From an uncultured Myxococcales bacterium (GTDB taxonomy: Bacteria > Myxococcota_A > UBA9042): DNA of 38,883 nucleotides. Positions 1 to 38,883 of the stretch are shown piece after piece. Below the pieces are notes generated by a model. That model searched no databases and was not told where the DNA came from. It was given only the letters and a program-made list of their open reading frames with translations. Numbering within the stretch: position 1 is the first letter of the stretch; every line of letters starts with the position of its first letter. The DNA is taken from NCBI GenBank assembly GCA_903955385.1, contig CAJBNH010000187.1, positions 1-38,883 on the forward strand, given 5' to 3'. The position numbers and the translations under genes were made by a program.

Positions 1-136
1 CGGCCACATCGAAGCGGGCCGCAAGCTGCCGTCCCTGCCGGTGCTGCACGCGATCGCCCGCAGGCTCGACGCGGACCTGCTCGACGTCGTGTCCGCGGTC
101 GTGAGTCCCGAACGGGGCGCACTGGTCTACCAGCCC
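1..136. repeat. 136-bp terminal direct repeat, left copy
   Basis: These bases are identical to 38748-38883. The repeat lies inside an XRE-family regulator reading frame, and the frame is continuous when the two window ends are joined. The pattern fits a circular assembly path or a sequence present at two genomic loci. It is less likely an attachment site, because it lies in coding sequence and not at a tRNA 3' end. Confidence 0.95.
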
Positions 137-199
137 CGCCCGCCCGCGCCGGGTACGGCAACCGCCGCCGGTGCAGGGAATCCGCCGCAGAACCCCTGA
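2..199 (+). CDS. XRE-family HTH regulator, C-terminal part (partial at left edge)
   Basis: This is the 3' end of the regulator whose 5' part begins at 38617. The first 135 coding bases repeat the right end exactly. Joining the copies gives one 109-codon frame ending in TGA at 197-199. The visible part holds the end of the HTH_3 fold (GHIEAGRKLPSLPVLHAIA, the recognition and fourth helices), followed by a Pro/Ala/Gly-rich tail of about 25 residues. It is expected to bind DNA as a small repressor or activator of the integrative element. No ligand domain is present. The family call is firm; its target is unknown. Confidence 0.75.
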   Translation, partial: GHIEAGRKLPSLPVLHAIARRLDADLLDVVSAVVSPERGALVYQPRPPAPGTATAAGAGNPPQNP

Positions 200-227
200 C
201 GCTGTGCCCAAACCGCTGCGGCGCAAG

Positions 228-482
228 TCACCAGCCGATCGCGGCAGGGCGCAGCAGGCGCGCGAGGTCGCGGCACACGGTCGCCCTGGACACCCCGAGC
301 CGCCGTGCGTACTCGGCCCCGCGGCCGAAGGGCAGGGCGCCGGACTCGACGATCATCCGCGCCAGCTCGCACCGTCGCAGCGCCGCCAGCAACCGCCGGT
401 GCGCGTTGTACTGCCGCCTGCCAGCCGCGCGTCGGGCAGCCTCGTCTGGGTTCGTCCAGGCGCTCCAGTTCGTTGCACGCAT
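228..482 (-). CDS. Small helix-turn-helix protein (84 aa)
   Basis: The start is the ATG at 482, preceded on the minus strand by GGAGGGG about six bases upstream. This is better supported than the longer open frame reaching 704. The first half is Arg/Ala-rich, with a likely helical segment around RRQYNAHRRLLAALRR. The last 35 residues contain a convincing helix-turn-helix, AEYARRLGVSRATVCRDLA, of the type found in resolvase-like and sigma-like DNA-binding domains. No catalytic domain is attached. It converges with the XRE gene ending at 199 and probably belongs to the same integrative element. A regulatory role is inferred from the fold alone. Confidence 0.6.
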   Translation of the reverse strand: MRATNWSAWTNPDEAARRAAGRRQYNAHRRLLAALRRCELARMIVESGALPFGRGAEYARRLGVSRATVCRDLARLLRPAAIGW

Positions 483-762
483 CTGTCCCCTCCGCTCCGC
501 CTGCTGGCATGCCTCCGTCGGGGTGCATCCTCCCGTGCGCACGATGAATTCTGCCACATCATCGAAGCGGTCGCACGGTCGGCGTGGCTGCGTGCCCGCA
601 GCGATGCTGGGTAGGGTGTAGGGTAGGGTGTCGGGTAGGGGTGTCCGGATGGGGTGCAACAGGGGGGCTGCACGATCAAGCTGCCGACCGTCGGGGCGGA
701 GCACCGCCGCAACCCCCTACCACCCCCCCCGATCCTGATACCGAACCTGATACAGAAACACA
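483..762. other. Intergenic region at the presumed element/core boundary
   Basis: No convincing gene is seen. The stretch holds a G-rich tandem repeat (609-646) and C-rich runs around 715-730. An open frame to 704 extends the 84-aa gene upstream, but its extra residues have low-complexity Arg/Pro composition and no clear ribosome site. The element/core junction probably lies here or just left of the terminator at 763; no copy of the tRNA-Sec 3' end was found. Confidence 0.4.
609..646 (+). repeat. Tandem 12-bp G-rich repeat with G-quadruplex pattern
   Basis: Two units, GGGTAGGGTGTA and GGGTAGGGTGTC, are followed by a degenerate third, GGGTAGGGGTGTCC. Bases 609-628 contain four runs of three G separated by 2-4 bases, which meets the usual intramolecular quadruplex pattern. 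It lies about 130 bp upstream of the leftward 84-aa HTH gene. Its function is unknown. Confidence 0.7.
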
Positions 763-792
763 AAGGGGCTGCACCTTGCGATGCAACCCCTT
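763..792 (-). terminator. Intrinsic terminator downstream of the CAU tRNA
   Basis: An 11-bp stem (763-773 with 782-792, one C-A mismatch) encloses an 8-base loop. On the minus strand it is followed by TTTGTGTTTC, a T-rich tract. It sits 11 bases beyond the tRNA 3' end, so it probably ends the leftward transcript carrying the tRNA. It also marks core sequence at this edge. Confidence 0.65.
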
Positions 793-803
793 GATGTTTG
801 AGG

Positions 804-877
804 TCGCTGGGGGGGGACTTGAACCCTCGACCTAGCGATTATGAGTCGCTCGCTCTAACCACCTGAGCTACCCAGCG
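804..877 (-). tRNA. tRNA with CAU anticodon, probably tRNA-Ile2 (lysidine type)
   Basis: Read on the minus strand, a full cloverleaf is present. The acceptor pairs CGCTGGG with CCCAGCG, the D-stem is GCTC/GAGC, and the anticodon stem AGCGA/TCGCT carries loop CTCATAA. The T-loop is TTCAAGT and the discriminator is A; CCA is not encoded. CAU can mean initiator Met, elongator Met or Ile2. There are no three G-C pairs in the anticodon stem, which argues against the initiator. The anticodon-arm sequence GCGACTCATAATCGCT closely resembles bacterial tRNA-Ile2, whose C34 is modified by TilS. The T-stem (GAGGG/CCCCC) has one A-C mismatch within an 8-base C run, possibly a sequencing error. Confidence 0.85.
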
Positions 878-925
878 ATCGCGCCGTGGGTGCCAAGGCG
901 CCCGGCGACGCGTGACCTCGAAATC

Positions 926-1351
926 CTAACGCTTCGAGAACTGGAAGCGGGCGCGCGCTGCTGCGCGGCCGTACTTCTTGCGCTCCTTGGCGCGGGCATC
1001 ACGGGTCATGAACCCGGCGGACTTGAGCGCGGGGCGAAGCTCGGGCTCGGCCACGGTCAGCGCACGCGAGATACCGTGGCGGATGGCGCCCGCCTGACCC
1101 GACAGACCACCACCGGCGACGGTGACGGCGACGTCGAACTGGCCCTTGCGGTCAGCAATCTCGAAGGCTTCGCCGATCAGCATCTCGAGCGAGGGGCGAC
1201 GGAGGTACTCGGCGATCTCGCGGCCATTGACCGTGATCGTGCCGGTGCCGGCCGACAGGTAGACGCGAGCCGTAGCCTCCTTGCGGCGGCCGGTGGCGTA
1301 CCACCGCTTGACGGGGGCGTTGGACTCAGTGACGCGACGGGTGGTTGCCAT
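926..1351 (-). CDS. rpsI: 30S ribosomal protein S9
   Basis: S9 binds 16S rRNA in the head of the small subunit, and its C-terminal tail reaches the P-site tRNA. The start at 1351 gives 141 residues beginning MATTRRV, close to the family norm of about 130; a further ATG nine codons upstream is unlikely. The family signature is clear: [15 protein letters not shown] near the N-terminus, [15 protein letters not shown] in the middle, and the basic tail ending in FSKR. It lies 56 bp downstream of rplM on the same strand, the common rplM-rpsI arrangement, and should share its transcript. Confidence 0.97.
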
Positions 1352-1407
1352 GCTTGTGGACCTGTTCGCTGGAGACACGGCGGCTCGAACCGCCGGGGAG
1401 CGCTAAC

Positions 1408-1848
1408 TTACAGCGAGAGCGCGATGGGATTCTGGGCGCCGTGCGGATGCTCCGAACCGGCGTAGACCTTGAGCTTCTTGATCAGCTTGCGGCCGAGCGG
1501 ACCCTTGGGGAGCATGCCCCAAACCGCTGCGCGCACGGCCTGCTCGCTGTTCTTGATCAGGTAGATGCGGGCCGGGGCGCTCTTCATGCCGCCCAGGAAC
1601 TGCGTGTGGTGACGGTAGATCTTCTGGTCGAGCTTGCGACCCGTCAGCTTCACCTGCGACGCGTTCACGATGACGACAAAGTCGCCCGTGTCGCCATTCG
1701 GGGTGTAGGCCGGATTCGTCTTGCCGCGCAGGAGGTTGGCGACCGTCACGGCCGCACGGCCGAGCACCACGCCCTTCAGATCGATGACGTGCCAAGCGTG
1801 GGCAACGTCCTGAGCGCGCATGTGGCGGGTCTCTTTGGTCAGGCTCAT
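1408..1848 (-). CDS. rplM: 50S ribosomal protein L13
   Basis: L13 is an early-assembly protein of the large subunit. The 146 residues match the usual family length of about 142. Recognisable blocks include HVIDLKGVVLGRAAVTVA near the N-terminus, the GDFVVIVNA strand, KIYRHHTQFLGG in the centre and WGMLPKGPLGRK in the C-terminal half. The ATG at 1848 has GAGGAA about seven bases upstream. It is the first gene of the rplM-rpsI operon and has a good sigma-70-like promoter at 1902-1930. Confidence 0.97.
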   Translation of the reverse strand: MSLTKETRHMRAQDVAHAWHVIDLKGVVLGRAAVTVANLLRGKTNPAYTPNGDTGDFVVIVNASQVKLTGRKLDQKIYRHHTQFLGGMKSAPARIYLIKNSEQAVRAAVWGMLPKGPLGRKLIKKLKVYAGSEHPHGAQNPIALSL

Positions 1849-1901
1849 GGCTGTTCCTCTATCGGTGCCGAAAGCTGGATCGCTGGGCGGCAGGGCCAGA
1901 A

Positions 1902-1930
1902 AGACTAAAGGGAGGTGGCGGAAGTGTCAA
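1902..1930 (-). promoter_or_regulatory. Sigma-70-like promoter for rplM-rpsI
   Basis: On the minus strand, TTGACA (1930-1925) and TAGTCT (1907-1902) are separated by exactly 17 bp. The site is about 50 bp upstream of the rplM start and downstream of the end of metK, as expected for a strongly expressed ribosomal protein operon. Confidence 0.65.
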
Positions 1931-1984
1931 GGCCGACGCGCCGCTACACCCATCGGAACTATCCTGCCGGCGGGTTCTGGGGAC

Positions 1985-3145
1985 CTAGCCGACCGCGCGG
2001 CGCAGTGCCTCGACGGCGTCGGTGCGCTCCCAAGTGAAGCCCTCGCCGCTGCGGCCGAAGTGGCCACCGGCTGCAGTAACCCGGTAGTTGGGGCGCAACA
2101 ACTGCAGGTGACGGATGATCTCAGCGGGGCGGAAATCGAAGATCTCCTGTACGGCCTTTTCGATCTTGGCCGGATCGACCTTTTCGGTCCCGTGGCAGTC
2201 AACGCGCACGCCCGTGGGGCGAGCGACGCCGATCGCATAGGAGACCTGCAGTTCGCACTCGCTGGCGAGACCGGAGGCGACGATGTTCTTGGCGACGTAG
2301 CGGGCAAAGTACGCGGCCGAGCGGTCGACCTTGGAGGGGTCCTTGCCCGAGAACGCGCCGCCGCCGTGACGGCCCCAACCGCCGTAGGTGTCGACGATGA
2401 TCTTGCGTCCGGTCAGGCCGCAGTCGCCGTGGGGGCCACCGACCACGAACTTGCCGGTCGGGTTGATGTGGTACTTGGTGTCGGCGTGCAGCAGGTCTGC
2501 GGGAAGCACAGGGGCGATGACGTGCTCGAGGATCGCGCTGCGCAGATCGTCGTAGGTCACGCTTTCGCGGTGCATGGTGCTGACAACGACGGCGTCGATC
2601 GCCACGGGCTTGTTGCCCACGTAGCGGACCGTGACCTGGCTCTTTCCGTCGGGGCGCATCCACGGAAGCGTCTGCGCGTGCAGCACTTCCTCCATCCGGC
2701 GCGTCAGCTTGCTGGCCAGGGTGATCGGCAGCGGCATCAGCTCAGCGGTCTGGTCGCAGGCGTAGCCGAACATCAAGCCCTGATCGCCGGCGCCCTGCTC
2801 AGGGTCCATGCCCTGACCTGCGGTGACGCCTTGGCTGATGTCGGGCGACTGCTTGCCGATCGAGGTCAACACCGCGCAAGTGCTGGAGTCGAAGTGGTCG
2901 CTGGGGTCGTTGTAGCCGATCTCGGCGATGGTCTTGCGGATGACATGTGGCATGTCGACGTAGCAGCTGGTCGTGATCTCACCAGCGACGAGTGCCATCC
3001 CGGTGGTCACCAGCGTTTCGCAGGCGACGCGGCCGTAGGGGTCCTGCAAGAGGATGCTGTCGAGGATGGCGTCGGAGATCTGGTCGGCGACCTTGTCAGG
3101 GTGGCCGGCCGTAACCGATTCGCTGGTGAAAGTGTAGTCGCGCAT
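1985..3145 (-). CDS. metK: S-adenosylmethionine synthetase
   Basis: MetK is a cytoplasmic enzyme that makes S-adenosylmethionine from methionine and ATP, releasing phosphate and diphosphate. The start at 3145 gives 386 residues ([11 protein letters not shown]), the usual bacterial length; the open frame continues 30 codons further but that part is not family-like. Signatures visible are [16 protein letters not shown] (residues 14-29), the ATP-binding GAGDQG (118-123) and the P-loop-like GGGAFSGKD (261-269). It is monocistronic or leads the leftward group with rplM, which has its own promoter. No SAM riboswitch was recognised in the 220-bp upstream gap. Confidence 0.97.
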
Positions 3146-3187
3146 AGTTGAGGAGGCTCCACGGGCCGGGGGGCAAAAGGGGCCAAG

Positions 3188-3216
3188 AGGATCCGCGCGG
3201 AAGGGCGAATTGTCAA
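3188..3216 (-). promoter_or_regulatory. Candidate promoter for metK
   Basis: On the minus strand, TTGACA (3216-3211) is followed after 17 bp by GATCCT (3193-3188), a weak -10. The position is about 45 bp upstream of the metK start. The -35 is perfect, the -10 poor. Confidence 0.4.
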
Positions 3217-3365
3217 GGCCAGAAGGGAGCGGCAAGGCCCTGAGTCCTTACCATTCCAAGCCTTTGGACTGGCTTCGTGTGGCTGAGACGACTAGACTGT
3301 GGACCTTCGGCAGCGCAAACGCGTCGCTGGGCGGGGACCGACGGTGCGGGACTCGGGAGGGGACC

Positions 3366-5234
3366 ATGGCGCTGCAACGGCAAGTGCAAGTGCGCAGAGG
3401 GGCCGGGCGACTCGCCGTGTGGCTGACCGCGCTGGCGGCCGCGATGGCGGGTTGCGGCAACGAGTACGCGCTCGACACCAGTGTCGACGGCACGGGCAAC
3501 GGCAACAACCCCGATATCGTGGCGCAATTCGGAGACGCGACAGCGCCGCCCCACGACACCGTTGTCGATACCAAGGACGTGGACGCAGCGGATCAGGACG
3601 TCGAGGACGCTTCCACCGACGCAAAGGCTCCAGAAACCGACGATACGACGGACGCTGAACCGGAGGACACGACGGAAGCGGATACCCAGGCAGACGACGA
3701 CGCCGCTGAGGACGCAGCCGACGCCGTGGACGCCGGGACTCCGTCCGATGCAGGGTGCACGTCCGACGCGCAATGTCCGGCGGGTGGACCGTGTCAGCAG
3801 GCTGTTTGTGATGTCGCGACGGGGACTTGCGGACTTCAGCTGATGCTGGGCTGCTGCAAGAACGACGCGGATTGCGATGACGGCAGCGCGTGTACGACCG
3901 ATGCGTGCAGCGTGCAGACCGGTAACTGCACCATCACGCCCAAGACCTGTCCGTCACCCTCACCTTGCCAGAAAGGCGTCTGTGACCCCGGCTCTGGCGA
4001 GTGCGGCACCGAGGTGAAGGAGGGGCAGTGCTTTATCGCCGGGGCCTGTGTCGTCTCGGGCACCGTCCACCCCGACGACGGCTGTTTGGCGTGCGACCCG
4101 GTGCAGAACGCCCTTGCGTGGTCCGGACAAGCTGGCGTGGCTTGCGACGACGGAAACGCGTGTACGTTCAGCGATGTCTGTGATGCCCAAGGCGCGTGCA
4201 CTGGCGCAGCGTTGGCAGGCTGCTGCAAGAAGGACGCGGACTGCGCCCCGGCGAACGACCCCTGTCAGACGGCAAAATGCAATCAGGTCATGGGGATGTG
4301 CGCGTCGACCGTCAAACCCGGCTGCTGCACCCAAGGCACCTGCTGCGACCTTGCCACCAACAGCATCCTGCCCAGCAACGCCGTGTGCTCGCCCAACCCG
4401 ATCTCGACCGAATACAAGTGCGTGGGGTTGGCCATTCAGAAGCGCGAGATCAAGCCCGGCTGCAACGGAATGGACGCTGAAGGCTGCACGAACCTGCCGG
4501 CATTCTCGTCTCCCGGTCCGTGGGCCACCATCGAAAACTGCGGCGTCGGCTTTGCGTGCAAGGAACAGGGCAGCGGCAAGAAGCCGGTCTGCGAGGCGGA
4601 CGGCTCCTGTCAGGGCAGCTGCGACGGCCAAGCGCAGAACGGCACTTGCTGGTGTGACGGCGGGTGCAAGGCGCAGGGAGACTGCTGTCAGGACTTCGTG
4701 GCGCTGTGCGGCTGTTCCTCCGGCACATGCTGTGACCTTGCGGCCAGCTATCCCAAGCCGCAGGGGACGTTGTGCGGGTCGACGACCAAGGTGCAGTACC
4801 AGTGCTCGGGCACCACGATCCAGAAGCGCTCTGGCAAGTCCGCGTGCAACGGTCAGAACGTCTGCTCGACAGCGACGACGGACCTGGTCTGGGGCGCATG
4901 GGCCGACTACCAGGCCTGCCCGGCGGGACAGTCGTGTCAGGTGGCCGTCGGCGGCGCGTCGGCCAGCTGCGCGTTTCTGCCCGGATCCTGCAACGGCATC
5001 TGCGGTTACCAGTCGATCGACGGCTGCTACTGCGACCAGGACTGCAAGACCTATGGCGACTGCTGCGCTGACTTCGATGTCAGCGGCTGCGTCGGCGTGA
5101 CCCAGTGCGGGGAGTACCTGTACGAGTCGTGTGCGGGCATCTGCCAGGACGTGGCGCCAAGTGGCTGCTGGTGCGACTCGCTTTGCTTCGACATGGGCGA
5201 CTGCTGCGGCGACTTCGGCTTGTGCGGATGCTGA
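3366..5234 (+). CDS. Cys-rich lipoprotein with three somatomedin-B-like domains
   Basis: The start at 3366 gives 622 residues with a lipoprotein signal peptide (lipobox MAGC, Cys30). Then comes an acidic Asp/Thr/Ala linker (about 40-125), typical of surface lipoproteins in this group. A Cys-rich region follows (about 130-315) with repeats such as DGSACTTDAC and DGNACTFSDVC. Two related units of about 85 residues begin TCCDLA. Three domains match the somatomedin-B pattern, a compact eight-cysteine knot with CWCD and GDCC cores: about 415-450, 542-575 and 589-622. The protein should be anchored outside the cytoplasm and heavily disulfide-bonded. No enzyme motif is seen; adhesion or matrix binding is an analogy from animal somatomedin-B domains only. 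Its end overlaps the next gene by seven bases. Confidence 0.85.
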   Translation: MALQRQVQVRRGAGRLAVWLTALAAAMAGCGNEYALDTSVDGTGNGNNPDIVAQFGDATAPPHDTVVDTKDVDAADQDVEDASTDAKAPETDDTTDAEPEDTTEADTQADDDAAEDAADAVDAGTPSDAGCTSDAQCPAGGPCQQAVCDVATGTCGLQLMLGCCKNDADCDDGSACTTDACSVQTGNCTITPKTCPSPSPCQKGVCDPGSGECGTEVKEGQCFIAGACVVSGTVHPDDGCLACDPVQNALAWSGQAGVACDDGNACTFSDVCDAQGACTGAALAGCCKKDADCAPANDPCQTAKCNQVMGMCASTVKPGCCTQGTCCDLATNSILPSNAVCSPNPISTEYKCVGLAIQKREIKPGCNGMDAEGCTNLPAFSSPGPWATIENCGVGFACKEQGSGKKPVCEADGSCQGSCDGQAQNGTCWCDGGCKAQGDCCQDFVALCGCSSGTCCDLAASYPKPQGTLCGSTTKVQYQCSGTTIQKRSGKSACNGQNVCSTATTDLVWGAWADYQACPAGQSCQVAVGGASASCAFLPGSCNGICGYQSIDGCYCDQDCKTYGDCCADFDVSGCVGVTQCGEYLYESCAGICQDVAPSGCWCDSLCFDMGDCCGDFGLCGC

Positions 5235-6031
5235 CGGAGAAGAGGTTGCCGTTGCTGCCCGTGTTCGACACCCACGCCCATCTCGACGACCCTGACGTGT
5301 CGCTGCCGGAGTTGCTGCGCGAACTCGAGGGGTTGCGTGCTGTCGGATGGCGTGGCGCGCTGTGCGCCGGGTACGGCCCCGAACGGTTTCTGGCAGGACG
5401 TGCCTTGTGCGAGGCGGACGACCGCGTCGTGCGCGCGTGCGGCCTGCATCCGGAGTGGCTGGCGGCGCACCCGGACCAGGTGACGCGAGAGGCCGGCTGG
5501 CGTGCCCTGCAGAGCGAACTGGACGCAGCGGGCGTCGCAGCGGTGGGCGAGATCGGTCTGGACCGCCGGGCGCGGGACGCCTTCCCGCTCGCGTCGCAAT
5601 TGTCTTGGATGGACAGAGGGTTGCGCTTGGCGGCCGAGCGCAGTTTGCCCGTCGTCTTGCACATCGTCGGGTGGCACGGCCATGCGCTGGAGGCGGTCGG
5701 TCGCTGCGGCGTGCCCAACGGCGGTGTCGTCCATCGCTACTCGGGTCCGGTCGAGCTTGTGCCCAGCTGGGTCGCGGCGGGGCTGTACCTGTCGCTTTCG
5801 CTGGAACCGCGCGAGGATCCCGAGAAGCGTGCCGAGCTTGCCCGCGCCATCCCGGCGGATCGGCTGCTGGTCGAGACCGACTGGCCCCTGCGCGACCACA
5901 CCTACGGTCAGGCGTTTCAGGCCCTGCAAGACCTGTGTGCCCACGTGGCCGTCGCCCGCGGCGAGACTCCGCTGGAGGTCGCGGAACGAAGCGACCGCAA
6001 CTCTCGAGCCCTGTGGGGGCGTCCCGCGTGA
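5228..6031 (+). CDS. TatD-family metal-dependent hydrolase
   Basis: The protein has 267 residues in the TatD fold, a TIM barrel binding two metals and usually active as a DNase or phosphoesterase. Metal-ligand motifs are in the expected order: FDTHAHLDD (His16, His18), VGEIGLD with the central Glu, VVLHIVG, VVHRYSG and the late ETDWP Asp. The chosen ATG at 5228 overlaps the lipoprotein stop and places the first metal motif near the N-terminus, as in the family. The usual VHCFTG motif appears here as VHRYSG. Substrate cannot be told from the sequence; the link to the upstream lipoprotein is probably translational coupling only. Confidence 0.88.
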   Translation: MLTEKRLPLLPVFDTHAHLDDPDVSLPELLRELEGLRAVGWRGALCAGYGPERFLAGRALCEADDRVVRACGLHPEWLAAHPDQVTREAGWRALQSELDAAGVAAVGEIGLDRRARDAFPLASQLSWMDRGLRLAAERSLPVVLHIVGWHGHALEAVGRCGVPNGGVVHRYSGPVELVPSWVAAGLYLSLSLEPREDPEKRAELARAIPADRLLVETDWPLRDHTYGQAFQALQDLCAHVAVARGETPLEVAERSDRNSRALWGRPA

Positions 6032-6074
6032 ACTCCGCAGTTTCCCCTTACCCTTTGCGCCACTTGGATCCCGC

Positions 6075-7064
6075 ATGACTGCTTCCGTGCCACCCGCTGC
6101 CCCCCTCGAGGCCGCTGCCTCCATCCCCGTGGAGTCCGTCCGCATCGCCAAGTCGCGGTCTGGCCCGCGCCGCTTTGACCGTCTGGTTCGCTTGGTCAGC
6201 GAGCCCGGGTTCGACCTGCTGCTGAACTCGCACGTGGTCATCTTTGGCGTGGGCGGCGTAGGCGGTTTCGCGGCAGAGGGGCTCGCGCGATCCGGGATTG
6301 GCAAGCTGACGCTTGTGGACTTCGATGTCGTGTGCGCGACCAACGTGAATCGGCAGATCCAGGCGCTGGCCAACACCGTCGGCAAGCCCAAGGCCGAGCT
6401 GCTGGCCGAGCGGGTTCGGGCGATTCACCCACAATGTCAAGTAACTGCCGTGCCGCAGTTCTACAGCGAAGCCACGGCAGAGCTGCTGCTGCCGGCCGAT
6501 GACCCGCCGGACTTCGTCGTCGATGCGATCGACCACGTGACGGCGAAAATGCATCTGATGGACCGCTGTCGCCGCTTGGGCATTCCGATCGTTTCGTCGA
6601 TGGGCGCGGCCGGCAAGCTCGACCCCACCGTCATCGAGGTTTGTGACCTGTACGAGAGCCACACCGACCCGCTGGCCCGCGCGCTGCGCCGCAACTTGCG
6701 GCGAAAGTACGGCTGGCCAGAGGCGGTGGGCAAGCGGGAGAAGGCTGTCGTCAGCGGCGTGACCGTCGTGTATTCGCGGGAGTCCAGACGCATGCCCATT
6801 CCGCCGTCGTGGGACCGCGAGCACGGTTTCCAGTGCATCTGCCCGCACGACGAGAACGACATCGACCTGTGTCACAGCCGCAACCTGATCGAGGGCTCGG
6901 CGGTGTTCGTGACGTCGGTATTCGGGATGGTGGCGGCGAGTGTAGTGGTGCGGCGCATCGTCGGCGATCACGTGGCCCCGACGCGCGCGGAGGTGGGAGC
7001 GAGTCGAGACGGAATGCCGGGTTGCGGCACGTCACCGACGCCCACCGACGATGAAGACGACTAG
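6075..7064 (+). CDS. tcdA: tRNA threonylcarbamoyladenosine dehydratase (ThiF/E1-like)
   Basis: TcdA, also called CsdL, uses ATP to cyclise t6A37 of ANN-decoding tRNAs to ct6A. The 329 residues show the E1-like Rossmann nucleotide-binding motif GVGGVGG (58-64), the acidic end of strand two in LVDFDVV, and the TNVNRQ motif after it. The VVDAIDHVTAK segment and the tail with SVFGMVAASVVVRRI also fit TcdA over MoeB or ThiF, which lack the long variable C-terminus. The ATG at 6075 follows the tatD-like gene by 43 bp. The last residues are acidic and low-complexity, and the stop overlaps a convergent gene by four bases. Confidence 0.88.
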   Translation: MTASVPPAAPLEAAASIPVESVRIAKSRSGPRRFDRLVRLVSEPGFDLLLNSHVVIFGVGGVGGFAAEGLARSGIGKLTLVDFDVVCATNVNRQIQALANTVGKPKAELLAERVRAIHPQCQVTAVPQFYSEATAELLLPADDPPDFVVDAIDHVTAKMHLMDRCRRLGIPIVSSMGAAGKLDPTVIEVCDLYESHTDPLARALRRNLRRKYGWPEAVGKREKAVVSGVTVVYSRESRRMPIPPSWDREHGFQCICPHDENDIDLCHSRNLIEGSAVFVTSVFGMVAASVVVRRIVGDHVAPTRAEVGASRDGMPGCGTSPTPTDDEDD

Positions 7065-8032
7065 GCTGGTTGGCCGCCCGGTCGGTTGGTGCCGGCAAAC
7101 ACCATGTACGCGTAGTAGCAGGCTTGGGCTCCCCCTTGGCGTGACGCGAGCCGAATCCTCTCGGGAACCGTGACGGGGTCGCTGCGGTCACCGCCCTCGG
7201 CCCGCCACTCCTTGAGGTAATCTCGCACGGCCTCAGCGGCAAACGTCAGCTCGCTGTGGCGAATCCCCGACGCCTTGTCCGCCAGCGTAATCCAGTGGTT
7301 GCCCAGCATTGCGTCACCGGCGGACAAGCAGAGGTAGCCGACCAACTCGTCGAAACCGCGGACCAGCGGTGCGTCCAGCGGGACCTCGAGTGCCGCGCTC
7401 TGCGCTCGGTCGAACATACGCGCCGACACCAGCGCCGCCGCCAGGAAGCCCAACGCATGGCCGTTGCCCAACATGCGGGCCATGAACGCGCCGCCGCGTA
7501 GGGCAAGCGCCACGTTGCCGATCTCGGCCCACTCGGCCATCGCATCCAGCATCTTGCCGGGCCACGCGGCTGCGGGCATGCCCAACAGCTCGACCATCTC
7601 TTCCAGATCCTTGGCGCCTCGACCCTCGGCACCCAGCCAGGCATCCAGCGCGTCCATGACTTCGAGCGCCGTCGGCGCGTGGTAGGTATCGGCCCACTCG
7701 GCGCTGTAGTCGGCGTCGACGAGGTACAAGAACGCCCGAGCCAAGCGGTCCTTGGGCCACGCAGGCACGCGCCAGCGCTCCCACAGCTCGCGCGCCGCCA
7801 TCCAAACGAAGACCGAGAAGTTCTCGTCCTGCATGGGCATTCGGTCGATCCACTCTTCCTCGATATCGGACTGCATCCCGGCAGCCGCGCAGCGTTCCGC
7901 AAAGCGCGCTTGGTCGGTGTCGGTGCCCAGCTGGCGCAGGCCATCGAGCACGTCTTCGTCAGACCAGTCCCGCAGGTCGGGCGCGCGGCCGTCCCACGAC
8001 GTCAGTCGACCGGTAGGGGTGAAGTCGCTCAT
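7061..8032 (-). CDS. Hypothetical protein (323 aa)
   Basis: I do not recognise a family. The protein is acidic and Trp-rich, with no signal peptide or clear membrane segment. It looks largely alpha-helical, with Ala/Leu-rich helices such as MLDAMAEWAEIGNVALALRG and AFMARMLGNGHALGFLAAAL that could form a helical-repeat scaffold. The start at 8032 has a GGAG motif nine bases upstream. It lies 55 bp downstream of the bcp peroxiredoxin gene on the same strand and probably shares its transcript. Codon pattern and composition match the neighbours, so it looks like a genuine core gene of unknown role. Confidence 0.75.
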   Translation of the reverse strand: MSDFTPTGRLTSWDGRAPDLRDWSDEDVLDGLRQLGTDTDQARFAERCAAAGMQSDIEEEWIDRMPMQDENFSVFVWMAARELWERWRVPAWPKDRLARAFLYLVDADYSAEWADTYHAPTALEVMDALDAWLGAEGRGAKDLEEMVELLGMPAAAWPGKMLDAMAEWAEIGNVALALRGGAFMARMLGNGHALGFLAAALVSARMFDRAQSAALEVPLDAPLVRGFDELVGYLCLSAGDAMLGNHWITLADKASGIRHSELTFAAEAVRDYLKEWRAEGGDRSDPVTVPERIRLASRQGGAQACYYAYMVFAGTNRPGGQPA

Positions 8033-8087
8033 GAGGCACGTCTCCTTGCGTTGGGGCGTGTGGAGGAGGGGCGTTGACGGGATTGGG

Positions 8088-8567
8088 TCAGCCGAGTTTC
8101 TTCAGGGCCTCTAGCACCTTGTCGACGTGACCATTGACGGTGACCTTGGGCCAGGCGGCCGCCACCTTGCCGTCGCGGTCGATCACCAACGTCGAGCGGA
8201 TCGTGCCCACGCTCTTCTTGCCATACAGCGTCTTCTCTCCCCACGCACCGTACGTCTCCATCATCTGGTGGCTGGGGTCGGCCAGCAGCAGAAAGGGCAG
8301 GCCGAACTTGGCCTTGAACTTCGCGTGGGACTCGACGCTGTCGCCGCTGACGCCGAGGACGACCGCTCCGGTGCCCGCCTGGCCGCGCCATTGGGGCTCG
8401 CGGTCGCGGAAGTCGCAGGCTTCTGTCGTACAGCCTGACGTGTTGTCGCGCGGGTAGAAGTAGAGGACCACAGGACGGCCGCGCAGTTCTGAGAGGCGGA
8501 CGCGGGTGCCGTTGTCGGCGGCGAGATCGAAGTCGGGCGCGAGGGTGCCAATCGCGGGAGTGGGCAT
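8088..8567 (-). CDS. bcp: Thioredoxin-dependent peroxiredoxin, BCP/PrxQ type
   Basis: The protein reduces peroxides and organic hydroperoxides in the cytoplasm with electrons from thioredoxin. Its 159 residues contain the PrxQ active site NTSGCTTEACDFRD, with the peroxidatic Cys46 and resolving Cys51 five residues apart, the atypical two-Cys arrangement. The upstream LYFYPRDNT strand and the VVLGVSGDSVESHAKF segment also fit. The start MPTPAIG at 8567 is normal for the family. The gene heads a small leftward unit with the 323-aa hypothetical gene and faces away from the metallophosphoesterase gene, with candidate promoters for both in the 153-bp gap. Confidence 0.95.
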   Translation of the reverse strand: MPTPAIGTLAPDFDLAADNGTRVRLSELRGRPVVLYFYPRDNTSGCTTEACDFRDREPQWRGQAGTGAVVLGVSGDSVESHAKFKAKFGLPFLLLADPSHQMMETYGAWGEKTLYGKKSVGTIRSTLVIDRDGKVAAAWPKVTVNGHVDKVLEALKKLG

Positions 8568-8597
8568 GGACGGAATCCTCCGGGGTTCGTCGGGTCA

Positions 8598-8626
8598 AGT
8601 AAGCACGGTGGCTTGGACCGCGTCAA
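8598..8626 (-). promoter_or_regulatory. Candidate promoter for bcp
   Basis: On the minus strand, TTGACG (8626-8621) is separated by 17 bp from CTTACT (8603-8598), about 30 bp upstream of the bcp start. The -35 is good and the -10 weak. No OxyR-like operator could be recognised by eye. Confidence 0.45.
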
Positions 8627-8638
8627 TGCGGAACAACC

Positions 8639-8667
8639 TTGCCCGGTCGGGCAGTCGGGCTTATGGT
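8639..8667 (+). promoter_or_regulatory. Candidate promoter for the metallophosphoesterase gene
   Basis: TTGCCC (8639-8644) and TATGGT (8662-8667) are spaced by 17 bp, about 54 bp upstream of the start at 8721. The promoter points away from the bcp promoter in the same gap. Confidence 0.45.
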
Positions 8668-8720
8668 GAGGGGTCTGATGCAGCGCACAGGGTTTGAGAC
8701 GTGCCGCTTTTGGAGGGTGA

Positions 8721-9455
8721 ATGCGCCTGGCGATCCTGAGTGACATCCACGCCAACATCCAGGCCCTGACCAAGGTGCTCGAGCGCTGCGAAGCCGAGCA
8801 GGTGGACGAAGTTGTCTGCTTGGGCGACGTGGTCGGCTACGGCGGCAACCCCAATGAGTGCTGTGACCTGTTGCGCGAGCACTGCTCGATCGTCCTGATG
8901 GGCAACCACGACGCCGCTACGGTGGGCGTGATGGACGCGGACTACTATTACGAGTCAGCGCGCCGGGTTCTGTTCTGGACGCGGCAGGAACTGACCGACG
9001 AGAACTTCCGCTGGCTCTATTCGCTGCCGTACACGAATCAGCGCCCGGAACTCGACGTCGGCTTCTACCACTCGGCGCCGATCCAGCCGTCGGGCTTCTT
9101 CTACGTGGTTCGCAACGAGGAAGCCGAGGCCTTGACCCGCATGAAGACCGGCCTCTTCAGCCACAACTTCATCGGTCACAGCCACTTGACCACGATGTAC
9201 GAGTACTCGGGCCGCAAGGTGCGCGACGTGACCGGCCACTACCAGTTCCACGCCGGGCGTCGCTATCTGGTCAACGTAGGCTCCGTCGGTCAGCCGCGCG
9301 ACCGCAACCCCGACGCTTGCTTCGTGCTGTTCGACACGGAGACCAAGCTGCTGCAGCACGTCCGCGTGCCGTACGACGTCCCCACGGCTTCAGCGCGCAT
9401 TCGCGAAGTCGGGCATGACGAGAAGTTCGCTCGCCGCCTGACCTTGGGCGTCTAG
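8721..9455 (+). CDS. Calcineurin-like metallophosphoesterase
   Basis: A 244-residue cytoplasmic phosphoesterase of the YfcE/DR1281-like type with a dinuclear metal centre. The ligand motifs are complete: SDIH (Asp8, His10), GDVVGYGGN (Asp36), GNHD (61-64) and GHSH (His153, His155), with an extra His117 in GFYHSAP. GGAGGGTGA sits just upstream of the ATG at 8721. The family acts on cyclic nucleotides, small phosphodiesters or dinucleotides, and the sequence does not decide among them. It is monocistronic and converges on the kinase gene with a 16-bp gap and no obvious terminator. Confidence 0.9.
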   Translation: MRLAILSDIHANIQALTKVLERCEAEQVDEVVCLGDVVGYGGNPNECCDLLREHCSIVLMGNHDAATVGVMDADYYYESARRVLFWTRQELTDENFRWLYSLPYTNQRPELDVGFYHSAPIQPSGFFYVVRNEEAEALTRMKTGLFSHNFIGHSHLTTMYEYSGRKVRDVTGHYQFHAGRRYLVNVGSVGQPRDRNPDACFVLFDTETKLLQHVRVPYDVPTASARIREVGHDEKFARRLTLGV

Positions 9456-9471
9456 CTTTCCGGATTCCCGC

Positions 9472-12054
9472 TCAGGGCATCGGCATCAGCTGCGACGCTT
9501 CCTCGGCCGACAGGAAGCGTGCGCGGATCTGATAGCGGGACAACTGCGCGGCCTGACCGTGCCGCGTGGGCGTCTGGCCGGTTTGCTGGATCTTCAGCAG
9601 GAAGCCCTCGCCCGACCCAGACACCGTCAGATCGCTGCCGACAGAGCCACCCAGCACCAGCACCCGCTGCACGTCCACTCGGGTGCCCACGTCGTGCACG
9701 ACGAGCCAGTAGGAACTGTCCTGAGGCGCGATTGCCTCGACGCGAATGCGCCGCATGGCAGGGTCGCCGCCGTCGATGCGCAGGTAGTCGACGCCGGCCG
9801 CGTCATCTGCCTGTCCGACGTGCCACGCGCCAAGCACCATCGGGGTCGCGGACTCGGCGGTGTTGTTCGGCTCGGACTCGGGCTGGTCGGCCAGCCCGGT
9901 GTGGGCGTAGCGCAGCGTGTACTCGACGCCCGGCCACGGCACGCCGGCAGCAGGCTGCGGTTGGACGACGACCCGACTGGGCATTTGGTTCTGGCTGGGA
10001 AGGAAGGCGAGCGTGGCCTTGTGTTCGTCCGGGCGCAGCATCTGGCTGGCCAAGATGCGGTTGGTGGCATCGACAAGGGCAAGGCGCATCCCGGGTTGCG
10101 AGCCATCCACCTCCACCGTGATGCTGAGGATGTGCGGCCCAAGGCGGCCCTGCAGCGCGAACACGTCGCGGTCTCCCTCGCCGTCCAGGCTGGCCGAGAC
10201 CAGCGCTTCCGGCGCGACCTCGTTGCCCTGACCCTCGTCATTGGGCTCGCGTTCGAGGCCCGCATGGCCAGCTTGCACCAGCACGTGCAGGGTGTACTTG
10301 TCGCTCAAGCTCTCGCTCGCCACCGCGCCCGCCGGCAGGTATTCGGTAATGCACAGGGTCCGCACGGGCTTGCGCAGGTCGGGATGCCGCAGCTCCTCGC
10401 CCCGCCCTCGCCCGCGGTGCGACTGGGTCAGCAGCGCTGAGCCGTCGGCCCCGTGCAGCGACACCTGCAGGTCCATGTTCGGTACGCCGGAAAGCTGCAC
10501 CGTGACGTCGTCCATGTCCTTGACCGGCGGCATCCGGTAGCAGTCCTGATCGGCGGCGGTTCCGGAGCGGCGCTTGCCGATGACGCCCGTCGCGTCGTTC
10601 TGCGGACCCAGCGAATTGGCCTGGTCCCACGTGTCGTTGGGCTCGCTCTCGCGGCCCATGGACTTCTTCGAGTCGAGCCAAAGCCAGCCGCCGATACCCG
10701 CCAGCGCCACCACCACGGCGGTGAAGAACGCAATCGCGCGCGACCTCTGCGCCCGCGTAGCCTTGGTCCGCAGCAGCTCGTCTTCGACCAAGTACGCACC
10801 GTAGTCGGCCGTTGGCAGCTTGGCCTTGCGCGGGGCGCGGCTGGTGCTGGCGCTCGGACTGGTACCGCCGGGCAGGGCGACGTCGGCAAAGCCGGTCTGC
10901 TGCGCCTGTATCAGCGCTTCGCCCAACTCGGCCATCGACTGGAAGCGCTTGGCCGGGTCCTTCTCCAGCGCCTTGGCGACGATCTGCTCCAGCACCGCGG
11001 GAACGGGGTGAGCCGGCGCGACCTCCGCCATCTTCGGCGGCGCCTCCATCAGATGCGCCTTGAGGATGTCGAACGTCGGGCGTTCGCCGCCGAACACGTG
11101 CAAGCCGGTCAACATCCGGAACATCAGGGCGCCCACGGCGTAGATGTCGGCGCGGTGATCGACATCGCCGGCGCGGATCTGCTCGGGGCTCATGTAGTAG
11201 GGCGTGCCGAAGATGTCCCGCTGGGAGTGGATCGTGTACGGGTCGTCGGCGCCTTTGACCTTGGCCAAGCCGAAGTCGAGGATCTTCACGAAGTCCGGAT
11301 GCGCCGCTCCGGTGACCATCATGACGTTCTCGGGCTTGAGATCGCGATGGACGACGCCGTGTTTGTGGGCCTCGGCCAGCGAGTCGCACATCTGCAGCAC
11401 GATGCGGGCCACACGCTCGGCGGGCAGTGGCCCTTCCCGTTCGAGCAGGGCATCCAGCGCCTCACCCTCCAGCAGCTCCATCACCAGATAGAACAGCTCT
11501 CCCCAGCGGCCAAAGTCGTACACCATCACGGTGTGCGGGCTGGAAAGCCTGGAGATCGCGCGGGCTTCGCGGGTGAAGCGGCTGACCAGTTGCTTGCGGG
11601 CAACGAGGTTCTCGTGCAGCAGCTTGATCGCCATCACCTTGCGCAGGTGGATCTGCTCGACGCGGTACACCGCCCCCATGCCGCCGCGGCCGATCAGTGA
11701 CACGACCAGATAGCGGTCGTCGATCAACTTGCCGATGTAGGCGCTCTGCTCTTCCTCGTTGAGCGCGGGGGGCGTGTCGTCGATGGGCTCAAGCGTCGTG
11801 ACGAAGGTCTGCGCTTCCGACAACGTCGCGGGAGGATTGGGGTTGATCAGGGTGCGCTGGCGCTCGATCCGGCCGACCGGTGGCAGTCCAGCAGTGGGTA
11901 GCGTCATGTCGGCGGGGGCGACAGGGACGGGCGACGGGCCGAGGATGGCAGGCTCGTCACCAGGGCGCGGCAGCGATTGCAGGGGCGAACCGTCCTCAAG
12001 GCAGAACTGGCTGGCCTCAGAGTAGGTTCGTCGGCAACTGGCGCAAATCTTCAT
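9472..12054 (-). CDS. Transmembrane Ser/Thr protein kinase with zinc ribbon and PPC-like repeats
   Basis: The start at 12054 gives 860 residues. An N-terminal zinc ribbon (CASC at 4-7, FCLEDG at 17-22) leads through a Pro-rich linker to a complete Hanks-type kinase domain (about 114-375). This shows GRGGMGAVY (122-130), invariant Lys144, HRDLKPEN (236-243), DFG (260-262) and SPEQI (289-293). One membrane helix follows (about 441-460). The outer part has three repeats opening with SEPNDT, REPNDE and SEPNNT, the hallmark of pre-peptidase C-terminal (PPC) beta-sandwich domains. An inside kinase and outside sensor topology is inferred. The frame is open to 12141, but MKICASC is the natural beginning because the ribbon starts there. 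Targets are unknown. Confidence 0.93.
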   Translation of the reverse strand: MKICASCRRTYSEASQFCLEDGSPLQSLPRPGDEPAILGPSPVPVAPADMTLPTAGLPPVGRIERQRTLINPNPPATLSEAQTFVTTLEPIDDTPPALNEEEQSAYIGKLIDDRYLVVSLIGRGGMGAVYRVEQIHLRKVMAIKLLHENLVARKQLVSRFTREARAISRLSSPHTVMVYDFGRWGELFYLVMELLEGEALDALLEREGPLPAERVARIVLQMCDSLAEAHKHGVVHRDLKPENVMMVTGAAHPDFVKILDFGLAKVKGADDPYTIHSQRDIFGTPYYMSPEQIRAGDVDHRADIYAVGALMFRMLTGLHVFGGERPTFDILKAHLMEAPPKMAEVAPAHPVPAVLEQIVAKALEKDPAKRFQSMAELGEALIQAQQTGFADVALPGGTSPSASTSRAPRKAKLPTADYGAYLVEDELLRTKATRAQRSRAIAFFTAVVVALAGIGGWLWLDSKKSMGRESEPNDTWDQANSLGPQNDATGVIGKRRSGTAADQDCYRMPPVKDMDDVTVQLSGVPNMDLQVSLHGADGSALLTQSHRGRGRGEELRHPDLRKPVRTLCITEYLPAGAVASESLSDKYTLHVLVQAGHAGLEREPNDEGQGNEVAPEALVSASLDGEGDRDVFALQGRLGPHILSITVEVDGSQPGMRLALVDATNRILASQMLRPDEHKATLAFLPSQNQMPSRVVVQPQPAAGVPWPGVEYTLRYAHTGLADQPESEPNNTAESATPMVLGAWHVGQADDAAGVDYLRIDGGDPAMRRIRVEAIAPQDSSYWLVVHDVGTRVDVQRVLVLGGSVGSDLTVSGSGEGFLLKIQQTGQTPTRHGQAAQLSRYQIRARFLSAEEASQLMPMP

Positions 12055-12159
12055 CCTTGGGAGCCCCGCGTGGGCTGAGTCTAGGGGCGAGTCGGCAGGA
12101 TGTCCAACCGACGGAATCTTCCGGGGTCCTTCCGCCGCCAAGGGTGCGTCGAACCGCGG

Positions 12160-13677
12160 TCAGTGCCCGGTGAACGCCTTGGGAGCCTTGCCGGGGATCC
12201 TCTGCCAAGAGGGTGTGTAGTAGCCGGCGGCCGCGGGGACGTCGAGCGGTTCGCGCGAGGCGCCGTCGTGGCTGGTGACCCACAAGCGATAGCCCTTGCC
12301 GTCTTCGTTCGACGAGTAGACCAAGCGCTTGCCATCCGGCGACCACGAGGGCTCGAGCGACCGCTTGCCCATCCCCGGCGTCAAGCGTTGGATGCGCCCC
12401 TGCAAGTCGACGGTCAGGATGTCGATGGCGCTGCCACGCAAGCCTGAGAAGGCGATCTTGCCACCGTGTCCCCAGTCTGGGTCGGAGTTGTAGGGTCCGA
12501 CGAAGGTGAGTCGGCGCTGGTCGCTGCCGTCGGCATTCATCACGTAGATCTGCGGACTTCCCGTGCGGTCCGACACGAACGCGATCTGGCTGCCGTCGGG
12601 AGAGTAGGACGCCCCGAGGTCGTCGGCTTCGTTGCGTGTCAGGTTGCGCGACGGACTGCCGTCGTAGGCGAGCTGCCAGATGTCGGCCTGATCGCCGTCA
12701 TTGATGGTCGCCACGATGTCGCCGTTGACGTTCTGGGCGCAGCCGCGGAACTGCAAGTCCTCGCCCGAGGCGAACGGCTGCGGCACGGCCAGCGGATCGA
12801 TGGGTGCCGCCGCGGCCTTCTTTCCCTTGCCCTTGTTCTTCTTGGGCACCACCGGGGCAAAGTCTGCGATGGCGTTCAGCTGGGCCAAGTCGAGCTTGAA
12901 CAGCGATGGCATGTCGGTACGGAACGAGGTGTAGGCCAGACTGCCGTCCAGGAACTGGACCGGGAACATGTGGATGCTCTTGTCTCCCACGATGATGCGG
13001 CGGTTGAACCCGTCGGCCTCGACCTGCCAGATGCAGCGGTCGCAGCCGGGGCCGGGCGCGCTGTAGAACACCAGCGTGTCGAAGCTGCCCTCGACGCCGG
13101 TCAGGGCGCCGTGGACTGCGTTCATCACCCGGTGGGCCATCGAGCGCAAACTGCCGGAGGGGGCCTCCTGCACGGCCCAACTGCCCAGATCCAGACGCTT
13201 GCCGTCGCGCACATCGACCACACCTGCGGTCAGGGTGACGAGTCCGGCCGTTTTGGATGGCTTGAGGACCGTCGCCAGCACGTACTGCGCTCCGGTGCCT
13301 TGCGCGGCGGGTCGGCGAATGTCGAGGTTGGGCGGGGCGGACTTGACCAGGCTGGCGATCATGCCCGGATTGCCTCGCAGCGGCCGCAGGATGCCGGACA
13401 GGCGGGTGTCGTTGGCCAGCACGTTCTCGACCAGATCGCACGACGCCTTGGGCAGCGTACACGTCGGCGGCAGGACCAGCAGCGCGTCCAATGGTCTTGA
13501 AGTCGCCTCGACGATGACATACAGGCCGGAGCCATCGTCGACAGGCGCGTCTGTCGGCGTCGTCGCTGGTGGCTCGACGGGCTGCGCGACGGCAAGGGTC
13601 GGCAGCGCCAGACCGGCAACGAAGGCGAACCCGGCCAGGGCGGACGAGATCGGCGAAGGGTGGCGGTGAGCTGGCAT
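12160..13677 (-). CDS. TolB-like periplasmic beta-propeller protein
   Basis: The start at 13677 gives 505 residues with a signal peptide (cleavage probably after AVA near residue 31). The first domain (about 45-210) resembles the TolB alpha/beta domain. A Lys/Gly/Ala-rich low-complexity insert around 290-310 precedes WD40-like PD40 propeller repeats such as ASYSPDGSQIAFVSDR and PSWSPDGKRLVYSSNE. In Gram-negative bacteria TolB works in the periplasm with Pal and the Tol complex in outer-membrane constriction. No tolQRA or pal genes are nearby, so this may be a paralogue. CDRC around residue 225 is an unusual Cys pair. It follows the HD-domain gene and has a possible promoter of its own. Confidence 0.82.
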   Translation of the reverse strand: MPAHRHPSPISSALAGFAFVAGLALPTLAVAQPVEPPATTPTDAPVDDGSGLYVIVEATSRPLDALLVLPPTCTLPKASCDLVENVLANDTRLSGILRPLRGNPGMIASLVKSAPPNLDIRRPAAQGTGAQYVLATVLKPSKTAGLVTLTAGVVDVRDGKRLDLGSWAVQEAPSGSLRSMAHRVMNAVHGALTGVEGSFDTLVFYSAPGPGCDRCIWQVEADGFNRRIIVGDKSIHMFPVQFLDGSLAYTSFRTDMPSLFKLDLAQLNAIADFAPVVPKKNKGKGKKAAAAPIDPLAVPQPFASGEDLQFRGCAQNVNGDIVATINDGDQADIWQLAYDGSPSRNLTRNEADDLGASYSPDGSQIAFVSDRTGSPQIYVMNADGSDQRRLTFVGPYNSDPDWGHGGKIAFSGLRGSAIDILTVDLQGRIQRLTPGMGKRSLEPSWSPDGKRLVYSSNEDGKGYRLWVTSHDGASREPLDVPAAAGYYTPSWQRIPGKAPKAFTGH

Positions 13678-13738
13678 GGTTCGGCTTTCCCGGGTTGGCA
13701 GGGGCAGCGGCGCTGGCACGCTGAATTCGTCTCCCGAC

Positions 13739-13768
13739 GGAATACCCACCGCCGGGCCTTGAGGTCAA
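13739..13768 (-). promoter_or_regulatory. Possible promoter for the TolB-like gene
   Basis: On the minus strand, TTGACC (13768-13763), overlapping the HD gene stop, and TATTCC (13744-13739) are spaced by 18 bp, about 60 bp upstream of the start. This would allow expression apart from the rod-shape operon. Confidence 0.35.
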
Positions 13769-15069
13769 GTCGCGAGGATGGGCGCCCGCAGCTCGAGCAG
13801 CCACCGACTGGCGCGCTCGACCTCGGCAGGATCCACGTAGACGCGCTGCAACAGGGTGTGGTCTGCGTACCGCTCGAAAAGACGTGTCGCCTCCATCAGC
13901 GGCAGGTGGTACGGCTCGCCGACGACGGGCTGCTTGCGAACGAAGATGGCCCGCGCGCGGTCGGCCGCGTGGTATTTGGAAAGCGCCCCTTGGCTGGTGA
14001 CCTGGATATGGGCGATGCCGGCGTCTTCGAGCCGCCGCGCCAAGGCGGCAATCGGCTCCTGTCGTCCCGACGGCGTACTCTCCGCAATCAGTTTCAGCGG
14101 TCGCCGCCCGAGAATCCCCTCCGCCCACCACGATGCCTTGCGCTGTTGCCGCAGGGCCGTCCAAATGGCTGGGTCGTCGAACTCGAGGTACAGGTCCGGG
14201 TCGGTCGGAGCCCGGCACAGGTCCGGAAACTCGTCGTAGAAGTGTCGCAACATGTGGTCATAACAGACCGATTTCTTGTGGAAATACACCATCAGGAACA
14301 TGTGGTGTCGCGACAGCATGAAGTCGTCGAACGCGAACAGGGCCCGCTCGTGCAGCGCCAGATGCAGCGAACCGCCGGAGGCTTCGTAGTGCGTCAGGTG
14401 GCCGATGAGCCAGTCGGCGTCGAATTGCCCATAGGATACACCGGTGTAGTACGAGTCACGCAGCAGATAGTCCATGCGGTCGACGTCGATCTCGCTGCTG
14501 ATGAGCGACGACAGCACGCCCCGCAGATCCCGTCCGGCCACTTCGTAGGCCGACGCCGGGCAGTTGACCCCGGCGTGCAGCAACCCGGCGATGTGCAGGG
14601 GTTCGATCCCCATCGGCTTGCCCACTCTCGAGACCGTCTCGGTGAGACCGGAATCCAGCAGCAGCTTGAGCGTGTAGTGCTCGTGGCTGCCCTTGCCTGT
14701 CATCGGACCCGTCAAGTGCGGCACTTTCAGCAGCGCCAGCGGCGCCAGCAACACCTCTGACGTGTGCGACAGCGGCGGGTGGCCCAGGTCGTGGCAGAGG
14801 GCGGCCAGCCGCAGGGTCTGGCGCAGGCGTTCGCGGTCGTCCCCGGTCAGCCAGGTTGCGTTGCGAAACACGGCGTCAAAGGCCTTGCCGGCCAGATGCA
14901 TGGCGCCGATCGAGTGCAGGAAGCGCGTGTGGCTCGCGCCGGGAAAGGTCTGCTCCGAGAAGCCGAGCTGCTTGATGCTGCGCAGCCTCTGGAACCAGGG
15001 GCTGTCGACGACGGCCACTTCGACGGTGCTGACGGCAACGGGACCGTGGACGGGATCACGAATCTCCAA
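13765..15069 (-). CDS. HD-domain phosphohydrolase (dGTPase-like)
   Basis: A 434-residue HD-superfamily protein of the dNTP triphosphohydrolase-like class (COG1078/YwfO type). The opening IRDPVHGPV, the GASHTRFLHSIGAMHLA block (His47 and Arg49) and CHDLGHPPLSH (His93, Asp94, His97) are diagnostic. The distal metal Asp lies in SEIDVDRMDYLLRD (around 195-200), completing the H-HD-D set. Family members hydrolyse dNTPs to nucleoside and triphosphate, often under allosteric nucleotide control; the substrate here is not determined. The gene starts 4 bp after rodA on the same strand, so it is probably the distal gene of the mre/mrd operon. Confidence 0.9.
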   Translation of the reverse strand: MEIRDPVHGPVAVSTVEVAVVDSPWFQRLRSIKQLGFSEQTFPGASHTRFLHSIGAMHLAGKAFDAVFRNATWLTGDDRERLRQTLRLAALCHDLGHPPLSHTSEVLLAPLALLKVPHLTGPMTGKGSHEHYTLKLLLDSGLTETVSRVGKPMGIEPLHIAGLLHAGVNCPASAYEVAGRDLRGVLSSLISSEIDVDRMDYLLRDSYYTGVSYGQFDADWLIGHLTHYEASGGSLHLALHERALFAFDDFMLSRHHMFLMVYFHKKSVCYDHMLRHFYDEFPDLCRAPTDPDLYLEFDDPAIWTALRQQRKASWWAEGILGRRPLKLIAESTPSGRQEPIAALARRLEDAGIAHIQVTSQGALSKYHAADRARAIFVRKQPVVGEPYHLPLMEATRLFERYADHTLLQRVYVDPAEVERASRWLLELRAPILAT

Positions 15070-15073
15070 GGAA

Positions 15074-16186
15074 TCACCTCGACTTGCGACGGGTGGCGAT
15101 GTTCACCAGAAAGCCGATGCCCAGCAGCACCGTCAGCGAGCTGGAGCCGCCGTAGCTGACGAGCGGTAGGGTGAGCCCCACGACCGGCAGCAGACCGATC
15201 ACCATCCCCGCGTTGATGAAGAATTGCCAGAAGATCAGCGCCGCCACGCCGACGGCTACCAGCGCGTCGAACCGCTCCTGCGCATGGTCGGCGAGATGCA
15301 ACGCCCATGCCACAATGGCGGCATAGAGCCCGAACAGGAAGAAGCACCCGAGCAGCCCGAACCGCTCGGCATAGGCAGCCAGCGCGAAGTCCGTGTGCAG
15401 GAAGGGCAAGTGCCGCAGCACCGAGCTTCGCGCGTCACCGTCGGATCGTCCCGAGAACTTGCCGGAGCCCACCGCCCACAGTGCCTGCTCTGCCTGCGAG
15501 CTCTGAGCCGAGCGCTTGTCGGCAACCGCTTCCTCGTCGAGCGAGAGCCACGCCTCGACTCGGCCCTTCTGGTAGTTGCGAATGACGCCGAATTCCCAAG
15601 CGACCGGCACCGCCAGCATCACCACGACCAAGCCGGCCATCAGCGTGCGGCCGTGGATGCCGTCGTAGAGGATGATGCTTGCGGCCACCAGGGCGACGCA
15701 CAGCGAGGTCCCCAGGTCCGGCTCGAGGTTGATCAGCACGACCGGCAGCATCATCAGCGCGACGGGAGCCAGCAGGTGCCGGGCCAGCGACGCCGAGTTG
15801 GCGCGCTTGCGGTCGAAATAGTCCGCGAGCATCAGGATGATACTCAACTTCATGAATTCACTGGGCTGAATGTTGGCCGGGCCCAGTTCGATCCACCGAC
15901 GGCTGTAGTTGATCTCGCGTCCGACGACCAGCACGGCGGCCAGCAACACCACCACCACCTGGTAGAGCGTGGGACTCAGCTTGCGCACGAACGCGACGTC
16001 CATGCTGGCGACCACACCGGCGGCCATCAGCCCCAGCACGATCCAGATCGTCTGGGTGCGGTGGTAGGTCATCCCGGTCAGCGTGTCGGTGAAGGTCAGG
16101 TTTTCAATCGCGATGCCGCACAGCAGCAGCACGCTGACCAGCCCCAACCAGGTCGACGGGCGATTCAGGGACTTCCATGCGCTCAC
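15074..16186 (-). CDS. rodA: Rod-shape SEDS peptidoglycan glycosyltransferase RodA
   Basis: RodA polymerises lipid II glycan strands in the elongasome, paired with PBP2. The 370 residues form a multi-spanning SEDS protein with about ten hydrophobic helices. Family features include the SRRWIELGPANIQPSEFMKL block, EPDLGTSL, the loop Asp region HTDFALAAYAERFGLLGC and the C-terminal GLTLPLVSYGGSS. The loop between the central helices (about 205-250) is charged and somewhat Ser/Ala-rich. Its start overlaps the PBP2 gene by four bases, indicating translational coupling of the two partners. Confidence 0.95.
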   Translation of the reverse strand: MSAWKSLNRPSTWLGLVSVLLLCGIAIENLTFTDTLTGMTYHRTQTIWIVLGLMAAGVVASMDVAFVRKLSPTLYQVVVVLLAAVLVVGREINYSRRWIELGPANIQPSEFMKLSIILMLADYFDRKRANSASLARHLLAPVALMMLPVVLINLEPDLGTSLCVALVAASIILYDGIHGRTLMAGLVVVMLAVPVAWEFGVIRNYQKGRVEAWLSLDEEAVADKRSAQSSQAEQALWAVGSGKFSGRSDGDARSSVLRHLPFLHTDFALAAYAERFGLLGCFFLFGLYAAIVAWALHLADHAQERFDALVAVGVAALIFWQFFINAGMVIGLLPVVGLTLPLVSYGGSSSLTVLLGIGFLVNIATRRKSR

Positions 16187-18639
16187 GGCGGACCTCCGGG
16201 GGCGGTCGGTGCAGCCTTCGGAGCGGGTACTGGGGCCAGTTGTGGCGGTGGCGGGGCTTCGTCGAGCACACCCTCGTCCGGGACGTTCTCGTGCGGCGCA
16301 GGCGCGGGCGGGGCGTCCAACAGCTCGGACGGCTGCGCGTTCGGGTCGGGCTCCGCCGGTGCCTCGGCCGGCGTCTCGAGGGGCGCGGTTGCGGCGGGGG
16401 CAGCGTCAGTCGGCGGCAGATCGGGGGCGGTGGCGGCCGGATGTGGCTTGCGGGTGTCCATGGGCGGCGCGGCCACACGAGAGCGAGCAAACCACGCCTC
16501 GACCACCTGCTTGGCGATAGGGGCTGCATTGTGCCCGCCGCTGCCGCCGTGCTCGACGAACACGACCACAACGATCTCCGGGTTTTCCGTGGGCGCGTAG
16601 CCGGCAAACCAGGCGTGGTCGTTCTGCAGCCAGTTCACGAGGCGGGTGGTGGCGACCGGGTCGTCCTTCAGCTTCTCGAGGATTTCGGGTCGGGCGCGCT
16701 GAGCCGCCTGCGCGGTCCCGGTCTTGCCTGCGATGTCGACGACGGTCGGCCGGGCGCTGCGGGCCGTGCCTCCCTCTTCGTTGACCACGGCCACAAGCGA
16801 CTTGCGCAGGAACGCCAGCGTCGCGTCCTTGAGGCCCATCGAGCGACCCGGTCGGGGCGGCAGGGGCGTCAGCTTGCCGTCGGGCGTCTCGAAGCCGCGG
16901 ATGAGGCTGACCTGCGGCAGTACACCGTTGGTGGAGATGGCGACAAACGCCCGGGCGATCTGCAGGGGCGTGGTCGTCACGTCCTTCTGGCCCACAGCGG
17001 TCGAGAGCGCGAACCCGGGGAAGTACCCGCCCTTGACGTGATCGTGATACCAAGCGCGGTTCGGAACTCGGCCCACCGCCTCAGAGATCTCGATGCCGGT
17101 CTTCTCGCCGAAGCCCATCGCCAGCGCGTACTTCTCCAGCCGGTCCAGGCCCAGCAGATCGCCCAGGTGGTAGAAGTAGATGTCACAGCTGTTGCGAAGG
17201 GCCTCGTGCAGGTCCAGCTCGCCGTGGCCCTTGCGGTCATAGCAGTGGAAGCGGCGACCACCGAACTCCAGATAGCCGCCGCAGTAGAACGTCGTGGTGG
17301 GGCGCACGACACCTTCCTCCAGCGCCGCCGCCGCCGTCACCACCTTGTAGACAGACGCGGGCGGAAAGGCCGTGACAGCCTTGTTCATCAGCGGCGCGTA
17401 GGCGGCGGCCTCGTCCAAAGTCCGCGACTGGGGCGTTCGCTTGCCCGACAGCGTGTTGGGGTCGAAGCCGGGCTTGGAATACATCACCAGGACCTGACCG
17501 TTGTGCGCGTCCAGCACCACGACCGCGCCCGAGTACACGTCCTTCATCGCCACTTTGGCCGACCGCTGCAGCTCCAGGTCCAGCGTGGTCCGCACCGACA
17601 GCCCCGGGACCGCGGGCTTGGGCTGCATGGCCGCGATCAGCTCGTCCAGATCGCGCGCCTGTTCCTCAGCCCCGCCCTTGCGCACCAACACTTGCTCGCC
17701 GTCGGTGCCTCGCAGCGTGACGTCCAGCGCACGCTCCAGACCGCTGCGGCCGACCTTGTCGTTCAGCCCCAGCTGCGATGTCTGTCCCAGCGCCTCGAGC
17801 TCCTTGCGGCTGACGAAGCCCATGAACCCGAGGACGTGGCTGGCAAGGTAGCGGTACGGGTATTCACGTTGAATATCCGCTACAACGCGGGCTTCCGGCA
17901 GCCGATGCAGATTGGCGCGCAGTACCGCGACTTCGTCGTTGAACGACCGCCGACACAAGGGACATCGCAGGATGTGCTTGCCGTGCGCGATGTTGTGGTG
18001 GTCGTGCGGGCAGACGTCGCCGTCCAGGAACTCGCGGTCACAGCTGGCGCAGTGAAAGCCCGAGCCATCGCCGACTGCCAGGAGCTTCTTCTGGTCGAAC
18101 GGGCACGCGCGCCGCTTGGGCAGGGGCTCGTAGTAGCGGCCGCAGGTCGTGCAGAAACCGTAATTCGTCTCTGACACAAGCTCCAACTGACTGGAATCAT
18201 AGGGACAGTGCGTGGAGACCAGGTCCCGGCGCACCACCAGCGGGCGGCGCTTGCGGGGGTCGACCGGGCGATTCAGATCGGCGATCAGGCCGTCCCTCTC
18301 CGCATCGGTCATGTCGAGCAGGCTGCGCAGGGTCTTGGCGATCTCGGGAATTCGCTCTGGTTTGATGCGGTTGGTCAGCAACTCCAAACGGTGACTCTCG
18401 ATGTTTCGCGCAAGCACCGTACCGTCGGCGCCCTTGATCAGTCCCCGCGGTGCCTGTGCGCGGACCTTGGCCACGCGCTCGATCGCCGCGAACCGTTCGT
18501 ACCGCTCGCCACGCACGACCTGCACCAGCGTCAGCCGCGCCCCCAGCAGCATCACGCCCACCACTACGACGGCCAGCGCAAACCGGTTGTGACCGTGAAA
18601 GCGCTGTGCGTCGTGCGATGGACCCAAGGGGACGCTCAT
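16183..18639 (-). CDS. mrdA: Penicillin-binding protein 2 with Cys-rich zinc-ribbon insertion
   Basis: The 818 residues form a class B PBP2, the transpeptidase of rod elongation. A membrane helix (about 20-40) is followed by the pedestal domain and a transpeptidase domain with SVYK (Ser429, Lys432), SCD (484-486) and KTGT (639-642). Inside the pedestal, about residues 144-230, lies an insertion absent from typical PBP2 with nine cysteines: 145, 163, 166, 179, 197, 200, 210, 226 and 229. They alternate as CPYD, CTTC, CPFD, CASC, CPHD, CPLC, like tandem zinc ribbons. The C-terminal 80 residues are Pro/Ala/Glu-rich. Usual PBP2 length is about 630, and the insertion and tail explain the excess. 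It overlaps rodA by four bases. The insertion would lie in the periplasm, an odd place for zinc ribbons. Confidence 0.93.
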   Translation of the reverse strand: MSVPLGPSHDAQRFHGHNRFALAVVVVGVMLLGARLTLVQVVRGERYERFAAIERVAKVRAQAPRGLIKGADGTVLARNIESHRLELLTNRIKPERIPEIAKTLRSLLDMTDAERDGLIADLNRPVDPRKRRPLVVRRDLVSTHCPYDSSQLELVSETNYGFCTTCGRYYEPLPKRRACPFDQKKLLAVGDGSGFHCASCDREFLDGDVCPHDHHNIAHGKHILRCPLCRRSFNDEVAVLRANLHRLPEARVVADIQREYPYRYLASHVLGFMGFVSRKELEALGQTSQLGLNDKVGRSGLERALDVTLRGTDGEQVLVRKGGAEEQARDLDELIAAMQPKPAVPGLSVRTTLDLELQRSAKVAMKDVYSGAVVVLDAHNGQVLVMYSKPGFDPNTLSGKRTPQSRTLDEAAAYAPLMNKAVTAFPPASVYKVVTAAAALEEGVVRPTTTFYCGGYLEFGGRRFHCYDRKGHGELDLHEALRNSCDIYFYHLGDLLGLDRLEKYALAMGFGEKTGIEISEAVGRVPNRAWYHDHVKGGYFPGFALSTAVGQKDVTTTPLQIARAFVAISTNGVLPQVSLIRGFETPDGKLTPLPPRPGRSMGLKDATLAFLRKSLVAVVNEEGGTARSARPTVVDIAGKTGTAQAAQRARPEILEKLKDDPVATTRLVNWLQNDHAWFAGYAPTENPEIVVVVFVEHGGSGGHNAAPIAKQVVEAWFARSRVAAPPMDTRKPHPAATAPDLPPTDAAPAATAPLETPAEAPAEPDPNAQPSELLDAPPAPAPHENVPDEGVLDEAPPPPQLAPVPAPKAAPTAPGGPP

Positions 18640-18658
18640 GCCTTTGGAATTCCTGAGA

Positions 18659-19192
18659 TCAACGGTTGCGGGTGCGCAGGACGCTGGCCGTCAGGCCGCG
18701 CTGCTGTGCGTCGAAGCGTCGGGTGACGCGGTCGAAAAGGGCAAAGTGCACCGGGGCCACCAGCATGGTGATCAGGGCCAGTGGCAACGCCATGCGCACG
18801 ACCTCGCCCCACGCTTCGAAGCTGCGGTGGAAGATCGCCTCCAGAATCAGGAAAAGCAGTGTCGCGGCCAGCGAGGCCCCGGCGGCAGTCGCCATCAGCG
18901 GCACGGGGCTGCGCAGGTCGACGCGGCGTTCCAGCAGGCGCGCGGCCAGCACCGCCAGAACGTTGATCTCGGTGTATAGACCGACCGGCGCCGCAAGCGA
19001 GAAGCCGTCCTTGAGCAGGCCGGTGGCGAATCCGACCACGATGGCCGAACCGAGTGTCGAGCGACTGCCGACGAACAGCGCCGTCAGCAGGGCGATGTCG
19101 GGCGCGAAGAACTGGCTGTCGAGTCGGCCCAGCAGCGGGGCAACCAGCGCCAGCAGCAGAAACGTCAGCAGGATCCAGGTGGTTTCCTTCAT
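18659..19192 (-). CDS. mreD: Rod-shape-determining protein MreD
   Basis: MreD is a small integral membrane component of the MreBCD elongasome. The 177 residues are almost wholly hydrophobic, with five or six predicted helices and short charged loops. GFATGLLKDGFSLAAPVG matches the conserved MreD core motif (G-x-L-x-D). It lies between mreC (15 bp) and mrdA (19 bp) on the same strand. Sequence similarity in this family is weak, so the call leans on topology, the core motif and the operon order. Confidence 0.88.
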   Translation of the reverse strand: MKETTWILLTFLLLALVAPLLGRLDSQFFAPDIALLTALFVGSRSTLGSAIVVGFATGLLKDGFSLAAPVGLYTEINVLAVLAARLLERRVDLRSPVPLMATAAGASLAATLLFLILEAIFHRSFEAWGEVVRMALPLALITMLVAPVHFALFDRVTRRFDAQQRGLTASVLRTRNR

Positions 19193-19207
19193 GGCTCCCT
19201 GCGTGCC

Positions 19208-20134
19208 CTAAGGCGGCCCGTCTGGCGTGTTGGCGGGGTCGACAACGCGCGAGGCCGGCTTGCCCGTGTCGGCCGGCGTCGGTGGGGCTGCGAATCCCGT
19301 GACGATGAGGACCTCCTCCAGCGTCGCATACGACACCGCCGGGGCCAGCACGAACTCGTGGTAGGGCCCGTTCTGGATGGCCGCACCCTCAGCGATATGG
19401 CCGATCTCCAGCCCTGGGGGAAAGATGCGGTCGTGGCCTGTCGTCAGCACGGCGTCGCCAGCGCGGATCGGCACGGTGCGGTCGACGCGGTCCAAGTACA
19501 CGAAACGCGCCTCGAATTCGTTGCGCTTGCCCTTGCCGTGGACCGAACCGATGACGCCCTTGCCCGGGATGGTGGCGTGTACCTGCGAGCGCGTGTCCGT
19601 CACCAGCATCACGTCGGCGTGTCCGCCGCTGACCCGCTCGATGTGGCCGACCACGCCGTCGTGGGTGATCACCGATTGGCCCTCGCGCACGCCTTGGGCG
19701 CCCTCGACGTCGAGCGTCAGCCGCACCACCTGAAAGAACTGCGACACATCGCGGCCCACCACGCGTGCTGGCAGGGTCGCCAGGTCCTTGCGTTCCTCTC
19801 GAAAGCCGCACAACTGCTTGACGCGATGCAGCTCGTCGGCCTGCGCGCGGCTCTTCAGTGCCTCGCCCAACAGGATGCGATTCTCGTGTTCCAGATCCCG
19901 GTTTCGCGTCTCGGTGTGGGTCAGCATCACGTAGCCGGCGACCAGATCGCGACCAGCAATGATCAGGTCGTTGCCGGCACCGGTGACGGGCGAGGTGATG
20001 GTCAGCAGCGCGCGCTCCAACAGGCTGGTCTCTGTCCGCGTCTTGCCGTGGAAATACATCGAGCCCACCGGCAGCACGAGCGCCAGCGTCAGCAGCAGCG
20101 TCTGGCGGTAGCGGGCCAACAGTTCTCGAAGCAT
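19208..20134 (-). CDS. mreC: Rod-shape-determining protein MreC
   Basis: MreC is a periplasmic scaffold of the elongasome that contacts PBP2. The 308 residues begin with a basic N-terminus and one membrane helix (about 10-28), then a helical segment likely to form a coiled coil (about 70-110, ETRNRDLEHENRILLGEALK). A beta-rich domain follows with ARVVGRD, GVREGQSVITHDGVVGHIE, a VMLVTDTRSQVHA strand and the GDAVLTTGHDRIFPPGLEIG motif. The last 30 residues are Pro/Thr-rich. mreB is not in the window; an unrelated membrane-protein gene lies upstream instead, so mreB must be elsewhere. Confidence 0.93.
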   Translation of the reverse strand: MLRELLARYRQTLLLTLALVLPVGSMYFHGKTRTETSLLERALLTITSPVTGAGNDLIIAGRDLVAGYVMLTHTETRNRDLEHENRILLGEALKSRAQADELHRVKQLCGFREERKDLATLPARVVGRDVSQFFQVVRLTLDVEGAQGVREGQSVITHDGVVGHIERVSGGHADVMLVTDTRSQVHATIPGKGVIGSVHGKGKRNEFEARFVYLDRVDRTVPIRAGDAVLTTGHDRIFPPGLEIGHIAEGAAIQNGPYHEFVLAPAVSYATLEEVLIVTGFAAPPTPADTGKPASRVVDPANTPDGPP

Positions 20135-20246
20135 TCCAAGGGCCTGTGTGCAGCGGTCGGTTCAGGGGCCAAAGGATGACCCGCCGCGGCAGTCTACCCG
20201 GCAGACCCGTTGGCGTCCACGGTCGTCCGGTCCCTGCCGCGCGCGG

Positions 20247-20849
20247 TCAGGCGACGCGGGCGTGCGCGTGCGACTGGGGACGCGGGTTGACCGCCAAGTG
20301 CAGCAGCAGCAGCAGCGCAGACGCAGCAAGCAGCCCGGTCGGTACCCAGAACAGCCCGTGATCCGCCACCTTCTGTCCCGCGACCTCGACGGGGCCCCAA
20401 GCGCGGTCGGCCAGCAGCACCGCCCAGCCGAGCACGGTGACGGCGCCGAACACGGTGCCCAGCCAGCGCCGAATCACCCCAGCCTCTGGTCGCCAGCGCA
20501 CGAAGTTGGCCACCAGTATCCAAGTGGCCAGTCCCATGATGACGTACAGCCAGGTGTCGGGCAGATGCAGCCGCCACGCCACCAGCCACGCCGCGATGGT
20601 GCTGACCAGATGGACGACCAGGGCCGCCCTGAGCCAGCGGGCGTGGCCCTGGATCGCGCGAACCGGGGCGAGCGTGATGTCCTTGAGACCCTGGACGACT
20701 CCTGACGCCTCGTCCTCGTCGGCAGGGGCGGCTTCGGCGGCAGCGGGGCGGGGATCGTCGTCGGCTGGGGTCAAGGCGGCACCTGTCGCAGCGGGCGGAA
20801 TCCGGGCACTATCGCCGCGATCCGGTGTGACTGCAACCGGTGCCCGCAT
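20247..20849 (-). CDS. Hypothetical membrane protein (four helices)
   Basis: I do not recognise a family. From the ATG at 20849 the protein has 200 residues: an Ala/Pro/Asp-rich N-terminal third with acidic stretches, then about four hydrophobic helices. Examples are LRAALVVHLVSTIAAWLVAW, LYVIMGLATWILVANFV, a GTVFGAVTVLGWAVLLA segment and a Leu-rich last helix (GLLAASALLLLLHLAV). A Pro/His-containing tail follows. It reads toward mreC with a 112-bp gap and is divergent from thiD. An earlier ATG at 20906 would overlap the thiD start, so the shorter form is preferred. Confidence 0.65.
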   Translation of the reverse strand: MRAPVAVTPDRGDSARIPPAATGAALTPADDDPRPAAAEAAPADEDEASGVVQGLKDITLAPVRAIQGHARWLRAALVVHLVSTIAAWLVAWRLHLPDTWLYVIMGLATWILVANFVRWRPEAGVIRRWLGTVFGAVTVLGWAVLLADRAWGPVEVAGQKVADHGLFWVPTGLLAASALLLLLHLAVNPRPQSHAHARVA

Positions 20850-20876
20850 CCGACCGGCCCCGGGGGAGAGCGGGCC

Positions 20877-21713
20877 GTGACTACAGGCAATGTCATGATC
20901 ACACAAGAGAAATCAAGACACGCGCGGCCGATCGTCGTCTTGTGGGGCGGCTTGGATCCGGGCGGACAAGCCGGGCTGGCGGCCGACCTGCAAGCCTGCC
21001 GGTACGCCGGAGCGTCGCCGCGCATCGTGATGACGGCACGCACCGCCCAGAACGACACGCGGTTCCTTGCGGCCTGGCCGGTCGATGCGGCGGAGACGGC
21101 GGCCGTGGCGCGGGGCCTCGACCTCGGGCCTGTGGGCGCGACTTCGGGCGTGGCAGTGAAGACCGGCATGCTGGCGACCATCGCAAACGCCATGACATGT
21201 CTGGAGTTTTGCGCATCGTCGGGAGGGCTACCGCTGGTCGTCGACCCGATCGCGTACGCCTCGTCTGGCGGTTGGATGTGGCCCGGCGAGGCAGAGGCCG
21301 ACGTGCTGCAGACCCTGCGTCAAAGGCTGCTGCCCGCCGCAACCGTCGTCACGCCCAACTGGCCAGAGCTGGCGTGGCTGGCGGGAACGCCCGTGCCTGT
21401 GTCGCCGCAGCAGGCCGAGATCGCCTTGCGCACGCTGCCTTGCGCGGCGGTGCTCAAGGGTGGCCATGCCCCGGAACCGTGGCTGGGTGTGGACTGGGTG
21501 TGGGACGGCCGAACGCTGGAACCCTTGGCGCCCGAGGCGAATTGGCCAGGACCGACGCGGGGCACGGGGTGCCGGTTTGCGACGGTGCTGGCGGTTGGGC
21601 TGGCAAGGGGGACGCCGTTGCGGCTGGCAGCGAGAGAGGCGCAGCGCGCTGTGGCCGCGATGGCTGCGGACCGGTGGGCGTCAGGCGGTCAGGCGGTCGA
21701 TCAGGGCTTGTAG
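20877..21713 (+). CDS. thiD: Hydroxymethylpyrimidine/phosphomethylpyrimidine kinase
   Basis: ThiD phosphorylates HMP and HMP-P in thiamine synthesis. The 278 residues have the ribokinase-like fold. The N-terminal substrate loop is divergent, GGLDPGGQAGLAADLQ in place of the usual GSDSSGGAG. Standard marks are AVKTGMLAT, VVDPIAYASSG, TPNWPELAWLAG and the anion-hole motif TRGTGCRFATVLAVGLARG with the conserved Cys. The GTG at 20877 has GGGGGAGAG seven bases upstream and is preferred over the ATG at 20895. No TPP riboswitch fits in the 27-bp gap to the divergent gene. Because of the divergent N-terminal loop, a related pyridoxal-type kinase is a minor alternative. Confidence 0.83.
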   Translation: MTTGNVMITQEKSRHARPIVVLWGGLDPGGQAGLAADLQACRYAGASPRIVMTARTAQNDTRFLAAWPVDAAETAAVARGLDLGPVGATSGVAVKTGMLATIANAMTCLEFCASSGGLPLVVDPIAYASSGGWMWPGEAEADVLQTLRQRLLPAATVVTPNWPELAWLAGTPVPVSPQQAEIALRTLPCAAVLKGGHAPEPWLGVDWVWDGRTLEPLAPEANWPGPTRGTGCRFATVLAVGLARGTPLRLAAREAQRAVAAMAADRWASGGQAVDQGL

Positions 21714-22054
21714 CCGTACTTCGCGAAGTTGGCGGCAACCTGCTCGGCGGTGGGCGAGTGGTCCTTGACGACCGTCGCGACCTCGAAGTCGCCGATCTCG
21801 TCCACGATCGCGCGGCCGATCTCGATGTCGTCCTTGAAGACGGCGGGGACCTCGTCCTCCTCGAAGATGGCCTTCCAGGGGCACGCCGGCTCGCAGTTGG
21901 TGCAGTCGATGCACTCGTCCGGGTTGATGAACAGCTGGTTGGCGAACTTCGAGTGGTTGTCACCCTTGTAGTCGTAGATGCACTCGACCGGGCAGACGTC
22001 GGCGCAGGCAGTGTCCTTGCAGTCGGTACAGAGGCGGGTGATCACATAAGCCAT
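21701..22054 (-). CDS. fdxA: Seven-iron ferredoxin (3Fe-4S/4Fe-4S)
   Basis: A 117-residue electron carrier with the nine-cysteine pattern of Azotobacter-type ferredoxin I: Cys9, 12, 17, 21 and 25, then 48, 51, 54 and 58. This binds one 3Fe-4S and one 4Fe-4S cluster. CTDCKDTACADVCPVECIY and CIDCTNCEPACPW are visible, followed by an acidic C-terminal half ending in VAANFAKYGYKP, typical of the family. The ATG is preceded by a strong GGAGGA. The 3' end overlaps the convergent thiD gene by 13 bases. Its redox partners are not evident from the neighbours. Confidence 0.95.
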   Translation of the reverse strand: MAYVITRLCTDCKDTACADVCPVECIYDYKGDNHSKFANQLFINPDECIDCTNCEPACPWKAIFEEDEVPAVFKDDIEIGRAIVDEIGDFEVATVVKDHSPTAEQVAANFAKYGYKP

Positions 22055-22184
22055 GGATATTCCTCCAGTTCAGAAAGAGTCGATGGGTGGGCCGGTGCGT
22101 CCGGGCAGCAGCTAGCTCGGCCGGCGCGGGGCGGGATATTGGACTCGCGCGTCGCCTTTGTCCATTCCGGCGCCGAGGGGAACC

Positions 22185-23426
22185 TCACGCGCGCTCGAAC
22201 GGAAACGCCAGCACCTCGTCGATCTCGTCGTAGCCCCCCAGCGCCATCAGCAGCCGGTCCACGCCCAGCGCCACGCCGGCGGCCGGGGGACAACCTTCGG
22301 CCAGCGCGGACAAGAAACGCTCGTCGATCGGGTACTCGGGCAGCCTCGCCCGTCGCCGCGCGGCCAGATCGAGCTCGAAGCGCGCGCGCTGCTCGACCGG
22401 GTCCACGAGCTCGGTGAAGCCGTTGGCCAGCTCGATGCCGTGCAGGTAGATCTCGAACCGCTGCGCCAGCCACGGCCGGTCGTCGAATCGCCGCGCCAGC
22501 GACGCCATCGACGCGGGCCAGCGGTCCAGCACGACTGCCGGAAAGTCCGCGAGCTGCGGTTCGATTCGTTCGACCAGCGCCCGCACGATCACCGCGTCGG
22601 CCGTCTCGTCATCCTCCACCTGCAGTCCCGCCTGCCGGGCGCGGGACCGCACCAGCGCGTCGTCGTCACCGCGCCCCGGGTCAAAGCCGGCAAAGCGCTG
22701 CAGCGCTTGGCGAATCGACAGCCGCAGCCACGGTGATCGCGGGTCCAGCCGCTTGGGCGGTAGCGGTCGACCGGACGCTGTGCGGCCCTTGGCCAGCGCC
22801 GCCGCACAGTCGCGCATCAGATCGCGCGCATCGCGGACGAGCGACTGGTAGCTCTCGCCGGCCCGATACCACTCGAGCATCGCGAACTCAGGGTTGTGGT
22901 GCACGCCGCGCTCTCCCGACCGGAAGGCATGGCCCAGGCTGTAGATCCTCTCGAATCCCGCCGAGAGCAGCCGCTTCATGTGGTACTCGGGGCTGGTCAC
23001 GAGAAACCGCTCGACCGGTTCGCCGCCCATGCCCTGCCGCAGCTGCACCCGCACGGCGTCCAGATGCAGCTCGAGTCCGGGAGAGCGCGCCATCACCGGC
23101 GGATCGACCTCGACGAAGCCGCGGCGGTCGAAGAAGCGTCGGATCGCCTGCAGCAGCCGGGCGCGGTCCAGAACCGCCTGATGGCGCAACGCCCCTCGGT
23201 CGACCATGCGGTGGAAGTCACCGTCAGGATGCGGGAATTCCGGCGAGGTGCAGGGGCTGGCAAGCGTCGCGGCGTCCTGCCGCAGGTCCACGATATCGCC
23301 GGGACGCACGCTGCGCGGCAGGTCCGCAGGCCAGGTACGGTAGGTCGTCGCGCCCTGCTGACCAAGCCACAAACCGCCGTTATCGACCGCGAGAATACGG
23401 AACAGATGCGAGGACTTGTGCGCCAT
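22185..23426 (-). CDS. epmA: EpmA-like elongation factor P lysine ligase (LysRS paralogue)
   Basis: The protein is a class II lysyl-tRNA-synthetase core without the tRNA anticodon-binding domain, the EpmA/PoxA/GenX architecture. EpmA activates beta-lysine and attaches it to a conserved lysine of EF-P. Motif 2 appears as FRSGERGVHHNPEFAMLEWY and motif 3 as GVALGVDRLLMAL; GIELANGFTEL is the conserved amino-acid-site block. At 413 residues it is longer than E. coli EpmA (about 325), owing to an N-terminal extension of about 80 residues of beta character, possibly a degenerate OB-like fold. efp and epmB are not in the window. It lies 5 bp downstream of the 207-aa exported-protein gene. Confidence 0.85.
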   Translation of the reverse strand: MAHKSSHLFRILAVDNGGLWLGQQGATTYRTWPADLPRSVRPGDIVDLRQDAATLASPCTSPEFPHPDGDFHRMVDRGALRHQAVLDRARLLQAIRRFFDRRGFVEVDPPVMARSPGLELHLDAVRVQLRQGMGGEPVERFLVTSPEYHMKRLLSAGFERIYSLGHAFRSGERGVHHNPEFAMLEWYRAGESYQSLVRDARDLMRDCAAALAKGRTASGRPLPPKRLDPRSPWLRLSIRQALQRFAGFDPGRGDDDALVRSRARQAGLQVEDDETADAVIVRALVERIEPQLADFPAVVLDRWPASMASLARRFDDRPWLAQRFEIYLHGIELANGFTELVDPVEQRARFELDLAARRRARLPEYPIDERFLSALAEGCPPAAGVALGVDRLLMALGGYDEIDEVLAFPFERA

Positions 23427-23431
23427 GCCGA

Positions 23432-24055
23432 CTACTCGGCAAACACGTTGTAGACGCGGTCGAGCGGGTCGCGGTCAATCGAGGACCGCACCAGCTCCCA
23501 AACGGCCGGCGGCTTGGCCACGAACACACCGTCTGCGTTCTCGGAACCCTTGAAGATCTTCAGGGCGGCGATGTCGCTCTCCTGCCCGTTGGGGTTGGCG
23601 TCACCCGGGCGCCCGACGACGCGGATCGCGTTGGCGCCGGCCACCAGCTCTTGGGTCACTTCGACCGCAAAGGCGCCCGTCTCCAGACCGATCTTGCGGA
23701 ACGACTTGCCGTTGACCAGCACCTCGAACTGGAAATTCACCTTGGGATTCGGGGTGTACTGCAGCACATAGCGCATCGCCAGCTTGCCGGCGCGCGCACT
23801 TTTCGCGTCGGACAGGTCGGACGAGCCGACGACGCGCACCTTGCCGTCCTTGTCCGTGACGACGCGGTAGCCCGGCGACAGGATCTGCAGGTTGCCCAAA
23901 GCGTCGAACTTGACGGAGCAATTCTCCAACTCGACGTTCTTCAGGTCTACGACCTTGGTGCCATTGAGGAAGATGTCGTTGGCGAACACGGGGCTGGCGG
24001 CCAGCAGACCCAACAGGCTTGCGGCTAGGCAGACGAAGGTGAGGCGGGTCGGCAT
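23432..24055 (-). CDS. Exported protein of unknown function (207 aa)
   Basis: I do not recognise a family. From the ATG at 24055 the protein opens with a clear Sec signal peptide (hydrophobic FVCLAASLLGLLAA, cleavage probably after VFA, residue 25). The mature part of about 180 residues looks beta-rich, with VDLKNVELENCSVKFDALGN and several Lys/Val strands. A segment around VVGRPGDANPNGQESDIAAL is polar. Only one cysteine is seen. It sits 5 bp upstream of epmA on the same strand, so the two are probably co-transcribed. The frame stays open to 24814, but that part overlaps the lipoprotein gene in another frame and was discounted. Confidence 0.72.
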   Translation of the reverse strand: MPTRLTFVCLAASLLGLLAASPVFANDIFLNGTKVVDLKNVELENCSVKFDALGNLQILSPGYRVVTDKDGKVRVVGSSDLSDAKSARAGKLAMRYVLQYTPNPKVNFQFEVLVNGKSFRKIGLETGAFAVEVTQELVAGANAIRVVGRPGDANPNGQESDIAALKIFKGSENADGVFVAKPPAVWELVRSSIDRDPLDRVYNVFAE

Positions 24056-24252
24056 GGCTTCTCCTGAGCGGCCGGGGCGGCGGGATGCGCGCAAGTCGGC
24101 GGCGGTTGAGTTCGGGGACGCACGGTCGCCGCGGTCGATTCGATACCGGGGAGGGCCGTAGCGGGGCAGCGTCGCGCCGACAGGTTGCCACATTTCGGAC
24201 AGTTCGCCAGATCGGCCGCGTTTGGCGAGTCGGCCGGAGCGGTTGCGCCACC
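24056..24252. other. Intergenic gap between two leftward exported-protein genes
   Basis: No gene or clear terminator was seen. The sequence is GC-rich with short inverted motifs such as CGCCA/TGGCG near 24200-24225. A promoter for the 207-aa gene must lie here if it is not read through from the lipoprotein gene, but no good -35/-10 pair was found. Confidence 0.35.
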
Positions 24253-25008
24253 TCACCAGGGCAGGGGGCCGCAGTCGTCCGTCCACGCCGTGCAGATGTT
24301 GGGAGTATCGAGGCGGCTGGTGTAGGACTTGGTGAAGCACTTCAGGTGGCCGAGCATGGCGTTGTCGGGCTGATCGTTGGGCGTCAGGTGGCGGAAGCAC
24401 GTCCAGCTGCAGCACTCGGGCTTGACCGTCGCGGGCTGGAGCTTGCAGGTCGTCAGGAACTGGCAGAAGTACTTGCACTCGGCCTTGAACTCGAGGAGCG
24501 GCGGTTTGGTGTAGTGGCTCTCCCAATCGCAAGTGACCGGATCGACGACCAATTGTCCGTGCGCGCTGGGCGCCTGGCACACGAGCACCGGCAGCGCGGG
24601 GTAGAGCTTGACGTCCTTGTACTGGGGCTTCGAGCAACTCTCCCAATCCGCGTCCAACCCCTTGCAATCCGTCAGCTTGCCGCAGTACGGCGCGCAGAAC
24701 GCCGCCGCCGGCCCGCGCCAACCCGCCGTCATCTGCACGCAGAAGCCCTTGCCGCCCCCCAGACCCTCGGCGGTGCAGTAATCGCCGGGGTTGTCGCAGG
24801 GGCGGGCGCACCACGGAAACGTGCTGTACTCGCTATGCTGGCAGGTCAGGCCCGGACTGCAGCTGGCGTCGCCGTCGCAGCGCTCGCCGAAACCGGCCTT
24901 GGCAACCGCGAGGGCCCCGGTGTCGGAGGTCGCGCTGTCGCAGGCGGACACGGCGACGGCAAGAGACAGCATCAGGGGAAGGAGTCGCTGGCTTCTGGTG
25001 TTCATCAT
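24253..25008 (-). CDS. Cys-rich secreted lipoprotein (251 aa)
   Basis: The start at 25008 (MMNTRSQ) gives a lipoprotein signal with lipobox VSAC, Cys23. The mature protein is rich in cysteines (more than 20), for example GERCDGDASCSPGLTCQ, which is a common Myxococcota extracellular motif, then WCARPCDN, FCAPYCGKLTDCKG and CSWTCF. Trp and Pro are frequent near the C-terminus. No catalytic motif is visible. It probably sits in the outer membrane or on the cell surface as a disulfide-stabilised protein. It is divergent from the ABC transporter operon, with 109 bp between start codons. The open frame upstream of 25008 overlaps that operon and is not used. Confidence 0.8.
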   Translation of the reverse strand: MMNTRSQRLLPLMLSLAVAVSACDSATSDTGALAVAKAGFGERCDGDASCSPGLTCQHSEYSTFPWCARPCDNPGDYCTAEGLGGGKGFCVQMTAGWRGPAAAFCAPYCGKLTDCKGLDADWESCSKPQYKDVKLYPALPVLVCQAPSAHGQLVVDPVTCDWESHYTKPPLLEFKAECKYFCQFLTTCKLQPATVKPECCSWTCFRHLTPNDQPDNAMLGHLKCFTKSYTSRLDTPNICTAWTDDCGPLPW

Positions 25009-25117
25009 GCTCGGCAGGCTAGCCACCGACGGCCGAACAAGGCAAGCGGTCCCGTTGCGGATCCTGCTGCCGCCCCTGGTGTTTGACCCGATCAGCCCTT
25101 GTGCCACACTGAGCGCC

Positions 25118-26143
25118 ATGCCCTCCGCACACCCCTTCCCGCCGCCGCCGCCGCCCGCCACCCGCGCCCAGACGACGCCAGTGGCCGTGCTGCGCGGTGT
25201 GACCAAGCGCTTTGGCGATGTGACGGCCCTGCGCAACCTGGACCTTGAGCTGCCGCGTGGTGTGGTGGGCGTGCTGGGCCCCAACGGCGCGGGAAAGTCG
25301 ACCCTGTTTCGCCTGTTGCTGGGGTTGGAAGACGCCGACGAGGGTCAGGTCGACGTGCTGGGTGAGCCGCTGCCGGACCGGTCGTTGGCGATCCGGGCGC
25401 GCGTGGGCTACATGCCCGAAGACGACTGTCTTTTCCCGGACATGAACGGCATCGGTCAAGTGGTGCACGCGGCCCGACTGTGTGGCGTGTCCAAGGTCGA
25501 CGCCTTTGCGCGGGCGCACCAAGCGCTGGACTTGGTGGGGCTTTCGGATGCGCGCTATCGGCTGGGCGCTGGCTTTTCGCTGGGTATGCGGCAGCGGCTG
25601 CGGCTTGCAATGGCCGTCGTGCACGGACCGGCGCTGCTGCTGCTGGACGAGCCCACGGCCGGCCTGGACCCCGAGGGGCGGGTGCAGATGCTCGACCTGA
25701 TTCGGGAAATTGGCGCGGCGGGGGTGTCCGTGCTGCTCTCGACCCACGTGCTGGCCGACGTCGAAACGGTGTGCGACCAAGTGGCGCTGTTGTCGCGCGG
25801 CCAGGTCGGTTTCACGGGGCCGCTGCAGCGCTTCAGGGCGGCGGCGGGCAGCGCGGCCTATCGCGTGGGCGTGGTCGGCGAGGCGACGAGGTTGCAGGCG
25901 GCCTTGCAGGTGGTGGGGCTGACGGCGACGGTAGAGGCCGGCGACCTGCTGGTCGAGCTGCCCGAAGACACCGCCGCTCGCTTCTGGCAGGCCGCGGCAG
26001 AATCCGGTGTCGGCATCCGCAGTTTTGCGACGGTCGAAGAGGACATGGCCCACGCCTTCGTCCGCCACCTGCGGCTGGACGACCCGCTGCGTCGCCAAGG
26101 GCTGATCGGCCCGCCGCCGGGTGCGGCGGGGGGGGCGTCATGA
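25118..26143 (+). CDS. ABC transporter ATP-binding protein 1
   Basis: A 341-residue ATPase of the ABC-2/DrrA-Nod type. A Pro-rich leader (7-13) precedes the domain. Walker A is GPNGAGKST (54-62), the signature is FSLGMRQR (153-160), Walker B is LLLLDEPTAGLD (173-184) and the H-loop His is 210. In the Q-loop, Glu stands where Gln is usual (YMPED, 99-103), which also occurs in some ABC-2 ATPases. The C-terminal 110 residues after the ATPase core are a regulatory-type extension. The gene overlaps its permease by four bases (ATGA). The substrate is unknown. The operon has ATPase-permease-ATPase-permease order. Confidence 0.92.
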   Translation: MPSAHPFPPPPPPATRAQTTPVAVLRGVTKRFGDVTALRNLDLELPRGVVGVLGPNGAGKSTLFRLLLGLEDADEGQVDVLGEPLPDRSLAIRARVGYMPEDDCLFPDMNGIGQVVHAARLCGVSKVDAFARAHQALDLVGLSDARYRLGAGFSLGMRQRLRLAMAVVHGPALLLLDEPTAGLDPEGRVQMLDLIREIGAAGVSVLLSTHVLADVETVCDQVALLSRGQVGFTGPLQRFRAAAGSAAYRVGVVGEATRLQAALQVVGLTATVEAGDLLVELPEDTAARFWQAAAESGVGIRSFATVEEDMAHAFVRHLRLDDPLRRQGLIGPPPGAAGGAS

Positions 26144-27087
26144 CGACACCGGCGCCCCAGACCGGCCGCGCTCACGCGTTCTTGCGTCCTGGCGGCTTCA
26201 CGCCCTACGACGGCGGTACGGACACCGAGCGGACGCGCTTCCTCAGACTGACCGGGGTGTTCCTGTCGGCACTGTTCGACGGCGCCCCCGCCAAGCTGGG
26301 GGCGGCGGTGTTCCTGCTGCCGGCGGTGGGCTACAGCGCCTATGCCATCGTGCGCACGCAGGTGCAGGTGTTTGCCGTACCCGCCCCAGAGCAGACCGCC
26401 TTCCTGCTGTCGAACCTGGCCGCCGTGTTCGCGTTCGATCTGGGCTGGCTGATGCTGGCGCACGCGGGCAAGGTCGCGCCGCTGATCGCCCGTGATGCCT
26501 CGCAAGGGGCCTTGTTGCTTTACTTTTCGCGTCCGGTGCAGCGTCCGCACTACCTGTACGCACGTCTGACGGCCGTGACGGCGGCCAGTACGGCGGCCCT
26601 GGCGCTGCCGGTGCTGCTGACGCTGGTCGTGCATCTGGCCTCGTTCGGCCCGCAGCTGGGGGGGGCGACCCTGCAAGGGTGGATGTCCGCTCTGCTTTGG
26701 CTCGGTGCCGCACTGGTGATCGTCGTGGCTGCCGCGGCTTCGGCCGGGCTGCTGTCGCTGGTGTCGCTGGCGGCGGGCGCGGCGGTGCGCAATCCGACGA
26801 CCGCGCCCTTGCTGTTGGGGGGCGGCATCCTGGGCAGTCTTGCCTTGTCGTGGATCCTGCAAGCGGCTTGGGGGCGCGAAACCGTCGCGCGGTCGGTCGA
26901 CCTGCACCACGCGCTGGGGTCGTTCCACACCGTGGGCTTCGGCCTGCTGCAGCCCGACGGCCTGCCGCGGTTCGCCTTGGTGCAGGCGGGCTTGGGGGTG
27001 ACGATCTGGGTGGGGCTGGCGGTGGGCGCGTGGTGGCTGCTGCAACGGTTCCTGGCGAACCCGCCGCTGGGCAGGGGGCGCTCGTGA
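26140..27087 (+). CDS. ABC-2-type permease 1
   Basis: The 315 residues carry about six membrane helices, for example AAVFLLPAVGYSAYAIV, SALLWLGAALVIVVAAAASA and LAAVFAFDLGWLMLAHAG. The cytoplasmic start FTPYDGGTDTERTRFL and the loop ASQGALLLYFSRPVQRPHYL resemble ABC-2 permeases of the CcmB/NosY class, in which the Arg-Pro loop contacts the ATPase. It starts within the stop of ATPase 1 and ends overlapping the GTG start of ATPase 2. Pairing with ATPase 1 is inferred from order. Substrate unknown. Confidence 0.85.
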   Translation: MTTPAPQTGRAHAFLRPGGFTPYDGGTDTERTRFLRLTGVFLSALFDGAPAKLGAAVFLLPAVGYSAYAIVRTQVQVFAVPAPEQTAFLLSNLAAVFAFDLGWLMLAHAGKVAPLIARDASQGALLLYFSRPVQRPHYLYARLTAVTAASTAALALPVLLTLVVHLASFGPQLGGATLQGWMSALLWLGAALVIVVAAAASAGLLSLVSLAAGAAVRNPTTAPLLLGGGILGSLALSWILQAAWGRETVARSVDLHHALGSFHTVGFGLLQPDGLPRFALVQAGLGVTIWVGLAVGAWWLLQRFLANPPLGRGRS

Positions 27088-28025
27088 CCCCGTCGAACCC
27101 CCCGTCGGTGTTGATGTTGCGGCGTGTCACCCGGCAGTTCGGTGCGCGGGTGGCGCTGCTGGACGTGACGGTCGAGCTGCAGCCGGGTTTGGTGGGCCTG
27201 CTGGGCCCCAATGGCGCGGGCAAAACGACTTTGCTGAGACTGGCTGCGGGGTTGCTGGCGCCCTCGAGTGGCGAGGTGCGCTGGCTGGACGGCCTGAAGC
27301 GCGATGACCCACGGCTGGACAACCGCATCGCCTACGTGCCCGACGGCGAGCTGTTGCCGCCCCGTGAGACGCCGCTCGAGTTCTGTACCGTCCTGCTGCG
27401 TGCGTCGGGGCTGGATGCGCTTGCGGCTGAGACACGCGCCAAGGCGGTGCTGGGGCGTCTGGGTTTGGACAGCCAGCGCGACACGCCGATGGGGCAGCTG
27501 TCGCGAGGGCAGCGGCAACGCGTGAAATTGGCACAGGCTTTTGCGTTGCCTGCGAGTCTGGTGCTGCTGGACGAGCCCCTGAACGCGCTGGACCCGGTGT
27601 GGCGGCTGGAGGCTGCGGCCTTGATGCACGAGGCCGTCGCTGCGGGGGCGTGCGTCGTGCTCTCCAGCCACATTCTGGAAGAGGTCGAGTCGCTGACGTC
27701 GTGGCTGGTCCTGCTGTTCCGCGGTCGGCTGGTGGCGGCGGGCACGCTGCGCGAGATCCACGAACTGCTGCACAACCGCGCCAACGCCCTGCGGATCCAG
27801 TGCTCGGACCCGCGTGCCTTGGGGCGCGAGCTGCTGGGTCGGGCGCCGGTGGGGCTGCTGCGGTTCCAGGATGACGAGGTGACGGTGCAAGCTCCTGACA
27901 TTGCCACGGTCTATCGCGCGCTACCGTCCGCCGTGGTGGCCAGCGGCGTGCGGGTGACGCAAGTGGCAACGGACGGCGACGATCTGGTCGGCCTGTTCAA
28001 GACGCTGAGCGGAGAGGTGCGCTGA
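27084..28025 (+). CDS. ABC transporter ATP-binding protein 2
   Basis: A 313-residue ATPase starting at GTG 27084, within the stop of permease 1 (overlap 4 bases). Walker A GPNGAGKTT (41-49), the LSRGQRQR signature and the Walker B VLLDEPLNALDP are present, with the H-loop His in SSHILEEVE. It resembles ATPase 1 closely enough to suggest duplication of an ATPase-permease pair. The frame begins without an upstream ATG. The C-terminal region after the core has a beta-rich accessory segment. Its partner should be permease 2, which starts one base before the stop ends. Confidence 0.9.
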   Translation: MTPSNPPSVLMLRRVTRQFGARVALLDVTVELQPGLVGLLGPNGAGKTTLLRLAAGLLAPSSGEVRWLDGLKRDDPRLDNRIAYVPDGELLPPRETPLEFCTVLLRASGLDALAAETRAKAVLGRLGLDSQRDTPMGQLSRGQRQRVKLAQAFALPASLVLLDEPLNALDPVWRLEAAALMHEAVAAGACVVLSSHILEEVESLTSWLVLLFRGRLVAAGTLREIHELLHNRANALRIQCSDPRALGRELLGRAPVGLLRFQDDEVTVQAPDIATVYRALPSAVVASGVRVTQVATDGDDLVGLFKTLSGEVR

Positions 28026-28795
28026 TGCCCGAACCCGCCTTCACCTACACCGGCGTGGCCGCGCCCGCTTCCCCCACGCTGCCCGGCGCCATCCTGCTGC
28101 AGTGGGGGCTGCATCTGCGCCGAGCGACCGCCCTGCGCGCGCTATGGCCGTATCTGCTGTTGGCGGTGGCGGTGGTGGCGGGTAGTCTGGGACTGGTTCG
28201 GCTGGCTCTTGCGCAACATGCTGCCATTCAAGAGTATTTCTCTGTGTTCGTGTTGCGGGCGTGCGCGCTGGCGGCGTTGGGCATGGCGACCTCAGCGTTG
28301 AGAGGCGATGCCGACTCCGGCGCGCTGGCCTTGCACCTGCTGCGGCCGCGGGCGGCGGTGGCGCTGCCGCTGGGTCGGTGGGCGGCGGTGGTGATTCTGG
28401 TGGCGTCGCTGGGGCTGCTGATGCTGGGAGGCATGCTGCTGGCGACGGCAGGCACGGTCCTGGCGCCCAGCTGGACCGCAGTGGCAAGGATGGCCGTTGC
28501 GGTAGTGCTGGCCGCGATGGCTTACACGTCGATCTTCTTGGCCATTTCCGCTCACTTCAAGGCAGCCGCTGGCATGGGGCTGCTGTACCTGGTGGCCGGC
28601 GACGTCGTGGCACCCAGTTTGCCGGGACCCGTGGGAATCGTCTCGGTGCAGGCGCACTTGGCGCGTTGGCTGCCCGCTGCGGCGGATGAGGGGTTCTTGG
28701 CTCGGGGGTTCGAGAGTGGTGTGGCGGTGGCGGCGCTACTTGGACTGGCGGCGGCTGGGGTGGCGCTGACGGTTTGGCGGAGGGGTCAGGTATGA
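28025..28795 (+). CDS. ABC-2-type permease 2
   Basis: A 256-residue permease with about six helices, including LWPYLLLAVAVVAGSLGLV, AAVVILVASLGLLMLGGMLL and MAVAVVLAAMAYTSIFLA. SALRGDADSGALALHLLRPR is the cytoplasmic coupling-loop counterpart of permease 1, ending in the same Arg-Pro type motif. It begins in a TGATG overlap with ATPase 2. The last codons run into a 29-bp direct repeat whose second copy lies 67 bp downstream, so the native 3' end may have been changed by an insertion. Substrate unknown; export of drugs, lipids or a peptide is possible but not indicated. Confidence 0.82.
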   Translation: MPEPAFTYTGVAAPASPTLPGAILLQWGLHLRRATALRALWPYLLLAVAVVAGSLGLVRLALAQHAAIQEYFSVFVLRACALAALGMATSALRGDADSGALALHLLRPRAAVALPLGRWAAVVILVASLGLLMLGGMLLATAGTVLAPSWTAVARMAVAVVLAAMAYTSIFLAISAHFKAAAGMGLLYLVAGDVVAPSLPGPVGIVSVQAHLARWLPAAADEGFLARGFESGVAVAALLGLAAAGVALTVWRRGQV

Positions 28796-28876
28796 GCAGT
28801 TTACAGTTTCTCGGCCAAGCTACCGCAGCAATAACGGTTGGTTATCTAGGGGTCAGGTATGAGCAGTTTACAGTTT
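28781..28876 (+). repeat. 29-bp direct repeat pair at the end of the ABC operon
   Basis: AGGGGTCAGGTATGAGCAGT followed by TTACAGTTT occurs exactly twice, at 28781-28809 and 28848-28876. The first copy contains the stop of permease 2. The spacer is 38 bp. Its GGGGTCAGGT core resembles repeats flanking some IS200-like and REP-associated transposase elements, but no transposase is present, so this would be a relic. Confidence 0.7.
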
Positions 28877-29072
28877 AGCACCACATTCGCGCCCCGCGTC
28901 GGTTCCGCACGGGCAGGGCGCCACGGCCCTGTCGGCGCGGCCCGAGCAGCGCTGCGAGCGACGAGGGTCTGACAGCGGACAGCACCCCTTTTCCAGCGTG
29001 CCGACCGCTTCAGGCGGATGCGGGCGCTCGCTGCGCTTGACCTCGCGTCGGCAAAGCCGTACTCCCGCCAGC
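28877..29072. other. Non-coding stretch before tRNA-Sec
   Basis: No gene was recognised between the repeat and the tRNA. The stretch is GC-rich and the only long open frame runs antisense through the tRNA, so it is probably spurious. It may hold the tRNA-Sec promoter, which I could not identify. Confidence 0.35.
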
Positions 29073-29169
29073 GGAGGTGCGTGGGTTCTGGTGAACCCCT
29101 CGGTCTTCAAAACCGCTGTGGGGCGTGACGAGCGTCTCGGGGGAGTTCGATTCTCCTGCACTTCCGCCA
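29073..29169 (+). tRNA. selC: tRNA-Sec (selenocysteine, UCA anticodon)
   Basis: The 97-base gene shows the special features of bacterial tRNA-Sec: an 8-bp acceptor stem (GGAGGTGC with GCACTTCC, one G-T pair), a 6-bp D-stem with 4-base loop (GGGTTC TGGT GAACCC), anticodon loop CTTCAAA with UCA, a long variable arm, T-loop TTCGATT and an encoded GCCA end. It inserts selenocysteine at UGA with SelB and SelA. Its 3' end is directly followed by a P4-type integrase gene, making it the likely integration site. No selA, selB or selenoprotein gene is in the window. Confidence 0.92.
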
Positions 29170-29187
29170 AGCCGTCGTTTCAGGTGA

Positions 29188-29270
29188 TGTCTGCAAGTGT
29201 CTGAACCCTGCCGGAATACAGAGAAAGTTGAGGAAGAATCGGCATCTCTTGTGTCCGGTAGTGTCTAGCC
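29188..29270 (+). promoter_or_regulatory. Candidate integrase arm-binding direct repeats
   Basis: Two similar stretches, TGTCTGCAAGTGTCTGAACC (29188-29207) and TGTCCGGTAGTGTCTAGCC (29252-29270), lie between the tRNA and the integrase gene. Spaced direct repeats at this place are typical of tyrosine-recombinase arm sites. Role inferred from position and similarity only. Confidence 0.35.
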
Positions 29271-29348
29271 GTATCCTCCATTGCCAGGGTCGGAATGATA
29301 GCCGCGGTGATAGCCGTGGACCCGACCCCCGGCAACAGGGGGCAGACC

Positions 29349-30626
29349 ATGGCAGGCACGACGGGCACGAAGGGCAAGGTCGGACGGTTCACGCATCGGG
29401 CCGTCGACGCGCTCAAGGCCAAGGAAGAGCGCTACACCGTCTGGGAGCCGGGGGCGCACGGGCAGGGCAACCTGGGCGTGCGGGTCTCGGAACATGGGAC
29501 GAAGACCTGGGTCTACCAGTTTCGGCACGGCGGCAAGGTGCGGATGCAGACCCTTGGCCGGTTCCCTGCCATGACAGTCGAAGAGGCGCACGCGGCGGCG
29601 GCGAAGGCTGCGCTGGACGTGTCGACCGGGCTGGACCCCGCGACGGCGACGGTCGAGCAGCGGCGCAAGGATCGGAAGGCGGCGACGGTCGGCGAGCTGG
29701 TCGCGCAGTACCTTGAACTCTACGCCAAGCCGCGCAAGCGGTCCGCCGACCGGGACGAGGCGCTTCTGAAGCGCAACGTCCTGCCCGCGTGGAAGGATCG
29801 CAAGGCGGCGACCGTCAAGCGTGCCGACGTGGCCGAGCTGCTCGACAAGGTGATCGCGCGCGGCGCGGCGATTCAGGCCAACCGGACGCACTCCGTCCTG
29901 TCGCGCATGTTCAATTGGGCCGTCGAGCGGGAGTACGTCGAGCACAGCCCCGTTGTCGGCTTGCACGCGCCGGTCAAGGAAGCGTCGCGCGAGCGGTGCC
30001 TTTCGGACGAAGAACTGCGGGGCGTGCTATGCGGGCTCGACCGCGCCAGCATGGCACCAGCGACGCGGTTGGCGCTGCGGTTCCAGGTGCTTACGGCGAC
30101 GCGGCCGACCGAAGCGACCGGCGCGCGCTGGGACGAGATCACGTGGGACGAAGACCACGAAGCCGACGCGGTGTGGCGGCTGCCGAAGGACCGGACGAAG
30201 AACGGCGAGGCGCACACGATCCCGCTGTCCCGGCAGGCGCTCGACGTGCTGCGCGAGGCCAAGGCGCTCGAATGTGGGGCAGGGTTCGTGTTCCCGTCGC
30301 CACGGCACAAGAAGGCGGGGCCGGTCAGTTCCAGCGCGCTTGCGCACGCGGTCAAGGACAGCCTGGGCGTGTTCGGCGTCGCGGAGTTCCACCCTCACGA
30401 CCTGCGGCGCACCGCGGCAACGGGCATGGCGGCGCTCGGGGCGGACTGGACCCTCTTGCAGAAGGCGTTGAATCACAAGCTGCGCGGCGAGACTGCGAAG
30501 TACGTTCGGCACGGGTACGCGGACGAACTGCGCGACCTGTTCAACCGGTGGGGCGCAAGGGTGGCCAGGATCGAGGCGCATCCGGTTCTGCGGGTTGTGC
30601 GTGCGGCTGGCACCGCCGGACATTGA
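29349..30626 (+). CDS. P4-type tyrosine integrase
   Basis: The protein catalyses site-specific integration and excision at the adjacent tRNA-Sec. From the ATG at 29349 (AGGGGGC upstream) it has 425 residues, the usual P4-integrase length; an ATG at 29295 would add 18 residues with no family match. The N-terminal DUF4102-like domain (about 10-85) and a core-binding domain precede the catalytic domain. This has Arg252 in TATRPTEA, His350 and Arg353 in HPHDLRRT, His376 in LNHK and Tyr385 in AKYVRHGY, so all catalytic residues appear intact. It is the first gene of the element and reads away from the tRNA. Confidence 0.94.
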   Translation: MAGTTGTKGKVGRFTHRAVDALKAKEERYTVWEPGAHGQGNLGVRVSEHGTKTWVYQFRHGGKVRMQTLGRFPAMTVEEAHAAAAKAALDVSTGLDPATATVEQRRKDRKAATVGELVAQYLELYAKPRKRSADRDEALLKRNVLPAWKDRKAATVKRADVAELLDKVIARGAAIQANRTHSVLSRMFNWAVEREYVEHSPVVGLHAPVKEASRERCLSDEELRGVLCGLDRASMAPATRLALRFQVLTATRPTEATGARWDEITWDEDHEADAVWRLPKDRTKNGEAHTIPLSRQALDVLREAKALECGAGFVFPSPRHKKAGPVSSSALAHAVKDSLGVFGVAEFHPHDLRRTAATGMAALGADWTLLQKALNHKLRGETAKYVRHGYADELRDLFNRWGARVARIEAHPVLRVVRAAGTAGH

Positions 30627-30664
30627 CGGACACCTGTGCGAATCGTACAGTTCGGACAGGAGGT
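30623..30664 (+). promoter_or_regulatory. Promoter and ribosome site of the toxin-antitoxin operon
   Basis: TTGACG (30623-30628) and TACAGT (30646-30651) are spaced by 17 bp, and a strong AGGAGGTG site precedes the antitoxin ATG. The region around the -10 has a partly palindromic CGAATCGTACAGTTCG, where the antitoxin could bind for autorepression. That last point is inference. Confidence 0.55.
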
Positions 30665-30669
30665 GTCGC

Positions 30670-30927
30670 ATGACACGCTTGGGTCTGAGTGAAGCGCGCA
30701 ACACCCTGCCGGACGCGGCCAACCGCGTCGCCTACGGGGGCGAGCGGATCATCATGCAGCGGCGCGGCCGGGACGTGGCGGCGCTGGTGTCCATGGATGA
30801 TCTGCGGCTGTTGGAAGCCTGGGACAATCAAGCGGATGTTGCGGCGATCGCGAGTGCCGTTGCCGAGCAGGGCGATGAAGTGGCGCAGCCGTGGGCTGAC
30901 GCCAAGGCTGAACTCGGCCTGAAGTAG
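30670..30927 (+). CDS. Phd/YefM-family antitoxin
   Basis: An 85-residue antitoxin. The N-terminal DNA-binding part (RLGLSEARNTLPDAANRVAYGGERIIMQ) and the QRRGRDVAALVSMDDLRLLE segment are typical of the Phd/YefM fold. The C-terminal acidic tail would wrap the toxin. It should neutralise the downstream RelE-like protein and repress its own operon. Start chosen for the strong ribosome site nearby. The stop is 4 bp from the toxin start, a standard arrangement that stabilises the element. Confidence 0.88.
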   Translation: MTRLGLSEARNTLPDAANRVAYGGERIIMQRRGRDVAALVSMDDLRLLEAWDNQADVAAIASAVAEQGDEVAQPWADAKAELGLK

Positions 30928-30931
30928 GCGC

Positions 30932-31198
30932 GTGGGCAAGTTCGCGATCCTTATCCTCAAAGCCGCCAAGCGCGAAATCGCGGACCTGCCCGGCAAGGTG
31001 CGGGTTCGCGTCGGTGCGGCGATCGATGGTCTGGCTGAGGATCCGCGGCCGAACGGTGTTGAGCCGATCCAGGGACTGGCCGGGTACTACCGCGTTCGCG
31101 TTGGCGATTACCGCGTGCTGTACAGCGTGGCCGATGCCGTGCTCGTCGTGACGGTGACTCGCGTTCGGCATCGGCGCGAGGTGTATCGGGGGTTGTGA
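30932..31198 (+). CDS. RelE/ParE-superfamily toxin
   Basis: The 88-residue basic protein starts at GTG 30932. It shows the RelE pattern: KAAKREIADLPGKVRVRV helices, the GLAGYYRVRVGDYRVLY strands with catalytic-type Arg and Tyr residues, and VVTVTRVRHRREVYRGL at the C-terminus. RelE toxins cleave mRNA in the ribosomal A site; this one is inferred to do so from fold only. It is paired with the upstream antitoxin, and the module likely maintains the element. Confidence 0.9.
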   Translation: MGKFAILILKAAKREIADLPGKVRVRVGAAIDGLAEDPRPNGVEPIQGLAGYYRVRVGDYRVLYSVADAVLVVTVTRVRHRREVYRGL

Positions 31199-31222
31199 GG
31201 GTGGACGTGGGCGAGGTGCGGC

Positions 31223-32017
31223 GTGGCGAATCCGAGTGACAATCAACTGGATATGTTGACGATCGGCGAGTTCGCCGAACGGGTGGGTCGGCCAACCGCT
31301 TCGGTCGCGGCGCAGTGTTTCCACTACAGCCGCCGCCGTGACACGTTCCCTGTCGCGGCATACGTTCGCCTGACCAGCCCTGCTGTGTTGTGGAATGCAA
31401 CGCCGTTCCGGGCCGGCGCAGAATCCAACGATCCAGGTCTTCTGCGGACCGACGCGGTGGGCGGTGTCCTGTCCGAAGTGCAGCCGTTCGACGGCTTCGT
31501 GGAGCTTCGATCGGCGGACTACGGAACGCTTGCGCGATGCCAGACAGTGCAGTTGATCGACTTCACGGAAGCGTTTTCCCTCGGGGCCCGTCGGAAGCGC
31601 GGGTTTCCGGTCGACCCCGGTTCGGCAGTTGGCGGCGAAGGTGGTAGCGACGCGACTTGGCAGGTCACAAGCATTGTTGTCGCGCCAGACGACGTGCTCG
31701 TCGCCGTCGCTTCCGCAAAGCAAGTCGCCGAGCGGCAGAAATGGACTTGGCCGGTCCAGCCTGTCGGCGTCGGCCCCGCGCCGACCAAGGCGACACTAGA
31801 CTCGCTGCACCGGACGATGGGCGCCATGGCGAAGTTGCTGGGCAAGACAGACGAAGCCTTTGGCACCGAAGACAAGCCCAACGTGGAGGCGATTACTGCT
31901 GACGTCGAGGCGCTGTGCGACGGGATCCGCGGGCAGGCTCGCAGCCAGGTTCGCGACCGGATCTCCGCCGGGCTGACGCTCCTGGGTGCTGGTGCGCGAC
32001 AATCTCCTAAGAAATAG
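31223..32017 (+). CDS. Hypothetical element protein (264 aa)
   Basis: I do not recognise a family. From GTG 31223 the protein opens with a possible helix-turn-helix (LTIGEFAERVGRPTASVAAQ). Beta-rich segments follow (AYVRLTSPAVLWNATPFRAG, GFVELRSADYGTLARCQ), a Gly/Ser loop with GGEGGSD, and a helical C-terminus (LHRTMGAMAKLLGKTDEAF and a RSQVRDRISAGLTLLGAG stretch). No membrane helix or signal peptide is seen. It starts 24 bp after the toxin gene and could be read from the toxin-antitoxin promoter. A 120-bp gap with palindromic sites follows it. Confidence 0.65.
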   Translation: MANPSDNQLDMLTIGEFAERVGRPTASVAAQCFHYSRRRDTFPVAAYVRLTSPAVLWNATPFRAGAESNDPGLLRTDAVGGVLSEVQPFDGFVELRSADYGTLARCQTVQLIDFTEAFSLGARRKRGFPVDPGSAVGGEGGSDATWQVTSIVVAPDDVLVAVASAKQVAERQKWTWPVQPVGVGPAPTKATLDSLHRTMGAMAKLLGKTDEAFGTEDKPNVEAITADVEALCDGIRGQARSQVRDRISAGLTLLGAGARQSPKK

Positions 32018-32032
32018 CTGAGTTCAACGCGC

Positions 32033-32067
32033 CGATTCCTGAATCGAAGTTCCGATTCGGGAACCGG
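32033..32067 (+). promoter_or_regulatory. Tandem palindromic operator candidate upstream of alpA
   Basis: CGATTCCTGAATCG (32033-32046) is a perfect 6+6 palindrome. A related CGATTCGGGAACCGG begins 20 bp later at 32053, about two helical turns away. The pair lies 70-105 bp upstream of the AlpA-like start, a plausible place for binding by AlpA, XRE or the HTH proteins of the element. Confidence 0.4.
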
Positions 32068-32137
32068 AGGAACTCTTCGGGAAGGGTTGGCAGAGTCGGA
32101 CCCGCCGGTGCCTCGAATGCGCCGTCGGAGTCACGCC

Positions 32138-32341
32138 ATGTCCAGCCGAATTATCCGCATTCGTGAGTGCTGCCACCTTTGCGGCCTGAGCCGCTCAAGC
32201 ATCCTGAGACTCGAACGCAAGGGCCAGTTCCCGCCCAAGCTGAACCTGGGTCTGCACGCAATCGGCTGGTACGAAGCCGCCGTGCAGGAGTGGATTCAGG
32301 CCCGCGCCGTGCCGGCGTCCCGTGCACCGGTGCGGCCGTGA
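32138..32341 (+). CDS. AlpA-family excisionase/regulator
   Basis: A 67-residue MerR-like small HTH protein. IRIRECCHLCGLSRSSILRL is the AlpA helix-turn-helix and wing entry, followed by KGQFPPKLNLGLHAIGWYEA and the VQEWI motif near the end, all typical of AlpA/excisionase proteins. In P4-like and conjugative elements AlpA controls integrase use and excision. It overlaps the start of the primase-like gene by four bases (GTGA), indicating coupling. The start at 32138 is supported by GGAG seven bases upstream; a longer open frame begins at 32087. Confidence 0.9.
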   Translation: MSSRIIRIRECCHLCGLSRSSILRLERKGQFPPKLNLGLHAIGWYEAAVQEWIQARAVPASRAPVRP

Positions 32342-33414
32342 GTGCCTGGGTCGAAGAGGCGCGGCGCGTCCCGGTCGCGACCGTCGCGGAAGCGTTGGGG
32401 CTCGACGTCGCCCCCAACCGAAAGACCTTCGGGCCGTGTCCCGAGTGCGGTGCGACGCATCGCGGCAGGAGCGGCACCGGCAAGCCGCGTCGTTGTCGCG
32501 TCGTGCCGAGCGGAACCGGCTGGGTCTGCACCGCGGACGGGTCGGCCGGCGGGTGCGGCGCGAAGGGCGACGGGTTGCGCCTGGCTGCGCTCGCACTCAC
32601 GGGCGGGGACTGGGCGAGCGGCGACGCGGCGACGGCCAGTGTTCTGCGGGAGTGGTACGCATCGCACGGCTGGGTCGAGCCCGACGACGACGCCGCGCCG
32701 GTGCCGACCCGTCCAACCCATCCGCGTCTGGCTCCCCCGATCCCGCCCCGTCCGCTCGCGATCGCGCGTCCCGAGTTCGCTGGCGCACTCTGGTTTGCCT
32801 GCCGCAACGTCGACGAAGACCCTGAGTGCGCTGCGTATCTCGACGGTCGCGGCTTCGACCCACGACAGTTGCACGACCTTGTGCGGGCGCTCCCGCCCGG
32901 CGAACCGCTGCCGGGCTGGGCCGCGTCGCGCGGCGGGAACTGGAACGAGACCGGGCACCGCTTGATCGTGGCGACCTGGGAACCCGACCCGCGGCGACCG
33001 GGCAAGGTGCGGTTCGCCAGCCTTCACGCGCGCTGCGTCCGACCGTGCGAGCCGAGCGACAAGGCGCGGTCTCCCCGTGGATACGAATCGGCCGGGCTGC
33101 TCTTCGCGGTCGACGACGACCCGCTGCGCGAAGGCGAAGCCCGCCGGCTTGTCACGCTGACCGAAGGCGTCCCCGACTGGCTCGCCTGGGCAGTTCGGCC
33201 CGCGTCCGAGCGCGGCGCGCTGCTCGGGACCTGGGAGGGCTCGGCGCAACCGTCGACGGCGGCTCTTGTCCAGAAAGGTTGGACGGCGGCGCTCGCGCAC
33301 CATGCCGACCGGGGCGGCGACGGCATGGCAGACGCGTGGCGGCGCGAACTCGAACCGCGTGGCGTGCGATGCGTCCGGTGTCGACCGACCGAAGCGAGAG
33401 GAAAGGCGGCCTAG
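32338..33414 (+). CDS. Primase-like protein with zinc finger and TOPRIM-like motif
   Basis: The GTG at 32338 overlaps the alpA stop and gives 358 residues. The N-terminus has a CHC2-type zinc-binding pattern (Cys34, Cys37 and His41 in CPECGATH, then Cys53, 64 and 73), as in DnaG-type primases. A TOPRIM-like motif follows, LVTLTEGVPD, with Glu276 and Asp280. It probably makes primers for autonomous replication of the excised element, working with the downstream ATPase. Large Pro-rich linkers (about 120-140) separate the two parts. The second TOPRIM acidic pair is not clear, so activity is uncertain. Confidence 0.7.
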   Translation: MSAWVEEARRVPVATVAEALGLDVAPNRKTFGPCPECGATHRGRSGTGKPRRCRVVPSGTGWVCTADGSAGGCGAKGDGLRLAALALTGGDWASGDAATASVLREWYASHGWVEPDDDAAPVPTRPTHPRLAPPIPPRPLAIARPEFAGALWFACRNVDEDPECAAYLDGRGFDPRQLHDLVRALPPGEPLPGWAASRGGNWNETGHRLIVATWEPDPRRPGKVRFASLHARCVRPCEPSDKARSPRGYESAGLLFAVDDDPLREGEARRLVTLTEGVPDWLAWAVRPASERGALLGTWEGSAQPSTAALVQKGWTAALAHHADRGGDGMADAWRRELEPRGVRCVRCRPTEARGKAA

Positions 33415-33460
33415 AACGCGACCGACCCCCGACGTTGGCGCGTGGGGGCCGGTCTGAACT

Positions 33461-33481
33461 GCGGCGGGAGTGATCCGCCGC
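33461..33481 (+). promoter_or_regulatory. GC-rich hairpin upstream of the ATPase gene
   Basis: GCGGCGG and CCGCCGC form a perfect 7-bp stem with a 7-base loop. A second imperfect stem (33421-33430 with 33444-33453) precedes it. There is no T-tract, so attenuation or translation control of the following gene is more likely than termination. Confidence 0.4.
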
Positions 33482-33493
33482 AAGAGAACGAAC

Positions 33494-35044
33494 ATGCAAA
33501 GTGTACCAGATTTCGCAGACTTGAATAGGCGCGGCGACATGCCAACTGACATTCTCGCCCTGGCCGAGCCGTGCCCGTCGGCGGTTGCGGAACCCGACGC
33601 GGACGGCGACAAGCCCCGCGGCAAGGGGAAGCGGTCACGCGACCCGAGCCAAGCCGAGCAGCTGCTCGAACTCGCGGCTGGCGCGGAACTCTTCCACAAC
33701 GCCGACGGCGAGACCTTTGCCGACGTGCACGTGTCGGGGCACCGCGAGACCATTGCGGTCGCGGGCGGGCTGCGCGCTTGGCTGCGGCGCGAGTACCACA
33801 ACGCGGGGCACGGTGCGCCGAACGAAGACGCCTTGCAGTCGGCCTTGAGCACCCTCGGGTCCAGGGCGGAGTTCGACGGCCCCGAGCGCAGAGTGTTCTA
33901 CCGCGTCGGGGAGTTGGACGGCCGGCTTTACCTCGACCTCGGGGATCCGACGTGGCGCTCGGTCGAAGTCGATCCCGACGGCTGGCGCATCGTGGCGACC
34001 CCACCGGTCCGGTTCCGGCGCGTCCGATCCATGCACGCGCTTCCGGTGCCGACGCGGGGCGGTTCCATCGAAGACCTGCGGCGGTTCGTCAACGTCCGAA
34101 GCGACGACGACTGGACCCTCGTTGTCGCATGGCTGCTCGCGGCGCTGCGCCCGACCGGCCCGTATCCGATGCTGGTCTTGAACGGGGAGCAGGGAACGGC
34201 CAAGTCGACCTTGACCCGGCTCTTGCGGTCCCTGGTAGACCCCTTCAAGGCCCCGGTGCGAGCGTTTCCCCGTGACGAGCGCGACCTTGCCGTGTCTGCG
34301 GACAACGCACACGTCCTGGCCTTCGACAACGTGTCTGCCGTGAACCCGTGGCTGTCGGATGCGCTGTGCAGGGTCTCGACCGGTGGGGGCTTCGCCGTTC
34401 GCGAGCACTACAAGGATCGGGACGAGGCAATCTTCGACGCCATGCGCCCGATGATTCTCAACGGGATTGACGGGTTCGTGACGCGTGCCGACTTGGCGGA
34501 CCGAGCCATCGTGTTGACGCTCGAACCGATCGCGGAAGGGGCCCGGCTCACGGAAGCGGAGTTGTGGGCCGGGTTTGAGGATGTGCGACCGGGCATCCTG
34601 GGGGCGCTGCTCGACGCGGTGGCAACCGGCCTTCGCAACCTTCCCTCGATCCGACTAGCGACGCTTCCGCGCATGGCGGACTTCGCGCTGTGGGCGACGG
34701 CTTGCGAGCCGGCCCTCTGGCCGCCGGGGACGTTCGAGCGCGCCTACAGCGGCAACCGGGCGGGCACGGTCGAGTCGACGCTGGACGGCGATCCCGTGGC
34801 TGCGGGAGTGCGCAAGTTGGCGCAGCAACCGGGCGGCTGGGAAGGTACGGCGACCGAACTGCTCGCGACGCTGGCGGCGACGTTTCCCGACCCGCGCGCC
34901 GCGAATCTGCCGAAGTCACCAAGAGGGCTGGCAGACAAGCTGCGCCGGCTGGCACCCTTCCTTCGCGCCGCCGGGGTCGGCGTCGAGACGGGGCTGCGAG
35001 TTGGCGCGGCTCGGACTCGCATGGTTCGCATCGCCGCGCTCTGA
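33494..35044 (+). CDS. Element P-loop ATPase, probable replicative helicase-like protein
   Basis: The ATG at 33494 gives 516 residues. A N-terminal region of about 220 residues without a known motif is followed by an AAA+/SF3-like core: Walker A GEQGTAKST (231-239), Walker B HVLAFDNVS (273-281, Asp278), and a sensor/arginine-finger-like TRADLADRAIVLTLEP (330-345). Such proteins of phage satellites and integrative elements act after a primase-like partner at an origin. Here the primase-like gene is immediately upstream (79-bp gap) and an iteron-like region immediately downstream. A GTG at 33470 is an alternative start. DNA-unwinding activity is inferred. Confidence 0.7.
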   Translation: MQSVPDFADLNRRGDMPTDILALAEPCPSAVAEPDADGDKPRGKGKRSRDPSQAEQLLELAAGAELFHNADGETFADVHVSGHRETIAVAGGLRAWLRREYHNAGHGAPNEDALQSALSTLGSRAEFDGPERRVFYRVGELDGRLYLDLGDPTWRSVEVDPDGWRIVATPPVRFRRVRSMHALPVPTRGGSIEDLRRFVNVRSDDDWTLVVAWLLAALRPTGPYPMLVLNGEQGTAKSTLTRLLRSLVDPFKAPVRAFPRDERDLAVSADNAHVLAFDNVSAVNPWLSDALCRVSTGGGFAVREHYKDRDEAIFDAMRPMILNGIDGFVTRADLADRAIVLTLEPIAEGARLTEAELWAGFEDVRPGILGALLDAVATGLRNLPSIRLATLPRMADFALWATACEPALWPPGTFERAYSGNRAGTVESTLDGDPVAAGVRKLAQQPGGWEGTATELLATLAATFPDPRAANLPKSPRGLADKLRRLAPFLRAAGVGVETGLRVGAARTRMVRIAAL

Positions 35045-35056
35045 ACCGGGGGTATT

Positions 35057-35214
35057 CCTGCGTCCGTTGCGTCCGTTCCGTCCTATCGCATTGGATGCGC
35101 GGTGTTGGCGCGGACGGGGTCGAACGCTCCCCGGACGAAGCGGTCGACGCGGCGGACGCGCGACAACCGGATGATATGAGTAGCAAAGGACGCAGCGGAC
35201 GAAGCGGACGCAGA
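35057..35214. repeat. Inverted pair of 9-bp iteron-like repeats
   Basis: The unit is about GGACGCARC. On the minus strand 35083-35057 reads GGACGGAAC-GGACGCAAC-GGACGCAGG; on the plus strand 35188-35214 reads GGACGCAGC-GGACGAAGC-GGACGCAGA. Each arm has three units and the arms face each other across about 100 bp. Spacing and position fit replication-initiator binding sites. Confidence 0.6.
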
Positions 35215-35500
35215 AAGGCGCGGACCGGCGGCCACGCCGGCAAGTTCCTGCATGGCTGACGGCGCCGGGCCGGCCGGGGCCAGCAGGGGAACCGGACGCA
35301 CCAGCGGCTCCAGGACGGGCGGAAGCCTGCCAAGGCCACGTTCCCGCCTGCGAGGCTTTGCGGGGCGCACAGCCGAACCTGGGCCGCGTGGCGAGGCTTT
35401 GCGGCCGTTCCCGTGCAACCTGTGCGGCACCCCGGCGGCAGAATTCCGAATCCAAAAAACCGGTGCGCCTTCCGACGGGGGATACATCTACGGGAAGGGG

Positions 35501-35536
35501 GGGGCTTGATCGAGGACCCAGGTCCCCCCCCCCCGG
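35501..35536. other. Possible terminator-like hairpin after the first lipoprotein gene
   Basis: A G-run (about 35497-35504) can pair with the C-run at 35524-35534, enclosing the shared GGGGCTTGATCGAG motif (35501-35514). It lies about 30 bp past the leftward stop at 35564. No T-tract is present, so termination efficiency is doubtful. Confidence 0.35.
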
Positions 35537-35563
35537 GTGCGCGGTGGCGAACCGGTACAGGCG

Positions 35564-37030
35564 CTACACGCACTCGCCGTTCTGGGCGACGCACAATCCG
35601 AGCGACTTGCACTTTGCGGACTGGGCGCAGTCGGCGTCGCTGCCGGCGACGCACTTACTGCCATTCCCCTTGGTGCAGAGGCCCGAAACCTTGCAGTGGT
35701 ACGATTGCGCGCAGTCCAAGTCGCTGCCCACCACGCACATGCCGTTGTCGTAGGTGCATCTCCCGAACTCCGTGCACTGCAAAGTCACGGCACATCCTGC
35801 GCTCGTTCCGATGACGCACTCTCCGTCCTTTGCCGTGCATTGGCCGAACGGCGCCAAGCACTTCGATGACTGCGCGCAATCCGCATCTGTTGCGGCGATG
35901 CATTCGCCGCCGCTTGCGGTGCAGTGCCCTTGAGTCTTGCAGACCGCCGCGAGCGCGCAATCGTCGTTGCTCTCTGTCCTGCACTTCCCGTCCTTGGCCG
36001 TGCACTTGCCGTAGGTCATACACCCGACGGTAGGTTGGCAGTGCTCACCGGACGTCGCGACGCACTTGCCGTCTTGGGCGGCGCAATACCCGTGCGAGGC
36101 GCACCAGGTCGATGCCGCGCAGTCTACGCTGCTGACGACCCTGCACGCGCCGTCCTTGAACGCGCACATTCCGTATTGCTTGCAGTTCAGCGTCTTGGCG
36201 CAGTCCTCGCTGCTGTTGGCGACGCATTCGCCATCCTTCGCCGTGCAAAGGCCTTGCGCGCAAAGACCCCACTCGACGCAATCAGCATCGCCGAGCACGC
36301 ACTCTCCTGCGAGTGCGGTGCACTTGTGCTGCTTCTTGCAGAGGGAGGTCTGCTTGCAGTCTTCGTCGAACGCTGCCGTGCAAGTCCCGGCCTTCGCGGT
36401 GCACTTGCCGTAGCTCTTGCACCCGCTCGACTGAGCGCAATCGGAGTCCCCTCCGGCGACGCACCAGCCGGCCGCGGGCGTGCACAGCCCGAAGGTGGCG
36501 CAGCAAGAGCACTGGGGATAGGGGTACCCGTCAGGAACGCACTCGCCGTCCTTCAGCGTGCAGATCCCGCAAGTCTTGCACCAGAACGATAACTTGCAGT
36601 CCGTCACGGCAGTGGCCCTGCACTCGCCCTCGACCGCCGTGCACTTGCCGCTGTCCTGGCAAACCGCCGACGCCTTGCAGTCGGCGTTGCTACCAGCGAC
36701 GCACGCGCCACCTGCCGCCGTGCAAAGGCCAAGGCTTGTGCATGCTTCCGACGCAGCACAGGTGACCTCCACGTCGGCCGCGGCGTCGGGCGTGGTGTCC
36801 GTGGTTGCTGCGTCGCCGGGGTCCGTGGTGTCGTCGGCATCCTGCGTACCGTCCGCGGCTACCGATTCGTCAGGCGGGGCGGGCGTGTCGTCGCTGAAGG
36901 TTCCGTCGGACAGAGACGCGTCGGAGTCTTGCAAGCTCGCATCGGGAAGTTGCCACGCGGCCCCGCCCCCGCCAGCCGTCGACGTGCACGCGACAAGCGC
37001 AACTGCCGCCAACACAAGCCAAGATCGCAT
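35564..37030 (-). CDS. Cargo lipoprotein with 15 tandem four-Cys repeats
   Basis: The start at 37030 gives 488 residues: a lipoprotein signal (lipobox LVAC, Cys15), an Asp/Thr/Pro-rich linker (about 20-85), then 15 tandem repeats of about 27 residues from Cys91 to the end. The unit is C-x5-C-x4-G-x-C-x5-G-x-C-x6-D, for example CAQSAKCKSLGLCVAQNGEC. Four cysteines per unit imply two disulfides. The protein should form a long, rigid, surface-exposed rod. No catalytic motif is present. The upstream gene carries the same repeat. Function is unknown; adhesion, coating or exclusion of competing elements are possibilities. The frame stays open upstream to 37240, but the signal peptide sets the start. 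Confidence 0.82.
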   Translation of the reverse strand: MRSWLVLAAVALVACTSTAGGGGAAWQLPDASLQDSDASLSDGTFSDDTPAPPDESVAADGTQDADDTTDPGDAATTDTTPDAAADVEVTCAASEACTSLGLCTAAGGACVAGSNADCKASAVCQDSGKCTAVEGECRATAVTDCKLSFWCKTCGICTLKDGECVPDGYPYPQCSCCATFGLCTPAAGWCVAGGDSDCAQSSGCKSYGKCTAKAGTCTAAFDEDCKQTSLCKKQHKCTALAGECVLGDADCVEWGLCAQGLCTAKDGECVANSSEDCAKTLNCKQYGMCAFKDGACRVVSSVDCAASTWCASHGYCAAQDGKCVATSGEHCQPTVGCMTYGKCTAKDGKCRTESNDDCALAAVCKTQGHCTASGGECIAATDADCAQSSKCLAPFGQCTAKDGECVIGTSAGCAVTLQCTEFGRCTYDNGMCVVGSDLDCAQSYHCKVSGLCTKGNGSKCVAGSDADCAQSAKCKSLGLCVAQNGECV

Positions 37031-37150
37031 CGCAACCCCCTTCCGCCCGACCCTGCGGGCACCTGCTCCCGGCGCGGGCGGCGCCAGCCCATCCCCGAAT
37101 CCGAATCCCGGTGCGCGCCCGGAGGGGCCATCCGTGTGGAGCAAGCCGGC

Positions 37151-37164
37151 GGGGCTTGATCGAG
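37151..37164. repeat. Copy of GGGGCTTGATCGAG beyond the 207-aa gene
   Basis: The same 14 bases occur at 35501-35514, beyond the 488-aa gene. Both lie 20-50 bp past a leftward lipoprotein stop codon, beside a C-run. They suggest that a coding region and its 3' flank were duplicated together. Confidence 0.55.
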
Positions 37165-37185
37165 TCCCCCCTGGTGCGGCACGCG

Positions 37186-37809
37186 TTATCCCGCCACGCA
37201 CTTGCCCCCCGATGCCATGCACTTGCCGTCTGCCGCGCACGCGTGCGAACGCTGGCAGTCCTCGTCACTTCCGGCAATGCACCAGCCGTGGTCCAACGTG
37301 CACCTTCCCTCGACGGCGCAGCCCTTAGTCTTGCCGCAATCCGCTTCGCCCTGGGCGACGCATAATCCATTCAGAAATAGACACTTAGGAATCTTGGAGT
37401 ACACTCGCGACCGGCATCCTCGGGTTCTCGCGCAGTCGGCGTCCTTGCCTATTCTGCACCGCCCGTCAACGTAGGTGCATTCGCCGTAGTAGGAGCAGTC
37501 GAATCCCTTCGCGCACTCTGCGTCGCTACTGCGCTCGCAGGTGCGGTACGGCTGAGTTCCGAGATACGCGACCTCGGGAACATCCTCTCGAAACGTGCAC
37601 CAGCCGTGCTCCCTGCAAGCGCGGGATTCGGTGCAGTCCGACGCCTTGCCGGGCTGGCATACGCCCACCGGCCCGTCGCCCGTCGTCAACCACGCGAACG
37701 CGCATCGCCCTTGCTCCCTGCACTCGGCCTTCCCTTCGCAATCCGCGTCGCTCCGCGGCTGGGGCCGGCACGCGGCGAGGCCAACGACAATCAACCACGC
37801 AAGGCGCAT
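37186..37809 (-). CDS. Cargo lipoprotein with six four-Cys repeats
   Basis: The start at 37809 (AAGGA nine bases upstream) gives 207 residues. The lipobox is LAAC, Cys14. About six copies of the same repeat as the 488-aa neighbour follow, from CEGKAECREQGRC near residue 24 to CAADGKCMASGGKCVAG at the end; two copies contain inserts. It is likely a paralogue. A further ATG at 37818 would add three residues, with a ribosome site too close. It lies 19 bp downstream of the third lipoprotein gene and is probably co-transcribed with it. Confidence 0.8.
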   Translation of the reverse strand: MRLAWLIVVGLAACRPQPRSDADCEGKAECREQGRCAFAWLTTGDGPVGVCQPGKASDCTESRACREHGWCTFREDVPEVAYLGTQPYRTCERSSDAECAKGFDCSYYGECTYVDGRCRIGKDADCARTRGCRSRVYSKIPKCLFLNGLCVAQGEADCGKTKGCAVEGRCTLDHGWCIAGSDEDCQRSHACAADGKCMASGGKCVAG

Positions 37810-37828
37810 GTTCAACATTCCTTGCCCC

Positions 37829-38479
37829 TCAAGGGCACGCGGCTACGCACTCCGCGGCGCAATTGCTCGCGGCGCCGTACCCACCGGCGCCCCCCATCCC
37901 GCCCCCCGCGCAGGCTTGGCAGGCCTCTGCGGCAAGCCCATACAGGTAGTCGCAGTCCGTCTTGCAGGCCTTCTGGCACGCGGACACGTGGGTCGCGGGG
38001 CAGTTCGTCGCGCATTTCGCCGCACATGTCAGAAGCGCCCCGATGCACGAGTTGTGCTCGCAGTCCGTGGCGCACGCGCTATCGCAGCAGCCGCAGCCCG
38101 CGATGCACTTGGACGCGCATGTGCGCGCCGTCTTCGTACATGTGTCGTAGCAGGTCGGGCAGTTCGCCGAGTCCTTGGACACCGGTGCTGAGCCGCAGAA
38201 GCACACGTCCTTGCCTTTGGTGTTGGAGTAGCCGCACGCCGATGCCGGCGACGGTGCGCACACTTCGGCACAGGTGAAGACTCCAGGACTTCCCGAAACG
38301 CACAGTTTGATCGCGCTCGACGAGACGCAGACTGTCTCACCTTCGGCGCACATTCCGGCAGCAGCATCGGACTCGGCGTCCTGGCCCGCGTCAGCTTCGG
38401 GCAGGTTCCACGTGAACGTCGGCGGCGTCGACTGGCACGCGCCCAACGCAACGGCTCCTGCGACAATCCAACCACGCAT
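37829..38479 (-). CDS. Cargo Cys-rich lipoprotein (216 aa)
   Basis: The start at 38479 has CGGAGGGA upstream. The lipobox is LGAC, Cys15. An acidic Asp/Ala linker (about 25-40) leads to a Cys-rich region with over 30 cysteines, such as CIAGCGCCDSACATDCEHNSC and the C-x3-C patterns in CYDTCTKTARTCASKC, followed by a Gly-rich stretch (GGGMGGAGGYG). The cysteine spacing differs from the repeat of the two downstream paralogues. As the first gene of the leftward cargo set, it has a good promoter at 38516-38544. It is predicted to be surface-exposed; no enzyme motif was seen. Confidence 0.8.
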   Translation of the reverse strand: MRGWIVAGAVALGACQSTPPTFTWNLPEADAGQDAESDAAAGMCAEGETVCVSSSAIKLCVSGSPGVFTCAEVCAPSPASACGYSNTKGKDVCFCGSAPVSKDSANCPTCYDTCTKTARTCASKCIAGCGCCDSACATDCEHNSCIGALLTCAAKCATNCPATHVSACQKACKTDCDYLYGLAAEACQACAGGGMGGAGGYGAASNCAAECVAACP

Positions 38480-38515
38480 GGCGTCCCTCCGGGCGTGCCC
38501 CTTTGGCGGCCCGCG

Positions 38516-38544
38516 AGTATCCGCAGCGTAGCAGGACGGGTCAA
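38516..38544 (-). promoter_or_regulatory. Promoter of the cargo lipoprotein operon
   Basis: On the minus strand, TTGACC (38544-38539) and GATACT (38521-38516) are spaced by 17 bp, about 37 bp upstream of the 216-aa start. The gap to the divergent XRE gene is 137 bp, so the regulator could control this promoter. Confidence 0.55.
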
Positions 38545-38616
38545 GCGTAACCGAGCGTATGCGCCTGCTGTCTGTGGGACGGCAACGGCCCGCGCAGCAT
38601 CGCCTACCGTTGCGCC

Positions 38617-38883
38617 ATGCTGCTGCGCTCGCGCAAAGACCCCGAAATCGCCCGTCGAATCGGCGCGAGGATCCGCGAACTTCGGGACGCCGCTGGAATC
38701 ACGCAGGAAACACTCGCGTGGGACTGTGCGCTCGATCGTGGATACATCGGCCACATCGAAGCGGGCCGCAAGCTGCCGTCCCTGCCGGTGCTGCACGCGA
38801 TCGCCCGCAGGCTCGACGCGGACCTGCTCGACGTCGTGTCCGCGGTCGTGAGTCCCGAACGGGGCGCACTGGTCTACCAGCCC
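38617..38883 (+). CDS. XRE-family HTH regulator, N-terminal part (partial at right edge)
   Basis: The ATG at 38617 opens 89 codons that run off the right edge. The HTH_3 domain is complete: helix 1 ARRIGARIRELRDAAG, helix 2 ITQETLAWDC, recognition helix LDRGYIGHIEAGR and the SLPVLHAIARRL helix. It continues in frame into 137-199, giving 109 codons overall. It stands divergently from the lipoprotein operon, the classical place for its repressor, and should regulate element cargo. The ribosome site is weak. The last 136 bases are the terminal repeat. Confidence 0.85.
   Translation, partial: MLLRSRKDPEIARRIGARIRELRDAAGITQETLAWDCALDRGYIGHIEAGRKLPSLPVLHAIARRLDADLLDVVSAVVSPERGALVYQP
38748..38883. 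repeat. 136-bp terminal direct repeat, right copy
   Basis: Identical to bases 1-136. The reading frame of the XRE regulator is unbroken across the join, in support of overlap of one sequence rather than two diverged copies. Confidence 0.95.

Follow-up and report, generated by a model that had tools for sequence, protein, structure and literature searches.

PBP2 gene and its neighborhood

The window analyzed here, a stretch of 38,883 nucleotides from an assembly of 5.3 Mb in 201 contigs (most of the relatives that have names being MAGs of Myxococcales or Deltaproteobacteria), carries at positions 16183-18639 a gene for a PBP2 (MrdA) of 818 residues with an insert in its head subdomain. The gene is on the minus strand, as are all of the features whose coordinates are given below. 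Its product scored 505.5 bits against the NCBIfam PBP2/mrdA equivalog model TIGR03423, thereby passing the cut-off of 455 bits, and contains the PBP_dimer and Transpeptidase domains of Pfam. All of the catalytic motifs listed in the first-pass annotation were found, namely SVYK with the active-site serine (residues 429-432, 17344-17355), SCD (residues 484-486) and KTGT (residues 639-642, 16714-16725), and judged by these motifs the enzyme is intact. A single TM helix was predicted by hydropathy at residues 20-43 (18511-18582), and in the topology of class B PBPs the residues of PBP2 that follow the N-terminal TM helix are periplasmic. The next gene in the cluster encodes RodA (15074-16186), and the cluster also includes the genes for MreD (18659-19192) and MreC (19208-20134); the same mreC-mreD-pbp2-rodA order was seen in the relatives L002, L006 and L007. 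By its sequence, the ORF is a bona fide PBP2/MrdA of the elongasome.

Residues 722-818 of the protein (window positions 16183-16476) are Pro/Ala-rich and probably form a disordered periplasmic tail, which is shorter in relatives. Elsewhere in the window, an ORF at 22185-23426 resembles, as judged by eye, a truncated lysyl-tRNA synthetase of the EpmA/GenX type. One of the related loci, L001 (CAMDBH010000014.1), is titled as a Klebsiella pneumoniae MAG and encodes an insert-bearing PBP2 of 62% identity, together with RodA and the HD-domain gene of the Myxococcota cluster; given that this contig carries Myxococcota PBP2 cluster genes, the Klebsiella label must be wrong.

Position and composition of the insert

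Alignment to PBP2s that have no insert identified about 93 extra residues (residues 141-233, 17941-18219), which also appeared as a gap in alignments to PDB entries and are bounded by the strand RPLVVRRDL before them and the helix NDEVAVLRANLHRL after them. When aligned to the PBP2 of A. baumannii, whose head subdomain comprises aa 78-165 (PMC9974482), the insert falls inside the head. The first-pass annotation had described, within the periplasmic pedestal, an insertion of tandem zinc-ribbon-like units that typical PBP2s do not have. This description is supported, the position being more exactly in the head subdomain. The PBP2 structures that were matched align on both sides of the insert and not across it, and in alignments to insertless relatives the extra residues are located at this same point.

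The insert has nine Cys (residues 145, 163, 166, 179, 197, 200, 210, 226 and 229), which lie in six knuckles with CPxD and CxxC taking turns along its length: C145-P-Y-D148 (18196-18207), C163-T-T-C166 (18142-18153), C179-P-F-D182 (18094-18105), C197-A-S-C200 (18040-18051), C210-P-H-D213 (18001-18012) and C226-P-L-C229 (17953-17964). These positions in the ORF translation agree exactly with the series CPYD, CTTC, CPFD, CASC, CPHD, CPLC that had been read beforehand. At a background of 0.7% Cys, derived from six neighboring proteins, the probability of nine Cys in 85 residues is about 1e-8, so the cluster is not a product of chance. The insert is under strong purifying selection, with dN/dS values of 0.01-0.13 in nine pairs of close relatives, which are similar to those of the rest of PBP2. 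A frameshift or misassembly is ruled out by the open frames, the low dN/dS and the intact inserts in six families; the earlier judgment that the insertion is not a misassembly is likewise upheld by the low dN/dS and by its presence in every readable member of the family.

Distribution and evolutionary history

All nine Cys were kept in each of the 20 readable PBP2 genes of the same family, a count which leaves out two members without a readable PBP2, and intact nine-Cys inserts were also found in seven genomes that represent five further families of the class (G022, G023, G029, G034, G035, G036 and G041). The first-pass annotation had proposed, as a test of its own claim, that the nine Cys should be conserved within a clade, and this was observed. 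In G038, a nine-Cys insert is divided between two contigs. In the thirteen genomes of families f5 and f12, the insert consists of a single ribbon with the form CPxD-x(n)-CPxCG and 3 Cys. Decayed inserts were present in G026 (7 Cys), in G027 and G031 (4 Cys) and in G039 (4 Cys), and the PBP2 of G024 has no insert. In the decayed inserts of L035, L038 and L036, the four Cys that are left are at differing positions, possibly reflecting a change from metal to disulfide in the same loop.

Our survey covered this phylum, with a search of 120 genomes. From outside the class 21 PBP2 genes were fetched, and the insert was absent from all 20 that were read through the head (these do not include L070). 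In a tree of the transpeptidase core, built by a quick search with SH-aLRT support, the class formed one clade with 100% support. As the class is a single clade and the insert is absent from the PBP2s read elsewhere in the phylum, the insert is best read as having been gained once, on the stem of the class. The one-ribbon form was also one clade (99% support), and may be either the ancestral or a reduced state. Three decays were independent of one another, those of G026, of G027 together with G031 (the sister of the intact G034) and of G039 (the sister of the intact family f9), while G024 lies inside a clade of mostly intact members (95% support), which indicates a loss. Having been lost wholly in one family and having decayed in three lineages, the insert is not essential for PBP2 as such; it is nevertheless a real, conserved and clade-defining feature.

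Predicted metal ligands and their alternatives

Among 18 diverse inserts there were 15 invariant columns (C4, P5, D7, L11, C22, C25, G26, C38, C56, C59, C69, D72, L83, C85 and C88, in alignment numbering), 11 of which are predicted metal ligands. The twelfth ligand, D41 (the Asp of CPFD in knuckle 3), is Asp in all of the 18 rows except one, in which it is His; in the full set, His occurs here in L024-L026, which are of one genus. Each repeat therefore presents Cys, Asp, Cys and Cys, the sole accepted replacement being His, another metal ligand. Six knuckles with 12 conserved ligands are what is expected of zinc ribbons that each have two knuckles and four ligands, with the CPxD Asp as the most likely fourth ligand in every ribbon. 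Such a pattern suggests three Cys3Asp metal sites, which are likely to hold zinc, and not disulfides.

The possibility of a disulfide module had been raised in the first-pass annotation. The insert is located in the periplasm, an oxidizing compartment, where its Cys could form structural or switchable disulfides and bring the module under redox control. The decayed inserts of G027, G031 and G039 each keep 4 Cys, an even number that could make two disulfides, and some of these decayed family members may indeed be disulfide-bonded; in addition, a disulfide is present close to the active site of the H. pylori enzyme (PMC5626683). For the intact inserts, however, the proposal is weakened by the Cys3Asp pattern, in view of the fact that every intact member in the 27 genomes has nine Cys, three per unit (one has a tenth), and that the Asp of CPxD varies no more than the Cys do, with His as its only substitute. 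Disulfides would leave both this Asp and the knuckle spacing unexplained. Based on the three Cys and one Asp per repeat and the odd total of nine Cys, a metal fits better, and we consider a disulfide module to be unlikely. With regard to the identity of the metal, rubredoxin has the same two-knuckle fold and could suggest an iron site, or another non-zinc metal, for electron transfer. The rubredoxin site is Cys4, however, whereas the sites of the insert always have one Asp or His ligand, and the gene cluster contains no redox partner, making an electron transfer site the least credible of the readings considered here. The loss in G024 and the three independent decays could also be taken as signs of a neutral passenger that is tolerated in a loop, but the low dN/dS and the ligands that are invariant across six families leave little likelihood for such a passenger.

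Fold model and structure searches

AlphaFold2 was run with eight sequences from related loci, and hence with a shallow alignment. For the insert alone, folded as a fragment of 115 residues, the model had a pLDDT of 85-90 at residues 30-90, and in it each of the six knuckles is flanked by a short strand pair, i.e., is within a short hairpin. As read from the strand positions, hairpins lie between knuckles 1 and 2, 3 and 4, and 5 and 6. The insert as modeled thus has its knuckles in beta-hairpins, the arrangement by which zinc ribbons are recognized. The full-length model was poor (pLDDT 50) and was not used for placing the insert on the head.

No match to the insert model at E <= 0.001 was obtained with Foldseek against the PDB. 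The weak matches were largely to zinc-bearing proteins (PriA, NudC, ribosomal proteins, YfgJ and Nob1), those to NudC and to eukaryotic and archaeal large-subunit ribosomal zinc proteins being at about 2 A over 31-32 residues. In PriA, the cysteine-rich region comprises two ribbons that are nested. It was this region (4nl8, 6dcr) that gave the best Foldseek probability, up to 0.69, at an E of about 0.14 only; unlike the insert, PriA is cytosolic, with Cys8 and two zincs, and no sequence relation between the two was shown. No relevant Pfam zinc-ribbon model scored above its cut-off for the insert (e.g., Zn_ribbon_6 reached 17-18 bits, with a cut-off of 25), and because all Pfam matches are sub-threshold the insert is filed under no single Pfam family.

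Two arrangements of the knuckles around the metals may be considered. The pairing may be sequential (1 with 2, 3 with 4, and 5 with 6), which is favored by the hairpins of the model and by the CPxD...CPxC order of the one-ribbon form. Alternatively it may be nested, with 1 and 6 outside and 2 with 3 and 4 with 5 inside, as the CxxC...CPxD order of the kinase-type ribbons and the pattern of co-loss would suggest. All three independent decays have lost both Asp148 and Cys229, and in them Cys145 and Cys226 share one fate, being kept in G026 and G027/G031 and lost in G039. Under a nested reading, two, two and zero Cys would be left per site in G039.

A second predicted zinc site in the transpeptidase domain

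The PBP2 of A. baumannii (7zg8, PMC9974482), the ectodomain of which has zinc at an equimolar ratio that is required for rod shape (PMC9974482), and the class B PBPs of C. difficile, with their related zinc sites, provide examples of periplasmic PBPs that bind zinc. In our alignment, the four ligands of an A. baumannii-type zinc PBP, located around the SxN/D motif and in the preceding hairpin, all have counterparts in the present protein: C453, C466, H472 and C485 (17185-17283) align with D350, D365, H371 and C384, and this predicted site, which is separate from the insert, would be kept as Cys-Cys-His-Cys. Cys at ligand positions 1, 2 and 4 and His at position 3 were found in nearly all readable class members and in many members of the phylum. 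Asp and Cys are exchanged at the transpeptidase zinc-ligand positions as well. The A. baumannii site belongs to the transpeptidase domain, where it is beside the active site, whereas the insert forms its own module in the head, for which up to three more metals are predicted. Since the ligands match those of A. baumannii, zinc in the present PBP2 is expected on independent grounds. The first-pass annotation had remarked that zinc ribbons usually work in the cytoplasm; a periplasmic zinc site in PBP2 is less odd than this suggests, given the zinc in the transpeptidase domain of A. baumannii PBP2 (PMC9974482) and the matching ligands here.

Proposed role beside the MreC-docking surface

In H. 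pylori, MreC binds the PBP2 head via Leu69', Phe71', Tyr127' and Tyr134' once the anchor swings away (PMC5626683). If the chain numbering is taken as residue numbering, H. pylori position 150' aligns with residue 257 of our protein, and by ungapped extrapolation 127' and 134' come near residues 234 and 241. This is the helix by which the insert is directly followed (residues 236-243, 17911-17934, a low-confidence part of the full-length model). The insert would accordingly adjoin, inside the head, the helix that matches the MreC-zipper stretch of H. pylori. Opening of PBP2, probably promoted by the binding of MreC to the pedestal, activates RodA-PBP2 (PMC10257715).

We propose that the three zinc ribbons, each with three Cys and the CPxD Asp, would form a structural metal module that is built into the PBP2 head and projects into the periplasm beside the MreC-docking surface. 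Such a module would enlarge or stiffen the head and add a clade-specific contact surface in the elongasome, for MreC, RodA or another envelope partner. We infer zinc occupancy, the Asp ligand and a role in docking for the insert, and a structural zinc module that enlarges the head and its contacts beside the site of MreC docking is in our opinion the probable explanation for it. The ribbons might otherwise serve as a zinc or redox sensor, along the lines of the metal- or redox-sensitive switch suggested in the first-pass annotation, i.e., a periplasmic metal- or redox-responsive allosteric element in which loss of the metal or oxidation of the ribbons alters the head, gates PBP2 opening and with it RodA activity, and ties elongation to zinc supply. 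PBP2 opening does control the activity of RodA-PBP2, with MreC acting at the surface beside which the insert is located (PMC10257715), and the zinc dependence of A. baumannii PBP2 was tied to zinc supply by its authors (PMC9974482). However, ribbons usually hold zinc tightly and structurally, and the surroundings of the cluster yielded neither a regulatory partner nor a gene linked to zinc; a gating element of this kind therefore seems rather improbable.

Whichever function the module has, the present protein shares with known PBP2/MrdA (TIGR03423) its catalytic motifs, topology, RodA/MreC/MreD cluster and PBP_dimer and transpeptidase domains, but the known proteins are without the about 93 head residues and three ribbons that it carries. 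We found no description of a PBP2 ribbon insert in the open literature that was searched, where it is apparently undescribed. PBP2 is essential and serves as a drug target. Its head is where MreC turns on synthesis, and the conserved three-ribbon module sits in exactly that subdomain. The related genomes present a graded series, from no insert through one ribbon to three, with decayed and lost forms as well, which represents a natural experiment on what a regulatory surface of the elongasome needs. Folds of this kind are uncommon outside the cytoplasm, and the insert contributes a further one, which has several ribbons and probably binds zinc. Should the allosteric reading be true, a whole bacterial class would tie cell elongation to its zinc or redox state via a domain added to the elongation synthase.

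Relation to kinase ribbons

The first-pass annotation had likened the insert to a ribbon in the kinase encoded at 9472-12054, and as far as the motif is concerned this is right. The N-terminus of that kinase carries a single kinase-type ribbon, CASC-x10-CLED (11992-12045; CASCRRTYSEASQFCLED), which lies outside PBP2 and is given for comparison only. A profile of the insert was searched over 53 relatives and, besides PBP2, produced weak matches, 14 of which were read; at least 10 of these 14 were ribbons that open Ser/Thr kinase-like proteins or lie close to their N-termini (e.g., FCRSCGRHYRGGRRQCPHD and FCSACSRSFPSSERQCPDD). The N-terminal ribbons of Ser/Thr kinases in these genomes (CxxC-xRxF/Y-x(n)-CPxDGxxL), the sequences closest to the insert there apart from PBP2, have the same knuckles as the insert and the same Asp at the fourth ligand position. 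They differ from it in being cytosolic, single and N-terminal, whereas the PBP2 insert has three ribbons in tandem, is internal and periplasmic, and has a knuckle order that starts with CPxD. One may possibly have descended from the other, but ribbons so short converge easily. As seen in L078, L079, L081-L085 and L088-L091, many Ser/Thr kinase-like proteins of this class have a single CxxC...CPxD ribbon at their start or close to it. Lastly, an ORF of 156 residues in L086 has two CPxC/CPxD...CPxC units that resemble TFIIB-type ribbons (CPVDGAVM...DRCPRCQGLWLDRGE), with the knuckles in the same order as in the one-ribbon PBP2.
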